NCBI GenBank assembly: GCA_029882975.1
Contig: JAOUJW010000007.1
Coordinates: 1 to 64,000 of the forward strand
DNA from: Gammaproteobacteria bacterium
GTDB taxonomy: Bacteria > Pseudomonadota > Gammaproteobacteria > SZUA-152
DNA: 64,000 bases
Reading direction: 5' to 3'
In this document: in pieces, positions 1 through 64,000 of the stretch
Numbering within the stretch: position 1 is the first letter of the stretch
How the letters are laid out: the number at the start of each line of letters is the position of its first letter
Program-made: the position numbers and the translations under genes
The notes under the pieces: model-generated
The model's input: the letters and a program-made list of their open reading frames with translations, nothing else
Databases searched by the model: none
What the model was told of the DNA's origin: nothing

Positions 1-21
1 AATATTCAAATCCAAAAATCC

Positions 22-53
22 GACGGAACCTCATACGAGGTTCCCGGTTTTTT
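22..53 (+). terminator. Rho-independent terminator of a gene left of the window
   Basis: Positions 25-32 and 37-44 form a perfect 8-bp stem around a 4-nt loop, followed by a T-run at 48-53. It lies just before the first gene and points rightwards, so it should end a transcript entering from the left edge. Confidence 0.8.
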
Positions 54-68
54 ATCAAGCAGCAAACA

Positions 69-1055
69 ATGGCAACACCCAAGAAAACCCGTATTATCAC
101 AGCAACGAATCCTGTATTCAGCCAGAACCTCCACCGCTTTTTCCGGCGCCTCACAGTCACCCTTTGCCTAACACTCAGCCTGCTCCAAACCGCGCAAGCA
201 TCAAGCTTAAATGCGGTAAAAGTGCTGGATAACGTCTACGCCATCATCGGCCCCTTGGAAAATCGCACGCCGCAAAATTTGGGCAACAATGCCACCTTTG
301 GATTTATTGTCGGTAAAACAGACGTCCTGCTCATTGACCCAGGCGGCACCTACCAAGGAGCAAAAGCCGTTCATGATGCCATCAAGAAAATAACCGGCAA
401 CCCCATAAGCATTGTCATCAACACCGGAACACAAGATCATCGTTGGCTGGGCAATTCATATTTCAAGAAATTAGGCGCTAAAATTATCGCCAGCGCAGCA
501 GCGGTTGCCGACCAAAAACACCGGGCAAGAGATCAATTCATACTGTTAGGCAATCTGGTTGGAGACAAAGGCTTGGCGGGTACCGATGCCAGTTACGCCG
601 ACCAAACGTTTGAGTCCCAACTGCGCCTCCAATACAATGGCCTGGAGGTGGAAATACACGCCGCACCGGCCCACAGCCCGGGCGATAGTTTTGTATGGAT
701 CCCGTCTAAAAAACTGGTGTTCTCCGGAGATATTATCTATGTCGACAGGCTTTTGTCGTTAATGTCTTTCTCTAACCTGAAAAACTGGATACTCGCTTTT
801 CAAGCCATAGAAAAATTTAAACCGAATATTATCATTCCCGGTCACGGCAAGGTCACCGATTTGACTACCGCCAGACAACAAACGCAAGACTATCTGATGT
901 TTCTACGCGATACCGTATCAACCTTCATGGAATCCGGCGGACAAATTGAGGACGTAGGGAAACTCGACCAATCGCGATTTCGTCACCTGAGTAATTTCGA
1001 CGATTTAAAAGGGAGAAATATTCAGAAAGTTTATGAAGAATTGGAGTTTGAGTAG
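69..1055 (+). CDS. Exported metallo-beta-lactamase-fold protein with a degenerate first metal site
   Basis: This 328-residue protein has a signal peptide (hydrophobic core about residues 28-40, likely cleavage after Ala44) and an MBL fold. Recognisable motifs are the lone His202 with following Ser-Pro-Gly-Asp, the FSGD motif with Asp221, and PGHGK with His259. The hallmark HxHxDH motif reads N-T-G-T-Q-D-H at 118-124. The two zinc-1 histidines are thus replaced by Gly120 and Gln122, while the zinc-2 ligands Asp123, His124, Asp221 and His259 remain. It resembles periplasmic MBL hydrolases, but substrate and activity are unknown. The start has no strong ribosome site. It stands alone between a terminator and a convergent regulator gene. 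Confidence 0.85.
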   Translation: MATPKKTRIITATNPVFSQNLHRFFRRLTVTLCLTLSLLQTAQASSLNAVKVLDNVYAIIGPLENRTPQNLGNNATFGFIVGKTDVLLIDPGGTYQGAKAVHDAIKKITGNPISIVINTGTQDHRWLGNSYFKKLGAKIIASAAAVADQKHRARDQFILLGNLVGDKGLAGTDASYADQTFESQLRLQYNGLEVEIHAAPAHSPGDSFVWIPSKKLVFSGDIIYVDRLLSLMSFSNLKNWILAFQAIEKFKPNIIIPGHGKVTDLTTARQQTQDYLMFLRDTVSTFMESGGQIEDVGKLDQSRFRHLSNFDDLKGRNIQKVYEELEFE

Positions 1056-1072
1056 AAAACCCTAATGAAACA

Positions 1073-1099
1073 TACCGGGTCAAACCGTGTGACCCGGTA
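1073..1099. terminator. Inverted repeat between convergent genes, possible bidirectional terminator
   Basis: Perfect 10-bp arms (1073-1082 and 1090-1099) around a 7-nt loop lie between the stop codons of the MBL gene and the convergent response-regulator gene. Neither side has a good T-run, so termination is inferred from position and stem strength. Confidence 0.5.
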
Positions 1100-1107
1100 A
1101 AACCAGG

Positions 1108-1803
1108 CTAGTGTACGTTTTCCAATTTTTCCAAACGATATCCGTAATTGTATATGGAAGTTAGACGCCATCCGAATTCAGGTGCAAACTGCAGTTTCTT
1201 TCTAACCCGGCTGACATGGGTATCCACAGTACGGGTATTGATTTCAGAATTATAACCCCAGATGGTTTTCATTAACTCCTCTCGGGAAATCAATTTACCC
1301 ACATTTTTCAGCAACAACTCCGTAACTTCAAATTCCTTTTTGGTAAGAACCACTTCGTTACCGTCCATAGTGATACGGTGACTATTGGAATCCAATACGT
1401 ATTTGCCGATTTCCAATCTCTGGTCATTGTTTAACAACAGCGATTTGCGTCGAAGCTGACCGTTGATCCTGGCTAACCATTCCGCGCGATCCACAGGCTT
1501 AACCATGTAGTCATCCGCGCCATGCTCCAATGCTTTTACAACATCTTCCTTGGACTCATGTCCTGTTGCAAATATCACCGGGATATCCCAACCCAAGTGC
1601 TCGCGAACCCAAACGATAACCTCGTCTCCATTGGTATCAGGCAACTTCCAATCAAGAACCAACAAATCTGCTGAGTCGCCCTCCACGCCGGATTTAAATT
1701 CGGCACCGGTCCCATAGACCTTACTGGTATGTCCAGCATTCTCCAGCCAGATACCCATCATTGCGCTCAAACTCTCATCATCCTCTAATACGACTATATG
1801 CAC
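1108..1803 (-). CDS. OmpR-family response regulator, orphan
   Basis: A 231-residue two-domain response regulator. The receiver domain (about 1-118) has the acidic pair Asp8/Asp9, phosphoacceptor Asp51, Thr80 and Lys102. The C-terminal winged helix (about 130-228) ends with the usual OmpR-type pattern of charged recognition helix and RxxGYRL-like wing. I chose the GTG at 1803 because an AGGGG lies six bases upstream; a start seven codons earlier lacks a site. No histidine kinase is adjacent. The nearest are the PAS kinases at 4187 and 7614, which are on the other strand and not co-transcribed, so its partner is unknown. Confidence 0.9.
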   Translation of the reverse strand: MHIVVLEDDESLSAMMGIWLENAGHTSKVYGTGAEFKSGVEGDSADLLVLDWKLPDTNGDEVIVWVREHLGWDIPVIFATGHESKEDVVKALEHGADDYMVKPVDRAEWLARINGQLRRKSLLLNNDQRLEIGKYVLDSNSHRITMDGNEVVLTKKEFEVTELLLKNVGKLISREELMKTIWGYNSEINTRTVDTHVSRVRKKLQFAPEFGWRLTSIYNYGYRLEKLENVH

Positions 1804-2167
1804 GATTGTCCCCTTTTCTTCCACTAAATCCGGTAACTAAACGTAAATTGTTATTCGCGTCATAACCCAATTGTGACAAACGCGGAATAAACTGTCTCTT
1901 GATTGTTATACAGCAAAATTTAAGCCGTACTAATCGCCAATACTGTGAATTATTATGACACAGTCAACATTGGTGAAAATGTTAAATTATAAGACACACT
2001 TGCGATTGTTTGGCTACTGCTAATTATAGAAAAGTATTTTACAGTTAACAAAAAAGCCAAGAATTTTATTTCAATAACCCTGACAATACTCCTGAAAATT
2101 GAGATATTCTCAACTTTTTCCACATATTCTGTTTAGTAATTAAAATCAGCCTGCGGACAGCTGAGCG
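1804..2167. other. AT-rich intergenic region, no gene seen
   Basis: About 360 bases upstream of the response-regulator gene and downstream of the rhomboid gene. I see no credible ORF or RNA gene. The only feature is a short palindrome with 6-bp arms (2099-2104 and 2108-2113). The promoter of the regulator must lie here, but no strong consensus is visible. Confidence 0.5.
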
Positions 2168-2848
2168 CTAGTGTTTCGGGGTAAACAAACGGTGGGATGA
2201 ATCCTTAAAGAACGGGATCAAAATCATTCCGGCCACGAACCCTCCTATATGCGCCCCCCAAGCCACGCCCGAGTCCGGGCTGCCATTGGCCAATACGGAA
2301 TTGAAAATTTGCAACACAAACCAAAAAGCCAACACTATCCCTGCGGGTAATCGTAAAGTAATAATGATGACAATGGGCACGGCCACCAGGACTCGCGCGT
2401 GCGGGTACAACAACAGATAAGCGCCCAATACCCCGGATATGGCGCCGCTGGCCCCCACCATGGGAACAGTGGACCCCGTATCACCAACCATATGCGCCAG
2501 TAACGCAATCAATCCGCAGGTGATATAAAAAACCAAAAACTTCGTGTGCCCCATGGAATCTTCAACGTTGTTGCCAAAAATCCATAAATACAGCATATTT
2601 CCAATCAAATGCATCCAACCGCCATGCATGAACATGGACGTTACCACGGTCATCCAGGATGGAACCAAATAGAACTCCGGTGCCAGCTGTTTTTCACCGG
2701 TAATCACTGCGGGGATCGCGCCGAGTGAAAGCACCGATGTTTGCAATTGCCCCATAGTCGCCAGCCAAACGAGGATACAGATCACTATGAGAACTATAGT
2801 GACAATGGGTTTTATTGTGGTTGGATTATCATCGTGAAGTGGAAACAT
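2168..2848 (-). CDS. Rhomboid family intramembrane serine protease
   Basis: A 226-residue polytopic membrane protein of the rhomboid family. The rhomboid hallmarks are the loop with GGWMHLIGN (about 76-84), the GASG motif with catalytic Ser134 at the start of a helix, and the AHIGG motif with His200 as second dyad residue. Small-residue GxxxG-like spacing in the last helix (GGFVAG) is also typical. It should cleave transmembrane substrates within the inner membrane; the substrate is unknown. Its neighbours do not suggest a pathway. The ATG start has only a weak purine-rich upstream stretch. Confidence 0.93.
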   Translation of the reverse strand: MFPLHDDNPTTIKPIVTIVLIVICILVWLATMGQLQTSVLSLGAIPAVITGEKQLAPEFYLVPSWMTVVTSMFMHGGWMHLIGNMLYLWIFGNNVEDSMGHTKFLVFYITCGLIALLAHMVGDTGSTVPMVGASGAISGVLGAYLLLYPHARVLVAVPIVIIITLRLPAGIVLAFWFVLQIFNSVLANGSPDSGVAWGAHIGGFVAGMILIPFFKDSSHRLFTPKH

Positions 2849-2979
2849 ATTTTTTCTTTAGACTTCATTGTTATCGTTCTACTGCAAGTGTGCAGGTTTT
2901 TCCGACAAAAGTCGAATAATGCCATATTATTTTAATGGTTAATATAACGCATTGCCATCACTGAATAAAATGTTGCATC

Positions 2980-4089
2980 ATGGGGCCTATGACCGCAGCC
3001 CCTGCTGACAAAGCTTACCTCCTGAGCGAACTACTGAAACAAGTCTCCCGCAGCTTCTATCTCACTTTGCGCGCACTACCCATCGGCCTGCGAGAGCCTG
3101 TCTCCGTCGCTTACCTGTTGGCCCGCGCCGCGGATACCGTGGCTGACACTGATTTACTACCCCACCACAAGCGCCTGCGCTACATCGAGCGAATTCAACA
3201 AGGCCTGGACCAACCTAAGGATCCGGAATTCTCCAATTCATTGCAGGAGCTAATTAGGGATACGACCGCAGCAGACACGGATCAATCACCGCACAATAAT
3301 GGCAACTCTGAGGGAGAAACCCAGCTACTGGCCCACCTACAGCAGGTGTACACGCTGTTTGACTCCCTACCGGAGGCAGACCGACAAAAAGTCGCCACCG
3401 TGGTACAAACCCTTACCTCAGGAATGGTTTTAGACTTAAATACATTCCAAATCCAAGCACATAACATCAGCTGCTTACAGACCGCTAAAGACCTGGATCG
3501 ATATACCTATCTGGTTGCTGGCTGCGTGGGCGATTTCTGGACCCGGATCTCCATAGCCCACTATTCCGCACTCAACCGGTGGTCGGAACAACACTACGTT
3601 CGTCTGGGAGTTAACTACGGCAAAGCCTTGCAACTCACCAATATATTGCGAGACGTCCCGGAGGATTTGCGTTTAGGTCGCTGTTATTTGCCGCAAGACC
3701 AACTAAACACCTACGGCCTGAGTTCGCAACAACTTTTACATACGGAAAATTCAAATTCGGCACAACCTCTTTTGCGGCACTGGTTGAGCATCGCCCTATC
3801 CTGGTACCGCGATGGCCAAACCTACTGCCTGGATATACCCAAATCCTGTTTTCGCCTGCGTCTGGCCTCCGTCTTACCCCTATCCATAGGTCTGGCCACC
3901 TTGGAAAAACTGGCGCTCAAACAAAACTGGTTGGACTCCACAAGCCCCGTAAAGGTATCGCGTAGGTGGGTTTATATGTTGTTACTATTTGCTCCGTTCT
4001 TGGTGAGCTCAAACCGCCTGTTACACTGGTGGTTTACGCTGCTATACCAAAAAGCCGACGCTGCTTGCCGCTGTAAATCAGAAACTTAA
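2980..4089 (+). CDS. Squalene/phytoene synthase family protein (likely squalene synthase)
   Basis: A 369-residue trans-isoprenyl diphosphate synthase that condenses two prenyl diphosphates head to head. The substrate-binding aspartate motif ARAADTVAD occurs near residue 45-53. The second motif, LTNILRDVPEDLRLGR followed by CYLP, lies near 218-238. The N-terminal SRSFYLTLRALP segment is typical of squalene synthases. A hydrophobic C-terminal stretch (about 330-352) could anchor it in the membrane, as in farnesyl-diphosphate farnesyltransferases. A second in-frame ATG lies three codons in. No hopanoid or carotenoid genes are in view, so squalene rather than phytoene as product is inferred from motif style only. 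Confidence 0.88.
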   Translation: MGPMTAAPADKAYLLSELLKQVSRSFYLTLRALPIGLREPVSVAYLLARAADTVADTDLLPHHKRLRYIERIQQGLDQPKDPEFSNSLQELIRDTTAADTDQSPHNNGNSEGETQLLAHLQQVYTLFDSLPEADRQKVATVVQTLTSGMVLDLNTFQIQAHNISCLQTAKDLDRYTYLVAGCVGDFWTRISIAHYSALNRWSEQHYVRLGVNYGKALQLTNILRDVPEDLRLGRCYLPQDQLNTYGLSSQQLLHTENSNSAQPLLRHWLSIALSWYRDGQTYCLDIPKSCFRLRLASVLPLSIGLATLEKLALKQNWLDSTSPVKVSRRWVYMLLLFAPFLVSSNRLLHWWFTLLYQKADAACRCKSET

Positions 4090-4186
4090 ACCAATACTTA
4101 AGCAATATGGAATCGTACAAACGCATACCCTTTAAACCGGAAGGGGTGTCGGCTATCATACGAGCCTAGCGAAAGAGGTTATAGAG

Positions 4187-5962
4187 ATGCACACGGGAGA
4201 AAAGCTAAAATTGCCATCCGACAAATGGCTGTTGGTCGCACAATTTGCCATTATAATTGGCTTGTTCGGCTATACCCGCTCCCATGTGATTAATGAGGTA
4301 GTGACCCTAGGGCTTGGGCTGCTTTGGGTGGGCACGGGTATTTTATTACTGCGGCGATTACGTGAGTCAGACCACAATTCCTTACCCGCCTCCACGATTT
4401 CCCATGAAACCTTACTGCAAAACATTGTAGATCAATCTCCGGTTTTTATTTACACCGTCGACGCTGATGGACGTTATGTCCTGGTCAACGATAAATTTCA
4501 ACATTGGGCCGGCAGCGGCGACCGGGAACTAACCGGGAAAGAGCACCGGGAAATTTTTTCTCAACCTATCGCAACGGAATTTGAAAACATTGATCGTGAC
4601 GTTTTACGATCCTGCGAACCTCTGGAAACCGAACATACCTTCGCCCATAATGGTCGAGAAACCACCTTACTCGGCAGTCGTTTTTGCATCATCGATGAGA
4701 ACGGCAACGCCAGTGGTGTCTGTTTTATTGCCACCGACATCAGCGTCAGAAAAATGACGGAAACACGATTACAGGAAAGCGAGCAAAATTTTCGTTTGCT
4801 CACCGAAAACGCCAATGACGGTATTCTGGTGAATTTGAATGGCCGGCATGTGTTTGCCAACAAACGCATTATCGAAATGCTTGAATACGACAGCATCGAA
4901 GATTTTATAGGCACGGGCATCAAAGATGTGGTCCCGCCACGTTTGTATCAAGAAATTGCAACCCGAGCCAAGAACCGGATTTACCATCACCAGCAACCCG
5001 ATCACTATGAGACCGCATTTATTACCAAGAAAGGAAAGGAAATCCCCTTCGACATGACCGTAGCTGTCACCAGTTGGCAAGGACAGCCGGCCGGTTTCGC
5101 CATACTACGAGACATTAGGGAACGGAAGAAAAACGAAGAGGAAATCCGACGGCATAAAGAACATTTGGAGGACCTGGTATCCGAACGCACCGCACGTCTA
5201 CAAGCTGCCAACAAGGAACTGGAGGCATTCAGTTATTCCGTATCCCATGACTTACGTTCCCCGCTGCGTAGCATAGACGGCTTTAGCCAAATTCTCCTGG
5301 AAGACTATAGTGACTCATTGGACGACAATGGTAAGGATTGTTTAAACCGTATTCGCGGTGGCGCCCAACGCATGTCGCGTCTTATTGACGATATTTTGTC
5401 ACTATCACGCCTGTCCAGTGAAAAACTTCATATCCGCAGCGTGGATCTGTCCGCACTGGCCTCCAGTGTCATTAATGAACTCAAACAAAACTATCCGGAC
5501 AAACCCTTCCATGCAGTTGTTTCACCAGGAATTCCAGCACAGGGAGATCCGAGACTGCTGCACATTGTGCTGCAAAACCTGATCGATAATGCCTTCAAAT
5601 ACAGTAGTGATAAGCAACAACCCTATATCGAATTCGGTTGTCACCATAACAATGATGAACGTCAGTACTACGTACGCGACAACGGAATTGGATTCGACAT
5701 GCGTTATGTGAAGAAATTATTCTCTGCATTTGAAAGACTTCACAATTCAAAGGAATACCCCGGTTCCGGGATCGGCCTGGCCTCTGTTGCCCGAATCGTA
5801 CATCGCCACGGCGGTAAGGTATGGGCCCAAGCGGAACCCAACTGCGGTGCCACTTTCTATTTCACCACGGCACCGGCTTCTGCCCCGGACCTGGTTGCTA
5901 CAGAATCTGTAGATACAGAATCTGTAGTCTCAGAACAGAGCGTAGATTCCACGGTGCATTAG
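4187..5962 (+). CDS. Membrane-anchored PAS sensor histidine kinase
   Basis: A 591-residue kinase. Two hydrophobic segments near 15-32 and 36-54 anchor the N-terminus. Two PAS domains follow (about 80-190 and 198-318), each ending in a PAC-like DI-S/R-x-R/K-K segment. After a coiled linker come HisKA with phospho-accepting His354 in SVSHDLRSPLRS and HATPase_c (about 455-570) with N, G1 (DNGIGF) and G2 (GSGIGLA) boxes. The kinase core is very close to that of the gene at 7614, so the two are paralogues. GAGG eight bases upstream supports the start. The last 20 residues are a repetitive acidic/serine tail from a 15-nt duplication. No cognate regulator is adjacent. Confidence 0.93.
   Translation: MHTGEKLKLPSDKWLLVAQFAIIIGLFGYTRSHVINEVVTLGLGLLWVGTGILLLRRLRESDHNSLPASTISHETLLQNIVDQSPVFIYTVDADGRYVLVNDKFQHWAGSGDRELTGKEHREIFSQPIATEFENIDRDVLRSCEPLETEHTFAHNGRETTLLGSRFCIIDENGNASGVCFIATDISVRKMTETRLQESEQNFRLLTENANDGILVNLNGRHVFANKRIIEMLEYDSIEDFIGTGIKDVVPPRLYQEIATRAKNRIYHHQQPDHYETAFITKKGKEIPFDMTVAVTSWQGQPAGFAILRDIRERKKNEEEIRRHKEHLEDLVSERTARLQAANKELEAFSYSVSHDLRSPLRSIDGFSQILLEDYSDSLDDNGKDCLNRIRGGAQRMSRLIDDILSLSRLSSEKLHIRSVDLSALASSVINELKQNYPDKPFHAVVSPGIPAQGDPRLLHIVLQNLIDNAFKYSSDKQQPYIEFGCHHNNDERQYYVRDNGIGFDMRYVKKLFSAFERLHNSKEYPGSGIGLASVARIVHRHGGKVWAQAEPNCGATFYFTTAPASAPDLVATESVDTESVVSEQSVDSTVH
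5899..5928 (+). repeat. 15-nt tandem duplication of a palindromic unit
   Basis: Two consecutive 15-nt units (5899-5913 and 5914-5928) differ only in the last base. Each contains the 13-nt palindrome TACAGA-A-TCTGTA. The repeat is in frame and encodes part of the C-terminal tail of the PAS kinase, 32 bases before its stop. Confidence 0.8.
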
Positions 5963-5968
5963 TGAAGG

Positions 5969-7387
5969 TCACAAAACCGGCGCCATCAGCCGTGCCGCTT
6001 TGGATAAAAATTTAATCAGCGAACTTCGACGTTCCCAATCCTGCTCCTGTTGCAATCGACAATGCTTCAGGTCATCTTGAATCATGTTTTCCACCCGGAT
6101 TGCAAAGTCTTCTTCAACAACAACAACGTTCAATTCAAAGTTTAAACGAAAAGAACGATTATCCAAATTCGCCGTTCCCACCACCGCCATTTCCTGGTCC
6201 ACCAATAAGACTTTTTGATGTAAAAAACCCTTGTGGTATCGATAGAACTCAACCCCCGAACGCATAAGTTCCTCCATGTAACTCATGGCGGCAAGATCAA
6301 CCAGTGGATTATCGGACTTTTCAGGTAACATTATACGCACGTCCACACCCCGCAAGGCGGCGACCTGCAAGGCACCTGTGACTTGTTGGTCCGGGACAAA
6401 ATACGGACTAATAATCCATAAAGTTTTACGTGCACAGTTAATCACATGTACAAAAAACAACCCGCAAGTATCCAACAGATCTGCGGGTCCGGTAGGCATA
6501 ATCAAAGCCCGATGATGTTGTCGAGTGGATTCCGCCTGCCAGTTGAACTCAGGTACCGACCCATCGGCCCAATACCAATCTTCCAAAAAGGCCAGTTGCA
6601 CGCATTGCACGGAAGGACCTTGCAGCATAACCTCCGTATCCCGCCACTGCCCCAGAGTTTTGGATTGTCCCAGGTACTCATCACCTAGATTAAAACCGCC
6701 CACAAATGCGACTTTTCCATCCACAATGACCACTTTGCGATGATTTCGGAAATTGATCTGAAACCGCTTACTGGGTCCTTTCAAGGTTTTGAAGGGACGA
6801 ATTTGCACACCGTGCTGTGTCAGTTGCGACACAAATGCAGAAGATAATCCGTAACTGCCCACGCCATCGAATAAAAAATAAATACGCACACCCGCAGCCG
6901 CTTTGCTGATGAGCTTTTGTTTTAAACGCTCTCCCAGTTTGCCGTCCTGAACAATATAAAACTGCAACACGATGTAATCCTTAGCTTTATCCATAGCTGC
7001 GAAAATAGCATTAAAGGATTGCTCACCGTCGATCAGTAATTCAACCGAGTTCATGGTGGTGAAAGGCATGGATGCGAGTTTTTCCAATACCTGATATTTG
7101 GCGCTTCGGTCCGGTAATGTTGCCTTTCTATTTAAATACTTGAGGGAAAGATCTGCTGCAATTTGATTGATTTTAAGATCGCCGGCGCGACGTGAATACA
7201 CATAACCGTAGAACTTCCTTTGCCCAAAAATCCAATACAATGGCAAAGAAATAATGGGTAAGGTCACCAAAGATACAGCCCAGGCAATAGCCCCTTGGGC
7301 CGTACGTGCTGTCATGATGGCGTTGACGCTGTACCCCAGCCCCAACAGCCAGACGACCACCAACACAGTTGCAAAAAGACTGTTCAT
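5969..7387 (-). CDS. cls: Cardiolipin synthase
   Basis: A 472-residue phospholipase-D superfamily enzyme that makes cardiolipin from phosphatidylglycerol at the inner membrane. Two N-terminal transmembrane helices (about 4-22 and 34-54) end in the WIFG segment usual for bacterial cardiolipin synthases. Two HxKxxxxD motifs are intact: His216/Lys218/Asp223 and His390/Lys392/Asp397. The stop lies six bases from the stop of the convergent kinase gene. The upstream region to 7613 is shared with the divergent kinase at 7614. Length and motif spacing match the ClsA family. Confidence 0.95.
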   Translation of the reverse strand: MNSLFATVLVVVWLLGLGYSVNAIMTARTAQGAIAWAVSLVTLPIISLPLYWIFGQRKFYGYVYSRRAGDLKINQIAADLSLKYLNRKATLPDRSAKYQVLEKLASMPFTTMNSVELLIDGEQSFNAIFAAMDKAKDYIVLQFYIVQDGKLGERLKQKLISKAAAGVRIYFLFDGVGSYGLSSAFVSQLTQHGVQIRPFKTLKGPSKRFQINFRNHRKVVIVDGKVAFVGGFNLGDEYLGQSKTLGQWRDTEVMLQGPSVQCVQLAFLEDWYWADGSVPEFNWQAESTRQHHRALIMPTGPADLLDTCGLFFVHVINCARKTLWIISPYFVPDQQVTGALQVAALRGVDVRIMLPEKSDNPLVDLAAMSYMEELMRSGVEFYRYHKGFLHQKVLLVDQEMAVVGTANLDNRSFRLNFELNVVVVEEDFAIRVENMIQDDLKHCRLQQEQDWERRSSLIKFLSKAARLMAPVL

Positions 7388-7507
7388 AGAAAACTAATAA
7401 ATAGACCAAGCCGATTGATTATATGATGTTTTTCCTGGCGGTACTAACTTCCTGCATACAGAATAGCTGATTTCATCCAAAATTTTTTTCACCTAATAAG
7501 AGCCGTT

Positions 7508-7542
7508 TATAATAGCGTAGCAATTCCAAAATAGCGCGCTAT
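7508..7542 (+). promoter_or_regulatory. Candidate -10 box and palindrome upstream of the large sensor kinase
   Basis: A perfect TATAAT lies at 7508-7513, with only T-rich sequence where a -35 box would be. A perfect 12-bp palindrome (ATAGCGCGCTAT) follows at 7531-7542, 71 bases before the kinase start. Together they could be a promoter with a downstream operator. This is a sequence-pattern guess. Confidence 0.35.
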
Positions 7543-7613
7543 GCATTTTTGTAATATAGTTAGTCAAGACGTCTATGCAGTCAGCGTATACCGCCATGCT
7601 CCGGTAAATCGAC

Positions 7614-10600
7614 ATGAGCGCAGCTGAGCAGGAGAAACATAAAGTTCAAGGATGTGGAACGGCGTCCTCACTGTTATCACCGTTTGTTCTTCGTAATCAT
7701 CCACCTGACCGACAATATCATATGGGCACGATAACGAAAGCACCCGGAAAAAAGAAAACGCGACGAGGAATTGAGCAGGACGGTAATTTGAATTCTTCTG
7801 AAAACTATTTCCGGGCCATCTTCAATGCGTCCAATGATGCCATTTTGGTCCACGAAAGTGAAACCGGTGCCGTTTTGGACTGTAACGCACGTTTTAGCGA
7901 AATGTTTGGTTACAGCGGCGAAAACCTGGAACAACTCTCATTACGCAAACTGTGCAGCAACCCTCCCTATACTGAAGAGCAGCTACTGCAAAAAATCTTG
8001 CTGGCATTTCAATACGGAGCCCAGATATTCGAGTGGTGCTCCAAAACCCAATCCGGCAAAGTCCTCTGGGTTGAAATCAATCTCAAACGTGCAAAACTCG
8101 ACGGTGAAGATCGTATCCTGGCATTTATTCAGGACATCAGCGACAGGAAGCTGATAGACCGATCATTGCGCGAATCCGAAAAAAAATGGCGTTCATTGGC
8201 GGAAAATGTCCCGGACACCATCACTATGCTGGACCGTACAGGCACCATTACATTTACTAACCGGGAACCCGACGGTAACCATGGTGCCATAGGCAGCAGT
8301 ATCTTTTCCCAATACGACGAGCACTTCCACGCCCCCATTCAACGGGCAATAGACCATACATTTGAGGGTTCCACAAGCTCATTCGAGGCAGATCTCACCC
8401 ATACTGATCAAACCCGCAGCCATGTTTTACGCTTTACACCCGTTCGGGAAGCCCAAGGCATCACTGCCGCCTTGTTGGTGGGGACCGATATTACAGAACA
8501 AAAAACAGCTAAAAGTAAATTATTGCTGTCGCAATCGGATTTGGAACAAAAAAACCGCTCCCTGGCAACAATTATCGACATCGCCGACCATGTATACCGT
8601 TGTCTGGACACACAAACAGTTGCCAAAGAAGCCGTGGAAGCCATTTGTGACTACAAGTTTTGCTCTTCCATCGCGTTCTTTATTGTGGACGAACTATCGG
8701 AATCCATGGAATTGATATTCTCCAAAGGCATGGGAGAGTTTAACTACAAACCCGGACACCACTTACCCTTACAAGGCAGTATCAGCGGTATTACAGCGAT
8801 TAATAAAACCATCACCAATATTAGAGATCTGAGCGCTGAAACACGGTTGGACCAGGAGATCAAAAATCATTTGAGCGCGGCCGGATTTCAATCCTGTTAT
8901 TCGGTTCCCCTGTTGTTTCAGTCCCATATCATTGGCACTATGACCTTGTTGTTCAAAAACAAACAAAGCATTACCGAGCAGGAAAATGTCACCCTGACCC
9001 ACATTGGCAAGACCGTCGGTCTGGCTTTGGCCAATGCTCGTTACGTTAACCAGATACAACTGGAGATACGCGAACGCCAATACGCCGAAGAATCCTTACG
9101 CAATATCGCCGTTGGCATATCATCAGCCACAGGGGACGCTTTCTTTCGTGGCATCGTCGCCAATATTGTGAAAACTTTTGACATAGAATACGCCTTCATC
9201 GGCAAGCTCAAGAATGATATGGACGTGGTAAGCATCGCCGCCTATTCCAAAAGCGGGGTACTTCCCAATTTTGAATACCAGTTACCCGGCACACCTTGCG
9301 CACAAGTAATGGAAGGAGAGCTCTGTGCATACCATTCCGGAGTTCAGCAACTGTTTCCGCAAGATCTGATCCTGCAACAATGGGGAGTAGATAGCTACGT
9401 AGGCATTCCCCTGAGTGATTCCAGCGGAGCCTTATTTGGCATATTTGTGCTCATGGACACCAAGCCCTTGCAGCATGTGGAATTATTGGGTTCAATCTTA
9501 CGCATCGTCGCTAATCGTGCCGGCTCTGAAATCGAGCGGCTTAAAGCCGAACAGGCCTTAGTATTCAGCGAAGAACATTTGCGTCTGGCATTGAAAGCAT
9601 CAAACGTAGGCACCTGGGAATGGCAAGCGGCCAGTGACACCATGAAGTGGTCCGGTAACTCTGCGGCATTGTTTGGTGTATCCAGCTTTGACTCTCTAAA
9701 ATCCTTCGAGGAATATGCGGCACACATCCATGAGGATGATGTACCGGACGTACGCCGAGCCTTTGAAAAATCTTTAAACCTGGGCACCACATTCTCGGTA
9801 CAACACCGCTTGAAGTCTTCACAAGCTCGACATCGCTGGCTGGCCGGCCAGGGTGAAGTTTATTTCCATGACGATGGTTCACCCAGTCATATGCGAGGCA
9901 CAGTATCGGATATTACCGAACGCAAACAATTTGAGGTGGAGTTGCAAGAGTCCAGAAATATGCTGCAACTGGTTTTGGACACCATTCCTACGAGGGTATA
10001 TTGGAAAGACCAAAGTTCGCGTTACCTGGGTTGTAATAAAATTTTTGCTTTGGATACCGGCCTGAAATCGGCAGAGGATATCTTTGGCAAAAACGATTAC
10101 GACCTGGTCTCTAAAAATGTAGCCAAAAATCTGCAAAAAGAAGATCAGGATGTGATGCAATCCAAACAACCCCGACTGAACGTGGAACATTCCATAAACA
10201 ATAGGGGCAAAACCATTTGGTTGGACACCAGCAAAATCCCTCTCACGGATATAGACGGCAATATTATTGGGGTATTGGGCACCTATAATGATATCACCGA
10301 GCACAAACAGGCGATCGAAGCAAAAAACCAGTCACAACAAAAACTGCAATTACATGTCGCACAAACGCCGTTGGCCGTAATCGAGTGGGATACAAACTTT
10401 AGAGTGCTGGATTGGAATCCGGCTGCTGAAAAAATCTTTGGCTATAACAAACAAGAAGCTGTCGGTCGGCACGCAAACAGTCTGATTCTGGATGCGGCCA
10501 CTATTCCTGCCATTGACGCGGTCTGGCAGGATTTGCTGTCCAGTAGAGGCGGAGAACGCAGCACTAACCGCAATATCACCAAATCCGGTGCTTACATTAC

Positions 10601-11444
10601 TTGCGAATGGTATAACACCCCGCTGGTGGCCGATAACGGCCAAATCATAGGGGTTACCTCCATAGCGCAAGACATCACCGAGCGAATTAACAACGAACAG
10701 GAATTGAAAGTTTATCGCCAACACCTGGAGGAACTGGTAGCCAAACGCACCGATGCCCTAACGCATCTGAATAAAGAACTGGAGGCATTTTCCTATTCAG
10801 TATCCCACGACTTGCGAGCCCCATTACGCTCCATTGATGGTTTCAGCCAAGCCCTTTTGGAGGACTACAGCCACAGTTTTGATGACACGGCGTCGGACTA
10901 CCTCAACCGCGTGCGCGCCGCAGCACAACGCATGTCTGCGCTCATAGATGATCTGCTGCAGCTGTCGCGCTTAACACGCAGCAATATGAAAAACACCAGT
11001 GTAAACCTGAGTAGAATAGGTGAGGAAATTTGCGCCAAACTCACAGCAGAAGCACCACAACGTCAGGCCGAGGTAAACATCGCGCCAAATATGCTAACCC
11101 AGGGCGATGAAGGTTTATTGCGTGTTGTTTTGGACAATCTGCTTAATAATGCTTGGAAATACACCAGCCGCGAACCGATTACCCACATTGAGTTTAACCA
11201 GAGCCGGCTGAACGGAGACACAGTATATTTTATCCGCGACAATGGAGCCGGATTTAATATGCAATACGTGGACAAACTGTTTTCAGCATTCCAAAGATTG
11301 CACCGCTCCGATGACTTTGAAGGCAATGGAATCGGACTGGCAACGGTAGCCCGCATTGTACATCGACATGGCGGCAAAGTTTGGGCGGAAGGGGAAGTGA
11401 ACAAGGGCGCGACTTTTTATTTTACCATTCCCGGAAATAATTAG
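7614..11444 (+). CDS. Large soluble multi-PAS/GAF sensor histidine kinase
   Basis: A 1276-residue hybrid-length kinase without clear transmembrane helices. Domain order is PAS (about 64-182), PAS (185-300), GAF (315-480), GAF (495-645), PAS-3 type (655-775), PAS (778-900), PAS (910-1030), HisKA with His1065 in SVSHDLRAPLRS, and HATPase_c (about 1160-1272) with DNGAGF and GNGIGLA boxes. There is no receiver domain. The kinase core closely matches that of the gene at 4187. The ligand and partner are unknown. No Shine-Dalgarno site supports the first ATG, and an in-frame ATG at 7722 would remove 36 low-complexity residues. Confidence 0.92.
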   Translation: MSAAEQEKHKVQGCGTASSLLSPFVLRNHPPDRQYHMGTITKAPGKKKTRRGIEQDGNLNSSENYFRAIFNASNDAILVHESETGAVLDCNARFSEMFGYSGENLEQLSLRKLCSNPPYTEEQLLQKILLAFQYGAQIFEWCSKTQSGKVLWVEINLKRAKLDGEDRILAFIQDISDRKLIDRSLRESEKKWRSLAENVPDTITMLDRTGTITFTNREPDGNHGAIGSSIFSQYDEHFHAPIQRAIDHTFEGSTSSFEADLTHTDQTRSHVLRFTPVREAQGITAALLVGTDITEQKTAKSKLLLSQSDLEQKNRSLATIIDIADHVYRCLDTQTVAKEAVEAICDYKFCSSIAFFIVDELSESMELIFSKGMGEFNYKPGHHLPLQGSISGITAINKTITNIRDLSAETRLDQEIKNHLSAAGFQSCYSVPLLFQSHIIGTMTLLFKNKQSITEQENVTLTHIGKTVGLALANARYVNQIQLEIRERQYAEESLRNIAVGISSATGDAFFRGIVANIVKTFDIEYAFIGKLKNDMDVVSIAAYSKSGVLPNFEYQLPGTPCAQVMEGELCAYHSGVQQLFPQDLILQQWGVDSYVGIPLSDSSGALFGIFVLMDTKPLQHVELLGSILRIVANRAGSEIERLKAEQALVFSEEHLRLALKASNVGTWEWQAASDTMKWSGNSAALFGVSSFDSLKSFEEYAAHIHEDDVPDVRRAFEKSLNLGTTFSVQHRLKSSQARHRWLAGQGEVYFHDDGSPSHMRGTVSDITERKQFEVELQESRNMLQLVLDTIPTRVYWKDQSSRYLGCNKIFALDTGLKSAEDIFGKNDYDLVSKNVAKNLQKEDQDVMQSKQPRLNVEHSINNRGKTIWLDTSKIPLTDIDGNIIGVLGTYNDITEHKQAIEAKNQSQQKLQLHVAQTPLAVIEWDTNFRVLDWNPAAEKIFGYNKQEAVGRHANSLILDAATIPAIDAVWQDLLSSRGGERSTNRNITKSGAYITCEWYNTPLVADNGQIIGVTSIAQDITERINNEQELKVYRQHLEELVAKRTDALTHLNKELEAFSYSVSHDLRAPLRSIDGFSQALLEDYSHSFDDTASDYLNRVRAAAQRMSALIDDLLQLSRLTRSNMKNTSVNLSRIGEEICAKLTAEAPQRQAEVNIAPNMLTQGDEGLLRVVLDNLLNNAWKYTSREPITHIEFNQSRLNGDTVYFIRDNGAGFNMQYVDKLFSAFQRLHRSDDFEGNGIGLATVARIVHRHGGKVWAEGEVNKGATFYFTIPGNN

Positions 11445-11526
11445 ATCCTATCCCAAGTTCCCAGGCACGTATGTATCTCGCGTTCCCATTCGTACGACCT
11501 GATAAATAAGGTGCCGCTGATTCGAA

Positions 11527-13914
11527 TTACTTTGAAAGATCCTGCTTTAAACGAGAAAATTCATTGAGCTTATCCTGGATCTTACGATTGGCCGAACCTT
11601 TGGTAAACATACCATCTTTCCCCATGACGCCGGCTTTTTGCCCGGATAACAGCGTCAAAGCCTCATCAACGCTCTCCACCGCATACACATGAAACTGCCC
11701 GGCTTTGACCGCTGCGATGACGTCTTGCCTTAACATCAAATGGCTTACATTACTTTTGGGTATCAGCACGCCCTGATCACCGGACAATCCGCCCAGTTGG
11801 CAAACATCAAAGAATCCTTCAATTTTTTCATTAACACCACCAATGGCCTGCACCTCGCCCTGCTGATTCACCGAGCCGGTAACCGCAAGACTATGTTTCA
11901 AAGGTAACTCCGCAATAGCCGACAGCAGGGCACACAATTCCGCCACCGAGGCGCTGTCTCCATCCACCATTCCATAAGATTGTTCGAACGCAATACTGGC
12001 AGATAGTGCCAGGGGTTGAGTTCTGGCATAACGCCCGGAAATATACGCACTGAGGATGAGCACCCCTTTGGAGTGGATTGCGCCGCCCAACTCCACTTCG
12101 CGTTCAATATCAATGATGTGGCCGTCTCCCATATGTACCGAAGCTGAAATCAGTGCGGGTTGCCCAAATACAAAATCGCCTAAATGGATCACGGACAATC
12201 CATTGACGCAACCAATCCTTTCACCTTGCGTTTTAATTTTGATAGTGCCGGATTGGATTTCATCCCAGATGGCTTTTCGATAGCGGTCGGAACGGCGAGT
12301 CTTTTGATCGAGCGCCTTTTGTACGTGTACGTCCGAAACCACTTTGGCCTCCTCCTTTCTGGCATAGTAATCCGCTTCGCATAACAAATCGGACATACTT
12401 CCCATATGGGTAGACAACTTAGTGGAATCCTCGATATTTCTCGATGCCTGCTCGATCAAACGAGCCACGGCTTTTTTATTAAAGGCCTTGAGCTGCTGTT
12501 TCCTAGCTAAATTAGCGATTAATTGTGCGTAGGAAGACAGATTCTCCTCAGTACGCTGAATGCTCACATCAAAATCCACCGCCACTTTAAACAGCTCGTC
12601 AAAGTCCGGATCGTAACTTTGCAGCAGGTAGTAATACATCCGATCCCCCAGCAACACCACTTTCACATCCAAGGGTATGGTTTGCGGTTCTACGGATACG
12701 GTATTGAGAATGCCGTACATTTCTCCCAGAGCCTGAATTCGAATCTCCTTGGCGCGCAAGGCTCGCTTGAGTCCTTCCCAGGCAAAAGGCTCACTTAATA
12801 CCTTACGGGCCTCCAAAATCAAATAGCCGCCATTGGCTTTGTGCAATGCACCGGGCTTTATCTGCATAAAATCCGACATTAAGGTGCCAAACTGTGCGTA
12901 GTGCTCCACTCGACCAATGAGATTCTGGTATGTCGGATTATCCTCATAAATAATGGGCGCCCCTTCGCCCCCTTGGTTATCCACCAATACATTGATGGCA
13001 TAACGACGATAGGGTGAAAACATTTCCGTTTGCGGTCGCAACGGATTACGCTCATCATCCTGGCGACTGAAATCTGCCACATTTTCTATTATGTCCTGCT
13101 GAACCTGAGTCAGGTATTGAACCACTTGCGGTAACTGGACATATCGTTGAATCAATTCATCAATTAAATGGCTGATGACCGGAGTCACGGTCTTTTTATT
13201 CAGTTCACCCAACTCTGCCCGCAATTCCCGTTGTAATCTGGGATCCTGCGCCACCAAATAGGAAATTTTCTCTTGCAGTGTACTGACGCCTTTCTCATAT
13301 TGCGCCTTCTCCGAATCCGGTAAGAGCTGAAATTCCTCAGGTGAAATAACTTTCTCCCCTTTCACCGGTGCCAACGTAAAACCGGTACGAGTACGCACCA
13401 GTTTGATTTTCAAGCGAGTGGCTTCTTTTTCCAAAGAGGAAATGGCACGTTCGCGTTTGCTAATGAATTTCTCTTCGGTCAATTGAACTTGAGAATGATA
13501 TTCCTCAGTTTCAAATACATTGGGTATGGCATGTTGCAGCTCTTTAACCAGATCGAGCATGTCGCTCTTTAGTTGTATTGCTTGCCCCGCCGGCAAACTA
13601 AGGCACGAAGGTTTGTTGGTTTGAGAAAAATTATTGACGTAACACCAATCGGGTGAAGCCGATTGCGATGGGCCATATTGTGCCAAAAACTGATTAACCA
13701 GTGTGGCTTTGCCCACCCCGGAAGGCCCATGAACAAACAAATTATAACCATCCTTGTTGATCTCAACCCCAAACTGCATGGCTTCCAAGGCACGACTCTG
13801 CCCCAATAAAGCTTCATCCGCGCACAACAACTGGTCCGTGTTGGAAAACTTCAACTGTTTAAGATCACAAGAGGTATACAATAAGCGCGCAGGTAATTCT
13901 TTAACTACAGCCAT
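11527..13914 (-). CDS. LonB-like ATP-dependent protease (Lon family, YcbZ type)
   Basis: A 795-residue AAA+ serine protease of the Lon-related family without the classical LAN substrate domain. A P-loop, GPSGVGKAT, occurs near residue 60, followed by a long coiled-coil middle region (about 125-280). The ATPase motifs are then completed (KPGALHKANGGYL near 350). The C-terminal Lon proteolytic domain has catalytic Ser654 in DGDSAS and Lys697 in GVNEK. The 43-residue spacing of the dyad equals that of E. coli Lon. AAGGAAGG just upstream of the ATG supports the start. It likely degrades specific regulatory or damaged proteins in the cytoplasm; targets are unknown. Confidence 0.93.
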   Translation of the reverse strand: MAVVKELPARLLYTSCDLKQLKFSNTDQLLCADEALLGQSRALEAMQFGVEINKDGYNLFVHGPSGVGKATLVNQFLAQYGPSQSASPDWCYVNNFSQTNKPSCLSLPAGQAIQLKSDMLDLVKELQHAIPNVFETEEYHSQVQLTEEKFISKRERAISSLEKEATRLKIKLVRTRTGFTLAPVKGEKVISPEEFQLLPDSEKAQYEKGVSTLQEKISYLVAQDPRLQRELRAELGELNKKTVTPVISHLIDELIQRYVQLPQVVQYLTQVQQDIIENVADFSRQDDERNPLRPQTEMFSPYRRYAINVLVDNQGGEGAPIIYEDNPTYQNLIGRVEHYAQFGTLMSDFMQIKPGALHKANGGYLILEARKVLSEPFAWEGLKRALRAKEIRIQALGEMYGILNTVSVEPQTIPLDVKVVLLGDRMYYYLLQSYDPDFDELFKVAVDFDVSIQRTEENLSSYAQLIANLARKQQLKAFNKKAVARLIEQASRNIEDSTKLSTHMGSMSDLLCEADYYARKEEAKVVSDVHVQKALDQKTRRSDRYRKAIWDEIQSGTIKIKTQGERIGCVNGLSVIHLGDFVFGQPALISASVHMGDGHIIDIEREVELGGAIHSKGVLILSAYISGRYARTQPLALSASIAFEQSYGMVDGDSASVAELCALLSAIAELPLKHSLAVTGSVNQQGEVQAIGGVNEKIEGFFDVCQLGGLSGDQGVLIPKSNVSHLMLRQDVIAAVKAGQFHVYAVESVDEALTLLSGQKAGVMGKDGMFTKGSANRKIQDKLNEFSRLKQDLSK

Positions 13915-14068
13915 GGCCTTCCTTTATTGATTCTGATTGTCGCTTTAGACCTGTTTTTCACAAGAACCATCATTGCATAAGAACCGGCGATTCATCCTCA
14001 TGAGCACGGAATCCGCCTCTCTCTTAAAGGATAGTGCAACCGAGACTCGAGGTCAGCATCCTATAGTG

Positions 14069-14097
14069 ACCCCGAACCAGGGGGACCGGTTCGGGGT
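14069..14097. terminator. GC-rich inverted repeat after the zapG-like gene
   Basis: Perfect 10-bp arms (14069-14078 and 14088-14097) lie ten bases beyond the stop of the minus-strand zapG-like gene. No T-run follows, so it may be a weak terminator or a 3'-end stabilising hairpin. Confidence 0.45.
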
Positions 14098-14107
14098 TGG
14101 ATTGGGG

Positions 14108-14926
14108 TTAGTGCACAGTTCGAGTGGGAGGCTCATCGTCCTCCAGGGAAAGGGCTTCAGGTGTAGAAGGCGGCTCCACTATATCCTGAAGTGAGGATGG
14201 AGTTTCACCTGAAGGGACTCCTGCAGTACCCTCTGCCTCGGTCAATAAATCCGCTACGGTTTCCTGTGGTTTGACTCCGGTCGGCTCGGGAACCACATCC
14301 GGAGGTACAGGAATCTGGTGTAAGCTTGCTTTTTCCACAGCAGGGCTACGCCCATTGTCCACAGAAGCTACTTTGGACTGGGTGGTACGATGGGTCGGCT
14401 TCCTGGGAGATTCCTCGCCGGTCCGTTTGGGTTGTTCGCTGACAGAGTCGCCGGTTTCAGGCCCAGAAGTGGTCGTGGCTACATTTTGCACAGCTTCGCT
14501 ATCCAATTCCGTGTCGCCCGCCCCCCGATTCGCAGAACTGTCCACGGATTGAGCAATTAACGGTTCCGCGTCTTCTGTGACCCGCTGTGCCGTTCTTTCC
14601 ACCTGCAGTTCGTCCAATTGCCGTTTTGAAGTCACGTTCAGGCGATTCACATTGACCGTACTGTCGCATAAGCGATTCGCACCTTTCGCCAAATGTTCAT
14701 GAACTGCCTGGTAGCTTTCCGTCATGGAATTTACCAGCGAGGCAGTCACCAAAAAGTGCTCAGTCACTTCCATCTTATAGCGGGACAATTCATTTTCAGC
14801 GTTTTCCAGGCGCGCCTTGAGCTCTTCCCGTTGTCGGCGCCTGAATATGTCCATTTGTCCAAAGTAAACACCCGCGGCCATACCCACCAACAAACCCAGA
14901 CTTAAAAATACCACCCACGTTACCAT
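14108..14926 (-). CDS. zapG: ZapG-like (YhcB/DUF1043) inner-membrane protein with a long tail
   Basis: A 272-residue protein with one N-terminal transmembrane helix (about 3-22), a basic-rich coiled coil (about 28-60), and the family signature around MTESYQAVHEHLAKGA (about 73-90). In Enterobacteria this family links cell division and envelope growth. This copy is about twice the usual length: after residue 100 it is a low-complexity, Glu/Pro/Ser/Thr-rich tail, probably disordered and cytoplasmic. GGGAG eight bases upstream supports the ATG at 14926; an earlier GTG overlaps the ribosome site. Function is inferred from the N-terminal third only. Confidence 0.85.
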   Translation of the reverse strand: MVTWVVFLSLGLLVGMAAGVYFGQMDIFRRRQREELKARLENAENELSRYKMEVTEHFLVTASLVNSMTESYQAVHEHLAKGANRLCDSTVNVNRLNVTSKRQLDELQVERTAQRVTEDAEPLIAQSVDSSANRGAGDTELDSEAVQNVATTTSGPETGDSVSEQPKRTGEESPRKPTHRTTQSKVASVDNGRSPAVEKASLHQIPVPPDVVPEPTGVKPQETVADLLTEAEGTAGVPSGETPSSLQDIVEPPSTPEALSLEDDEPPTRTVH

Positions 14927-15210
14927 TACTAAATCTCCCACAGATTTTAACAGTGGAACCGGAAGATCCCGCTTCCGAGTTCCGGTTTACCCTCATGCTT
15001 CCCTATTGTGGCACATTCCCCCCCCATTGCGAAACAAGCCACCAAAGTTTATATACTTTTTACATATAATCCATAAGGACCTACATTATATTTACAAACA
15101 CTATCCTTTCGAACAGTTACGATAGTCTGCCTACAGCGGTTAGACTGCCTTCACAGTGACTCGCCACTTAGATGGATTGATAGCCATTAGTTAGTATCTA
15201 AGAAAAAAGG

Positions 15211-15303
15211 ATGAACGAAGAGACGCAAGTGGATTTTTGGATTGCTGCCTCGTGGGGTTCTGCACCGCAACACCTCATTGAGGAAATCCATCACAGAGTG
15301 TAG
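15211..15303 (+). CDS. Possible 30-residue micro-ORF
   Basis: An ATG directly after an AAAAAAGG run opens a 30-codon frame ending in TAG. The predicted peptide is acidic, with two tryptophans and a C-terminal His-His-Arg-Val. The ribosome site has almost no spacing, which argues against efficient translation. It lies within the structured region and could be a leader peptide. It is recorded as a candidate only. Confidence 0.25.
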   Translation: MNEETQVDFWIAASWGSAPQHLIEEIHHRV

Positions 15304-15412
15304 CCCCGCACATTTAACCTACTAATGATCTCAACATATAAAAACCCTAAACTCACAAAACTAGTGTAGGGCCAATAACCCCATAAAAACGATTTCTGTC
15401 TGTAGTAAGCCC

Positions 15413-15447
15413 AGCCCGGAACCACTTTAACTCCGGGCTTTTTTTTG
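15413..15447 (+). terminator. Strong Rho-independent terminator
   Basis: A perfect 8-bp GC-rich stem (15413-15420 with 15432-15439) with an 11-nt loop is followed by an eight-T run. It faces right and has no annotated plus-strand gene upstream within 1.4 kb, which is the main sign that the preceding region is transcribed. Confidence 0.85.
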
Positions 15448-15547
15448 TGGTGCATTTTACTCGAATTCTTTGGCCTCCAATATCCCTTGTTTTCCTACGT
15501 CTTTCCCTGTAACAATGGTTGATCCGAACCCAGGTTTTAGCAATAAT

Positions 15548-15579
15548 AGTACATACGGTTATTACGGTATGTCTGTACT
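15548..15579 (+). promoter_or_regulatory. Inverted repeat, candidate operator before the RHH-like gene
   Basis: Outer arms AGTAC/GTACT (15548-15552, 15575-15579) and inner arms ACATAC/GTATGT (15551-15556, 15567-15572) form a dyad about 100 bases upstream of the small DNA-binding-like gene at 15680. Autoregulation by that protein is an inference from position. Confidence 0.45.
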
Positions 15580-15679
15580 TAATTCTGCAACAACTCGTAA
15601 TAACGAAACAGCAATAACAAAATTGTAAAACAAAGAAACCTAGGGGAACAACGGTCCCCCCCATTCCACAGGGCGACTC

Positions 15680-15934
15680 ATGGCGATATCTGACGGGAAA
15701 AAAGTAAAACCGGCTGCGGATAAATTGGTGCGTGAAACATTCTCCATGCCGGTTTCCGATTGCCGTCTGATTGAAAAAATCCGTGACCGCGACCCGGCAT
15801 TGACTGCACGCAGCACCAAGAGTGAAATTGTCAGGGCAGGCATCCATGTCCTCAGCAGCATGAGTGACCGTGATCTGGAGCAAACCTTAACCCAAATAGA
15901 ACGCCTGAAAACCGGCCGACGTCGTAAATCCTAA
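15680..15934 (+). CDS. Small ribbon-helix-helix-like protein
   Basis: An 84-residue basic protein with AGGG six bases before its ATG. Residues about 20-60 fit a ribbon-helix-helix layout: a short strand (ETFSMPVSDCRLIEKI), then a helix, a Ser/Thr turn (ARSTKSEIVRAGI) and a second helix. The C-terminus is Arg/Lys-rich. Such proteins are often dimeric DNA-binding regulators, and a dyad-symmetric site lies upstream. The stop is 15 bases from the next gene, so the two are probably co-transcribed. I do not recognise a named family; DNA binding is inferred. Confidence 0.7.
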   Translation: MAISDGKKVKPAADKLVRETFSMPVSDCRLIEKIRDRDPALTARSTKSEIVRAGIHVLSSMSDRDLEQTLTQIERLKTGRRRKS

Positions 15935-15949
15935 AGTGAGATTTTTCTA

Positions 15950-16906
15950 ATGAACTACAGTGCCACATACCCACACATGTCTACTGTCCGCACACAGGTG
16001 ACACAAACGGCTGTGTTTCTGGTGGGATTTTGTGCGATGGCCGTGTCCGGGTGGTACCTCATTGAAGGCATGCTGCATTTCGCCGGAGACGACACCTCCA
16101 AACGGGTCTTCATCGCCGCCGGTATTATTTTTCAAATCACAGAATCCATCTGCTTTATCGCAGCAGCTGCGCTGAGTTCAAAAAAACTGTACTGGCGCTC
16201 CATGTTATTTGCTATGGGTTGCATTTTGTTCCTGTTCAGCATCGGCGTCATGACCCTGGCACAAAAGGCTGCATTACAATCGGGCAACAATCAAGCCACC
16301 GCATTGGATACACAAATTGAGTCCATCAAGGCGCAAATCGCCAGTCTGGATAACGTCATTGCCGGTTACCGATTCAACGCCGAAAAACAAAGCAAATCTG
16401 TTTACGCCAACAGCCGTGAACTGGGACAGGACTCTCTCAATCGTGCCACGGATTTGGAAATCAAAAAAATTAGCCTAAACGAAAAACTATTCCAACTACA
16501 GAACCAACGCAAACAGAGTTCCTCGGATTTTTTCACCCAGTTGGAAAAAGTAACGGGATGGCCCGCACTGCAATCGGAGTTTTATTTTCTGATTACACGC
16601 TCCATTCTTTTGGAACTCTGCGGCATTATGTTAATGGCCTTTGCCGCCCATTTACGGGCACCCGGCACACACGCACCGACACGGGAACCCAGCCGTGTTA
16701 TGGACTCGATTCAACCCAAACTGGAAAATCTCAGTGCCGCTCCTAAAAAAGCGTCAACAAAGAAGGCTCCGAACAAATCGGCTCCTCCCACCGCAGTTCC
16801 CGCAGCACCTTCCGCTCCGGCATCGCCTGAAGAAACCGGCGAACATTGGGCCCGATCACATATCCGCCTTCTGAAACAATTGCAAAGCACCAAAGGGGAT
16901 TCATAA
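15950..16906 (+). CDS. Unknown membrane protein with coiled coil and Ala/Pro-rich tail
   Basis: A 318-residue protein of no family I recognise. Hydrophobic helices lie near 20-38, 48-68 and 82-104, and a fourth near 215-232. Between the third and fourth is a periplasmic-length coiled coil (about 110-195) rich in Gln, Asn and Lys. After residue 240 comes a low-complexity Lys/Ala/Pro-rich tail, then a short conserved-looking end (EHWARSHIRLLKQLQ). The layout of two helix pairs bracketing a coiled coil recalls membrane proteins of plasmid or integrative elements, but nothing else mobile is adjacent. It is probably co-expressed with the RHH-like gene. Confidence 0.8.
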   Translation: MNYSATYPHMSTVRTQVTQTAVFLVGFCAMAVSGWYLIEGMLHFAGDDTSKRVFIAAGIIFQITESICFIAAAALSSKKLYWRSMLFAMGCILFLFSIGVMTLAQKAALQSGNNQATALDTQIESIKAQIASLDNVIAGYRFNAEKQSKSVYANSRELGQDSLNRATDLEIKKISLNEKLFQLQNQRKQSSSDFFTQLEKVTGWPALQSEFYFLITRSILLELCGIMLMAFAAHLRAPGTHAPTREPSRVMDSIQPKLENLSAAPKKASTKKAPNKSAPPTAVPAAPSAPASPEETGEHWARSHIRLLKQLQSTKGDS

Positions 16907-16918
16907 GGTAAATAGCCT

Positions 16919-17323
16919 TCACATATCTCGGCAAAATCCTTTTAAGATTAAATCGGTAAAACTGACAATTCCGATCACCTTATTGGCCTCGATAACCGGC
17001 GCCCGCGACAGCTCAAACCGATCTAAAAATCGAGCGCAGTATTTTATGTCCATATCCGGACAAACAAAGGCAACGGGCTTAGCCATAATCTCATAGACAT
17101 TAACGCGGTCCGGAGATAAATTGCATGCCAGCACCCTGCGGGCAATATCCGACAATAACAACATTCCATATTCATCATTATCGTGACGCCGGTTAACCAT
17201 TAAACATTTGGTATCCACGTGCTGCATCTTCTTCAAAGCTTGAGAAATGGTATCCATGCCATCAACCAGATCGAACTGGGTTTTCATAACATCCCGAACA
17301 CGAATAACTTCTTTTGTGCTCAT
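16919..17323 (-). CDS. CBS-domain pair protein
   Basis: A 134-residue protein made almost entirely of two CBS motifs: VRDVMKTQFDLV at about 9-20 through the first repeat, then the second repeat ending in GIVSFTDLILKG near 120-130. CBS pairs bind adenine nucleotides and gate transporters or enzymes. Its ATG overlaps the TGA of the upstream PII-like gene (ATGA), showing translational coupling. It is the last gene of the DUF1538 operon, so regulation of that transporter-like complex is the natural hypothesis. It has no other domain. Confidence 0.9.
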   Translation of the reverse strand: MSTKEVIRVRDVMKTQFDLVDGMDTISQALKKMQHVDTKCLMVNRRHDNDEYGMLLLSDIARRVLACNLSPDRVNVYEIMAKPVAFVCPDMDIKYCARFLDRFELSRAPVIEANKVIGIVSFTDLILKGFCRDM

Positions 17324-17670
17324 AGCTCATCCTCCACCGTCTTGCTCAAACTTTGAACCTGATGGGAGACACCAACTGCATCCTCCACATTAATCTGAAA
17401 AGCAATCCCGGCACCGGACTGCTCATCAAACCCTCCGACTTTTGCTATATCCTCCAAAATCCGTCGGCTGAGATGCTCCTCCACCAAAAACAACAACATA
17501 TCCCGCTGAGTCTCCAGTGATAAACCAAAAAACGTCTTTGCCGGAGACAAACCTTCGCCTCGGGCATGGTTGACTATAGTGGCTCCTGTCGCCCCACCCT
17601 TTCGGGCTGCCTGCATAACAGCATCCGACTTATCGTCATCAACCAAAGCGATCAACAATTTGAAATGCAT
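17320..17670 (-). CDS. PII-like nitrogen-regulator family protein
   Basis: A 116-residue protein with the ferredoxin-like PII layout: strand FKLLIALVDDD, helix, GATGATIVNHARG as the T-loop-side segment (about 27-40), then a second strand-helix-strand pattern ending near 100. It lacks the uridylylated tyrosine region of GlnB. I chose the second in-frame ATG because GGAGG lies six bases upstream; the first ATG directly abuts that site and overlaps the stop of the preceding gene. It probably binds a nucleotide or small ligand and regulates the DUF1538 membrane proteins encoded upstream. That role is inferred from operon position. Confidence 0.8.
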   Translation of the reverse strand: MHFKLLIALVDDDKSDAVMQAARKGGATGATIVNHARGEGLSPAKTFFGLSLETQRDMLLFLVEEHLSRRILEDIAKVGGFDEQSGAGIAFQINVEDAVGVSHQVQSLSKTVEDEL

Positions 17671-17672
17671 GG

Positions 17673-18479
17673 TCATCCTCCATCAATATCAGTCTTATGA
17701 GCATTCTTGGCGGCACTACGCCCACTCCGCCACTCGGAGATCTGCGCATACCCCATCACGGTAATCATGGGAAATAAACTGGCGAACGCAATCAAACCAA
17801 ATCCATCCAATAAAGGACTTCGCCCCGGAACGGTAGCTGCCAGACCCAGGCCCAATGCGGTTACAATGGGTACAGTCACCGTCGATGTGGTCACACCGCC
17901 GGAATCGTAGGCCAGAGCAATAATCAAGCGCGGTGCATAAATTGTTTGTATCAACACAATCACGTAACCCGCGATAATGAAATAATGCAAAGGGGTTCCC
18001 GTGACAATCCGGTACGACCCCAATGCAATGCCAATGGCGACGCCGAACCCTACCGCCACCCGCAATCCCCAGACATCAATAGCCCCCCCGGACACCTGGT
18101 TAGCTTTGATTGCCACGGCGATCAAGGAAGGTTCGGCAATGGTTGTAGAAAACCCGATAGCGAAAGCAAAAATGTACACCCAAATATAATCCCAGGTGAG
18201 CAAATCCTTTGCCTGAGCAGCTAATTTACCGGTGATAAACACCGGATCGGTAAGCTGCTGCGCCATGATTTTACCAATGGGGAACAAGGCCAGCTCCAAG
18301 CCCACTAAAAACAACGCCAACCCTATCAACACATAGACAAATCCCAGCAACACCCGGCGCCAGTGGGGGATGGGTTTGCGAATCACGGCAAGCTGCATTC
18401 CTAATATGATGAGTGCAATCGGCAGCACATCTTTGACGGTCTGCAACACGGTAGTGACAATGGTGTTTAGTAGATCCAC
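17673..18479 (-). CDS. DUF1538 family membrane protein (second copy)
   Basis: A 268-residue polytopic protein of the uncharacterised DUF1538 family with about seven hydrophobic helices. Family-like segments include GLALFLVGLELALFPIG near 52-68, GFSTTIAEPSLIAVA near 108-122, and [16 protein letters not shown] near 195-210. It is paralogous to the next upstream gene, sharing these motifs in the same order. A GTG start overlaps the upstream TAG by one base (TAGTG). The conserved Glu-Pro and Asp-Ser-Gly-Gly segments suggest a pore or transport site. Substrate is unknown. Confidence 0.88.
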   Translation of the reverse strand: MDLLNTIVTTVLQTVKDVLPIALIILGMQLAVIRKPIPHWRRVLLGFVYVLIGLALFLVGLELALFPIGKIMAQQLTDPVFITGKLAAQAKDLLTWDYIWVYIFAFAIGFSTTIAEPSLIAVAIKANQVSGGAIDVWGLRVAVGFGVAIGIALGSYRIVTGTPLHYFIIAGYVIVLIQTIYAPRLIIALAYDSGGVTTSTVTVPIVTALGLGLAATVPGRSPLLDGFGLIAFASLFPMITVMGYAQISEWRSGRSAAKNAHKTDIDGG

Positions 18480-19213
18480 TAAACGACCATCCCATATCCC
18501 ATCACAAATACCATCGGTAATAGCGATGCGAAGGCAATGAGCCCAAATCCATCCACCATGGGATTTCGGCCTTTAATGCTTGATGCCAAGCCCACGCCTA
18601 AAGCGGTAACCAACGGCACCGTGATAGTGGATGTGGTGACGCCACCGGAGTCATAGGCAATGCCGATAATCTCCGGTGGCGCAAACATGGTCATAATGAC
18701 CACGGCTATATATCCACCAACAATGAGATAATGAATCGGCCAACCCTTGAGAATTCGCAACACACCCAACAAGATCGCCAGACCCACCGATATAGCAACC
18801 GTCAAGCGCAAGCCAAAGGCGTAGCTGTTTCGGGATGGCTCATCGTTGTTAATCACTGCCGCTTCTGCGGCAACACTTGCCGCTTCCTTGGCTACAGCAA
18901 TCAGCGCCGGTTCCGCAACGGTGGTACCAAATCCCAGGGAGAACGCAAACACCAGCAACCAGAACACACTGCCTTTTCGAGCCAGTGCAAACGCCATAGA
19001 TTCACCAATGGGAAACAAACCCAATTCCAAGCCCTTAATAAACAAGGCCAGCCCCATCGCCACGAGTAGTGTTCCCAGCAATATTTCCGACATATTGGGA
19101 ATCGGTTGACGCAATACCACTAACTGAAAAAAGCCCACCACCAAAATAATTGGTGCCAGATCCCGAAAACTTCCCAGCAGGGGCACGACAACAGCGGTTA
19201 GAATGGATTTCAT
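18479..19213 (-). CDS. DUF1538 family membrane protein (first copy)
   Basis: A 244-residue multi-helix membrane protein, first gene of a four-gene operon. It shares with its neighbour the motifs [31 protein letters not shown] and [16 protein letters not shown]. The two probably form a heteromeric complex. A loop after the EPALIAVA segment (about 108-128) is longer and Ala/Glu-rich, unlike the second copy. Paired DUF1538 genes with PII-like and CBS partners point to a nucleotide- or ligand-gated transport system; no substrate can be read from sequence. Confidence 0.88.
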
Positions 19214-19382
19214 GTGCCCCGTTAATTGAGAATGGCTGAGGCTTGGCAGAAGTTATCGTTTCCAAGACAAACAATATTCACTGGAGTTTTTGTCCTTATC
19301 GCCATTGTATGGCGTGCATTATATACAGAAACCCCAGCGCTGAAAAATGCTCTGGATTCAGTGGATACAATGCAGCGAAGTG

Positions 19383-19700
19383 TTAGTGCGAATTTCTCGA
19401 GAAATGAACCAATTTCTCAACATTGCAGGAGTGACAATTATCAAAGCGTTGAAATCGCAAACCGGCCTGGCATCCATGTACTTCATCCACCACTACGTTC
19501 TCCTGACAACGACGGCGGATTCCGGCAATGCTCAGATAAAACACAACTGTGAGTGTAGTGCCTGGAATAAGATTCTGTTCCCCGGCTTCCACCAGCAAGC
19601 CTTCCAGGGTCATGGCATTTAACAAGCACTGCTGTGAATGCAACTCGCTATCAAATAGCCAAGCCGGTATCGACAATGGAATCTTCGGCAACTGCTGCAC
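19383..19700 (-). CDS. Small PilZ-like protein
   Basis: A frame of 105 residues starting at GTG, with GAGGG seven bases upstream. The pattern of alternating strands, a central V-E-A-G-E turn, a PGTTLTVVFYL strand, and the closing segment CQAGLRFQRFD match the beta-barrel end of PilZ domains. The N-terminal RxxxR c-di-GMP switch is not visible, so c-di-GMP binding is doubtful. Overlapping plus-strand frames lack ribosome sites and protein-like features. It lies 170 bases beyond the DUF1538 operon start on the same strand. Identification is tentative. Confidence 0.5.
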   Translation of the reverse strand: MQQLPKIPLSIPAWLFDSELHSQQCLLNAMTLEGLLVEAGEQNLIPGTTLTVVFYLSIAGIRRRCQENVVVDEVHGCQAGLRFQRFDNCHSCNVEKLVHFSRNSH

Positions 19701-20053
19701 AACCAAGCCCTCAAACTCAACCGGAGTGACGACTGAATTGACGTAACAAAATTATTATAACTCCGGTGGTTTAACCATAGCCCCCGCCAATGAATCAGAC
19801 ATTGAGCCAAGTCAATTTTTGTTACACAAGCTTATCTATCAATTGCGATGGCAAAAATGGGCGCAAAAGCATTGACAATTGTCATAGCAATAATTCCTTA
19901 GTCTTAATAAGATAATACGGCATATTACTGTTTTTATTGTATTTATATAGATCGTCGCCACACTAAATAAAGAGTTCTTAAGAATTCATTAAACTTTTAT
20001 TCAGTTTATAATGATATACTTATGTTGTTAAATTTTTTTCTGGAGTAATTTTT
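19701..20053. promoter_or_regulatory. AT-rich intergenic region with a candidate -10 box
   Basis: About 350 bases between the divergent PilZ-like and zinc-ribbon genes. A TATAAT at 20007-20012 lies 42 bases before the plus-strand gene, without a convincing -35 box. No ORF or RNA gene was seen. Confidence 0.35.
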
Positions 20054-20323
20054 ATGAAACACCGTGTTTGTACCTCCTGCGGTTTCGTGGGAGAACCCAT
20101 CAACCAGTGCGCAGTCAGTTTTATGGTCGACCTTCTGTTTTGGTTATGTACCGCCAGCGTAACGTTTTTTACCGGCTTCTTACCACTTCTATTACTGCCT
20201 CTGGCTTGGACCATTTTCCATATCGCCAAATATCGAACCACAAAATGTCCCCAGTGTGAAAACCTGGACATGGTTTCTTTGAACAGCCACAAGGGAAAAT
20301 CAGCTCTTAAACACTCACACTGA
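20054..20323 (+). CDS. Small zinc-ribbon membrane protein
   Basis: An 89-residue protein with CxxC near its start (Cys6, Cys9) and CPQC (Cys72, Cys75), forming a likely zinc ribbon split by a long hydrophobic region (about 23-58, one or two helices). TGGAG ten bases before the ATG supports translation. The two half-ribbons should meet on the cytoplasmic face if the hydrophobic segment is a helical hairpin. Function is unknown. It stands alone. Confidence 0.75.
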   Translation: MKHRVCTSCGFVGEPINQCAVSFMVDLLFWLCTASVTFFTGFLPLLLLPLAWTIFHIAKYRTTKCPQCENLDMVSLNSHKGKSALKHSH

Positions 20324-20375
20324 TTGCCCTTGACCCTCCTTGGCAACAGGGATGTTGCTTTCGTCTTCCCCTCCC

Positions 20376-21308
20376 CTAACTACTGCTCACTGATTTATTT
20401 GCCGGCTTTTTCTCGGCCTCCACAAATACCCGCTTCACGGTGGGAAAAGCGGTTTTGATCTGCCTATCCAATTCGGCGATCGCTTTTTCCACTTCGTTCG
20501 CCCCGGCGGTACCGGTAAAATCCATACTTAAATTCACTAATATGTAATCCGGCCCCATATGCATAGTCAGAACTTCATTGACATGTTTCTGTAAATGACA
20601 TTTTTCAGCAATGTCCCGTATTCCCTGAACCACATGAACATTGGCACTTTCTCCTATGAGTAAACTCTTGGTTTCGTGTGCCAGCCAAATTGCAGTGGCG
20701 GCTAACACCACACCGATGAGAATGGAGGCGATCCCATCAAACACCGGCATCCCCAAATGATTGCCCAGAAAAATCCCCACCAAGGCAATTATTAATCCCA
20801 GCATGGCTGCAGAATCTTCAAACAAAACTACAAACATGGTTGGATCCTTACCCTTGCGCACTGCATCAAAATATCCCAAACCGCCTTTGGCTTTTTTAAA
20901 CTCATTGAGTGCAAAATACCAAGCCCACCCTTCAAACAAAATAGCCAGACCCAAGACAATATAATTGATCATTGGATTTTTCATCGGCTCTGGATGCAAC
21001 ACATGATGCACACCCTCATAAATGGAAATACCGGCTCCCAAGGCAAATATGAGAATGGCCACCACAAAGGACCAAAAATATATTTCTTTACCATGTCCAA
21101 AGGGAAACTGTGCATCCGCCGGCTTTTGCGCCTGTTTCATACCATACAACAACAAACCCTGATTACCCGTATCCACTAAGGAATGAATACCTTCAGATAC
21201 CATCGCAGAGCTGCCGGTGTAGGCAGCAGCAATAAATTTGGTTATCGCTATGAGCGTATTTCCCGCCAAAGCGGCAAATATGACTTTTTTGGATGCTGAT
21301 GCTGACAT
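20376..21308 (-). CDS. Cation diffusion facilitator family transporter
   Basis: A 310-residue inner-membrane carrier of the CDF family, exporting divalent metal ions in exchange for protons. Six helices are predicted in the first 205 residues. The metal-site signature EGIHSLVDTGNQ is in helix 2 (about 39-50), followed by FPFGHGKEIYFWS. A second acidic site, FEDSAAMLGL, is in helix 5. The C-terminal cytoplasmic domain (about 215-300) has the usual dimerisation fold. This DTGNQ subgroup is often annotated as Zn/Co/Fe carriers; the metal cannot be read from sequence. Confidence 0.93.
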   Translation of the reverse strand: MSASASKKVIFAALAGNTLIAITKFIAAAYTGSSAMVSEGIHSLVDTGNQGLLLYGMKQAQKPADAQFPFGHGKEIYFWSFVVAILIFALGAGISIYEGVHHVLHPEPMKNPMINYIVLGLAILFEGWAWYFALNEFKKAKGGLGYFDAVRKGKDPTMFVVLFEDSAAMLGLIIALVGIFLGNHLGMPVFDGIASILIGVVLAATAIWLAHETKSLLIGESANVHVVQGIRDIAEKCHLQKHVNEVLTMHMGPDYILVNLSMDFTGTAGANEVEKAIAELDRQIKTAFPTVKRVFVEAEKKPANKSVSSS

Positions 21309-21348
21309 GTTGGTTTTTTCCTCGTAATTATCGGTTCTTATTGCTGCA

Positions 21349-22062
21349 TTAAGACTTTTTCTTAACGACTTTTTTAAGGGGACTCATATTAATTTCGTCG
21401 ACTACCGTATGCTGCCGCATCGATAACACCATAGCAACAGTGTGAGCCACATCCTCAGGTAATATGTAGTTATCCGGGTGATCACCCGGCTCAAAAGCCA
21501 GGTTTTCAAAAAACGGGGAACGTACCATTCCCGGATTAATCAAAGTCACGTTGACATTAGCAGCAGAACACTCTGCCCGCAGAGACTGCACCAAGCCCCG
21601 TAAGGCGAACTTGCTGGCGCAATAAAGCGCTCCGTTTTTACCGCCGTTTAAGGCGGATTCCGAACCAATCACAACCAAATGCCCTTGTTGACGTCGCTTT
21701 AGCACAGGTAACAGATGCTTTAGCAACACGGCGTGCGCCATAAAATTCACGTGCATTATTTCCTGCATTTGCTTTAATGAAAACTCCTCCAACCCTCCAA
21801 ATCGGCCCACACCGGCACAGCACACCAGAGCACATATTTGCCCGGCACTTTCTGATCGGGCAATGTCCAAAGCACCTTGTTCTACAGCCTCAAGGCGAGA
21901 AAAATCCACTGCTACGGCATCAAAGTGCTCCCGGCTTTCGCAATGTCGCCCCAGCCCGATAACGCTATAGCCTTCCTGAATCTGGCGTTGCGCTACCGCC
22001 GCACCAATGCCTGAACTGGCTCCGGTTATGACTAATGTTTGTCGCTGTGTTGACGTTTCCAT
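21349..22062 (-). CDS. Short-chain dehydrogenase/reductase
   Basis: A 237-residue classical SDR. The NAD(P)-binding TGASSGIG is at 13-20, a catalytic-region serine near 134-136 and the YxxxK motif at Tyr147/Lys151. I start at the ATG at 22062, since AGGA lies upstream; a longer frame would overlap the previous gene. It lies 29 bases behind the SPL-type radical SAM gene on the same strand, so it is likely the third gene of that operon. Substrate is unknown. The Lys-rich C-terminus is unusual but short. Confidence 0.92.
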   Translation of the reverse strand: METSTQRQTLVITGASSGIGAAVAQRQIQEGYSVIGLGRHCESREHFDAVAVDFSRLEAVEQGALDIARSESAGQICALVCCAGVGRFGGLEEFSLKQMQEIMHVNFMAHAVLLKHLLPVLKRRQQGHLVVIGSESALNGGKNGALYCASKFALRGLVQSLRAECSAANVNVTLINPGMVRSPFFENLAFEPGDHPDNYILPEDVAHTVAMVLSMRQHTVVDEINMSPLKKVVKKKS

Positions 22063-22091
22063 TTCAAGTCCTGATAAATTCGGCTTAGCGG

Positions 22092-23096
22092 TTAAGAATC
22101 CTGCCCCATTGAACAATGATAGAACTTGTCGGCACTCACATAATTCAATAAGCCACTTTTCAGTTGTGACACCATTTGCGTTTCCAGCTCCGGCGGATAG
22201 GATATCAAGCCGTTAGTCTGTAAAAAATCCAGAGCAAACAGTTTTTCCTGTGGATACAGCCGTTGCATGTTCTTGAAATAGTCCCGAGGAACGCGAAACA
22301 TGCCAATACTGACGGAATGGAGTTTGGCAGCATCAATAACACTGAAAATACGTTCATACAACTGCGTATAGACTGCTTGGAGGTTTTCCTGATAAATCAC
22401 CGGTTCAAACCGCAAGGCCACACGCCAACCCTGCTGCTGCAAACGCAACAAGGCATCAATGCGCTTGTTCAATGCAGGAACTTTATGCTCCAGGGCGTTC
22501 CAGATATCTTCCGGTGTAAAACTGTACGCCAGAACACAATTCGCTGAAACCTTTTGAGATAGAATATTTCTTATTTGAGTGCTTTTGGTTCGCACTTCAA
22601 ACCATGCCTGAGGTCGCTGCGCAAACCAGGGAATAAACTCCGCCGCAAAACCGCTAACCGGCTCCAACGCCAAACTGTCGCAATCATAACCGGAATAGAA
22701 ATACCGTTGCTCAGACCCCGGTTGTCTCAAAATAGTTTCGATAGCCTCCTGGTAGTCCTCAAAATTGACAAATAACACATAATGAGCAGAGCGATACATA
22801 CCTTGCAAAAAACAATAACGGCAATCATAGATGCAATTAAGCATATGCGAGAAATAATAACTGTCGCCCTCTCCAAATCCATAACCGGGCGGTGCGGGCA
22901 ACACAAAGCGCTCATGTTTGCGTGCAAGAATCAACGCGGGTTTATTTTTTTGCAAGCGAAAATTCTGTGCTTTACGGTTAAACACCTCGCCGTAGCGTTG
23001 TACGACGACGTGAGGTATGGCCTCAAACCGTTGCAGAATACCCTGTGTCAAGGGATGGTTGGCAAGAGATTGTTCCACATAAATACAAGAGAACAT
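22092..23096 (-). CDS. SPL-family radical SAM protein (spore photoproduct lyase-like)
   Basis: A 334-residue radical SAM protein. The CxxxCxxC cluster motif is Cys88, Cys92 and Cys95, preceded by SYYFSHMLNC, as in spore photoproduct lyase relatives. The rest follows the SPL-like partial TIM barrel, with RTKS and RFEP segments. Spore formers use SPL to repair DNA photolesions; in a gammaproteobacterium the substrate is unknown. The ATG overlaps the upstream stop (TGATG), so it is translationally coupled to the nucleosidase gene. A longer frame of four residues is possible but would overlap further. Confidence 0.9.
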   Translation of the reverse strand: MFSCIYVEQSLANHPLTQGILQRFEAIPHVVVQRYGEVFNRKAQNFRLQKNKPALILARKHERFVLPAPPGYGFGEGDSYYFSHMLNCIYDCRYCFLQGMYRSAHYVLFVNFEDYQEAIETILRQPGSEQRYFYSGYDCDSLALEPVSGFAAEFIPWFAQRPQAWFEVRTKSTQIRNILSQKVSANCVLAYSFTPEDIWNALEHKVPALNKRIDALLRLQQQGWRVALRFEPVIYQENLQAVYTQLYERIFSVIDAAKLHSVSIGMFRVPRDYFKNMQRLYPQEKLFALDFLQTNGLISYPPELETQMVSQLKSGLLNYVSADKFYHCSMGQDS

Positions 23097-23908
23097 CAGT
23101 AAGCACAACCGTAGCGGTGCAAATTATCACGCAAAGCAGAGAAGATCTGTTTGGCACTACGCGTCTCAATTAAAGCCTCTGCGCGGCAACAATCGTCCAA
23201 ACCCAAAGCATGGCACCGCCGCAGCAAACCCCTTAATTGTGCTTTTTGTGTCACGGTAAAATGAATCCCGGCAGTAACAATACGCGTGTAATCCTGTTGT
23301 ACCTGAACCGGTTCGCCCACATGCGCCAACATCTCACTCAAATGCCGGATCAACTCATCGACAATACCGAGATGGCCTTGGACCAATGCTTTCACCGTTT
23401 GCTTATCCAGAGTTTCGGTACCTGTAGCCGAATTATCGGATACCACCTTATAGCAGTGTACCAACTCAGTACTGCTAAAACGCGAGGCAATTGCGTAAAA
23501 CCCCGCCGCTTCCATCTCATAAAGGACATCTTGTTCAAAATCGCACTCGGCCCGATCCACACTCAACACCGCTGCCGTTTGCCCGGAAAAATCAAAACTC
23601 AATCCTGGAAAAAAACTTGCACCGTCACTGTCGCTGACTTTATGAGCCAGAAAACCTCGACCCACTTCGTATTCGCGGTGACCGGCAATACCCATATTAA
23701 TCCAAGCGTGTTGCGTATCTGCCCCGCAATAGGCCTGCAAATACGCGGTAGCGGCAGCCGCATGCAACCGACCCACGCCGCTCACCAGCACACTCACCGC
23801 TTCACTGGTATATAAGCGAAACGGCCCCGATAGAGAAACGTTGTGCAATCCCAGGTGTTCAACCAAAGGCTGTGCCTCACAGGGCAATGCCACCACGATA
23901 TTAATCAT
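23096..23908 (-). CDS. MTA/SAH nucleosidase-like protein with C-terminal extension
   Basis: A 270-residue member of the purine nucleoside phosphorylase/nucleosidase superfamily. Residues matching the MTA/SAH nucleosidase site are Glu11, the Met132-Glu133 pair in YEMEAAG, and Asp158 in VVSDNSA. After about residue 200 there is a 65-residue helical extension ending in RYGCAY that is not part of the core family. It is the first gene of an operon with the SPL-type radical SAM protein and SDR. A nucleosidase that removes 5'-deoxyadenosine would relieve product inhibition of the radical SAM partner; this is inference. Confidence 0.85.
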   Translation of the reverse strand: MINIVVALPCEAQPLVEHLGLHNVSLSGPFRLYTSEAVSVLVSGVGRLHAAAATAYLQAYCGADTQHAWINMGIAGHREYEVGRGFLAHKVSDSDGASFFPGLSFDFSGQTAAVLSVDRAECDFEQDVLYEMEAAGFYAIASRFSSTELVHCYKVVSDNSATGTETLDKQTVKALVQGHLGIVDELIRHLSEMLAHVGEPVQVQQDYTRIVTAGIHFTVTQKAQLRGLLRRCHALGLDDCCRAEALIETRSAKQIFSALRDNLHRYGCAY

Positions 23909-23974
23909 GAAAAACCCGAATACTCATTGTTTAAAGAGATTAAAGCGACGGAACGCACGCTCGCTTGGCCCTAA

Positions 23975-24814
23975 TTACAGTGCCGGCTCGTAGTCGTAGC
24001 TGGACAGAATGGCTTCGTATTTACCAATGTCTTCGATATTTTTATGTTTACGGGCACCTTTGATGAAAATTCGGCATTTTTTCCGTAACATCTCCACGGT
24101 CAGCTTAGTGTTTTCAGCATCCAGCCATCCGCTATCCAACATTTTTATCAGCGCAGTAATACGGTAGCGATCCATTCCCCAATACTTTCGGGACAACTGA
24201 TCCGCATGACCACCGTATTTAAGCAGCAAGGGTTCCTCCAAAAAAGCCACCGGAAACCGGCTGCAGATGCGCAACCATAAGTCATAGTCCTCACAAGCAG
24301 GAAGCGTCTCATCGAATCCGCCCACCTGTTCCAATAGAACTCGACGAATTATAACCGATGAGGGAGAGATAACACACAAAGGCAGACAGTGGGAATAAAT
24401 AAGACCACCGCTTTTACGGTGTTTGTTCATGGGATTCACCCTAACCCCATTACGTATCCAGATTTCCTCAGTGTGACTAAAAACGCAGTCCGGATGATCC
24501 TGCATCCATGCCACTTGCCGCTGCAGCTTGTGTGGCAACCAGGCATCGTCCGAATCCAGAAACGCAATGAATTCTGTATCCGCAGCCGCGATTCCCGCGT
24601 TTCTGGCGGCACTGACCCCCCGGTTGCTTTGGCTTATCAGCCTGACTTGCGGATACTTATGCCGGATCAACGCTTGAGTACGGTCAGTGGACCCATCATC
24701 CACCACAATCACCTGTTGGGGCAAACTGTTCTGCTCAAACACGGAGCACAAAGCCCGCTCTATGCAATGAGCCCGATTATAGCTTGGGATGATGACGCTG
24801 ACGTCAGCCCGCAT
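23975..24814 (-). CDS. Family 2 glycosyltransferase
   Basis: A 279-residue GT-A fold enzyme. The N-terminal nucleotide-sugar site has the VSVIIPSYNRA strand and VVDDGSTD. The divalent-metal DxD region is FLDSDDAWLP near 87-96. A later EDYDLWLR segment is the common acceptor-side motif of GT2 enzymes. I take the internal ATG with GGAA upstream as start; a TTG three codons earlier is possible. No polysaccharide cluster is adjacent, so the acceptor (lipid, glycan or protein) is unknown. The gene has 66 bases upstream of the nucleosidase operon on the same strand. Confidence 0.92.
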   Translation of the reverse strand: MRADVSVIIPSYNRAHCIERALCSVFEQNSLPQQVIVVDDGSTDRTQALIRHKYPQVRLISQSNRGVSAARNAGIAAADTEFIAFLDSDDAWLPHKLQRQVAWMQDHPDCVFSHTEEIWIRNGVRVNPMNKHRKSGGLIYSHCLPLCVISPSSVIIRRVLLEQVGGFDETLPACEDYDLWLRICSRFPVAFLEEPLLLKYGGHADQLSRKYWGMDRYRITALIKMLDSGWLDAENTKLTVEMLRKKCRIFIKGARKHKNIEDIGKYEAILSSYDYEPAL

Positions 24815-24867
24815 GGTTTCCAATTCCGCTGCCGGTTCTGGACGTTTTTCGAAACGTTGGGTAGCGA

Positions 24868-25122
24868 TTAGCCCATCAACGGATCCAAATCACCGTCCAT
24901 GTGCATTTCGGTCAGTTCGCTGAATCCGCCAATCCAGTTTCCGTCTATGGTGATTTGAGGTACCGTTCGCGCTCCTTTGGTAATCACAGCCATTTCCTTC
25001 AAACTGCCGTGATCCTGGTCGATGCGAACCTCTTCGTAGCTGATTTTCCATTTGGAAAGCAGCTGTTTGGTTTTATCACAGATGGGACATATTCCCGTAC
25101 TGTAAATTTTGACTCTATTCAT
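24868..25122 (-). CDS. grxC: Glutaredoxin, GrxC type
   Basis: An 84-residue thioredoxin-fold protein reducing disulfides with glutathione in the cytoplasm. The active site is Cys12-Pro-Ile-Cys15 (CPIC rather than the common CPYC). The cis-proline segment TVPQI and the glutathione-binding GGFSEL follow. GGGGGA lies seven bases before the ATG. The upstream region (25123-25295) would hold its promoter; I see no clear consensus. It is the nearest redox partner to the dsbC gene beyond. Confidence 0.92.
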   Translation of the reverse strand: MNRVKIYSTGICPICDKTKQLLSKWKISYEEVRIDQDHGSLKEMAVITKGARTVPQITIDGNWIGGFSELTEMHMDGDLDPLMG

Positions 25123-25295
25123 AACTGTCCCCCGATAATGCTCGGACCTAATTGTATCTTCCAGTCCGGGAAAAACTTTAGCCTCTCTTGGCTCAGCAAA
25201 AGCCTATTCTGCAACAGAGATTGGCCATTGCCTTAGTTATCAAATAATTAAACAGTGGTAAAAAGTGTGCAATAGTCTTTAGACTACAAATACTG

Positions 25296-26036
25296 TCAGC
25301 TTTTTCGCAGTTTTCTCAGCTCCTGTAACAGTCGCGCCGGGGGTACATAGCCAGGTAATACGCTACCGTCTTCCATGACAATAGTAGGTGTTCCAGTGAC
25401 ACCCACTTCTCGCGCCACACTCATGTGCTGCTCTATGGATTTTTTACAGGTATCCCCTTCCACCTGGGTCATTTGTTGCAATTGGGCTAACTTGGCGCCG
25501 CCTTTAGCGAAATTCATAGCCTTAAGTTTGTCCACCGCACACCAAACGGCCACCGCTTTAAAATAGGATTCTGTTTGCAAACCGGAACGAGGGTAGGCAG
25601 CATAGCGGATCTCGATACCCAGATCGTTGTACTCTGCCATTTGATTGTGCAATTTACGGCAATAACCACAATCGATATCAGTAAATACGGTGATGCTGTA
25701 TTTTTTCTCCTTAGGAGCAAAAATCAACAGGGATTTTTCATCCAAAGCGGAAACGGCTTTAACACGTCCGGTATTCCGTTTTTCTTCGGTAAGATTGACC
25801 CGACGTTTAAGATCCCACACATCCCCTTCAATCATATACTTAGCATCAGCGGTGATATAAAACACCTGAGCCCCATACACGACTTCATAGAAACCGGGTA
25901 CTTTGCTTTTAGTCACGCTATCCGGTTGGGACTTGATATTCAAGCTTTGGAGGCTTTTCCGCACTTTGTCTAATTCGGCATCGGCAAAAACCGGCCCTGT
26001 AATTAACAATAAAACAAGCAATAAGGTTTTTTTCAT
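25296..26036 (-). CDS. dsbC: Periplasmic disulfide isomerase DsbC
   Basis: A 246-residue protein with a signal peptide (cleavage after Ala18), an N-terminal cystatin-like dimerisation domain (about 19-80) and a C-terminal thioredoxin fold. The active site is Cys123-Gly-Tyr-Cys126, as in DsbC, and the cis-Pro loop is GVTGTPTIV near 213-221. It isomerises wrong disulfides in the periplasm and is kept reduced by DsbD, not seen here. The xerD-dsbC proximity is common in gammaproteobacteria, here with yajQ between. Confidence 0.95.
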   Translation of the reverse strand: MKKTLLLVLLLITGPVFADAELDKVRKSLQSLNIKSQPDSVTKSKVPGFYEVVYGAQVFYITADAKYMIEGDVWDLKRRVNLTEEKRNTGRVKAVSALDEKSLLIFAPKEKKYSITVFTDIDCGYCRKLHNQMAEYNDLGIEIRYAAYPRSGLQTESYFKAVAVWCAVDKLKAMNFAKGGAKLAQLQQMTQVEGDTCKKSIEQHMSVAREVGVTGTPTIVMEDGSVLPGYVPPARLLQELRKLRKS

Positions 26037-26047
26037 GTACGCCTCAA

Positions 26048-26530
26048 CTAATCTCGAAAATTTGTGGTTTGAATGGGCAGTCCCAGCTTGGACTCTTTAA
26101 TCATACCAATGATTTGTTGTAAATCGTCTCTCTTCTTGCCGGTGACCCGAACCTGCTCTCCCTGGATCGCCGACTGTACTTTCAGCTTGGAATCCTTAAT
26201 CAACTTAACGATTTTTCTGGCCAAATCTTTATCGATTCCCTGCCGCACTAAAACCACCTGTTTGGCCCGTTTACCGGTAATCTGAGGGTCTTTCTCCTCC
26301 AGACTACCAATATCCAATCCCCGTTGGACCATTTTTTTGTGAAATATATCCATCATTTGCTGAAGTTGAAACTCTGAACCAGACTCCAGCACCACTTCAC
26401 TTTCAGTCACATGGAATTTGGAATCCGTGCCTTTGAAGTCAAAACGAGTATTCACTTCACGATTGGCCTGATCCACTGCGTTATTCAGTTCGTGCAGGTC
26501 CACTTCGGATACAAAGTCAAATGACGGCAT
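26048..26530 (-). CDS. yajQ: YajQ family nucleotide-binding protein
   Basis: A 160-residue small protein with two ferredoxin-like halves. The family N-terminus MPSFDFVSEVD and the GKRDD segment near the end are both present. YajQ relatives bind nucleotides, including c-di-GMP in Xanthomonas. I start at the ATG at 26530 because GGGAGG lies just upstream; an earlier GTG overlaps that site. It is on the same strand as dsbC with a short gap. Given the PilZ proteins in this window, a c-di-GMP role is possible but not shown. Confidence 0.92.
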   Translation of the reverse strand: MPSFDFVSEVDLHELNNAVDQANREVNTRFDFKGTDSKFHVTESEVVLESGSEFQLQQMMDIFHKKMVQRGLDIGSLEEKDPQITGKRAKQVVLVRQGIDKDLARKIVKLIKDSKLKVQSAIQGEQVRVTGKKRDDLQQIIGMIKESKLGLPIQTTNFRD

Positions 26531-26556
26531 ACTCACCTCCCCCTCGGTTCAAAGCA

Positions 26557-27465
26557 TCAGCCACGCGGATGATGTTGCGCGTGCAGACTTTTTAAACGCT
26601 CTCTGGCCACATGAGTGTAAATCTGAGTTGTGGACAAATCGCTGTGTCCCAATAACATTTGTACGGCTCGTAAATCGGCGCCATGATTGAGCAAATGAGT
26701 TGCAAAACAATGCCTTAATGTGTGTGGTGATAATGGTTTGCGAATACCCACGCGCAAGGCATAACGCTTAATCAAGTACCAGAAAGCCTGCCGACTCATC
26801 CCCTGACCACGTTTGGTTAAATATAGGGTTTCCGACAACAGACCTTTAGCCAAACCGGGACGAATTTGCTCATAGTAACGGTTTAACCAGGTCATCGCAT
26901 CCTCTCCCATAGGCACCAAACGCTCTTTGGAACCCTTGCCCAAGGTCCTTACTACACCCTGGTTCATATTCACCGAACTTACGCTCAAGTTAACCAACTC
27001 AGAAACCCGTAGCCCGGTAGCATAAAGCAGCTCCAACATGGAACGATCCCTCACTCCCAAGGGCTCACGTAAATCCGGTGCCAAGAGCAAGGATTCCACC
27101 TCAGCTTCAGATAATGACTGGGGCAAATCCCGTCCCAGTTTGGGCGGATCAATATGGTCACTGGGATCCTGTTGTAATTGTTTTTCCCGTACCCAATACT
27201 GGAAATAGCGTTTCATACTGGAAACCAAACGGGCGGTAGTCCTGGGCTTGGCACCTTGCTGTACCTTTAACGCGAGGAACTCCAACAATTCGCTCTGCTG
27301 TGCCTGCAGCAAGGTTTTTTGGTACTTCTCGTCCAGCCAGCGGCTTAAGGCCAGCAGATCCGAACGATATGCGCCCAGAGTATTTTCACTCAAGCCGCGT
27401 TCCATCCACAGGGCATCCAGGAACGCATCCACACTGGCATCGCTGTTGCTAACAACATCAGTCAT
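26557..27465 (-). CDS. xerD: Site-specific tyrosine recombinase XerD
   Basis: A 302-residue tyrosine recombinase that resolves chromosome dimers at dif with XerC at the divisome. The N-terminal SAM-like DNA-binding domain spans about 10-95. All catalytic residues are present: Arg153 (GLRVSE), His248 and Arg251 (HTLRH), His274 and nucleophile Tyr283. The length equals the family norm. No phage or element genes flank it, so it is the housekeeping copy. It is followed on the same strand by yajQ and dsbC. Confidence 0.95.
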   Translation of the reverse strand: MTDVVSNSDASVDAFLDALWMERGLSENTLGAYRSDLLALSRWLDEKYQKTLLQAQQSELLEFLALKVQQGAKPRTTARLVSSMKRYFQYWVREKQLQQDPSDHIDPPKLGRDLPQSLSEAEVESLLLAPDLREPLGVRDRSMLELLYATGLRVSELVNLSVSSVNMNQGVVRTLGKGSKERLVPMGEDAMTWLNRYYEQIRPGLAKGLLSETLYLTKRGQGMSRQAFWYLIKRYALRVGIRKPLSPHTLRHCFATHLLNHGADLRAVQMLLGHSDLSTTQIYTHVARERLKSLHAQHHPRG

Positions 27466-27489
27466 TGAGCAGCCTCAATTACGGAACGC

Positions 27490-27521
27490 AAAACAAAAAC
27501 GGAAGCTAGAAGCTTCCGTTT
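27490..27521 (-). terminator. Terminator of the rpsP-rimM-trmD-rplS operon
   Basis: Perfect 11-bp arms (27497-27507, 27511-27521) with a 3-nt loop lie 26 bases beyond the rplS stop. On the minus strand the stem is followed by a TTTTTGTTTT run. Confidence 0.85.
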
Positions 27522-27547
27522 CAGGAATTGCGAACCCACTGAAAAAC

Positions 27548-27898
27548 TTATCTTTTCAGTTTTTCTTTAATTCTTGCGGACTTACCGCTACGATCGCGCA
27601 AATAGTACAATTTTGCCCGGCGAACGTCACCGCGACGCTTCACTTTGATTTCATGAACACTGGGGCTATAGGTTTGGAACACACGCTCCACGCCTTCACC
27701 GTGAGAAATTTTGCGTACGGTGAACGCAGAATTTAGACCGCGATTGCGCTTGGCGATAACAACGCCTTCAAAAGCCTGCAGTCGTTCCCGGGTGCCTTCT
27801 ATTACTTTAACTTGCACCACGACAGTGTCGCCCGGGCTGAATTCGGGAATTTCCCGGTTCATTTGCTCGGCTTCCAATTGATCGATGATATTGCTCAT
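27548..27898 (-). CDS. rplS: 50S ribosomal protein L19
   Basis: A 116-residue ribosomal protein at the 30S-50S interface. Family signatures are FSPGDTV near 21-27, the RLQAFEG segment near 38-44, the [10 protein letters not shown] segment near 65-74 and the [14 protein letters not shown] segment near 88-101. It is the last gene of the conserved rpsP-rimM-trmD-rplS operon, with trmD 27 bases upstream. Confidence 0.98.
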
Positions 27899-27925
27899 GT
27901 CTTGCTCCGTTAAATTTGGTGGATA

Positions 27926-28687
27926 TTATAACCCAATTTTTTTACTTTGTTCATATTCTGCTTTGAACTCTTCCAGCAACTGTTGCTGCTCATCGGTCAA
28001 ATTCAAATCTTGCAATAATTCCGGACGTTTTATCCAGGTATTACCCAGCGCCTGTTTTTGTCGCCAGCGCTCAATCTGTTCATGATTACCGCTAAGCAAC
28101 ACCGGTGGTACTGCCATACCGTCAACGACTTCAGGCCGGGTGTAGTGTGGATAATCCAGCAGACCGTTCATAAACGAATCCTGTTGCGCAGACCCCGCAT
28201 CCCCCAACACCCCGGGCAACAAGCGAGCCACCCCGTCAATTAACACCATGGCCGCTAACTCACCTCCGCTGAGAACATAGTCGCCGATGGACCATTCCTC
28301 GTCGATGTAGGCGGTCAATCGCTCATCCATGCCCTCGTAGCGGCTGCACACCAGCACCAAGTTTGGCGACCGGGCCAGATGTCGTAAACCGTTCTGATCC
28401 AGGCGGCGTCCCTGCGGACTCAAGTGAATCACTCGGGGCACCTGCTGTAGCACTTCAGTGGATTGCTCCACTGCCGCCTGTATGGCTGCGCGCATAGGCT
28501 CCAACAGCATCACCATGCCCGGCCCGCCACCATATGGGCGATCATCCACAGTCCGATGGCGATCTTGGGTGAAATCGCGAGGATTCCACGTATTCAAATC
28601 TAAAATGCGCTTATCGAAGGCCCGGTTAATCACCCCGCCTTCGCCGGCAAACATATTCGGAAACAGCGTAACTACATCAAAACGCAT
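27926..28687 (-). CDS. trmD: tRNA (guanine-N1)-methyltransferase TrmD
   Basis: A 253-residue SPOUT-class enzyme that methylates G37 of tRNAs with SAM to prevent frameshifting. It shows the GGGPGMV segment near 59-65, the [11 protein letters not shown] segment near 117-127, and the trefoil-knot SAM pocket [13 protein letters not shown] near 136-148. The C-terminal helical domain is complete. It follows rimM in the operon. Confidence 0.98.
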
Positions 28688-28725
28688 GGTCTAAAACACA
28701 TGGTCGAACGCATGAGCGTTTCCTA

Positions 28726-29277
28726 TTAAAAATCCGTATCCCAATCTACCCGGATATAACCCTGCTCCAGGTTTACATCTTTTACGACCACTTCGGGTAC
28801 GTAGGGAATCAGTCGCTCCTGATGGCTCGACTCCTGGCTCGTTTGGCTGCCTGGATCCGTATTTTTGGCGTACACCACCAACACATCATTGGCACCGGTT
28901 TCCAGTAAGCGCCGCACCACGCCCAGGGAAACATCATCCAAATTTCGCACTTCCAGGCCGATTAAATCCACCCAATAGTACTCTCCGTCTTCAGGCGGAG
29001 GCAGTTGCTCGCGGGTAACACCAATCTCGCTACCTTTCAGTAACTGAGCCTGGTCGCGATCCATGACACCCTCAATGTGTGCCACCACCCATTTGCCCTG
29101 CAATTTGGCAGCTTCGAGTTTCAGTTGCTGCCATTGGCCTTCCCGCTTAATCCACCATGGTGAGTAATCGAGAATGCCGTCGGTGAATTCCGTGTAAGAA
29201 TGCACTTTCACCCAACCCTTGACACCAAAGGGGGCGGAAATTTTTCCGACAACAATGAAGTGATCGTTTTCAGCCAT
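28726..29277 (-). CDS. rimM: 16S rRNA maturation factor RimM
   Basis: A 183-residue factor that binds S19 and helps mature the 30S head. The N-terminal RimM barrel begins with VVGKISAPFGVKGWVKV and the C-terminal PRC barrel starts near YYWVDLIGLEV. A Gln/Ser-rich insert near residues 145-157 (after VYAKNTDPG) is somewhat longer than in E. coli. It lies between rpsP and trmD, as in most Proteobacteria. Confidence 0.97.
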   Translation of the reverse strand: MAENDHFIVVGKISAPFGVKGWVKVHSYTEFTDGILDYSPWWIKREGQWQQLKLEAAKLQGKWVVAHIEGVMDRDQAQLLKGSEIGVTREQLPPPEDGEYYWVDLIGLEVRNLDDVSLGVVRRLLETGANDVLVVYAKNTDPGSQTSQESSHQERLIPYVPEVVVKDVNLEQGYIRVDWDTDF

Positions 29278-29305
29278 CCAATCGGCTTTAACGGAGAACC
29301 TCGAA

Positions 29306-29554
29306 TCAGGCGGCAGAAGCGTTTTGCTTGATCAGGCTGCGAACACGATCAGTTGCTTTGGCGCCCTGGGACAACCAATAATTCACTCTGTCTTGATCCA
29401 GTCTCAGGGTTTCTTCCGCACCTTGCGCCACAGGATTGAAAAAACCGAGGCGCTCAATAAAGCGGCCGTCGCGTTTTTTGCGGCTGTCGGCAACCACGAT
29501 GCTATAAAATGGTCGTTTCTTTGCGCCACCTCGAGATAAACGAATGGTTACCAT
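29306..29554 (-). CDS. rpsP: 30S ribosomal protein S16
   Basis: An 82-residue ribosomal protein starting with the family signature [16 protein letters not shown] and containing [16 protein letters not shown] eight to nine bases before the ATG supports the start. It is the first gene of the rpsP-rimM-trmD-rplS operon, and its promoter should lie in 29555-29700 between it and ffh. Confidence 0.98.
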
Positions 29555-29700
29555 GTACTATCTTTCCTAATTAAATGAATAAGTTATTCCCAGACACAGA
29601 AAAACACTGCAGCCGGGCTGAAAGGGGGGCTATTTTAAGCAAAAGCCGGACAAAATGCCAACAAAAACTGCCGAACACCCCCAAAAATCTATAGGTCGCC

Positions 29701-31059
29701 CTAAAACGGCATACCGGGTGGCATTTTACCCTTCAAACCCCGCATCATTTTACTCATGCCACCCTTGGACATTTTTTTCATCATTTTCTGCATTTGGGTA
29801 AATTGCTTCAGCAAGCGATTCACATCCTGCACCTGGGTGCCCGACCCCGTGGCAATACGACGTTTGCGTGAACCTTTTATCAACTGGGGGAAACGCCTTT
29901 CCTGCACAGTCATGGAATTGATGATGGCCTCCAGACGCTTCATTTGCTTATCATTCATCTGGTTTTTAACGGCCTGCGGTACTTGCCCCATACCGGGTAA
30001 CTTATCCATCAGGGAAGCAATCCCGCCCATATTCTGCATCTGTTGTAATTGGGAACGAAAATCTTCCAGATCAAAAGCCTTGCCGCTTTTGACTTTCTTC
30101 GCCAGTCTTTCCGCTTGTTTATGGTCAACGGTTTGCTGGACTTGCTCGATCAGACTGAGGATGTCCCCCATGTCCAATATACGCGAAGCCACGCGATCGG
30201 GGTAAAACGGCTCCAGCGCTTCAGTTTTCTCACCAACCCCCAGAAACTTAATCGGCTTACCCGTTATGTGGCGAATGGAAAGCGCCGCTCCCCCACGAGC
30301 ATCACCGTCCGTTTTGGTTAAAATGACACCCGTCAAAGGCAAGGCATCATCAAAAGCCTTGGCAGTATTTGCCGCATCTTGGCCGGTCATACTGTCCACT
30401 ACAAACAGGGTTTCTACCGGCTGCAGCTGCTGGTGCAGGCTTTTTATCTCCTGCATCATTTCGTTGTCCACATGCAAGCGTCCAGCCGTGTCCACAATCA
30501 CCACGTCGGCAGATTGGATCTGCGCCTGCTTCATTACTCCCTGAGCAATTTGTAAGGGCGTCTGGGAAACATCGCTGGGGAAGAAGTCCACCCCCACTTC
30601 AGCGGCCAGCGTTTTCAGCTGCTCGATAGCCGCGGGACGATAGATGTCGGCACTGGCGACCAAAACGGATTTCTTCTTTTGTTCTTTGAGCCAGCGCGAC
30701 AATTTGGCCACGCTGGTGGTCTTACCTGCACCTTGCAAGCCGGCCATGAGAATCACCACCGGCGGACTGGCTTTGAGATTAAGCTCCTCACAGGCTTCAC
30801 CCATCAAAGTGATCAATTCTGAGTGCACCAATTTGATCAATGTTTGACCAGGCGTCAGGCTTTGCTTTACCTCTTGCCCAACGGCTTTCTCACGAACCTG
30901 TTCGACAAACGCTTTAACGACCGGTAGCGCCACATCGGCTTCCAACAATGCCATGCGCACTTCACGCAACGTATCCTTAATATTGTCATCTGACAGACGT
31001 GCCTGCCCACGCAGGGTTTTGATGGTTTTGGAAAGTCTTTCGCTTAAACTGTCGAACAT
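29701..31059 (-). CDS. ffh: Signal recognition particle protein Ffh
   Basis: A 452-residue GTPase that binds 4.5S RNA and signal peptides and delivers ribosomes to FtsY. It has the N domain (about 1-90), a G domain with GLQGAGKTT near 108-116, DTAGRL near 191-196 and TKTDGDARGG near 249-258, and a Met-rich M domain from about 330. The C-terminus is the typical Met/Gly/Lys tail. It is upstream of rpsP on the same strand, a gammaproteobacterial arrangement. Confidence 0.98.
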   Translation of the reverse strand: MFDSLSERLSKTIKTLRGQARLSDDNIKDTLREVRMALLEADVALPVVKAFVEQVREKAVGQEVKQSLTPGQTLIKLVHSELITLMGEACEELNLKASPPVVILMAGLQGAGKTTSVAKLSRWLKEQKKKSVLVASADIYRPAAIEQLKTLAAEVGVDFFPSDVSQTPLQIAQGVMKQAQIQSADVVIVDTAGRLHVDNEMMQEIKSLHQQLQPVETLFVVDSMTGQDAANTAKAFDDALPLTGVILTKTDGDARGGAALSIRHITGKPIKFLGVGEKTEALEPFYPDRVASRILDMGDILSLIEQVQQTVDHKQAERLAKKVKSGKAFDLEDFRSQLQQMQNMGGIASLMDKLPGMGQVPQAVKNQMNDKQMKRLEAIINSMTVQERRFPQLIKGSRKRRIATGSGTQVQDVNRLLKQFTQMQKMMKKMSKGGMSKMMRGLKGKMPPGMPF

Positions 31060-31139
31060 AAAACGGTTCCCGGAATCCTGTAGCTATGGGTGACCGATTT
31101 CGCTCAGCGAATGTCCCCACCAACTGGAAAAAAGATGGA

Positions 31140-31904
31140 TTATAGCTTAAATCGTTCGCCGCCGTATAAGCGATTCACAGACCTGCCCTGAATCGCTTCC
31201 TGGCACTGATTCACGATCAGGTCTTCCTGACCGGGTTTGGTATGAGTAATGTAGATTTCAGGTTGGTGTTTCAATTTGGCCAGATCGGCGGCCAGCAACT
31301 TGGGGGTATAATGCCCGGCCTTAATACTCAACTCCTCTTCATGGTTGGCAAATGCCGCCTCTACCACCAATACATCCAGACGCGGACGTTCGTTGAGTTT
31401 GAGCCAGAAGTTATCGTGACACGTGGAGTCGCCACTAAACGCAAAAACGCCGTTATCGCAGGCAATCCGGTAACCCACACCCGGTACAATATGATTCACC
31501 GCAATCATTTCCAGGGTTCGGTCCCCAAGAGTGTAAGTACTGTCCGGCGTCATGACCTCATAACTCATGACCGGGTTTTCCACCGTGGGCAGTTTGGCAA
31601 AATCAGGCCAAATAACCCAATTGAAGATATGTTTTTGCAAGGCTTCCAAAGTGGCGGCTTGGCCGTGGATAATGATGGGTTGTTTGGTTGTGTCAAAAAT
31701 ACTGTCTACCAACAACGGCAGAAAGGCGAAATGGTCCATATGAGAGTGGGTCAGGAAAATATGGCGAATTTTTCTCATTTCATCCAGGGTGAGGTCTCCC
31801 ACACCACTGCCGGCATCAATGAGCACGTCATCATCTAATAGGAAAGAAGTGGTACGCAATCCTTCGCCGATCCCGCCACTACAGCCCAAGACCCTTATTT
31901 CCAT
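31140..31904 (-). CDS. MBL-fold protein, class II cyclic-nucleotide phosphodiesterase-like
   Basis: A 254-residue cytoplasmic MBL-fold protein. The metal motif is intact: His53, His55, Asp57 and His58 in THSHMDH. A later FSGDSTCHDNFW segment holds the bridging Asp and a His. The N-terminal RVLGCSGGIG and DAGSGVGDL segments fit the class II cAMP phosphodiesterase / RNase Z-like branch. It may hydrolyse cAMP or another cyclic nucleotide; RNase Z-type or other phosphodiester activity is the alternative. It is 80 bases upstream of ffh on the same strand. Confidence 0.82.
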   Translation of the reverse strand: MEIRVLGCSGGIGEGLRTTSFLLDDDVLIDAGSGVGDLTLDEMRKIRHIFLTHSHMDHFAFLPLLVDSIFDTTKQPIIIHGQAATLEALQKHIFNWVIWPDFAKLPTVENPVMSYEVMTPDSTYTLGDRTLEMIAVNHIVPGVGYRIACDNGVFAFSGDSTCHDNFWLKLNERPRLDVLVVEAAFANHEEELSIKAGHYTPKLLAADLAKLKHQPEIYITHTKPGQEDLIVNQCQEAIQGRSVNRLYGGERFKL

Positions 31905-32150
31905 AATTCACCAATGTTTTTATAATTTATGAATTTATTATCAACTAAGAATCCACAAGATGATAGACTATTTACGCGGCGTGTACAGAAACTGGACGAA
32001 ATCAGCATCAGAACCGGGGCACAAAGGCCATAGGCTTTGGGACTAAACCGAAATATTGTAGAAAATAATTTAACCATTGACACGTTATTAAATCGTCGGT
32101 AGAAACCTTACTGTATCCGGATCCGCTCACTGAACCCACGGCGCAAAACC
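31905..32150. other. Intergenic region between divergent genes
   Basis: About 250 AT-rich bases between the phosphodiesterase-like gene (minus) and the tiny candidate ORFs before ypjD (plus). No RNA gene or credible longer ORF was found. Promoters for both directions must lie here or just to the right. Confidence 0.4.
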
Positions 32151-32237
32151 ATGACAGCTAAATGGCGTAAATGCAAGCCACAAAAACAGTGCAAGTGCAG
32201 CAAAAATGTCGAAAAATTGAACCGGGACGTCATATGA
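32151..32237 (+). CDS. Possible 28-residue Lys/Cys-rich micro-ORF
   Basis: The frame encodes 28 residues with eight Lys/Arg and three Cys, including a KCKPQKQCKC-type cluster near the middle. There is no Shine-Dalgarno site. Its TGA overlaps the ATG of the next small frame as ATGA. It might be a metal-binding peptide or chance; support is weak. Confidence 0.2.
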   Translation: MTAKWRKCKPQKQCKCSKNVEKLNRDVI

Positions 32238-32359
32238 AATGCTCCTGTCATACTAACGGCCCACAAACCATAGCAACTAAGGTAAAATTTGACAAATCCA
32301 GTCACAAAACGACCAATTGCCAAGACAAATCCTCGAATATTAACTTAAAAAAAACCTAA
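32234..32359 (+). CDS. Possible 41-residue Lys/Cys-rich micro-ORF
   Basis: It starts at an ATG overlapping the stop of the preceding micro-ORF, begins M-K-C-S-C-H, and is rich in Lys, Thr and Asn. It ends three bases before the ypjD ATG. The overlap with the previous frame and the shared composition are the only support. It could be a leader or chance. Confidence 0.2.
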   Translation: MKCSCHTNGPQTIATKVKFDKSSHKTTNCQDKSSNINLKKT

Positions 32360-32362
32360 AAT

Positions 32363-33172
32363 ATGCAAAACTCCTTTCTTAGCTTTAGCGCTATTACCCT
32401 TTATGTTATCTCGGGCACTTTACTGGCCTGGCGTTTTTTTGGTCAAAAACAGGATTTGCCCGTTTTCGCCAAGCCGGGCTTAATCATTACCGGTCTAGTG
32501 GCCACTCTGCTTCATGGCGCCATCCTATACGACACCATGTTGACAGATCAGGGCTTAAACATTGGTATTTTTTATGCCGCATCATTAATCACTTGGCTCA
32601 TGGCGCTGACCATATTACTGGCCTCACTCACTAATCCGGTGGAAAACCTAGGGGTATTTTTGCTCCCTGCGGCAGCCTTGGCTATTCTACTCAACCAACT
32701 GTTCCCCGTTGACCATGTATTGGTGCTAAACCAAGCGAGAGATTTACGCTTACACATTGTACTTTCGGTACTGGCTTACAGTCTCATTAGTATTGCGGCG
32801 GTACATGCCATACTGCTGGCAATACAAGAAAGGCACTTGCGTAACCGTCACCCTGGCGGATTCATCCGCGCATTACCACCGTTACAAACCATGGAAACCC
32901 TATTGTTCCAAATGATCGGCTTGGGATTTTTTCTTCACAGCCTGTCCTTGATCACCGGCATTATCAATTTGGAAGATATGTTTGCTCAACATGTCGCCCA
33001 CCATACCGTATTATCCATTGTTGCCTGGTTTGTGTTCGCCATATTACTGTGGGGACGATGGCGCTTTGGCTGGCGTGGCATGACCGCTATCCGTTGGACC
33101 CTGGGTGGTTTTGTTACTCTGGGCCTGGCTTATATCGGCAGCAAGTGGGTTTTGGAAGTTTTGTTGAAATAA
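32363..33172 (+). CDS. ypjD: CcsA/YpjD-family cytochrome c assembly membrane protein
   Basis: A 269-residue inner-membrane protein with about eight helices of the CcsA/HemX type. Histidines in and near helices (HGAILYD near 50-56, DLRLHIVLSVLAYS near 128-141, and paired His after DMFAQHVAHHTVLSIVAW) fit the haem-handling family, though the complete WWD motif of CcsA is absent, as in YpjD. It is divergent from ffh and precedes the corB-like gene by 16 bases, a frequent arrangement. The exact role of YpjD is unclear. Confidence 0.9.
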   Translation: MQNSFLSFSAITLYVISGTLLAWRFFGQKQDLPVFAKPGLIITGLVATLLHGAILYDTMLTDQGLNIGIFYAASLITWLMALTILLASLTNPVENLGVFLLPAAALAILLNQLFPVDHVLVLNQARDLRLHIVLSVLAYSLISIAAVHAILLAIQERHLRNRHPGGFIRALPPLQTMETLLFQMIGLGFFLHSLSLITGIINLEDMFAQHVAHHTVLSIVAWFVFAILLWGRWRFGWRGMTAIRWTLGGFVTLGLAYIGSKWVLEVLLK

Positions 33173-33188
33173 CAGGAGCAAGCACTTT

Positions 33189-34481
33189 TTGGACGATATT
33201 CCTATAGGTCTGTTGACCGGTATTTTGATTTTCCTCATTATTCTCTCGGGGTTTTTTTCCGGATCCGAAACAGGCCTTGTTAGTCTGAACCGCTACCGAT
33301 TGCGTCATCTGGCCAAAACCGGCCACAAAGGCGCGATACGAGCCAGCCGTTTACTGGAAAGACCGGACCGATTGATAGGCCTTATTTTATTGGGCAACAA
33401 TTTCGTCAATCTTTTGGCTTCTTCTATTGCTACGATAGTTGCGCTGCGCTTGATGGGTGAAAAAGGCATCCTTGTTTCCACCATTATTTTGACCTTTGTT
33501 ATTTTAGTGTTTGCGGAAGTAACCCCCAAAACCATGGCCGTGTTGCGCCCGGAGCGGATCGCCTTTCCCGCCACCTATGTCTTGTCACCACTGCTGAAAA
33601 TCTTCTACCCCATCGTGTGGTTGGTTGGTATTATTGCCAACGGCACCTTGAAATTGTTTGGTGTCTCCCCCGAAAGGGATGAAGCTAACCAACTCACCAA
33701 GGAAGAACTTCGCATTGTACTCAACGAAGCCGATGCCTTAATTCCACAGCGTCACCAATCCATGTTGACCAACATCCTGGACCTGGAAAAAGTCACTGTG
33801 GATGACATTATGATCCCACGCAATGAAGTGACAGGACTGGACCTGGATGAAAACTGGAGCGACCTGGTAAAACAGCTCACCAACACCCAACATACCCGCC
33901 TGCCGGTATATCACTCTGATATAAACAACACGATCGGCTTAATTCACGTGCGCGACACCCTGCACCTGTTGAACGACCAAAACGCCGATAAAAAAGATCT
34001 GGAACCCTTAATCAATGATGCCTACTTTATTCCGGAATCTACATCGCTACACACACAATTGTTGCAATTCCAACGACAAAAACGCCGCATTGGCCTGGTG
34101 GTTGATGAGTACGGCGATATTCAAGGTTTGGTGACGCTGGAAGATATTCTGGAAGAGATTGTGGGTGAATTCACCTCTGAAGCAATCACCAGTATTAAGG
34201 ATATTCACCCTCAAGAAGACGGCACTTATTTGGTGGATGGCAGTGCCACCATACGCGAGTTGAACCGCTCTATGGACTGGGATTTACCTACGGACGGCCC
34301 CAAAACCTTCAACGGTCTCTTGTTTGAACAATTGGAAACCATACCCGAACCCGGCACCAGCCTGCTGATCAGTGGATTTCCGGTAGAGATTGTGCAAATC
34401 AAAGACAATATGGTCAAAACCGCCCGTGTCACTCCTCAACAAATTACCCCACCGGGTGACGTCGATACGGACAAAGACTAA
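33189..34481 (+). CDS. corB: CNNM/CorB-family transporter (HlyC/CorC type)
   Basis: A 430-residue protein. The DUF21/CNNM transmembrane domain (about 1-180) contains the GLVSLNRYRL and ARLGNNFVNLLASS-type segments. It is followed by a CBS pair (about 205-330) and a C-terminal CorC_HlyC domain (about 345-420). It starts at TTG; AGGAG lies ten bases upstream, just after the ypjD stop, and no ATG fits. CNNM relatives transport or regulate Mg2+. The ypjD-corB order is common in this class of bacteria. Confidence 0.93.
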   Translation: MDDIPIGLLTGILIFLIILSGFFSGSETGLVSLNRYRLRHLAKTGHKGAIRASRLLERPDRLIGLILLGNNFVNLLASSIATIVALRLMGEKGILVSTIILTFVILVFAEVTPKTMAVLRPERIAFPATYVLSPLLKIFYPIVWLVGIIANGTLKLFGVSPERDEANQLTKEELRIVLNEADALIPQRHQSMLTNILDLEKVTVDDIMIPRNEVTGLDLDENWSDLVKQLTNTQHTRLPVYHSDINNTIGLIHVRDTLHLLNDQNADKKDLEPLINDAYFIPESTSLHTQLLQFQRQKRRIGLVVDEYGDIQGLVTLEDILEEIVGEFTSEAITSIKDIHPQEDGTYLVDGSATIRELNRSMDWDLPTDGPKTFNGLLFEQLETIPEPGTSLLISGFPVEIVQIKDNMVKTARVTPQQITPPGDVDTDKD

Positions 34482-34509
34482 ACTCCATCTGTAACCCGGA
34501 ACATCCACA

Positions 34510-35568
34510 ATGCACTCGTCTAATCACAAACTGGTTTTACCGGCGGAATGGCAGCCCCAATCTGCAGTCATGCTCACTTGGCCCCATGACAGGGGTGCCT
34601 GGAGCAAACAACTGGATCTGGTGGATCGAACCTTCTCCCAAATTGCTCATGAGGTTTGCTTACGCCAGAAGCTACTGCTTGTCTGCCGCGATAAAGTGCA
34701 TCAGGCTCATGTGCAACGCTGTTTAACGCAAGCCAACATTCCAATGCAGCAGGTTATTTTTCATTGCTGCGACAGCAATGATTCCTGGGCCCGAGACCAC
34801 GGTCCTATTACCGTGCTGCAGGATGAAGAAGCCAAGCTCCTGGATTTTGTCTTCAATGGTTGGGGTAATAAATTTCCCGCGCAACTGGATAATAAGATTA
34901 ACCGTTGTTTGAACAAGGCAGGGCTGTTTCAGTCCATGCATAGCGTGGAGTTTGTACTGGAAGGGGGTGCTATAGAAACGGACGGTGCGGGCACACTACT
35001 GGCAACTGAGTTTAGCGTACTCAACAGTAACCGTAATGCGTGCAGTCGCCAACAGGCGGAACAGACACTGCAACAAGAACTGGGGATACAACGTTTCCTC
35101 TGGTTACAGCACGGCCATTTATGCGGTGATGACACGGATGCTCACATAGATACTCTGGCCCGTTTCTGTAATCCGGGTCTCATTGTCTATCAGGGTTGTC
35201 AGCGCAAGGACGATGAACACTTCGAATCCTTGAAGCAAATGGCAGAGGAGTTGAGTGGCTTCACTCAGGAAAACGGTGAACCCTACAAGCTGGCGGCACT
35301 ACCCTTACCAGAACCGGTATTTGATACATCGGGTCAGCGCTTACCGGCAAGTTATGCCAATTTTCTGATCATCAACGGGGCGGTACTGGCGCCCACCTAT
35401 AATGATCCTAATGACGCAGCGGCACTGCAAGTTTTGCAGCAGTGTTTTCCCCGGCACGACGTAGTCGGCATTGACTGCTGCAGCTTGATATTGCAATACG
35501 GCAGTTTGCACTGCGTCACGATGCAATTGCCGCAACAAGTTCAACTGACTTCAACCCATATAGATTAA
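34510..35568 (+). CDS. aguA: Agmatine deiminase
   Basis: A 352-residue enzyme of the peptidyl-arginine deiminase fold that converts agmatine to N-carbamoylputrescine and ammonia. Signatures are NDSWARDHGP near 96-105, LQHGHLCGDDTDAHID near 199-214 with the catalytic His, and the C-terminal GSLHC with the nucleophilic Cys near 337. The next gene, 17 bases away, is the enzyme for the second step, so the two form an operon giving putrescine. Confidence 0.95.
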   Translation: MHSSNHKLVLPAEWQPQSAVMLTWPHDRGAWSKQLDLVDRTFSQIAHEVCLRQKLLLVCRDKVHQAHVQRCLTQANIPMQQVIFHCCDSNDSWARDHGPITVLQDEEAKLLDFVFNGWGNKFPAQLDNKINRCLNKAGLFQSMHSVEFVLEGGAIETDGAGTLLATEFSVLNSNRNACSRQQAEQTLQQELGIQRFLWLQHGHLCGDDTDAHIDTLARFCNPGLIVYQGCQRKDDEHFESLKQMAEELSGFTQENGEPYKLAALPLPEPVFDTSGQRLPASYANFLIINGAVLAPTYNDPNDAAALQVLQQCFPRHDVVGIDCCSLILQYGSLHCVTMQLPQQVQLTSTHID

Positions 35569-35585
35569 CTATCGGAAATAAACTC

Positions 35586-36476
35586 ATGACCCAAGAGCTG
35601 AATGTCGCCTTGATTCAACAAGCCTGCTTAACACCGCAGGACGCCAATATGAAACAAATCGTCACTGCCATACGCGAGGCGGCAGCGGCAAAAGCTCAGT
35701 TGGTGGTTTTGCAGGAACTGCACAATACACCGTATTTCTGCCAAACGGAGAACCCGGATTTTTTTGATTTGGCGGAAAGCGTTCCCGGTCCCAGCACCCG
35801 GTTACTGGGAGACTTAGCCAAAGAACTGAAACTCGTCATCGTCGCATCCTTATTCGAAAAACGCGCTGCGGGCCTGTATCACAACACCGCTGTCGTTATA
35901 GAAACCAACGGAGAAATCGCCGGACGCTATCGCAAAATGCATATACCGGATGACCCCGGCTACTACGAGAAGTACTATTTCACACCCGGCGACTTAGGGT
36001 TTGAACCCATACAAACCTCCGTCGCCAAACTGGGAATCTTAGTCTGCTGGGATCAATGGTATCCTGAGGCCGCCCGACTGATGGCGCTGGCCGGCGCGGA
36101 ACTATTAATCTATCCCACCGCCATTGGTTGGGACAGTGCCGATTCAGAAGAAGAACAGCAAAGACAAAAAGAGGCTTGGATGACAATACAACGCGGTCAC
36201 GCCATTGCCAATGGTTTACACGTTATTGCGGTTAACCGCACAGGACATGAACCCGACCCATCAAAACAAAGTGACGGCATACAATTCTGGGGTTCCAGTT
36301 TTGTTGCCGGACCGCAAGGTGAGCTATTAACACGGTGTTCCGAAGATAAGAGTTGCGTACAGACTTGCACGCTGAATTTAGCGCGAACAGAAACAGTGCG
36401 CAGATCCTGGCCATATTTCCGGGACCGGCGCACAGATAGTTATCACGACATCATAAAACGATATCGTGATACGTGA
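35586..36476 (+). CDS. aguB: N-carbamoylputrescine amidase
   Basis: A 296-residue nitrilase-superfamily enzyme that hydrolyses N-carbamoylputrescine to putrescine, CO2 and ammonia. The Glu-Lys-Cys triad is visible in VLQELHNTPYFCQTE (Glu near 45), YRKMHIPDDPGYYEKY (Lys near 119) and LVCWDQWYPEAAR (Cys near 156). Residue patterns around the triad match AguB rather than general amidases. It follows aguA directly. The pair supports polyamine synthesis or agmatine use. Confidence 0.95.
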   Translation: MTQELNVALIQQACLTPQDANMKQIVTAIREAAAAKAQLVVLQELHNTPYFCQTENPDFFDLAESVPGPSTRLLGDLAKELKLVIVASLFEKRAAGLYHNTAVVIETNGEIAGRYRKMHIPDDPGYYEKYYFTPGDLGFEPIQTSVAKLGILVCWDQWYPEAARLMALAGAELLIYPTAIGWDSADSEEEQQRQKEAWMTIQRGHAIANGLHVIAVNRTGHEPDPSKQSDGIQFWGSSFVAGPQGELLTRCSEDKSCVQTCTLNLARTETVRRSWPYFRDRRTDSYHDIIKRYRDT

Positions 36477-36504
36477 TTACAAACCTACAAAATTGGACGT
36501 GACG

Positions 36505-36771
36505 TCAGGAAGCCGGTTCGCCTGCCAATTCCGCAGCGGCTGGTACTTGTTGCTTTGCCGCATCCAGCGGTTCACCGATCACGCGTGTCGTTTGTACTCC
36601 ACGCGGACTTTCAGATGCTTCGTACTGCACCGTCTGTCCTTCCTTGAGAGTCTTGAAACCCGACCCATCAATTGTTGAGTAGTGAACAAAAACATCTTCA
36701 CCACCACTTTCTGGTACGATAAAACCATAACCCTTGGCGTTATTGAACCATTTCACTGTGCCTGACTGCAT
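36505..36771 (-). CDS. Cold-shock domain protein with C-terminal extension
   Basis: An 88-residue CspA-family RNA/DNA-binding protein. RNP1 (KGYGFIVP) and RNP2 (VFVHYS) are in the first 35 residues. The core ends near 68; the last 20 residues are an Ala/Glu-rich extension absent from the shortest Csp proteins. I chose the ATG at 36771, nine bases after GGGG; another ATG lies two codons earlier. Its long AT-rich leader would fit cold-shock control, but is not proof. Confidence 0.93.
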
Positions 36772-37269
36772 AATCATAAACCCCTATCCTTAGAACAATA
36801 TCTGCAAAAACAAAAAACACACTCAATGATGTCACTCTTAGATTACACCCCGTAAAAGAACAAACCGCGACTTGTTTTGGCAAATCCCCCTTGGCTACTT
36901 TCACGCACGACGGTATAGCTCTAATTAGTGATCAACAAAACTCTAGTCAATAGTTTTGACGTTTGCAAATATTTTACGTCCCTGAACGTAATTTTTATTT
37001 TTATAAACAAAGCATCTCAGCTTTCATTTGCTATATATGAAATACACGATAACACCAATACGCCGATACATTGCTTGCAGTAAGGTTAAATAGATTTAGA
37101 CTGAGACTTAATATTTATAGCAAGCAGTTATGTACTAAAGACTTATTGAAACTTACTTCTATAATTTTAGTTATTCTCAACCGTAAAGACTTTAACAAAA
37201 TTAAGCCGCCGCTATGCTTTGTGGGTGTTGCTTCGTATACTCAATGGTAACTTTAAACTGGAACGCAAA
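36772..37269. promoter_or_regulatory. AT-rich divergent region between csp and DAHP synthase
   Basis: About 500 AT-rich bases carry the promoters and leaders of both genes. One inverted repeat has 7-bp arms (36936-36942 and 36952-36958). I saw no ORF with a ribosome site. The part nearest the cold-shock gene may be its long untranslated leader. Confidence 0.4.
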
Positions 37270-38376
37270 ATGATCGTCATTCTAAAACCTAACACGAAAA
37301 AATCTTCGGAAGAATATCAAAATCTTTTGAAAATACTATCGGAGTTTCCCAACATCGAAACTCGCGTTCATGATGTGCAGGGTGCACAACAAACCTTAAC
37401 GGAAATTTATCTCATCGGCCAAACCGCAACCATCGCTTTGGAGACATTAGAAGAGTTACCCGGTGTCGACCGGGTAATACGCATATCAGAGGAATACCGT
37501 ATTCTAGGTCGGCATCAGGATGACGCCCGCATGAGTTCATTTGAATACAACGGAATCACATTCAGCCAGGACAATTTAAATATTTTCGCCGGTCTATGCG
37601 CAGTTGACACACGCGAACACGTGGAACAGATGTTAAAAGCCTGCCGGGAAAACGGACTACAATGCACCCGCATGGGTGCTTACAAACCTCGCACCAACCC
37701 CTACTCCTTCCAGGGACACGGTGCTAAATGTTTACCCTATGTTTTCGAACTCGCTGGCAAATACGGTATCAAAGTAATCGCCATGGAAATCACCCATGAA
37801 GGGCATGTGGATGAAATTCGTAATGCACTGGAGCAATCCGGCCATGCGACAGGTGTCATGTTGCAAATTGGCACCCGTAACACACAAAACTTTGAGCTGT
37901 TAAAAACCGTAGGACGACAGAAAATGTTTCCCGTGCTGTTAAAACGCGGCTTTGGCATTACTCTGGAGGAATCATTAAACGCCGCGGAATACCTGGCCAG
38001 CGAAGGCAATACCAAAATCGTATTTGGTTTACGCGGAATGAAAAACAATGCCGGGGACCCGCACAGAAATCTTGTAGATTTTGCTCATGTGCCGGTGGTA
38101 AAACGACTCACGCGCATGCCGGTTTGTATTGACCCATCGCACTCAGCCGGTACCCGGGCGCGAGCACCGGACGGCTTATTGGATATATTTCACATCACCG
38201 CCCAAGGGGTGATTGCCGGAGCCAATATGATTTTAGTGGACTTCCACCCCGATCCCGGTAGCGCCCTGGTTGACGGGGCTCAGGCCTTACTGTTGGAAGA
38301 ACTACCCCACTACGTGGCAGATATCCATATTGCCAGAGAGGCTTACGAAAAACGTTGCACTCGCGCCAAGGTCTGA
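37270..38376 (+). CDS. 3-deoxy-7-phosphoheptulonate synthase (type I-beta)
   Basis: A 368-residue DAHP synthase for the first step of the shikimate pathway (PEP plus erythrose-4-phosphate). It has an N-terminal ferredoxin-like regulatory domain (about 1-75) and the KDO8PS/DAHPS TIM barrel with RMGAYKPRTNPYSFQG near 134-149, QIGTRNTQN near 197-205, and CIDPSHSAGTR near 292-302. I start at the ATG at 37270 with GGAA upstream; the longer frame from GTG has no site. This subgroup lacks the AroFGH-type N-terminal feedback segment, so its allosteric control differs. Confidence 0.92.
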   Translation: MIVILKPNTKKSSEEYQNLLKILSEFPNIETRVHDVQGAQQTLTEIYLIGQTATIALETLEELPGVDRVIRISEEYRILGRHQDDARMSSFEYNGITFSQDNLNIFAGLCAVDTREHVEQMLKACRENGLQCTRMGAYKPRTNPYSFQGHGAKCLPYVFELAGKYGIKVIAMEITHEGHVDEIRNALEQSGHATGVMLQIGTRNTQNFELLKTVGRQKMFPVLLKRGFGITLEESLNAAEYLASEGNTKIVFGLRGMKNNAGDPHRNLVDFAHVPVVKRLTRMPVCIDPSHSAGTRARAPDGLLDIFHITAQGVIAGANMILVDFHPDPGSALVDGAQALLLEELPHYVADIHIAREAYEKRCTRAKV

Positions 38377-38390
38377 GAATAGCCTGCGGG

Positions 38391-38418
38391 AAAAACGCCG
38401 GTGGTTGAAAAACCACCG
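38391..38418 (-). terminator. Terminator with GAAA-type loop
   Basis: An 8-bp stem (38399-38406 with 38411-38418) closes a 4-nt GAAA/TTTC loop. On the minus strand it is followed by GCGTTTTT, so it ends the DUF2892 gene; it may also stop the DAHP synthase transcript. Confidence 0.7.
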
Positions 38419-38446
38419 ACCAAGCAATTCGGCAATCCAAGAACGG

Positions 38447-38638
38447 CTATACCGTTTTCTTACGTGAACTGAATCCCACCACTCGATATAGGGGGCAGAA
38501 ATCAATCAATGCTGTAGCCACCAGAACCACGCCAATCCAACCCCAGGCGGTCTGCGGCCCCACAAACACCAGGCTGATCAGAATTGCACCGACCACGATG
38601 CGAAATACTTTATCCAACGTACCAATATTTTTATTCAT
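38447..38638 (-). CDS. DUF2892 small membrane protein
   Basis: A 63-residue protein with N-terminal NKNIGTLDKVFRIVVG, a first helix (about 13-30), a second (about 34-48) and a Cys-Pro-Leu-Tyr turn. This is the YgaP-transmembrane-like DUF2892 family of unknown function. GAGGAG nine bases before the ATG at 38638 supports the start. Confidence 0.88.
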   Translation of the reverse strand: MNKNIGTLDKVFRIVVGAILISLVFVGPQTAWGWIGVVLVATALIDFCPLYRVVGFSSRKKTV

Positions 38639-38744
38639 CTGTTTCACTCCTCATTGATAGCCAAGGCAATCCCGACCCATTCTGGTGTACCCCAATCTAA
38701 CCGGAGGGATTGTACCGCAAGCCGCCATTGTGGCAACCGGAAAT

Positions 38745-38969
38745 TCAGCCTCTCTTGTTTTGGAATAGGCGTAACAACTTTAAAAATAGTAACACCAACA
38801 AACTGCCATGTAGACATAAATCAAATATATCAATGGGTTTTGTCAATGTACCCTGAATTAAAAACTGCAGTTTTTCCCACAAATGGGGCTGGGGTTTTAA
38901 CGGAGCCAGGCCCAGCAAAACCGCCGCAATCGTTAGCGGTAATAAAGGAATCTTGTCAAGCCAACGCAT
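38745..38969 (-). CDS. Small two-helix membrane protein, RND-transporter-associated-like
   Basis: A 74-residue protein starting MRWLDKIPLLPLTIAA, with two hydrophobic helices (about 9-24 and 46-66) and a conserved-looking middle PHLWEKLQFLIQGTLTKPIDIFDL. Databases label similar tiny proteins RND transporter, which I consider a name by association only. AGAGG six to eight bases before the ATG supports it. Function is unknown. Confidence 0.75.
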   Translation of the reverse strand: MRWLDKIPLLPLTIAAVLLGLAPLKPQPHLWEKLQFLIQGTLTKPIDIFDLCLHGSLLVLLFLKLLRLFQNKRG

Positions 38970-39265
38970 GAAGCCACCTCTTTTTCATTAATAAACAAAG
39001 GATTACAAAATACTCCGCCGCTCTTCACTGATACGGTGAAAATTATCTGAAACAAGGTATAATGGGCGGTTTTCCAATGCTGGGAATGCGAACAATAAAA
39101 AAATATAACGTGATGCTCGATTGGCGATTACCGTCATTGACGCACCGCTGTTGTAATAGAAGCATGAATAGCATTACGCATTCTACATCATATTATTAAC
39201 GCTATTATGACCCCGCGCCGAAATCGGTAGCGAAGGGATCATTATGGGGACAGGATTCTAGTTTC
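38970..39265 (+). promoter_or_regulatory. Upstream region of ppc with a candidate -10 box
   Basis: About 300 bases without a gene. A perfect TATAAT at 39058-39063 is about 200 bases before the ppc ATG; no good -35 is visible. AGGA ten bases before the ppc start is the likely ribosome site. Confidence 0.4.
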
Positions 39266-42064
39266 ATGATTGATAGTGCACAAGATAAATTTCTTAGAAG
39301 CCGCGTTAAATTGTTGGGAACCCTGGTGGGTGACGTGGTTCGCAGCCAGGAAGGCGAAGAAGTCTTTAATGCCATTGAGTCCTTACGTACCGGGTTTATT
39401 CAATTACGGTCCGAAGACAACCCTGCGGAACGCAAGCGCTTAAATGAGATCATAGAGAAACTATCACCGCAGCAGCTGAGCCATGTCGTCCGCGCCTTCA
39501 GCAGCTACTTCAACCTGTTGAATATTGCCGAAGAAGCCCATTTACACAGCGCCCGCAAAGCCGAATCTATGGAAAGCGGACCCAATTGGGTAGGATCCTA
39601 TACCCACACCTTACGTCAATTACATCAAGATAATGTCAGTGCCGAACAATTGCAGCTGATCCTGAACAAACTGGCATATATTCCGGTTATGACTGCCCAT
39701 CCTACCGAATCCAAACGCCGCACCATTCGTGATGCACTGCGCCGGATTTCTGTCGCTAACAACTGCCTGGATGAAAACGCACAGAGTAAAATCGATTATG
39801 AAAACTGCTTGAGTGAGTTAAAGGCACAAATTCAAACCTTATGGAAAACCGACGAAGTACGGTCCAGCCGTCCCAGTGTACGCGACGAAATTACTTACGG
39901 ACTGGATTATTTTGATGAATGCTTGTTCGAAGCGGTCCCGAAAACGTTTCGCAATTTGGAATACGCCATTGGTACCGTTTATGGCGATGCGGCAGCCGCA
40001 ATCACCGTACCCAGTTTTCTGCGCTTCGGCTCCTGGATTGGCGGCGACCGAGACGGCAACCCCAATGTAAAACCCGAAACCACGGTGATGGCGGTTCGAC
40101 TGCAATCCCGCGCCGTGTTATCGGAGTACTCCAAACGTCTAAACGACCTCATTGGCACCCTGACCCACTCCAGCAAGCTGTGCACTCCAAGCCAAGAACT
40201 GATGGAGAGCCTGGAAGCAGATCGAAAATACTACCAGAGAGCGTTCTCTTCCAAACCGGAACGGTTCGAGAACGAACCGTACCGACGCAAACTGGTCATC
40301 ATACGAACTCGCATTAAGCACAATTTGCTGGAAATACGAGACTTACTGGATGGCCGCACAGAAACCCGCCCACGGGTGGAAGAATACAAATATCGCAACG
40401 AAAACGAGTTTCTCAGCGATCTCAAGCTGATCCATGCATCTCTGCACGGTCACGGCGATGGCGCTACCGCCGACAAAGAATTAAAAGACCTGATCCGCCT
40501 GGTGGAATGCTTTGGTTTCTTTTTGCTGCATTTGGACGTGCGTCAGGAGTCCACCCGCCACAGTGACGCCGTCACCGAACTGTATCAACAGCAAGGAATC
40601 GACTACAACAGTTTGGACGAAACTCAGCGCTTGAGCCTGCTGGCGCAAACCATTGGGGAACCGGCCAGTCACATTGATAAATCGCAGCTGTCAGAATTGA
40701 CTCAGGAAACTCTGGCCGTCTTCGATGTCATGGCGCAAATGCGTCGCGAAGTCAGTCCCAATTGTTTCGGCAGTTATGTCATATCCATGACCCACGCTGC
40801 CAGCCATGTCATGGAAGTGATGGCGCTGGCGCACCAAGCCGGCATGGTAGGCAAGAATGACAATGGCTGGTTCTGCGACTTAACGGTGGCTCCGCTGTTT
40901 GAAACCATAGAAGATCTGGCGCATATTGAACCGGTTATGTCCGACTTACTGGACAACACAACCTATGCGTCCTTATTGCAAAGCGCAGGTAATTTACAGG
41001 AAGTGATGCTGGGATACTCAGATTCCTGCAAAGACGGCGGTATAGTAGCTGCAGCCTGGAATTTATATGAGGCACAAAAACGGGTCACTCAATTGACGCT
41101 TTCCAAGGGCGTACAATGCCGTTTGTTCCATGGCCGCGGTGGTACCATCGGTCGTGGCGGCGGCCCTACTCACGAATCCATTTTGTCCCAACCCGAAGGC
41201 ACCGTTAACGGGCAGATCAAGTTCACTGAACAAGGCGAAGTTCTGTCGTTCAAATACAGCACAGTGGACACCTCGGTCTATGAACTGGGCATGGGTATTA
41301 CCGGCCTGATGAAGGCCAGCTGTAACTTAATAAGACCGACCCGCATCGAAAACCCGGATTTCCTGCGCTATATGAAATCCCTGGCCGATATGGGTGAAAA
41401 CGCCTATCGCACGCTAACGGACAAAACGCCGGGCTTTTTGGATTACTTTTATGAAGCCACACCGGTAAATGAAATCGGATTGATGAATATCGGTTCACGT
41501 CCCTCGCACCGACGCAAAGCGGACCGCTCCAAATCCTCAGTACGTGCTATCGCCTGGGTTTTTGGCTGGGCCCAATCTCGTCATACCTTGCCGGCCTGGT
41601 TCGGCATCGGCACCGCATTGGAAACCTGTCGGCAAAAAGATCCGCAGTGCGAACAAAAACTCAAAGACATGTACAACCACTGGCCTTTTTTCCGCTCCAT
41701 GTTGAGCAACACCCAGATGGCCTTGTTTAAAGCCGAACCCGGCATTGCCAAAGAGTACGCCACACTGTGCGAAGATGAAGCCACCGGCACCAGCGTCTAC
41801 CAAATCTTTGTCGATGAATACTACCGAACGGTCAAACAGGTATTGGAAATCAGCGGCGCAGACTCTCTTCTGCAAGAAACCCCCACCCTGGCGTTGTCAC
41901 TGAGTCGACGCGATCCGTATCTGGACCCATTAAACCATATCCAAATCACCTTGCTAAAACGCTTCCGCGATGAATCCCTTAGCGAGGAAGAAAAAGAGAA
42001 ATGGTTACACCCGCTGCTGCGTTCCATCAACGGAATTGCTGCGGGCATGAGAAATACCGGCTAA
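39266..42064 (+). CDS. ppc: Phosphoenolpyruvate carboxylase
   Basis: A 932-residue enzyme that carboxylates PEP to oxaloacetate to refill the TCA cycle. Active-site motifs are VMTAHPTESKRRT near 142-154 (catalytic His), the GRGGTIGRGGGPTH loop near 626-639 and the R-rich QSRHTLPAW segment near 771-779. The C-terminal sequence ends GMRNTG, the usual PEPC terminus. Length is slightly above the 880-residue E. coli enzyme, with no domain missing. Confidence 0.97.
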   Translation: MIDSAQDKFLRSRVKLLGTLVGDVVRSQEGEEVFNAIESLRTGFIQLRSEDNPAERKRLNEIIEKLSPQQLSHVVRAFSSYFNLLNIAEEAHLHSARKAESMESGPNWVGSYTHTLRQLHQDNVSAEQLQLILNKLAYIPVMTAHPTESKRRTIRDALRRISVANNCLDENAQSKIDYENCLSELKAQIQTLWKTDEVRSSRPSVRDEITYGLDYFDECLFEAVPKTFRNLEYAIGTVYGDAAAAITVPSFLRFGSWIGGDRDGNPNVKPETTVMAVRLQSRAVLSEYSKRLNDLIGTLTHSSKLCTPSQELMESLEADRKYYQRAFSSKPERFENEPYRRKLVIIRTRIKHNLLEIRDLLDGRTETRPRVEEYKYRNENEFLSDLKLIHASLHGHGDGATADKELKDLIRLVECFGFFLLHLDVRQESTRHSDAVTELYQQQGIDYNSLDETQRLSLLAQTIGEPASHIDKSQLSELTQETLAVFDVMAQMRREVSPNCFGSYVISMTHAASHVMEVMALAHQAGMVGKNDNGWFCDLTVAPLFETIEDLAHIEPVMSDLLDNTTYASLLQSAGNLQEVMLGYSDSCKDGGIVAAAWNLYEAQKRVTQLTLSKGVQCRLFHGRGGTIGRGGGPTHESILSQPEGTVNGQIKFTEQGEVLSFKYSTVDTSVYELGMGITGLMKASCNLIRPTRIENPDFLRYMKSLADMGENAYRTLTDKTPGFLDYFYEATPVNEIGLMNIGSRPSHRRKADRSKSSVRAIAWVFGWAQSRHTLPAWFGIGTALETCRQKDPQCEQKLKDMYNHWPFFRSMLSNTQMALFKAEPGIAKEYATLCEDEATGTSVYQIFVDEYYRTVKQVLEISGADSLLQETPTLALSLSRRDPYLDPLNHIQITLLKRFRDESLSEEEKEKWLHPLLRSINGIAAGMRNTG

Positions 42065-42106
42065 GATTTATATATCAAAACACAGAAAATTGCTTGGTAA
42101 AACTCC

Positions 42107-42130
42107 ACCGGGTTGGGCAACTAACCCGGT
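42107..42130. terminator. Inverted repeat between convergent ppc and panC
   Basis: Perfect 8-bp arms (42107-42114, 42123-42130) around an 8-nt loop sit between the two convergent stop codons. T-runs are poor, so bidirectional termination is inferred from position. Confidence 0.5.
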
Positions 42131-42981
42131 TACAACAAAGATAATTTCACATTATCTATAAGCCGTGCAGGCCCCAACCAAGCGGCGGCCAATACAACCA
42201 AATCGGTGGATTGTGTATCGGGGAGACCGAGGTCTTCTTGTTGACGAATACTCACATATTCGGGTTTGAGTCCGGCATCGTTTAAGCGTTGCATGCCTTC
42301 TTTTTCCAAGGTTTCATAGTTACGCGAACCTTGCGAGAGTTGCTCTTGAATATGGCTCAGCATTTGGTAAATGACTGCGGCGGTTTGTTTTTGTTGTGGT
42401 GACAGATACTGGTTACGGGAACTGAGCGCCAGGCCATTGCTTTCACGCACCGTGGGCACACCATGAATGTCGATAGGAAAACACAAATCCTTAACCATAC
42501 GCCGAATAATTGTCAGCTGTTGAAAGTCTTTCTCACCGAAATAAGCCACATCCGGCTCCACCAGATGGAACAGCTTGGCCACCACCGTAGTCACACCGGC
42601 AAAATGATCCGGGCGAAACTCACCACAAAGAATATCGGACAGATTCGGTACGACGACCTTGGTAACCTGCGCCAAGTCTCCCGGATAGATTTCCCGAACA
42701 TCCGGTGCAAATAAAAAATTGACATCGTGTTGTGTCAGCAGGTTTTGGTCCTGTTCCAGCGTGCGCGGATAGGATTCAAAATCCGTCCCCGGGGCAAATT
42801 GCAATGGATTAACAAAAATACTTACCACCACTTTATGGCCGGCTTTTTTGGCCTGACGCACTAACTCCAAATGCCCTTCATGCAAATTACCCATCGTCGG
42901 CACACAAGCTACCGTATGATTGTGGGCTTTCATGTCTCGAACCATGACGTGTAAGGTTTGAACGTCGGTAATTAATTGCAT
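42130..42981 (-). CDS. panC: Pantothenate synthetase
   Basis: A 283-residue enzyme joining pantoate and beta-alanine with ATP. The nucleotide-binding PTMGNLHEGH is near 29-38, FVNPLQF near 57-63, and the KMSKS-like SSRNQYLSP near 185-193. It ends with the family segment GPARLIDNV. It is downstream of panB on the same strand, and both act in pantothenate synthesis. The start ATG is clear. Confidence 0.97.
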   Translation of the reverse strand: MQLITDVQTLHVMVRDMKAHNHTVACVPTMGNLHEGHLELVRQAKKAGHKVVVSIFVNPLQFAPGTDFESYPRTLEQDQNLLTQHDVNFLFAPDVREIYPGDLAQVTKVVVPNLSDILCGEFRPDHFAGVTTVVAKLFHLVEPDVAYFGEKDFQQLTIIRRMVKDLCFPIDIHGVPTVRESNGLALSSRNQYLSPQQKQTAAVIYQMLSHIQEQLSQGSRNYETLEKEGMQRLNDAGLKPEYVSIRQQEDLGLPDTQSTDLVVLAAAWLGPARLIDNVKLSLL

Positions 42982-43043
42982 GATGACCGTATACCCTGTA
43001 ACTGCCCTAAAGTGATTACCTTCTCGAAACTAACATCCGGAAC

Positions 43044-43868
43044 CTATTTAAAACAGTGCTCCGGCGCTGGATACTCGCCACTTTTCACCTGCCGAATGTA
43101 GTTTTCCACCGCAGCCTGCACACTGTCGCAACCTTGCAGAAAATTCTTGGCAAAACGCGGGCGCAATCCTTGGGTCAATCCCAGGATATCCTGTAACACC
43201 AACACCTGCCCGTCACAATGGGGACCGGCTCCAATGCCAATAGTGGGAATCTCCAGGCATTCCGTTATCTGCTGCCCCAAAGACGCAGGGACACATTCCA
43301 TTAATAAGATATCCGCCCCGGCATCCTGCAAACGCTGGGCATGTTCCAGTAATTGTGCCGCAGCGGCTTGATCTCGACCCTGCACTCGATAGCCGCCCAG
43401 TTTGTATACCGATTGCGGCAACAATCCTATATGGGCACACACGGGAATACCATAACGTGACAAGGCCACTATGCTGTCCAGAATGCGAGCATCGCCCTCC
43501 AGTTTCACCATGTGAGCATGACCTTCCTGCATAATGCGTCCGGCGTTTTCCAGGGCCTGCTCCGTCGAGGTATAACTCAAAAAAGGCATATCGGTCATGA
43601 GCAAAGCCGTTTGTGAACCCCGTTTCACCGCTTGGGTGTGGTATACCATATGATCCATCGACACGGGCAAAGTACTTTCCTGCCCCTGAATCACCATCCC
43701 CAGTGAATCCCCCACCAACAACACTTCAATGCCTGCCGCTTCCAGGACTTGCGCAAACGTGGCATCGTAGGCTGTTAAGCAGGTAAACTTCTCTCCGTTC
43801 TGCTTCATGGCGCGTAGCGTAGCCAAAGTGACGGGGGTTACGGGTTTTTTCTGAGATTGTTCTGACAC
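43044..43868 (-). CDS. panB: 3-methyl-2-oxobutanoate hydroxymethyltransferase
   Basis: A 274-residue TIM-barrel enzyme that makes ketopantoate using methylene-THF. Signatures are TAYDATFAQ near 32-40, LVGDSLGMV near 49-57 (metal-binding Asp), and GIGAGPHCDGQVLV near 195-208. It begins with GTG; no in-frame ATG is near. It precedes panC and follows the deoxynucleoside kinase gene on the same strand. Confidence 0.97.
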   Translation of the reverse strand: MSEQSQKKPVTPVTLATLRAMKQNGEKFTCLTAYDATFAQVLEAAGIEVLLVGDSLGMVIQGQESTLPVSMDHMVYHTQAVKRGSQTALLMTDMPFLSYTSTEQALENAGRIMQEGHAHMVKLEGDARILDSIVALSRYGIPVCAHIGLLPQSVYKLGGYRVQGRDQAAAAQLLEHAQRLQDAGADILLMECVPASLGQQITECLEIPTIGIGAGPHCDGQVLVLQDILGLTQGLRPRFAKNFLQGCDSVQAAVENYIRQVKSGEYPAPEHCFK

Positions 43869-43973
43869 GGTCTTCTCTGTTTGTGGCCTTGGAATATATA
43901 GTCTTGGAATTTCGGTTTCTGTATCTACCTTTTGACACTGGAATCAGGATATTGGTTTCGCAACCATGAAACG

Positions 43974-44627
43974 TCAGGAATCAAACGGTAATGGATTAAA
44001 GTACTGACGCCCACTGCGGGTATGCAATATACGCTGTAATAGCAATTCATATTCCGCATCATTGTTCACCAGATCGATATCTGCCGCATTGACAATTAAC
44101 AAGGGTGTATCGGAATAGTAATGAAAGAATCGCGTATACGTATCCGCTAATCCCTCGAGATACTCCGGATCCATAGACTGTTCAACTCGGCGACCGCGAT
44201 TCTGCACTCGTGAAATCAATACATTGACCGGTGCTTGTAAATAAATCACCAAATCGGGCTTGGGCGCATCCAAGGTCAGATTGGAATACACTTGATCGTA
44301 TAGTTGCAACTCGTGATCGTCCAGAGTCAGCTCAGCAAAGAGCCGGTCTTTTTCCATCATAAAATCCGCCACAATGACCGGGGTGAACATATCGGCCTGA
44401 CGCAGCTCCTGCAGTTGGCGCGCCCGTTGAAACAAAAAAAACAGCTGTGTGGGCAGTGCGCCTTGTTTGGGGTCTTGGTAAAAACGTTCCAAAAATGGAT
44501 TCTCTTCAGCAGCCTCCAGCAAAGTTTGCGCCTGTAAACTTTCCGCAAGACGTTTGGTGAGACTGGTTTTACCAACCCCGATGGGCCCTTCCACCACAAT
44601 GTAGCGAGGGGTTTCACTCTGACTCAT
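43974..44627 (-). CDS. Deoxynucleoside kinase
   Basis: A 217-residue kinase of the dNK/dCK/dGK family that phosphorylates deoxynucleosides. The P-loop GPIGVGKTS is near 15-23; ENPFLERFYQD near 41-51 and the QNRGRRVEQSMD lid near 161-172 follow. The panB/folK neighbourhood is typical for this family in gammaproteobacteria. Which nucleoside it prefers cannot be read from sequence. Confidence 0.93.
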   Translation of the reverse strand: MSQSETPRYIVVEGPIGVGKTSLTKRLAESLQAQTLLEAAEENPFLERFYQDPKQGALPTQLFFLFQRARQLQELRQADMFTPVIVADFMMEKDRLFAELTLDDHELQLYDQVYSNLTLDAPKPDLVIYLQAPVNVLISRVQNRGRRVEQSMDPEYLEGLADTYTRFFHYYSDTPLLIVNAADIDLVNNDAEYELLLQRILHTRSGRQYFNPLPFDS

Positions 44628-44677
44628 ACTGCAAAACCCTGTTGTCCAAAGAAATACGCTTATGCCTCAAGGTGTTG

Positions 44678-45187
44678 TTATTGGTCTGAGGCATCCCCGA
44701 CTTCCCGCAACTTTACCAGATCGCCCTTAGCACAACCAGCGATTAAGCCGGCCAAAGGCCCCAAACCGGGCACTTGTAAACCGGGTGATATCTCCTGCAG
44801 GGGATATAGTACGAAATTTCGCTGCCCCAAACCCGGATGGGGTATACATAGATTCTCTGTGTTTATTATTTGATCGCCATAGAGCAAAATATCCAAATCC
44901 AGGGTTCTGGCGGTCCAACGTTGACCATCCCGGCGGCGACCGTGTCGCTGCTCCAAATCTTGTAGCTGAACGAGCAAATCGAAAGGACTGAGGCGAGTGC
45001 GCAATGCTGCAACTGCGTTCACGTAATCGGGTTGATCTTGTGGCCCCATGGGCGAACTGCCATAGAGACTGGAAACCGTTTCCAGCTTACAATGGGCCAG
45101 ACTTGCCAGCTCATCCATTGCACTCTGCAACTGTCGGACCGGTTGGTTTAAGTTACTCCCAAGACCAATAAAACAAAGGGCGTTCAC
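44678..45187 (-). CDS. folK: 6-hydroxymethyl-7,8-dihydropterin pyrophosphokinase
   Basis: A 169-residue enzyme that pyrophosphorylates the pterin precursor of folate. The N-terminal FIGLGSN is followed by PMGPQDQPDYVNAVA near 47-61 and the metal-binding RTLDLDILLYGD near 92-103, all typical of HPPK. It starts at GTG. It is 20 bases beyond the pcnB stop, as in many relatives of Pseudomonas and Legionella. Confidence 0.96.
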   Translation of the reverse strand: MNALCFIGLGSNLNQPVRQLQSAMDELASLAHCKLETVSSLYGSSPMGPQDQPDYVNAVAALRTRLSPFDLLVQLQDLEQRHGRRRDGQRWTARTLDLDILLYGDQIINTENLCIPHPGLGQRNFVLYPLQEISPGLQVPGLGPLAGLIAGCAKGDLVKLREVGDASDQ

Positions 45188-45207
45188 AGCTTTCGTGGTT
45201 GAGCGAT

Positions 45208-46539
45208 TCAGGGTTTTCTTTTACGCCGCCGCCGCCGCCGCGGGGGTTGAAACTGGCGCGCCATTTCTTCACGACGCGACTCCGGCTCCTGCTGAAACTC
45301 GGTCCACCATTGAGCCAACTCCTGCAAATCCGACTCCCCGGATTGATTTCGCAGCAGCAAAAAGTCATAGGCCGCCCGAAAGCGGGATTGTTCCAAAACC
45401 CGAAAAGCTCGACGCCCGGCACGATTGGCCAGCTTTAATTGAAAACTCCAAATTTCCCGGGACTGCAAGCTGAACCGCTTGGGAATAAACACATGCTCGC
45501 ATTGATCCCGTACCACATCAGAACCGGCTACTGTATACGCCTGCATCAAACTCATCCCGCTGGTTTGCAAGCGCAGGGCCATCACCCGCACCGGTTCCCA
45601 CAATAAAATCGCAAACAAAAACGCCGGAGTGACGGGCTTGCCTTCGGCGATGCGCTTGTCGGTATTGATCAATCCATTACGAATCAGTTGATACACAGAA
45701 TTGCCTTGATAATCCTGCGATGTAACACCACTGACATCACCCAGCAAAGCAAAGGTCTGCGGAAATAACGGTGCAAATAAACCATAGTGCAAACTCAAAT
45801 CAAAAGCCCTGGCACCATTACCACTCATAAACAACTTCAAAACCTCTTCAAACAAACGCGGTGGCGCCACGGCATTGAGCTTGGATGCCAACTTTTCAAT
45901 GGGGGCTTCTGTTGCCGCCGCCAAGGTAAAGTTGAGCTTGGAGGCGAAACGAATTGCACGCAGCATGCGAACGGGATCTTCCACATAGCGCTGTTCCGGA
46001 TCACCGATGATACGAATCATTTTGGCTTTGAGGTCTTCAAAACCACCGGTGTAATCCACTACCGTGGAATTACGCACGTCAAAATAAAGGGAGTTAATAG
46101 TAAAGTCGCGGCGCCAGGCATCCTGCTCCATATTACCAAAGACGTTGTCACGAACAATCATGCCGTTTTCCACCAAGGCGTGATCACCTTCCGGATCGTC
46201 AATCTCGGAATGATGCCCCCGAAACGTTGCCACCTCTATAATTTCGCGTCCAAAACGCACGTGCAACAAGCGAAATCGACGACCGATAAGACGGCTGTTC
46301 TTGAATTCTCGATGAGCCTGCTCCGGCAAGGCATTTGTGGCAATATCAAAATCCTTGGGCACTTCACCTAATATCAGGTCGCGCACCCCGCCCCCCACAA
46401 TATAGGCGTCGTAATGGGCTTGATGCAAACGATGCAATACCTTCAATGCGGAGTTACTTATGTGATTCAACACAACCTCATGAGATTCCTGAGGGAGAAT
46501 CAGCGGCTTGTGGGAAAATTCTTCTGCTTTTGTTTTCAA
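45208..46539 (-). CDS. pcnB: Poly(A) polymerase I
   Basis: A 443-residue polymerase that adds poly(A) tails to RNA and promotes decay. The nucleotidyltransferase head has GGGVRDLILG and the metal-binding DFDIAT near 61-68; a RRDFTINSLYFD segment follows. The C-terminus is very basic (six consecutive arginines), as in E. coli, for RNA binding. It begins with TTG; upstream frames are shorter or in another phase. The N-terminal 20 residues are weakly supported. Confidence 0.95.
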   Translation of the reverse strand: MKTKAEEFSHKPLILPQESHEVVLNHISNSALKVLHRLHQAHYDAYIVGGGVRDLILGEVPKDFDIATNALPEQAHREFKNSRLIGRRFRLLHVRFGREIIEVATFRGHHSEIDDPEGDHALVENGMIVRDNVFGNMEQDAWRRDFTINSLYFDVRNSTVVDYTGGFEDLKAKMIRIIGDPEQRYVEDPVRMLRAIRFASKLNFTLAAATEAPIEKLASKLNAVAPPRLFEEVLKLFMSGNGARAFDLSLHYGLFAPLFPQTFALLGDVSGVTSQDYQGNSVYQLIRNGLINTDKRIAEGKPVTPAFLFAILLWEPVRVMALRLQTSGMSLMQAYTVAGSDVVRDQCEHVFIPKRFSLQSREIWSFQLKLANRAGRRAFRVLEQSRFRAAYDFLLLRNQSGESDLQELAQWWTEFQQEPESRREEMARQFQPPRRRRRRKRKP

Positions 46540-46914
46540 CGGCGTAACAAATATGTCGCAACAAATCGCCTTCTAGTGCACAAGGCAAATTTATCCTTAA
46601 ATAAATCCAAGCTATGGGCTGGCAGCTTGGCCCTAGGTTCCTTCATTCCCTTATTCCCCAGGTTGGGGTTTGGGCTGTTGAGCGCATTCAGTGTCCAACG
46701 ACTTCTTTCCTGCAACATCAGCCACTTAGGTTTATTGTTCTTCCAGACCAACTATAGACTATTCTACCGCAAAGTGAATCTCAGAACGACGTCCTTGGAC
46801 GCAAAATGTGGGCAAAGCGCACAAGAACACACCTGTCTTTTCGCTTTATTCACAATAATCGACTATTTTTAGTAGGGGTCTGTCGATTGACTTCATAACT
46901 AAAAAGGAGCATTC
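46540..46914. other. Intergenic region, no gene seen
   Basis: About 375 bases between the divergent pcnB and PilZ genes. A 71-codon minus-strand frame ends at the pcnB start, but lacks a ribosome site and protein-like features. No RNA gene or repeat was recognised. Confidence 0.5.
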
Positions 46915-47208
46915 ATGGTTCAGTACTCTGAAAAGCGAGACTATTTTCGAATCAATACCGATGCAGAGCTCACTTATCGTCAGACCGGCCAATCTGAAAC
47001 GCACCAAGGTCGCTGTATTAACTTAAGCGGTGCCGGAGTTCTGTTCAGCGCCCACACTGACTACGCACCGGGGACCATCCTGGATATCAACCTCACCCCT
47101 GAAAAAATTCTGGTGGCACCGTTTAATGCCATAATCGAGGTATTACGCACCGAAGCCGCAGATGATGAAAGCTACCTTATCGCCGGCCGTTTTACCGAAA
47201 CCCATTGA
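46915..47208 (+). CDS. PilZ domain protein
   Basis: A 97-residue single PilZ domain. The N-terminal KRDYFRI holds the RxxxR c-di-GMP switch, and the CINLSGAGVLFSA segment the D/NxSxxG motif, so c-di-GMP binding is likely. AGGAG seven bases upstream supports the ATG. It faces the flgT-like gene convergently. It may control motility or surface functions, but the output partner is not evident. Confidence 0.93.
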   Translation: MVQYSEKRDYFRINTDAELTYRQTGQSETHQGRCINLSGAGVLFSAHTDYAPGTILDINLTPEKILVAPFNAIIEVLRTEAADDESYLIAGRFTETH

Positions 47209-47220
47209 CAACTGCCCGCC

Positions 47221-48534
47221 CTAAGGCGACGCATCCTCGTAACGCAATATATCGCCACTGACCAAGCGCTGTCCTTTACCTAATATTTCTCCAACGGCAA
47301 AACCCGGTTGCACCGATTTGATCAACACCGTTGCCACCGGTAACTCCTGTGCCCCGAGCCAATGTCCGGCTCGGGCATTGAATACCGCAGCACCTTGCTG
47401 ATAAGCGGTAAAACGATGTCCGGCTTTAACCCGCGCCGCGGCACCACTGTCAATAAAGACCTGAGCCCCCTGCACCTGCACCACGCGGGTGGAAAACGGC
47501 AACTCACGCAGGTTTTGATCCAAACGACTAACCAATTGCAGCAGAATCTTGTTGATTTCCTGACCTACCGGCGCAGCAAAAAATTTATCCGCCATCACCG
47601 GTGTACTCAAGGGAAAATCAAAGGGACGATCCACCCATACCGAAGCATTAAAACGATGCCGCTGTAACCGCAATCCGGAAATACCATCCCAAAGCTGTAC
47701 TTCCAACTCCACATGCCGAACAGTAATGTAGAGCGCATGTGCGGTTTTACCCATGTCCCTTACCGTACCCGTCAGCAGAAACTGCACCCCCAGCTCCCGC
47801 GCCAATTGCGACATCATTTCCGTTTCACTCACACCCAAGCCCTCGAAGGCTTGTGCGGATTGCGACAACAGATAGGAAGTTGCATCTACGGTGCGGTACG
47901 CCCCGGTACGATCCAAACGCTGCAACAACTCTTTTGCCAGCAAAACCTCCAGATCCGGCATATCATGAATTTGCAGACGATCTGCAATCTGAAACTGCGT
48001 CACTGCCAGGGACCGTCTCAAACCATCGTTTACAGCTAAAGCCGTAGAACCGGAAGCAGGCTCTCTATTGTCACCATGCAATCGCAGCGCCGCTGAATTC
48101 GCCGTTGCATTGGCCAATAGCGGCGCCGCCATAGTGGCCGTTTTACTGTCCTCAACCTGCGCCCGAATCAACACCGTATAAATCCTGTTCGCTGCATCTA
48201 TCCATTCATCCAGAACTTGCAGTTTGCGTACAGACGCCATCGCTCGCACACTGACCTTATCACTTACCAGGGAATGGTCTTCCATATCGCTGCGCGACTG
48301 CACCACCGCATGTTGCTGTAAGGCGGCCTGGGCCATGGCGTCTTCTATGGCCTGTTTACGTGCGGCCACTTTTCCAGACGGGCCAATCACCGCCTGCCCC
48401 TTAACTTCAACAATGGTGACATCAGCAGCAACGGTGACATCGGTGGCGCTCTGTGCATGCACTGACCAAACCGAAACCAAACACAGGTACACCACCCACT
48501 GTCCCGGGAAAATCCCTATCCTCTGCAATAACAT
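47221..48534 (-). CDS. flgT: FlgT-like flagellar/envelope assembly protein
   Basis: A 437-residue protein with a signal peptide (ending near HAQS). FlgT N domain: GQAVIGPSGKVAARKQAIEDAM. A middle domain follows that matches the FlgO-like fold (LARELGVQFLLTGTVRDMG). The C-terminal part is beta-rich. In Vibrio, FlgT forms the H-ring around the motor. It lies seven bases after the FlgP-like gene, probably one operon, but no other flagellar gene is in view. I use the internal ATG, six bases after AGG; a GTG start five codons earlier is also possible. Confidence 0.85.
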   Translation of the reverse strand: MLLQRIGIFPGQWVVYLCLVSVWSVHAQSATDVTVAADVTIVEVKGQAVIGPSGKVAARKQAIEDAMAQAALQQHAVVQSRSDMEDHSLVSDKVSVRAMASVRKLQVLDEWIDAANRIYTVLIRAQVEDSKTATMAAPLLANATANSAALRLHGDNREPASGSTALAVNDGLRRSLAVTQFQIADRLQIHDMPDLEVLLAKELLQRLDRTGAYRTVDATSYLLSQSAQAFEGLGVSETEMMSQLARELGVQFLLTGTVRDMGKTAHALYITVRHVELEVQLWDGISGLRLQRHRFNASVWVDRPFDFPLSTPVMADKFFAAPVGQEINKILLQLVSRLDQNLRELPFSTRVVQVQGAQVFIDSGAAARVKAGHRFTAYQQGAAVFNARAGHWLGAQELPVATVLIKSVQPGFAVGEILGKGQRLVSGDILRYEDASP

Positions 48535-48555
48535 GCTCTCCCTATTCACTATCGG

Positions 48556-49461
48556 CTACCTGCTAAAGTAAAAGGAATTGCGTGAGGAAATGGGCGCGTC
48601 TTTGGAAGACTTTGAATCCGATGATTTCGTCTGAGCCGATTCATCTTCATCCACGTCATCCTCCGTTAAATGCCTTGCAGTAAATTCACGGCTTAAAAAG
48701 TCCGCCCCCATGAAAGACGAAGGCAATGCCTGATCGGCTCGCCCCATCTGCCCCATACAGTGTTTGTGTGCCGGGCGCAAAAAAGGCAGCACCCGATTGA
48801 GGAAATTTTGGTTTACTTCCATTTCCAAGGTGGTCTTGTAATTCCCGCTCGTCTGCGGCTCAATACTCACCACGCGTGCACCGCGCACATAACTGTCCAC
48901 CACAGTGCGATAACGGTCCTGCTCCACCACCATATCGCTCAACGATGTTGCGCCCCAAATGCGTAACCCCCCCACCATTTCCGCCATTACTCGATAGGCA
49001 TCAATTTTGGATGCCCGCTGAGTTAACAAGGAACGTTGCGCCTCAGGAAAGTAATATCGAGGCTGAGCACCGAAACCCACAGCCGACACTTTAATCCGGT
49101 CGACCTTTTCGCCGCTGGGCTTGGACTCAAAGTAAAAGGTATTTTCCAGGTCCGCCAACAACTGATCGCAACTCACAATCCCCTTTAGAGTCCCTGGAGG
49201 CAGCGCAAGGTTACCCCCTTGCACTCGGGATTTTGCAGTAACAGAACCGCGCTCACCAACGGCGTTAGTGTTCAAATCCGATACTCGATTGCTGAAAGGA
49301 ATCGCATCACCAACATAGCCTTCTTCCTGCTGCGGGTTCATGGCAGCGGATGTATGCGGATCCGCGTAGTTATTGCTATTGAAATTGGGAAACAAACGGC
49401 AAGCACTCAATGCCAGGAGCGCAAACACCAACAAGTTCCATCTTATCAATCGGGTTCTCAT
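48556..49461 (-). CDS. flgP: FlgP-like (LPP20) lipoprotein
   Basis: A 301-residue lipoprotein: signal peptide with lipobox LSAC (Cys near 21), then an LPP20/FlgP-like domain (about 100-230). The domain includes QRSLLTQRASKIDAYRVMAEMVGGLRIWG, of the FlgP type. The acidic C-terminal tail (about 255-300) is Ser/Asp-rich and not part of the family. In Vibrio, FlgP assembles with FlgO and FlgT in the outer-membrane rings. It is first in the operon with the flgT-like gene. Identity is by domain pattern, not by full alignment. Confidence 0.75.
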   Translation of the reverse strand: MRTRLIRWNLLVFALLALSACRLFPNFNSNNYADPHTSAAMNPQQEEGYVGDAIPFSNRVSDLNTNAVGERGSVTAKSRVQGGNLALPPGTLKGIVSCDQLLADLENTFYFESKPSGEKVDRIKVSAVGFGAQPRYYFPEAQRSLLTQRASKIDAYRVMAEMVGGLRIWGATSLSDMVVEQDRYRTVVDSYVRGARVVSIEPQTSGNYKTTLEMEVNQNFLNRVLPFLRPAHKHCMGQMGRADQALPSSFMGADFLSREFTARHLTEDDVDEDESAQTKSSDSKSSKDAPISSRNSFYFSR

Positions 49462-49546
49462 CCAAAATCCTGTCTCATCCTTGACTCAGCAATGATATTG
49501 CACAATCGGCACCAATTTTGCTCTGCTATTCAGCAACACCAGGGAA

Positions 49547-50440
49547 ATGCAACAAAGGATTGACAAACCCATGATTGGGCGCGCAAAACTCCAAAAAACA
49601 CAGTTAAAGCGAAAGGGATTGATCACGCTGGTCCTGCTGTTGTGTTGCCTCAATGGGCAAAGTTTTGCCGGTACATTGTTAGATAAATGTTACAGACAGC
49701 CCAGTCTGGTGCCACCACCGTTCAGCCCTACCCGCACGCTGTATGTATTCATCGACCAAACCACAAACTTAAATCAAAACATGAAAGACAGCATCACGAA
49801 CCTGGTGACCCAATGGGGTTCACAAGGAGAAAACGTGAAAATCACCCGGTTCTCCGCCAACATCAAAGGCCAGTACTCCGAACTGGTCTTTGACGAAGTG
49901 GGCAATAACCAACCCAGCGAAGCCTACTTGTTTCATATCCGCCCCGGTCCCAAAAGACGTCTGCTGAAATGCTTGCGCGAACGTGATAAATTATTTGATC
50001 AGAAATTAAAAAAAGCCTTAGACAAAACTCTAAAGCTCACCAATGACAAATTGCCCAAAACCAATTTATTACACGCCCTAAAAGACTTTGCTCGGCAAAT
50101 CGTTAAGGACGACAAGACCAAAGACAAAACCGTACTACTGGTCAGCGATGGCCTGGAAAACAGCAACTTGCTCAGCTTCCATCAAAGAGGCAGAATCCGC
50201 ATTATCAACTCCAGGCGCGCCTTACAACAAGCACGACGCAACAAACTCATCCCCAAGTGGAACCAAGCTACCGTCTACATGCTCGGCCTGGGCCACATCT
50301 CCGACAAAAATTTCTACGCCAGCCCCAGAGTTATCAACCCACTCAAAACCTTTTGGAAAAACTACTTCAAAGAAGGCGACGCCATAGTACACCCATACAG
50401 CCTGGGTACGCCGATGATATTGAGGAAGTCGTTGTTATAA
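49547..50440 (+). CDS. Secreted VWA-like protein of unknown role
   Basis: A 297-residue protein with a signal peptide (basic N-terminus to residue 23, hydrophobic 24-38, cleavage near FAG). The following domain fits a von Willebrand A fold: TLYVFIDQTTN (imperfect MIDAS start, D-x-T), then the Thr in PKTNLLHAL, then LLVSDGLENS and ATVYMLGLG strands. It is very Lys/Asn-rich. Start is tentative; an ATG eight codons in is an alternative. It is divergent from the flgP-like gene and upstream of the caspase-like gene by 184 bases. No family name is assigned. Confidence 0.75.
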   Translation: MQQRIDKPMIGRAKLQKTQLKRKGLITLVLLLCCLNGQSFAGTLLDKCYRQPSLVPPPFSPTRTLYVFIDQTTNLNQNMKDSITNLVTQWGSQGENVKITRFSANIKGQYSELVFDEVGNNQPSEAYLFHIRPGPKRRLLKCLRERDKLFDQKLKKALDKTLKLTNDKLPKTNLLHALKDFARQIVKDDKTKDKTVLLVSDGLENSNLLSFHQRGRIRIINSRRALQQARRNKLIPKWNQATVYMLGLGHISDKNFYASPRVINPLKTFWKNYFKEGDAIVHPYSLGTPMILRKSLL

Positions 50441-50469
50441 CCGCGTATGTTGCGATTCAATCCATTCGC

Positions 50470-50491
50470 CCCCAACGCAATGCGGTTGGGG
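50470..50491. repeat. Hairpin between two secreted-protein genes
   Basis: A 9-bp stem (with one bulge) is formed by 50470-50478 and 50482-50491 with a 3-nt loop. It lies 30 bases after the VWA-like gene. There is no T-run, so it is probably not a terminator; it may stabilise or attenuate the transcript. Confidence 0.4.
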
Positions 50492-50624
50492 AATACCCAT
50501 TCAGGTCGGCCCATCTAACAGTAACCTAAGCATGAAATTGCGATACAGGAGCAAGTTGGTATCCACAGTTGAAACTAAATTGTAGTTACTGCATCTAACC
50601 ATCAATTAAATGGTGTAAGCAGTG

Positions 50625-51455
50625 ATGAACAAACTACTGATCGCAGGGTTTATTTCTTGTTTTTGGGGAAACGCTGTAGCGGGCCAGGCGCGCCTGGAGC
50701 AGGATATTGCTGCGAATAAACCCATCGTTATTCAGCTTTCGGTGGCTTTAGCGGATAATAAAAACCAATGGATTGTCCCGGTGCCCGCTGCCATTGGTAA
50801 CGGACAGGATGCCAAACACAATCTCTATTGGGGCGCCCGATACGGGGTAAAGACTTACTTACAACGTGATGGTGGTTGGAAAACAGTAGCTTTACCGGAT
50901 CCCGGTGACAAACGTATCTTGGAACGCCGTGTATTGCACAAACTCTTCAATCGCAACGATAAAATCATCGATGTTTATCTGGTTGCCGATGCTTGGGACG
51001 GCCGTTTCATCAGCGACACAATTAAGCAGTTCCTGCGCTATAACGGTGGTCATGACAACATTACTGTCAACGCCAATGGAACGAAGATCAAAGCCGGTGG
51101 CAAAGCCCATTTAATCGCTTACATCGGCCACAATGCTTTAATGGACTACGGTGGCGCGAAGGCCTGGCTCAATGAAACACCTGTAGCCTCCCACTCAAAC
51201 CCGGATAATGATGCCATTGTACTGGCTTGTAAAAGCGGACCCTATTTCTCATCGCAACTGGAAAAGCTAAACGCCAAACCGTTGTTAATGACCACCGGCC
51301 TGATGGCCCCGGAAGCCTACTCTCTGGATGCTGCTATCAAACGCTGGATAGCCGGTGACACGGATCAGAATATCCGTAAAGCGGCAGCGGCGAGTTACCA
51401 CGCTTACCAAAAAACCGGCGTACGTGCCGCACAGCGTTTGTTTGGTTTGCCTTAG
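50625..51455 (+). CDS. Secreted protein of unknown role, candidate caspase-like hydrolase
   Basis: A 276-residue protein with a signal peptide (cleavage after Ala19). A strand ending in IAYIGHN holds His169, and a strand ending in AIVLAC holds Cys202, followed by KSGPYF. A strand then His-Gly or His-x, and strand then Cys about 33 residues later, is the pattern of clan CD cysteine peptidases (caspase, gingipain, legumain fold). The tail (MTTGLMAPEAYSL) also recalls C25 members. Identification is structural inference; I know no closer family. An ATG overlapped by GTG makes the start uncertain by one codon. Confidence 0.7.
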   Translation: MNKLLIAGFISCFWGNAVAGQARLEQDIAANKPIVIQLSVALADNKNQWIVPVPAAIGNGQDAKHNLYWGARYGVKTYLQRDGGWKTVALPDPGDKRILERRVLHKLFNRNDKIIDVYLVADAWDGRFISDTIKQFLRYNGGHDNITVNANGTKIKAGGKAHLIAYIGHNALMDYGGAKAWLNETPVASHSNPDNDAIVLACKSGPYFSSQLEKLNAKPLLMTTGLMAPEAYSLDAAIKRWIAGDTDQNIRKAAAASYHAYQKTGVRAAQRLFGLP

Positions 51456-51507
51456 CTGTTCCTACATTCGTAACTTACGGTAAGTTATTGCAGTACCGTT
51501 TTACTTG

Positions 51508-51960
51508 TTATGGGTCGCAAAAATGGCTTATGGATTTGCTATTGACCTCTCGCCCAATCCACTCAGGATCTTTTTCCGGCATGGCTTCACTGCTGATCAG
51601 CTTCACCTGCGGCATGTTGTTTGATTCTACAAACTTATAGACGTGTCTGACGGATCTTTTGTAATCGCCAAGCTCAAGAAACTCATCCGTTTCAACAACC
51701 GCTTCTTTAACGCCGTCTCCGTCACAATCACGATAGTGCAATTTCCCAAAATCCGCACCCACCGTTTCGCCCATAATTATTGAAGGGTCAGAACGCATAA
51801 CCGGCGTAAATGTCACGTAACGATCATTGGCACCGGGGACATCTTCAATAAATATCACTTGTTTGAACGGGCCTTTGTTGTGCTCCTGAATAGAATAGAG
51901 GGCGATCGGCACAAGGATTGGTATAGAAAGTACCCCGGCAACGATATGCAGTTTTCGCAT
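51508..51960 (-). CDS. Unknown membrane-anchored protein with EF-hand-like loop
   Basis: A 150-residue protein with an N-terminal signal anchor (about 5-23) and a soluble extracytoplasmic domain. A YRDCDGDGVKEAVVE segment (near 76-90) resembles a calcium-binding DxDxDG loop of VCBS/FG-GAP or EF-hand type. No family is recognised. It stands alone, convergent with the caspase-like gene. Confidence 0.65.
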   Translation of the reverse strand: MRKLHIVAGVLSIPILVPIALYSIQEHNKGPFKQVIFIEDVPGANDRYVTFTPVMRSDPSIIMGETVGADFGKLHYRDCDGDGVKEAVVETDEFLELGDYKRSVRHVYKFVESNNMPQVKLISSEAMPEKDPEWIGREVNSKSISHFCDP

Positions 51961-52051
51961 GACTGTATTCCTCTAGGCCGCTGGTGGTTTAAGGTAAGAC
52001 AGCACAAACGCTTAGTCGCCAAGGAAGGCATGAATTTGCGTTTATCTTACT

Positions 52052-52088
52052 ATACAAAAAAGCCCCTGAGTTCGGGGCTTTTTTGTAT
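52052..52088 (-). terminator. Long perfect terminator after ssb
   Basis: Perfect 15-bp arms (52052-52066 and 52074-52088) with a 7-nt loop and A-/T-runs on each side make a bidirectional terminator; it ends the ssb transcript 18 bases beyond its stop. Confidence 0.9.
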
Positions 52089-52105
52089 CACATGCTGAAT
52101 TATTT

Positions 52106-52588
52106 TCAGAACGGAATATCATCATCAAAATCATCAAAACCGGCCGGGGCGCCTTGCGACTGGGCGGCGGGGGCATTGTTTTGAGCGTTGTTTTGAGAGT
52201 TGGACTGGGATGCAGGACGATTGTTGTCAAACGGTGCTCCGCCTGCGGCACCGCCGCGGCTGTCCAGCATTTGCATTTCGTTGGCAACAATTTCCGTCGT
52301 ATAACGGTCCTGACCGCTTTGGTCTTGCCATTTACGCGTTTGCAGTTTGCCTTCTATGTACACCTTGGAACCTTTTTTCAAATACTCTCCGGCAATTTCC
52401 GCCAAGCGACGAAAGAACACCACGCGATGCCATTCGGTCCGTTCCACTTGTTCGCCATTTTTGTCTTTCCATGATTCGCTGGTGGCCACACTAATATTCG
52501 TTACGGCCTCACCACTGGGCATGTACTTTACTTCCGGGTCGTTGCCTAGATTGCCGATCAGTATGACTTTATTAATACCGCGTGCCAT
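52106..52588 (-). CDS. ssb: Single-stranded DNA-binding protein
   Basis: A 160-residue SSB. The OB fold spans 1-112 with the family start [14 protein letters not shown] and the EWHRVVFF segment. A Gln/Asn-rich linker follows, and the C-terminal acidic tip DFDDDIPF that binds repair and replication proteins is intact. It lies downstream of the yajR gene, with uvrA beyond, the classical ssb-uvrA vicinity. Confidence 0.98.
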
Positions 52589-52622
52589 GAATTATCTCCT
52601 CATCTTTAGAATGTTTGCCCTG

Positions 52623-54011
52623 TTACGCCGGAATGGCAGAAAACCGTTTCAAGGCTTCCCGATCCAAAGCGTGCAGATCCACTTTTAAATAGGCAATGCC
52701 GTCCTCTACCACCACTACCGCTTCGGCCACACCGGTTACAGCCGTAAGCTCCGTTACCAAATGTCGTGCACTGACTTCATCCACTTCACCCACGTTAATC
52801 AGATGACTGCTCAGGTAACGCGGGTTCTGCATGGTGATCGCCAGGGAAAACCAAAGCATAGCCAATATAGTGCAAAAACCAAACACTACGGTCACCCCAA
52901 ATGCGCCGTAGAGCCAACCACCGGCCATACCGCCAAAAAAAGCGCCGATAAACTGGGAACTGGAAAACGCTCCCATGGCGGTCCCTTTCAGGTCCGGTTG
53001 TGACATTTTAGCCACCAATGACGGTAAAGTCGCCTCCAGAACGTTGAAGGCTACAAAAAATACAAATAGGCCGAACACCATACCCGCCAGGGAGTCGGAC
53101 AGCAACATAAAAACGCACTCAGCCATGGCCAGGGTCAGTATGGCGGCCCCAAAGACTTGGCGCATTTTGCGCTTTTTCTCGGCAATAACTACAAATGGCA
53201 CCATGATCGTCAATGATAACAGCATAACGGGCAGGTATACCGTCCAGTGAGACTCGGCGGCCAGGTGGACGGAATCGCGCAGCTCCAAAGGCAGGACCAC
53301 AAATGTGGCCGTCAACATCATATGCAAAAGAAACACGCCCATGTCCAGGCGCAATAATTGGGGGTTTTTCAGTACCACGCCCAGCTGTTGTGGTGCCGTC
53401 ATGGCATCGCGATGAAAGGTGCTTTTCACAGGAGTCGGCACTACCCATATGACCCCCGCAATGGCCATCACAGACAAGAGCGCTGTCAGCCAGAAGATAC
53501 CTTGCACGCCAATCCATTGATCCAACACCGGCCCCAGCACCAAAGACGCGGTGAAAGCCAGCCCGATGCTCATACCGATAATGGCCATAGCCGAAAGACG
53601 ATTCTCCTCGCGGGTCAGGTCTGCGGTCAAGGCCATGACTGTCGCGGCGATGGCCCCGGCCCCCTGTAGCGCGCGTCCAAACACAATTACCAGCAAACTG
53701 TCTGCACTGGCTGCCACCACACTGCCTGCCGCAAAAATAAGCAAACCCATGACAATCACCGGTTTGCGCCCGATTCGATCGGACAACATGCCGTAAGGAA
53801 TTTGAAAAATAGCCTGAGTCAGGCCATAAATACCAATGGCCAGCCCTATTAACCACGGTGTGGCATCCGGTAGATCATGAGCGAACATGGAAAATACCGG
53901 CAATATCATAAACAAACCCATCATTCTCAGGGCGTAAATTCCTGCCAAGGAAAAAACCGCTTTGCGCTCAGATGCATTCATACCGGTGGATTGCTGCTGT
54001 TTCTTTGTCAT
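52623..54011 (-). CDS. yajR: MFS transporter YajR
   Basis: A 462-residue major facilitator with 12 helices. Motif A occurs as GMLSDRIGRKPVI near 78-90. After the last helix there is a C-terminal domain of about 65 residues (from SSHLINVGEVDEVSA) matching the ferredoxin-like YAM domain of E. coli YajR. The transported compound is not known. It is divergent from uvrA and upstream of ssb on the same strand. Confidence 0.92.
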   Translation of the reverse strand: MTKKQQQSTGMNASERKAVFSLAGIYALRMMGLFMILPVFSMFAHDLPDATPWLIGLAIGIYGLTQAIFQIPYGMLSDRIGRKPVIVMGLLIFAAGSVVAASADSLLVIVFGRALQGAGAIAATVMALTADLTREENRLSAMAIIGMSIGLAFTASLVLGPVLDQWIGVQGIFWLTALLSVMAIAGVIWVVPTPVKSTFHRDAMTAPQQLGVVLKNPQLLRLDMGVFLLHMMLTATFVVLPLELRDSVHLAAESHWTVYLPVMLLSLTIMVPFVVIAEKKRKMRQVFGAAILTLAMAECVFMLLSDSLAGMVFGLFVFFVAFNVLEATLPSLVAKMSQPDLKGTAMGAFSSSQFIGAFFGGMAGGWLYGAFGVTVVFGFCTILAMLWFSLAITMQNPRYLSSHLINVGEVDEVSARHLVTELTAVTGVAEAVVVVEDGIAYLKVDLHALDREALKRFSAIPA

Positions 54012-54123
54012 GGAGGGTCTTATTTCCGTTTACCGTTGTTTTTTGTAAGTATTCCTTAGTTTTTTTGCCATGCACATGCAAAACGACGTATATTAGCAGG
54101 TTACTTTAGCGGCGAAAACGAGC

Positions 54124-56949
54124 ATGGACAAAATTCGGATCCAAGGGGCCAGAACCCACAACTTAAAAAACATTAATGTGGAGTTACCCCGAGATAAACT
54201 CATTGTCATCACGGGTTTATCCGGTTCTGGCAAATCCTCCCTGGCTTTTGACACTATTTACGCCGAAGGCCAGCGTCGTTACGTGGAATCACTGTCCAGT
54301 TACGCACGGCAGTTTTTGTCTATGATGGAAAAACCGGATGTGGACCATATCGAAGGTCTGTCCCCCGCCATTTCCATTGAACAAAAGTCCACATCCCACA
54401 ATCCCCGTTCTACGGTTGGGACCATCACCGAGATTTACGATTATTTACGCCTTCTGTTTGCCCGTGCCGGTACACCACGCTGTCCGGAGCACGACGTGGC
54501 CTTGGAGGCGCAAACCGTCAGTCAAATGGTTGATCAAGTCCTGAGCCTGCCGGAAGGCAGTAAAGTGATGCTGCTGTCACCCATGATCCGCGACCGCAAA
54601 GGTGAGCATTTGGCGATATTCCATGAAATTCGCAGCCAAGGCTTCGTACGGGCGCGAGTAGACGGCATACTCTGTGAAATGGACCAGGTCCCGGAATTGG
54701 ACCCGCACAAAAAACACAGCATCGAGGTGGTGGTGGACCGGTTTAAGATTCGCCCCGATCTGAAACAGCGTTTGGCCGATTCTTTCGAAACCGCTCTGAC
54801 CTTAAGCAATGGCATTGCGTATTTGGCGTCCATGGATGAGGATAAAGGCAAAACACAAGACCTGGTGTTTTCTTCCCAGTATGCCTGCCCCCACTGTGGC
54901 TATTCCATTGCCGAATTAGAACCGCGTCTGTTCTCCTTTAACAACCCGGCAGGCGCTTGCGGCAGTTGCGATGGTTTGGGTGTAAAACAGTTTTTCGATC
55001 CGGCGCGGGTAGTGTTGCACCCGGAACTGAGCCTGCCCGGCGGCGCTGTACGCGGTTGGGACCGGCGCAATGCCTATTATTACTCGCTGATTCAGTCCCT
55101 GGCCAAACATTATCAATTTGATGAAGACACCCCCTTTCACGACTTACCCGGGAATATTCAAAACATTGTGTTATACGGCAGCGGTAAAACAAAAATCGAA
55201 TTTGAATACGGCAGCAGTAATGGCAAGACCAGCCGAAACCACCCCTTTGAGGGCGTTATCCCCAATATGGAACGGCGCTATAAAGAAACCGATTCCAATG
55301 TGGTGAGAGAGGAACTGGCCAAATACCTCAACAGCCAGCGTTGTCCCGATTGCAGCGGCACTCGTCTCAATACTGCGGCCCGGCACGTTTTTGTCGCCGA
55401 ACAAACTCTGCCGCTTATTTCTGCCATGCCCATTGGTGAGGCACAGAACTTTTTTGCGCAGTTGAGCCTGAGCGGCCACAAAGGTGAAGTGGCAAAAAAA
55501 ATCGTCAACGAAATTTCCCAGCGCATTAACTTTCTGGTCAATGTGGGACTGGATTATTTGACCTTTAATCGTAGCGCTGAAACCCTCTCCGGCGGTGAAG
55601 CGCAACGCATTCGCCTCGCCAGCCAGATTGGCGCCGGTCTGGTGGGTGTTATGTATGTGTTGGACGAGCCATCCATCGGCCTGCATCAACGGGATAACCA
55701 GCGTTTGCTGGATACCTTGCGTCATCTGCGCGATATGGGCAACACGGTCATTGTGGTGGAACACGACGAAGACGCCATTCACAGCGCTGACCATGTCGTG
55801 GATATTGGCCCCGGTGCCGGAGTACACGGAGGTAAAATCGTGGCCCAAGGCACGCCGCAACAGGTTGCCGCCACACCTGAGTCACTCACCGGTCAATACT
55901 TGTCCCGCACCCGAAAAATTCAAGTACCCAAGCAACGTACCCCGACAGACCCGGCGCGCATGCTGAGCATCCAAGGGGCCAGTGGCAATAACCTCAAGCA
56001 AGTGAGCGTGGATATCCCCATTGGCTTGATGAGCGCTATCACCGGCGTTTCAGGCTCGGGCAAATCCACCCTCATCAACGATACCCTGTATCGCTACGCC
56101 GCCAAGGTACTTAACAACAACCCCAACGACCCGGCCCCGTTTGAAGGCATCACCAATATTGACCAATTTGACAAGGTGGTGGATATAGACCAAAGCCCCA
56201 TCGGCCGTACCCCCCGCTCCAACCCGGCAACCTATGCCGGGCTTTTCACTTCCATTCGCGATTTATTCGCGGGCACCAAAGAAGCACGGGCACGCGGTTA
56301 CTCCGCCGGACGATTTAGCTTCAATGTCAAAGGCGGGCGCTGCGAAGCCTGTAAAGGTGATGGCCTGATTAAGGTTGAAATGCATTTTCTGCCGGATATT
56401 TACGTACCCTGTGACGTTTGTAAGGGTAAGCGTTACAACCGTGAAACCTTGGAGGTCAAATACAAAGGCTGTAATATTTACCAAGTACTGGAAATGACAG
56501 TGGAGGATGCGCGCGAGTTTTTTGATGCCATTCCGGCCGTATCCCGCAAGCTGCAAACCTTAATGGAAGTGGGTTTGAGTTATATTAAACTGGGCCAAAG
56601 CGCCACTACACTGTCGGGAGGTGAAGCGCAACGCATTAAGTTGGCGCGAGAGCTGTCCAAACGAGACACTGGCGATACCCTGTACATACTTGACGAACCC
56701 ACCACCGGTCTGCATTTCCATGATATTGAGCTGTTGCTTGATGTCTTACATCGCTTACGTGACCATGGCAACACCATTGTGGTTATTGAACACAATCTGG
56801 ACGTCATTAAAACGGCAGACTGGATTATTGACCTGGGACCGGAAGGCGGCGACAAAGGCGGCTGCATTGTCACCACCGGTACCCCGGAACAAGTAGCGCA
56901 GCATGCTTTGTCCTACACCGGACAGTTCCTAAAGCCGCTACTGGAATAA
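54124..56949 (+). CDS. uvrA: Excinuclease ABC subunit A
   Basis: A 941-residue ABC ATPase that finds DNA damage for nucleotide excision repair. Two ATP-binding units: Walker [10 protein letters not shown] near 32-40 and GVSGSGKST near 640-648, each with its LSGGEAQRI signature and D-loop. Zinc-binding CxxC pairs (CPHCG near 258-262, CEACKGDG near 740-747) are intact. I found no LexA box of the E. coli type in the 112-base divergent region, so SOS control is unproved. Confidence 0.98.
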
Positions 56950-56995
56950 AATTGCTTATAAACATTGTTGTGACACAATAAAGGACAAACTCGCA

Positions 56996-57793
56996 TTGGA
57001 CCACAAACAGTCATTCCCCAATCTTCCCGAAGCCTTTGCGATTATTTTTGTATTATTTGTGCTGCAGATTACTCTGGGCGCATTCTTATATGACGCCGGT
57101 TATCAGTTTGAAGCGGGTGACCCCTTATACTCCCTGTTTGTACTGCTTATTTCCATGGGTACCGTTCTATCGGTGATCATGCATTATAAAAAACTGAGTT
57201 ATACCCGCTTGTTTAACCAATCCGGCTCTTCCTGGCAAAGCATTGCCCTGGTACTAAGTCCTCCCCTGTTCCTCATTGCGGCAGGATCTGTTGTATGGAT
57301 TTCCGATTTAGCGTCTATAGTCATTTACTTTGTACCCATGTCGGAGCAGGACATGGACATGTTCAAACGGGTGTTCACCGGAGGTGTCACATCCTTTCTG
57401 CTCATTTGCATCATTGCTCCTCTGATTGAGGAAATGCTGTTTCGAGGCATTATCTTGCGCGGACTGCTGAATGATTACCCCCCAATGCTTGCGGTGGCAC
57501 TATCCGCCTTGCTGTTTGCTTTGTATCATTTAAATATTTACCAGTTTCCGGTGGCGCTGATTGTGGGCGGAGTCAGCGGCTGGCTGTATGTGATGACTCG
57601 CTCTTTATGGCCCAGTGTTATGCTGCACAGCTTTTACAACACCATTTCCTATACTCTATTTTTACTCTCTGGAGCCGACCCTTTACTGGAAACGGGAGAA
57701 GTACAATTCCACGGTGTAGCAGAGCTGGGCCTGAGTATTTGCGTCACCTTGACTGGGTTTTACTTATTAAAACGCATATTATTGAAACCTTAA
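56996..57793 (+). CDS. CPBP family intramembrane metalloprotease
   Basis: A 265-residue polytopic protein of the CAAX protease / bacteriocin-processing (CPBP, Abi) family. The first motif EEMLFRGIILRGL near 143-155 carries the Glu-Glu pair and Arg; a second His is in YHLNIYQ near 180-186, and a third in LHSFYNT near 209-215. It starts with TTG; AAAGGA is ten bases upstream. Substrate unknown. It follows uvrA with 46 bases between. Confidence 0.88.
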   Translation: MDHKQSFPNLPEAFAIIFVLFVLQITLGAFLYDAGYQFEAGDPLYSLFVLLISMGTVLSVIMHYKKLSYTRLFNQSGSSWQSIALVLSPPLFLIAAGSVVWISDLASIVIYFVPMSEQDMDMFKRVFTGGVTSFLLICIIAPLIEEMLFRGIILRGLLNDYPPMLAVALSALLFALYHLNIYQFPVALIVGGVSGWLYVMTRSLWPSVMLHSFYNTISYTLFLLSGADPLLETGEVQFHGVAELGLSICVTLTGFYLLKRILLKP

Positions 57794-57831
57794 CTTAGCA
57801 ATGCCTGCGTTTGAACTGACGGGATAAAAAG

Positions 57832-58722
57832 ATGAGCTTGGAAAAACTGGCCAATTATTGGGATAGTCTGAATCAATGGGAACAAAGCCTGACGGCAGCT
57901 GTTCTCATGTTAGTGGCATTCATTCTGATTCGATTTGTTTTGCTCAATAAAATAGGTCGTCTGGCGGAAAAAACCAACAATGACCTGGATGATCGTCTGA
58001 TCCATTTTCTCAAACAATTTCTATGGCTCATAGGCTTGTTCGTTGCGACTGCTGTCATTTTAAAAATTAATCATATTGAGATATCACCTCTGCTGGCCGG
58101 CGCCGGTATTTTTGGCGTTGCCTTGGGTTTTGCCGCCAAAGAAACCATTGCTGACATTCTCTCGGGCATATTCCTCATTGCAGACCGCCCCATCCGGGTG
58201 GGAGACCGGGTAAAAATAGAAAACATCGGCAGACATTGGGGCGCATGGGGCGACATCACCAACATAGGGTTACGCCGCACGCGCATACGCAATACCGATG
58301 GCGTCATTGTGAATTATCCCAATTCCCTTCTATCCAATTCTGTCATCAGCAACTTCTCATTTGAAGAACACCCCCTGCGGGTACGGGTGCGTTTTCAAGT
58401 GGCTTACCATGCCGATATCGACCAAGTAAGGCAGTTGGTCATCCCCTGCATCCATGCCGTTCCCGGCGTCGTTGCCGATACAGCAGAGATGGTTACACGC
58501 TCACTGTGGGATGACAGCCGGGGGCATCTGCTTTCAGGAATATTATTGGAAGCGCGCTATCGCATAGAAAATATTCGTAAACGCACGGCGGTTCGATCTC
58601 AAGTGCTGGAAAATATTGTGTCACAGTTACAACAACACAATATTCCCATGGCTGCGCACCCGGTGCAAATCAGTCACAGCACACCCGAATCCACTTCAAA
58701 CAGCAACACACTGCCGGAGTAG
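57832..58722 (+). CDS. MscS-family mechanosensitive ion channel
   Basis: A 296-residue channel. Helices near 20-36 and 62-82 precede the pore helix AGAGIFGVALGFAAKETIADILSGI near 90-115, then the beta domain starting RPIRVGDRVKI and a C-terminal vestibule ending near 280. It should open under hypo-osmotic shock. It has the short MscS form without large periplasmic domains. Its gene is 38 bases beyond the CPBP protease. Confidence 0.93.
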   Translation: MSLEKLANYWDSLNQWEQSLTAAVLMLVAFILIRFVLLNKIGRLAEKTNNDLDDRLIHFLKQFLWLIGLFVATAVILKINHIEISPLLAGAGIFGVALGFAAKETIADILSGIFLIADRPIRVGDRVKIENIGRHWGAWGDITNIGLRRTRIRNTDGVIVNYPNSLLSNSVISNFSFEEHPLRVRVRFQVAYHADIDQVRQLVIPCIHAVPGVVADTAEMVTRSLWDDSRGHLLSGILLEARYRIENIRKRTAVRSQVLENIVSQLQQHNIPMAAHPVQISHSTPESTSNSNTLPE

Positions 58723-58874
58723 AATATCGCTTACAGATCCAGCTCCTGCACTTTGCCCCTGGCAAGTGCGTTATTTTATGTTATTGGAATAATCCGTATA
58801 ATGTCCCGGAATGACACTCAACTATCTACACTCCAATACTCAATCCATGTCATCAACCCGTGAAAGGCCTTTGA

Positions 58875-59687
58875 ATGAGCGCAAACGTCCTTAAACCCGA
58901 ATTGTATTTCATTACCACAGAACCCTACTATGAACCCATAGGCGATGAAGTAAAGATTTTTCAAGCGGCCTATAGACGCCAACTACCGGTGTTACTTAAA
59001 GGCCCTACGGGATGTGGCAAAACCCGCTTTATGGAATATATGGCCTGGTTACTGAAAAAACCTCTGATTACCGTGTCCTGCCACGATGATTTAACCGCAT
59101 CAGACCTGGTGGGCCGGTATCTCATTAAGGGTGGCGAAACCGTCTGGATGGATGGCCCACTGGCCAGCGCCGTGCGCAGCGGTGCTATATGCTATCTGGA
59201 TGAAATTGTGGAAGCCCGTAAGGACACCATGGTGGTTATTCACCCCCTGGCCGATGATCGTCGGGTTCTGCCTATAGAGAAATTGGGGGAACTGGTAGAA
59301 GCCGGTGATGATTTCTGCCTGGCCATCTCCTATAACCCCGGTTATCAAAGCGTGCTGAAAGACCTGAAACAAAGCACCCGACAAAGGTTTGTGGCTTTGG
59401 AATTTGATTATCCTAATGAGGCATTGGAGACACAAATTGTCAGCAAGGAAACCGGCGTAGGTCCATCCCAGGCTGCCAAGCTGGTGAAATTCGCAGCTAT
59501 GACGCGTAATCTCAAGGGCAGTGGTTTGGAAGAAGGCGCCAGTACCCGTTTGTTAGTACACGCAGCAAATTTGATGGTCGAAGGCATAGAGCCGGTGGTA
59601 GCCTGCCATAGTGCGATAGCTCAGGCATTGACCGACGATCCTGAAATGCTTGCCGCCATCAATGAATTATCCTCTTCCTTGTTTTAA
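58875..59687 (+). CDS. CbbQ/NirQ/NorQ-type MoxR AAA+ ATPase
   Basis: A 270-residue AAA+ protein. Walker A GPTGCGKT is at 43-50, Walker B ending with Asp109-Glu110 in CYLDEI, then the sensor-type AISYNPGYQ and RQRFVALEF arginine segment. Members activate nitric oxide reductase, Rubisco or related metalloenzymes together with a VWA partner. The partner gene follows six bases on. No nor, nir or cbb gene is in view, so the client protein is unknown. Confidence 0.92.
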
Positions 59688-59693
59688 ACCGCT

Positions 59694-61841
59694 GTGAAAA
59701 ACACTCCCGGACAAAAAACGCCCTTAACGGCACAACACATTGAAGCCTTGCTGGATCGTTGCCTGGACGTGGAGTTTTCCTTCATCAAGACGGAAACACC
59801 GGCACGCATTCTGGCGCAATTGGAACAGGAACAACAAGCTTACATCCTCAGCTGGGTACAGCGAGTGGCGGGTACCAATATTCAACTGGCCTATCAGTTT
59901 ATCACCCATGCCATCGACGCATTGGAACATCTGAACAAATCCACGGTGGAAACCTGGGCTTTGCACGCCATGGATACCTACGATAAAACCGGACTGCATG
60001 CGGCATTGGAAGTGATTCGCAATGTGGACAACTTTGTTGAATTGGACCGTATTCGCAAGACCGGTGTCAGTTTTGAAGATCGTTCAGTGGTATTACAGCA
60101 TTTCATCCATGGACTGTCCGGGCGCAAGTTGAATTTAAAAACCAGTCTGCATAGCCACACCGACACCGAAACCTTGTATGTACCCGAACTCATCAGCACC
60201 ATGGATGACAAAGACAGCAATTTTCTGCTGTACAAAGCCAGCGTGGCACTGTTGTGGGCCCAAACCCGTTTTGGCACCTTTGCTGCCCACATGCCCGCCT
60301 TGCTGGATCAACACAAGCAGGACAGTCACTGGCTCCAACTGTTTCACTGCATGGAAACCCTGCGTCTGGAGTCCTGCATTCAAAGGGAATTGCCCGGCCT
60401 GTATCGTAGCATGACCGACATCAAAAGCCGCATAGGACACCAACTACCACCGCAATGGCTAGCCATTGCCGCCCGGTTGAGCCAAGCGAATACAGGCACG
60501 GCTTTGGTATTCCGCCTGAGCCGGGAACATTTAGGTAATCTGTCGCCCTATGAACCCCTACCTTATCAAGGTATTCTGGATCCGGAAAAAGCCATCGCCT
60601 GCATTGATGCACGCCTGCAGCGGGAAAAAGCACGCTTGCGTACAGCCTTATTTAAATTGCAGCAGGAACTGGGCAAACCCCAACAACAACCCCAACAACA
60701 ACCGCAACAAGAACAACAAGCACCGCCTCAGTTTCAAAACAAAACCCACGAAAACAATCCGCAGGACTTGGATGTGGAAATCACTCTGGATGATCAACCG
60801 GTGCAACCCCCGGAGTCAGTCAAGGCCCTGCTCAGTTCCATTCAACAGGATCTGGGGGAAATACCGGATGAATACCTGGTGCCCGCCGGTCCGGGTGAAT
60901 ACGATCCCGCCCTGCTTACTGACCGGGAAGCCGATCCCAGTGATGTGTGGAAGGGTACTTATCATGAAGAAGGCGCCTTTCTTTACAATGAATGGGACTA
61001 CCGTCGGCAACACTACCGCAAAAATTGGTGTGCCGTACGCGAACTGGAACTCACACCCCGCTTTGACCACTTTGCCCGGGACACGCTGAACAAATACAGT
61101 GGCCTGATAAAACATTTACGCCGAACCTTTGAGGCCCTGCGTGACGAGCACCGCAATCTCAAGCGTCAAAGCCACGGTGAGAATATTGATTTGGATGCAG
61201 TGGTGGAGGCTCTCGCCGACTGTAAAGACGGACGCGAAATGTCTGAGCATTTGTTTAGCCGAATGCACCGGGTGGAACGCAATATCGCCGTTTGTTTTAT
61301 GGTGGATATGAGCGGCTCCACCAAAGGCTGGATTAACGATGCCGAACGTGAGTCGTTACTGTTGCTGTGTGAAACTCTGGAAACATTGGGCGACCGTTAT
61401 GCCATATACGGATTTTCCGGCATGGCACGCAAACGCTGCGAGATTTACAAAATCAAGCAATTCCACGAACCCTACAACAATGAAATCAAAGGCCGCATCA
61501 GCGCGATCGAACCCAAAGATTACACCCGCATGGGTTTTGCCATTCGCCACCTGGGTCAAGTGCTCAATACCATAGAGGCCCGCACTCGAATCTTAATCGC
61601 CTTGTCCGACGGCAAACCGGATGACTACGACAATTATCGTGGAGAATACGGTATTGAGGATACCCGTCGCGCCCTTATGGAAGTCCGTCGCAGCGGCATT
61701 CACCCTTACTGTATTACCATAGACAAGGAAGCCAAAGACTATTTACCGCATATGTATGGCCCGGCGGCCTACACAGTGATTGACGAGGTGAGCAAATTAC
61801 CAATGAAAGTCTCTGATATTTATCGACGTTTGACCACTTAG
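59694..61841 (+). CDS. NorD/CbbO-type VWA domain protein
   Basis: A 715-residue cytoplasmic protein, partner of the AAA+ above. The N-terminal two-thirds is helical. A Gln/Pro-rich low-complexity linker is near 328-345. The C-terminal VWA domain has the intact MIDAS Asp538-x-Ser540-x-Ser542 in VDMSGS, and SDGKPDDYDNYRG as the metal-site aspartate segment. The pair is thought to remodel or load metalloenzymes. It starts with GTG, six bases after the AAA+ stop. The client is unknown. Confidence 0.9.
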   Translation: MKNTPGQKTPLTAQHIEALLDRCLDVEFSFIKTETPARILAQLEQEQQAYILSWVQRVAGTNIQLAYQFITHAIDALEHLNKSTVETWALHAMDTYDKTGLHAALEVIRNVDNFVELDRIRKTGVSFEDRSVVLQHFIHGLSGRKLNLKTSLHSHTDTETLYVPELISTMDDKDSNFLLYKASVALLWAQTRFGTFAAHMPALLDQHKQDSHWLQLFHCMETLRLESCIQRELPGLYRSMTDIKSRIGHQLPPQWLAIAARLSQANTGTALVFRLSREHLGNLSPYEPLPYQGILDPEKAIACIDARLQREKARLRTALFKLQQELGKPQQQPQQQPQQEQQAPPQFQNKTHENNPQDLDVEITLDDQPVQPPESVKALLSSIQQDLGEIPDEYLVPAGPGEYDPALLTDREADPSDVWKGTYHEEGAFLYNEWDYRRQHYRKNWCAVRELELTPRFDHFARDTLNKYSGLIKHLRRTFEALRDEHRNLKRQSHGENIDLDAVVEALADCKDGREMSEHLFSRMHRVERNIAVCFMVDMSGSTKGWINDAERESLLLLCETLETLGDRYAIYGFSGMARKRCEIYKIKQFHEPYNNEIKGRISAIEPKDYTRMGFAIRHLGQVLNTIEARTRILIALSDGKPDDYDNYRGEYGIEDTRRALMEVRRSGIHPYCITIDKEAKDYLPHMYGPAAYTVIDEVSKLPMKVSDIYRRLTT

Positions 61842-61910
61842 CAAGGTTGCTACCTGGCAGTTATACTGCCATAAAGGAACTATCACGATTTTAAGCTATC
61901 CAATGTTACT

Positions 61911-62435
61911 ATGCGTTCACAGCTTTATATCACTTTGCTTATTCTCGGTTTTGGGGCCGGATTTACCGGCGCTGCGGCTGTGGCCGCAAAAGACGAGAAA
62001 CCCGCTGCTAAAACCGTGGATAAAGTTCTGGTGCTCAAGGCTGAGCGAAAAATGTTTTTGTTACACAAAAACCAACGCTTGAAAGAATACAGTATCTCGT
62101 TGGGTGATGATCCCATTGGACATAAGCAGCAACAAGGCGACGAACGTACCCCCGAAGGCCATTACATCATTGACTACCGCAATCCCCAGAGTCGCTATCA
62201 TTTGTCCCTGCATATCAACTACCCAAACGCTGCAGATAAACAACGGGCGAGACAAAAAGGCGTCAACCCCGGTGGAGACATCTTTATTCACGGCCTTCCC
62301 AATGGCATGGGCCTGTTGAGTTCCGCCTTCAAACACAGCGACTGGACTGACGGCTGTATCGCCGTAACTAACGAAGAAATAGAAGAAATTTGGCGTCTGG
62401 TAAAAAACGGTACCCCCATCGAAATTCGCCCCTAA
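61911..62435 (+). CDS. L,D-transpeptidase (YkuD) family protein
   Basis: A 174-residue exported protein; signal peptide ends near Ala25. The YkuD domain has His127 in FIHGLPN and the catalytic Cys149 in the TDGCIAV motif. The family may cross-link peptidoglycan or attach lipoproteins; some relatives (ErfK/YafK type) act in other envelope tasks. There is no clear ribosome site. A short 6-bp hairpin at 61855-61871 precedes it. Confidence 0.9.
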   Translation: MRSQLYITLLILGFGAGFTGAAAVAAKDEKPAAKTVDKVLVLKAERKMFLLHKNQRLKEYSISLGDDPIGHKQQQGDERTPEGHYIIDYRNPQSRYHLSLHINYPNAADKQRARQKGVNPGGDIFIHGLPNGMGLLSSAFKHSDWTDGCIAVTNEEIEEIWRLVKNGTPIEIRP

Positions 62436-62537
62436 TATTCAATTATTAATATTAGGTGATTTAGTTCACATAATCTTTAGCTTTTCGCGGACTATCCGAT
62501 ACAAGGCATGAATCACCACGAAAATGGAGTAGAAGCG

Positions 62538-63344
62538 ATGTATAGACTAGCCCTTTTACTGCTCGTTAGCCTGCTTGCAAGCTCTTTTGTCTATGCAGCG
62601 GAAGATTTTCCGGGCAGAACTCACAATAAGTATAAAAATGTGCCCTACATTGAGCTGAATGATTTACATAGCCGTTTGGCCAATGTCACTATTGTGGACG
62701 TGCGTTCGGCATTTGAATTCAACACGCTCAAAATCAAGAGCGCCATCAACATCCCGGTAGCATTTGACACTTTTGAAGATGAAGTTAAAAAACTGCATGC
62801 CAAGACCAAGAAAACTCTAGTGTTTTACTGTAATGGTCATACCTGTATGAAATCTTACGCCGCTGCCCAACGTGCCAAGGAAGCCGGTTTAGATGATGTG
62901 CTCGCCTTTGATGCCGGTATTTTCGACTGGACCAAGGCCCATCCCGATCAGGCCGTTTTATTGGGACAAAGCCCGGTCAATATCGGCGACCTGATACCCA
63001 AGAAAAAACTTAAAGCTCGTATGCTGGACCCCGACAAATTCAGCGATATGGCCACCCAAGATCAGTCGAAAACATTGGTAATCGATATACGTGATAAGTT
63101 TCAGCGCGCCGGTGTGGGCTTCTTTCCCGGCATGGAGCGTTGGACCAGCCTGAATGATATGGACAAGCTCTATATGCACGTGAAAAAAGCGGCCGCTAAA
63201 AACAAAACCATTTACATTTATGACGAAGTCGGTAAGCAGGTTCGCTGGCTGCAATACGCCCTGGAACGCCTGGGGGTGAAAAATTACTACTTCATGAGTG
63301 ATGGCGCCCGTGGTTATTACAAAATGATCGCCAAAGCACCATAA
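62538..63344 (+). CDS. Periplasmic double rhodanese, second domain probably inactive
   Basis: A 268-residue exported protein; signal peptide ends after Ala20 or Ala21. The first rhodanese domain (about 34-138) has Cys98 in the YCNGHTC loop and could hold a persulfide. The second (about 165-265) has Asp in place of the catalytic Cys (IYIYDEVGKQ), so it is likely structural. I use the ATG at 62538, seven bases after GGAG; the longer frame is not supported. Role is unknown, perhaps sulfur transfer. Confidence 0.88.
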   Translation: MYRLALLLLVSLLASSFVYAAEDFPGRTHNKYKNVPYIELNDLHSRLANVTIVDVRSAFEFNTLKIKSAINIPVAFDTFEDEVKKLHAKTKKTLVFYCNGHTCMKSYAAAQRAKEAGLDDVLAFDAGIFDWTKAHPDQAVLLGQSPVNIGDLIPKKKLKARMLDPDKFSDMATQDQSKTLVIDIRDKFQRAGVGFFPGMERWTSLNDMDKLYMHVKKAAAKNKTIYIYDEVGKQVRWLQYALERLGVKNYYFMSDGARGYYKMIAKAP

Positions 63345-63360
63345 GCTGATATCTCCACGG

Positions 63361-63389
63361 AAAAAGCCGGTTTACACCGGCTTTTTTTT
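63361..63389 (+). terminator. Rho-independent terminator of the rhodanese gene
   Basis: A GC-rich stem (AAAAAGCCGG with CCGGCTTTTT) around a 6-nt loop is followed by an eight-T run, 16 bases beyond the rhodanese stop. Confidence 0.88.
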
Positions 63390-63474
63390 GCATTTCCAAA
63401 AGCGCGGCTGGAACCGTGGCATTAATTATGCTAATTATCAAAGGATAGGCAACGAACAGAACAAGGGACCATAC

Positions 63475-64000
63475 ATGCAAACCACTAACCCCGAAGATAT
63501 TCTGCAGTTTTGGTACAAGCCGGAAAATGCAACCCAATGGTTCAGCGCCACTTCGGAGTTGGATGTTGAAATCCGTATTCGTTACTTGCACGTTTGGAAA
63601 CAAGCTTTGGACGGCAAACTGGATAATTGGAAAGACAATGCCAGTGGTTGTCTGGCCCTATGCATCATCCTGGATCAGTTTCCCCTGCACATTTTCCGAG
63701 GCAGCGCCAAAAGTTATTCATCGGAAGCAGCAGCCATTGACGTGGCCAAACACGCCATACGCCAAGGATTCAATAAACTCATTCCGGATGAACAAATCGC
63801 ATTTTTGTATATGCCACTGATGCACAGTGAAAACAAAAATGATCAGGAGCTTTCGGTAAAACTGTTTGAATCCACAGGATTGAAAGAGAGCATCAAGTTC
63901 GCCCGTCATCACCGCGATTTAATCCAGCGCTTTGGCCGTTTCCCTCACCGCAATAAAATCCTGGGGCGGGAAAGTACTTTAGAAGAACTGAGTTACCTGG
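63475..64000 (+). CDS. DUF924 family protein, cut by the right edge
   Basis: An incomplete frame of 175 codons, open at the window end. The N-terminus PEDILQFWYKPENATQWFSA and the segments LCIILDQFPLHIFRGSAKSY and FLYMPLMHSENKNDQ are characteristic of the DUF924 family of small all-helical cytoplasmic proteins; closely similar to TPR-like folds. AGGGA eight bases before the ATG supports the start. The final residues are beyond 64000. Function unknown. Confidence 0.9.
   Translation, partial: MQTTNPEDILQFWYKPENATQWFSATSELDVEIRIRYLHVWKQALDGKLDNWKDNASGCLALCIILDQFPLHIFRGSAKSYSSEAAAIDVAKHAIRQGFNKLIPDEQIAFLYMPLMHSENKNDQELSVKLFESTGLKESIKFARHHRDLIQRFGRFPHRNKILGRESTLEELSYL

Follow-up and report, generated by a model that had tools for sequence, protein, structure and literature searches.

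A candidate clan-CD-like cysteine hydrolase from an unnamed family of probably exported bacterial proteins, and its VWA-fold neighbour

Clan CD of the cysteine peptidases is best known for the caspases, the gingipains and separase. Its members have the caspase/haemoglobinase fold (PMC4357240), and eight families are listed for the clan, with a His-Gly at the catalytic His as its motif (PMC12445089). For gingipain R, Asp163 was identified as the residue that holds the P1 Arg (PMC4357240). This paper will focus on a candidate enzyme of this type, encoded by a gammaproteobacterium in a stretch of DNA of 64,000 nucleotides, here called the window. A previous reading of the sequence alone (the sequence-only reading) had suggested a secreted VWA-like protein followed by a caspase-like hydrolase, the two forming a system of their own. 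Both open reading frames, 49547-50440 and 50622-51455, were found as described. The features of the region are the following:

47221-48549, minus strand: flgT, whose position near the VWA gene is conserved (Pfam FlgT_M 2.5e-13, FlgT_N 6.4e-10; synteny)
48556-49461, minus strand: gene for a FlgP-like LPP20 lipoprotein, divergent from the VWA gene and kept beside it (LPP20 E 0.0018, under the curated cut-off; synteny)
49547-50440, plus strand: predicted exported VWA-fold protein with a reduced MIDAS (ORF of 297 aa; profile match to VWA_2)
50622-51455, plus strand: candidate exported clan-CD-like cysteine hydrolase (ORF of 277 aa; 43 homologues with a conserved dyad)
50820-50834, plus strand: family signature NLYWG, residues 67-71 (each residue 43/43)
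51126-51146, plus strand: GHNALMD motif, residues 169-175, with the codon of the putative catalytic His170 at 51129-51131 (conservation, n=43)
51222-51251, plus strand: LACKSGPYFS motif, residues 201-210, with the codon of the putative nucleophile Cys203 at 51228-51230 (conservation, n=43)
51508-51960, minus strand: gene for a hypothetical exported protein of 150 aa, convergent with the hydrolase gene and followed, also on the minus strand, by ssb (assigned by eye)

For the hydrolase gene, two starts are available, a GTG at 50622, which gives His170 and Cys203 and is used here, and an ATG at 50625, which gives the His169 and Cys202 of the sequence-only reading. A hydrophobic, signal-like stretch was recognized by eye at the N-terminus. 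The two residues were proposed to follow hydrophobic strands, and such stretches are indeed present, HLIAYIGH at His170 and AIVLAC at Cys203. The gene has a GC content of 0.50 and a GC3 of 0.525; these values are unremarkable, and a recent foreign origin by base composition was rejected.

No family was found for the protein in Pfam, NCBIfam, PADLOC or PHROGs. A sequence search of the PDB with the hydrolase family returned only antibody chains with E-values of 0.37 or worse, which were judged to be chance matches. However, a set of 43 homologues was assembled from Acidobacteriota, Gammaproteobacteria and Bacteroidota, and their distribution is patchy. In the Acidobacteriota, homologues (including locus L002) were identified in 18/297 genomes of the phylum and in 25/162 genomes of one class, about 15% of that class, while their occurrence in the Gammaproteobacteria and Bacteroidota is scattered. 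Besides the window's own genome, three of the 369 genomes of the gammaproteobacterial class contain a homologue, and the gene is absent from all 23 other searched genomes of the window's own family. Homologues are also present on replicons labelled as plasmids in Persicobacter, Bernardetia and Agarilytica; the Bernardetia and Agarilytica records annotate them as 'hypothetical protein'. A tree of the 43 sequences places the hydrolase of the window together with two further sequences from Gammaproteobacteria (support 96/91), inside a larger set to which four Acidobacteriota sequences belong as well (98/94). An origin from a phage or a mobile defence system was considered and rejected, on the grounds that neither a PADLOC or PHROGs match for the hydrolase of the window nor a relative in viral contigs or phage genomes was found; the lone PADLOC match among the family members was a weak one to the CARF_PDDEXK model (E 0.0066).

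Across the 43 homologues, the His of the dyad is conserved in 43/43 and the Cys in 42/43, so that the dyad is not a matter of chance. The sequence-only reading would have been given up if the two residues varied among homologues, and the counts just given show that they do not. The surroundings of both residues are conserved as well. Around His170, G169 is present in 43/43, G172 in 41/43 and D175 in 41/43, and the residue directly after the His is Asn in 30 and Asp in 13 sequences. Around Cys203, S205 is present in 42/43 and F209 in 43/43, and the preceding residue is Ala in 37/43, Gly in 3 and Cys in 3. The resulting family motifs are G-H-[ND]-G-L-M-D and L-A-C-x-S-[KR]-x-Y-F, of which the window, with GHNALMD and CKSGPYF, is a slightly atypical representative; also, 33 residues separate its His and Cys, compared to 26-30 in most members. 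Other near-invariant features are VALxDNxxQ together with NLYWG near the start, PEAY after the Cys, and the acidic residues Asp45, Asp175 and Glu231.

The copy on the Agarilytica plasmid (locus L008, 7866-8744) has an Arg in place of the Cys, GLAN in place of GLMD and LGR in place of LAC, and it forms the longest branch of the tree. Because of these features the copy looks decayed, and it probably represents a pseudo-enzyme.

For the comparison with family C25 (gingipains; PF01364), an alignment was built from 25 C25 domains of Acidobacteriota genomes. With hhalign, a profile of 23 hydrolase sequences matched C25 with a score of 33.3 and an E-value of 8.4e-4, at a probability of only 24%, and the alignment placed the family His on the His of the C25 GHG and the family Cys on the invariant C25 Cys. 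With the profile of all 43 sequences the score was 32.1 and the probability 19%, and the aligned stretch ended before the Cys. As controls, C25 against the related CHAT family scored 33.8, a reversed profile 16.4 and a VWA decoy 17.2, and the C25 score was reached by 0/150 column shuffles and 1/150 block shuffles. When 23 members were scanned with PF01364, the best match had 15 bits (E 0.015) in the same region, and no member reached the 23 bits of the curated cut-off. For family C14 (caspases, metacaspases; PF00656), a weak match with a score of 23.4 likewise placed the family His on the GHG His and ended before the Cys. CHAT (PF12770) resembles the family in the order of His and Cys and, by eye only, in the run that follows the Cys at the C-terminus; its profile score of 16.4, however, is the same as that of the controls (shuffle mean 14-15), and a CHAT relationship was discarded. 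AlphaFold models gave a pLDDT of 33 from one sequence and of 36 from a two-row alignment, too low for either model to be used.

The likeness to C25 consists of a His followed by a Cys, each ending a hydrophobic stretch, of the weak in-register profile match, and of a His-Cys distance that is 33 both in the window and in the C25 reference domain. The order of His and Cys and the predominant Ala before the Cys also fit clan CD, in which an Ala-Cys or similar is expected at the nucleophile. In contrast to C25, the protein is short and stands alone, it contains the unique NLYWG and PEAY, and its family has His-[ND]-Gly where C25 and the clan have His-Gly. It is for this last difference that the hydrolase is termed clan-CD-like here and is not filed as a member. 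Of the C25-like segment that had been suggested behind the Cys, part did not hold, since CKSGPYF is partly specific to the window and a Lys or Arg occupies the position of G206 in 37/43 sequences; what stood is the trace of C25 in the profile comparison and in the one relative matched by PF01364. The profile match to C25 favours a clan CD relationship, short of proof.

The upstream gene codes for a protein with a signal-like hydrophobic stretch at its N-terminus, as judged by eye. In a single-sequence Pfam search, all its VWA matches were below the Pfam cut-offs. However, a profile of its family (15 sequences) matched VWA_2 (PF13519) over the domain with an hhalign probability of 96.4% and an E-value of 1.3e-9, compared to 0.1% for the reversed control, which backs the VWA fold of the sequence-only reading. 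Of the MIDAS-type residues, D70, T/S72 and D201 are each retained in 15/15 sequences (Asp70, Thr72 and Asp201 in the window). Unlike in VWA_2, the DxSxS is shortened to DxT, its last Ser being variable among the 15 sequences, and the family has two conserved cysteines, C48 and C142, a pair that would be compatible with a periplasmic disulfide.

In seven gammaproteobacterial genomes, the window included, this VWA gene is divergent from flgP-flgT (window 46915-50440 and loci L017, L018, L146, L148, L149 and L151). In four of the seven, a small PilZ-like gene, recognized by eye, lies on the far side of flgT. The conserved arrangement makes the VWA protein a candidate accessory of the flagellar motor, and no paper about such an accessory beside flgP-flgT was found.

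A second branch of the VWA family occupies the last place in a conserved set of three genes, behind the genes for an OmpA-family protein, which carries a glycine zipper, and for a protein of about 520 aa, which has a zinc ribbon in Aliarcobacter. This three-gene operon, whose third protein is distantly related to the VWA protein of the window, is found on plasmids and chromosomes (L012 3786-7753, L013 3850-7753, L014 3921-7795, L015 3682-7759, L016 3679-7804; also L152 and L153). The plasmids are those of Pantoea, Paraburkholderia, Acidiphilium and Aliarcobacter, and further copies lie on an Aeromonas replicon and in two gammaproteobacterial genomes.

The VWA and hydrolase genes lie 181 bp apart on the plus strand and both products look exported, which speaks for a dedicated two-component secreted system as suggested by the sequence-only reading. 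Synteny, however, largely refutes the pairing and leaves such a system very improbable. The hydrolase is absent from the other six of the seven genomes with the VWA gene beside flgP-flgT, and in a genome of the same genus the VWA gene is directly followed by ssb, with no detectable remnant of a hydrolase gene. Conversely, no VWA gene was found near the other compared hydrolase loci (16 from Acidobacteriota, including L002, three from Gammaproteobacteria and three plasmid-labelled). Since the VWA gene is kept without the hydrolase and the hydrolase loci lack a VWA gene, the hydrolase gene is an independent occupant between the VWA gene and ssb. A recurring neighbour family was not identified at these loci either, except at three near-identical Acidobacteriota loci; in L125, L127 and L135, the ORF choice of the neighbourhood script had missed the family member itself. 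Between the two genes of the window, no terminator or promoter above chance was detected. For the convergent 150-aa protein, no Pfam match was obtained, and two relatives carrying the VWA gene contain no remnant of its gene.

The reading that we prefer, and hold to be rather likely, is that the product of 50622-51455 is a small, exported cysteine endopeptidase with a core of the clan CD type, which acts alone and represents a family so far without a name. The protein would be periplasmic, or perhaps lipid-anchored in some relatives, and its core would most likely be caspase- or gingipain-like. Cys203, placed after one strand, would serve as the nucleophile that attacks the peptide bond of the substrate, and His170, after the preceding strand, as its proton partner. 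By analogy to gingipain R, Asp45, Asp175 and Glu231 may line a pocket selecting a basic P1 residue. The VWA gene is a neighbour and belongs with flgP-flgT.

There is a minor but real chance that the protein is a hydrolase with a His-Cys dyad outside clan CD, either from another cysteine peptidase clan or with a different alpha/beta fold and the function of an amidase, esterase or transferase. The order of His and Cys is not exclusive to clan CD and is common to clans CL, CP and CQ (PMC12445089), and the His-x-Gly, the weakness of the profile support for C25 and a conserved start, VALxDNxxQ and NLYWG, without an alignable C25 counterpart would all agree with this; it is opposed by C25 and C14 being the only families that gave any in-register signal. 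That the family comprises non-catalytic envelope proteins, in which His and Cys are kept on a peptidase-like or other scaffold for structure or for the binding of a metal or ligand, appears improbable. The missing Cys of the Agarilytica copy would fit this explanation, but there the loss is accompanied by a general decay of the motifs, and His and Cys are otherwise conserved jointly, along with their surrounding loops, across three phyla.

The hydrolase belongs to a widely scattered, previously unnamed family of bacterial proteins that are probably exported cysteine proteases. Whether this is a new clan CD family beyond the eight listed (PMC12445089), whose members are minimal exported enzymes that stand alone and have His-[Asn/Asp]-Gly as their active-site motif, is in our view an evenly balanced question. 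If so, clan CD would gain a family that has escaped annotation, composed of small envelope cysteine peptidases that are apparently unfused and have an altered active-site motif. Such an enzyme would be a practical minimal model of the clan-CD-like type, and a hypothetical protein that occurs across three phyla would receive a name. Independently of this, the VWA protein, which travels with flgP-flgT, is a testable candidate for an accessory of polar flagellar motors.
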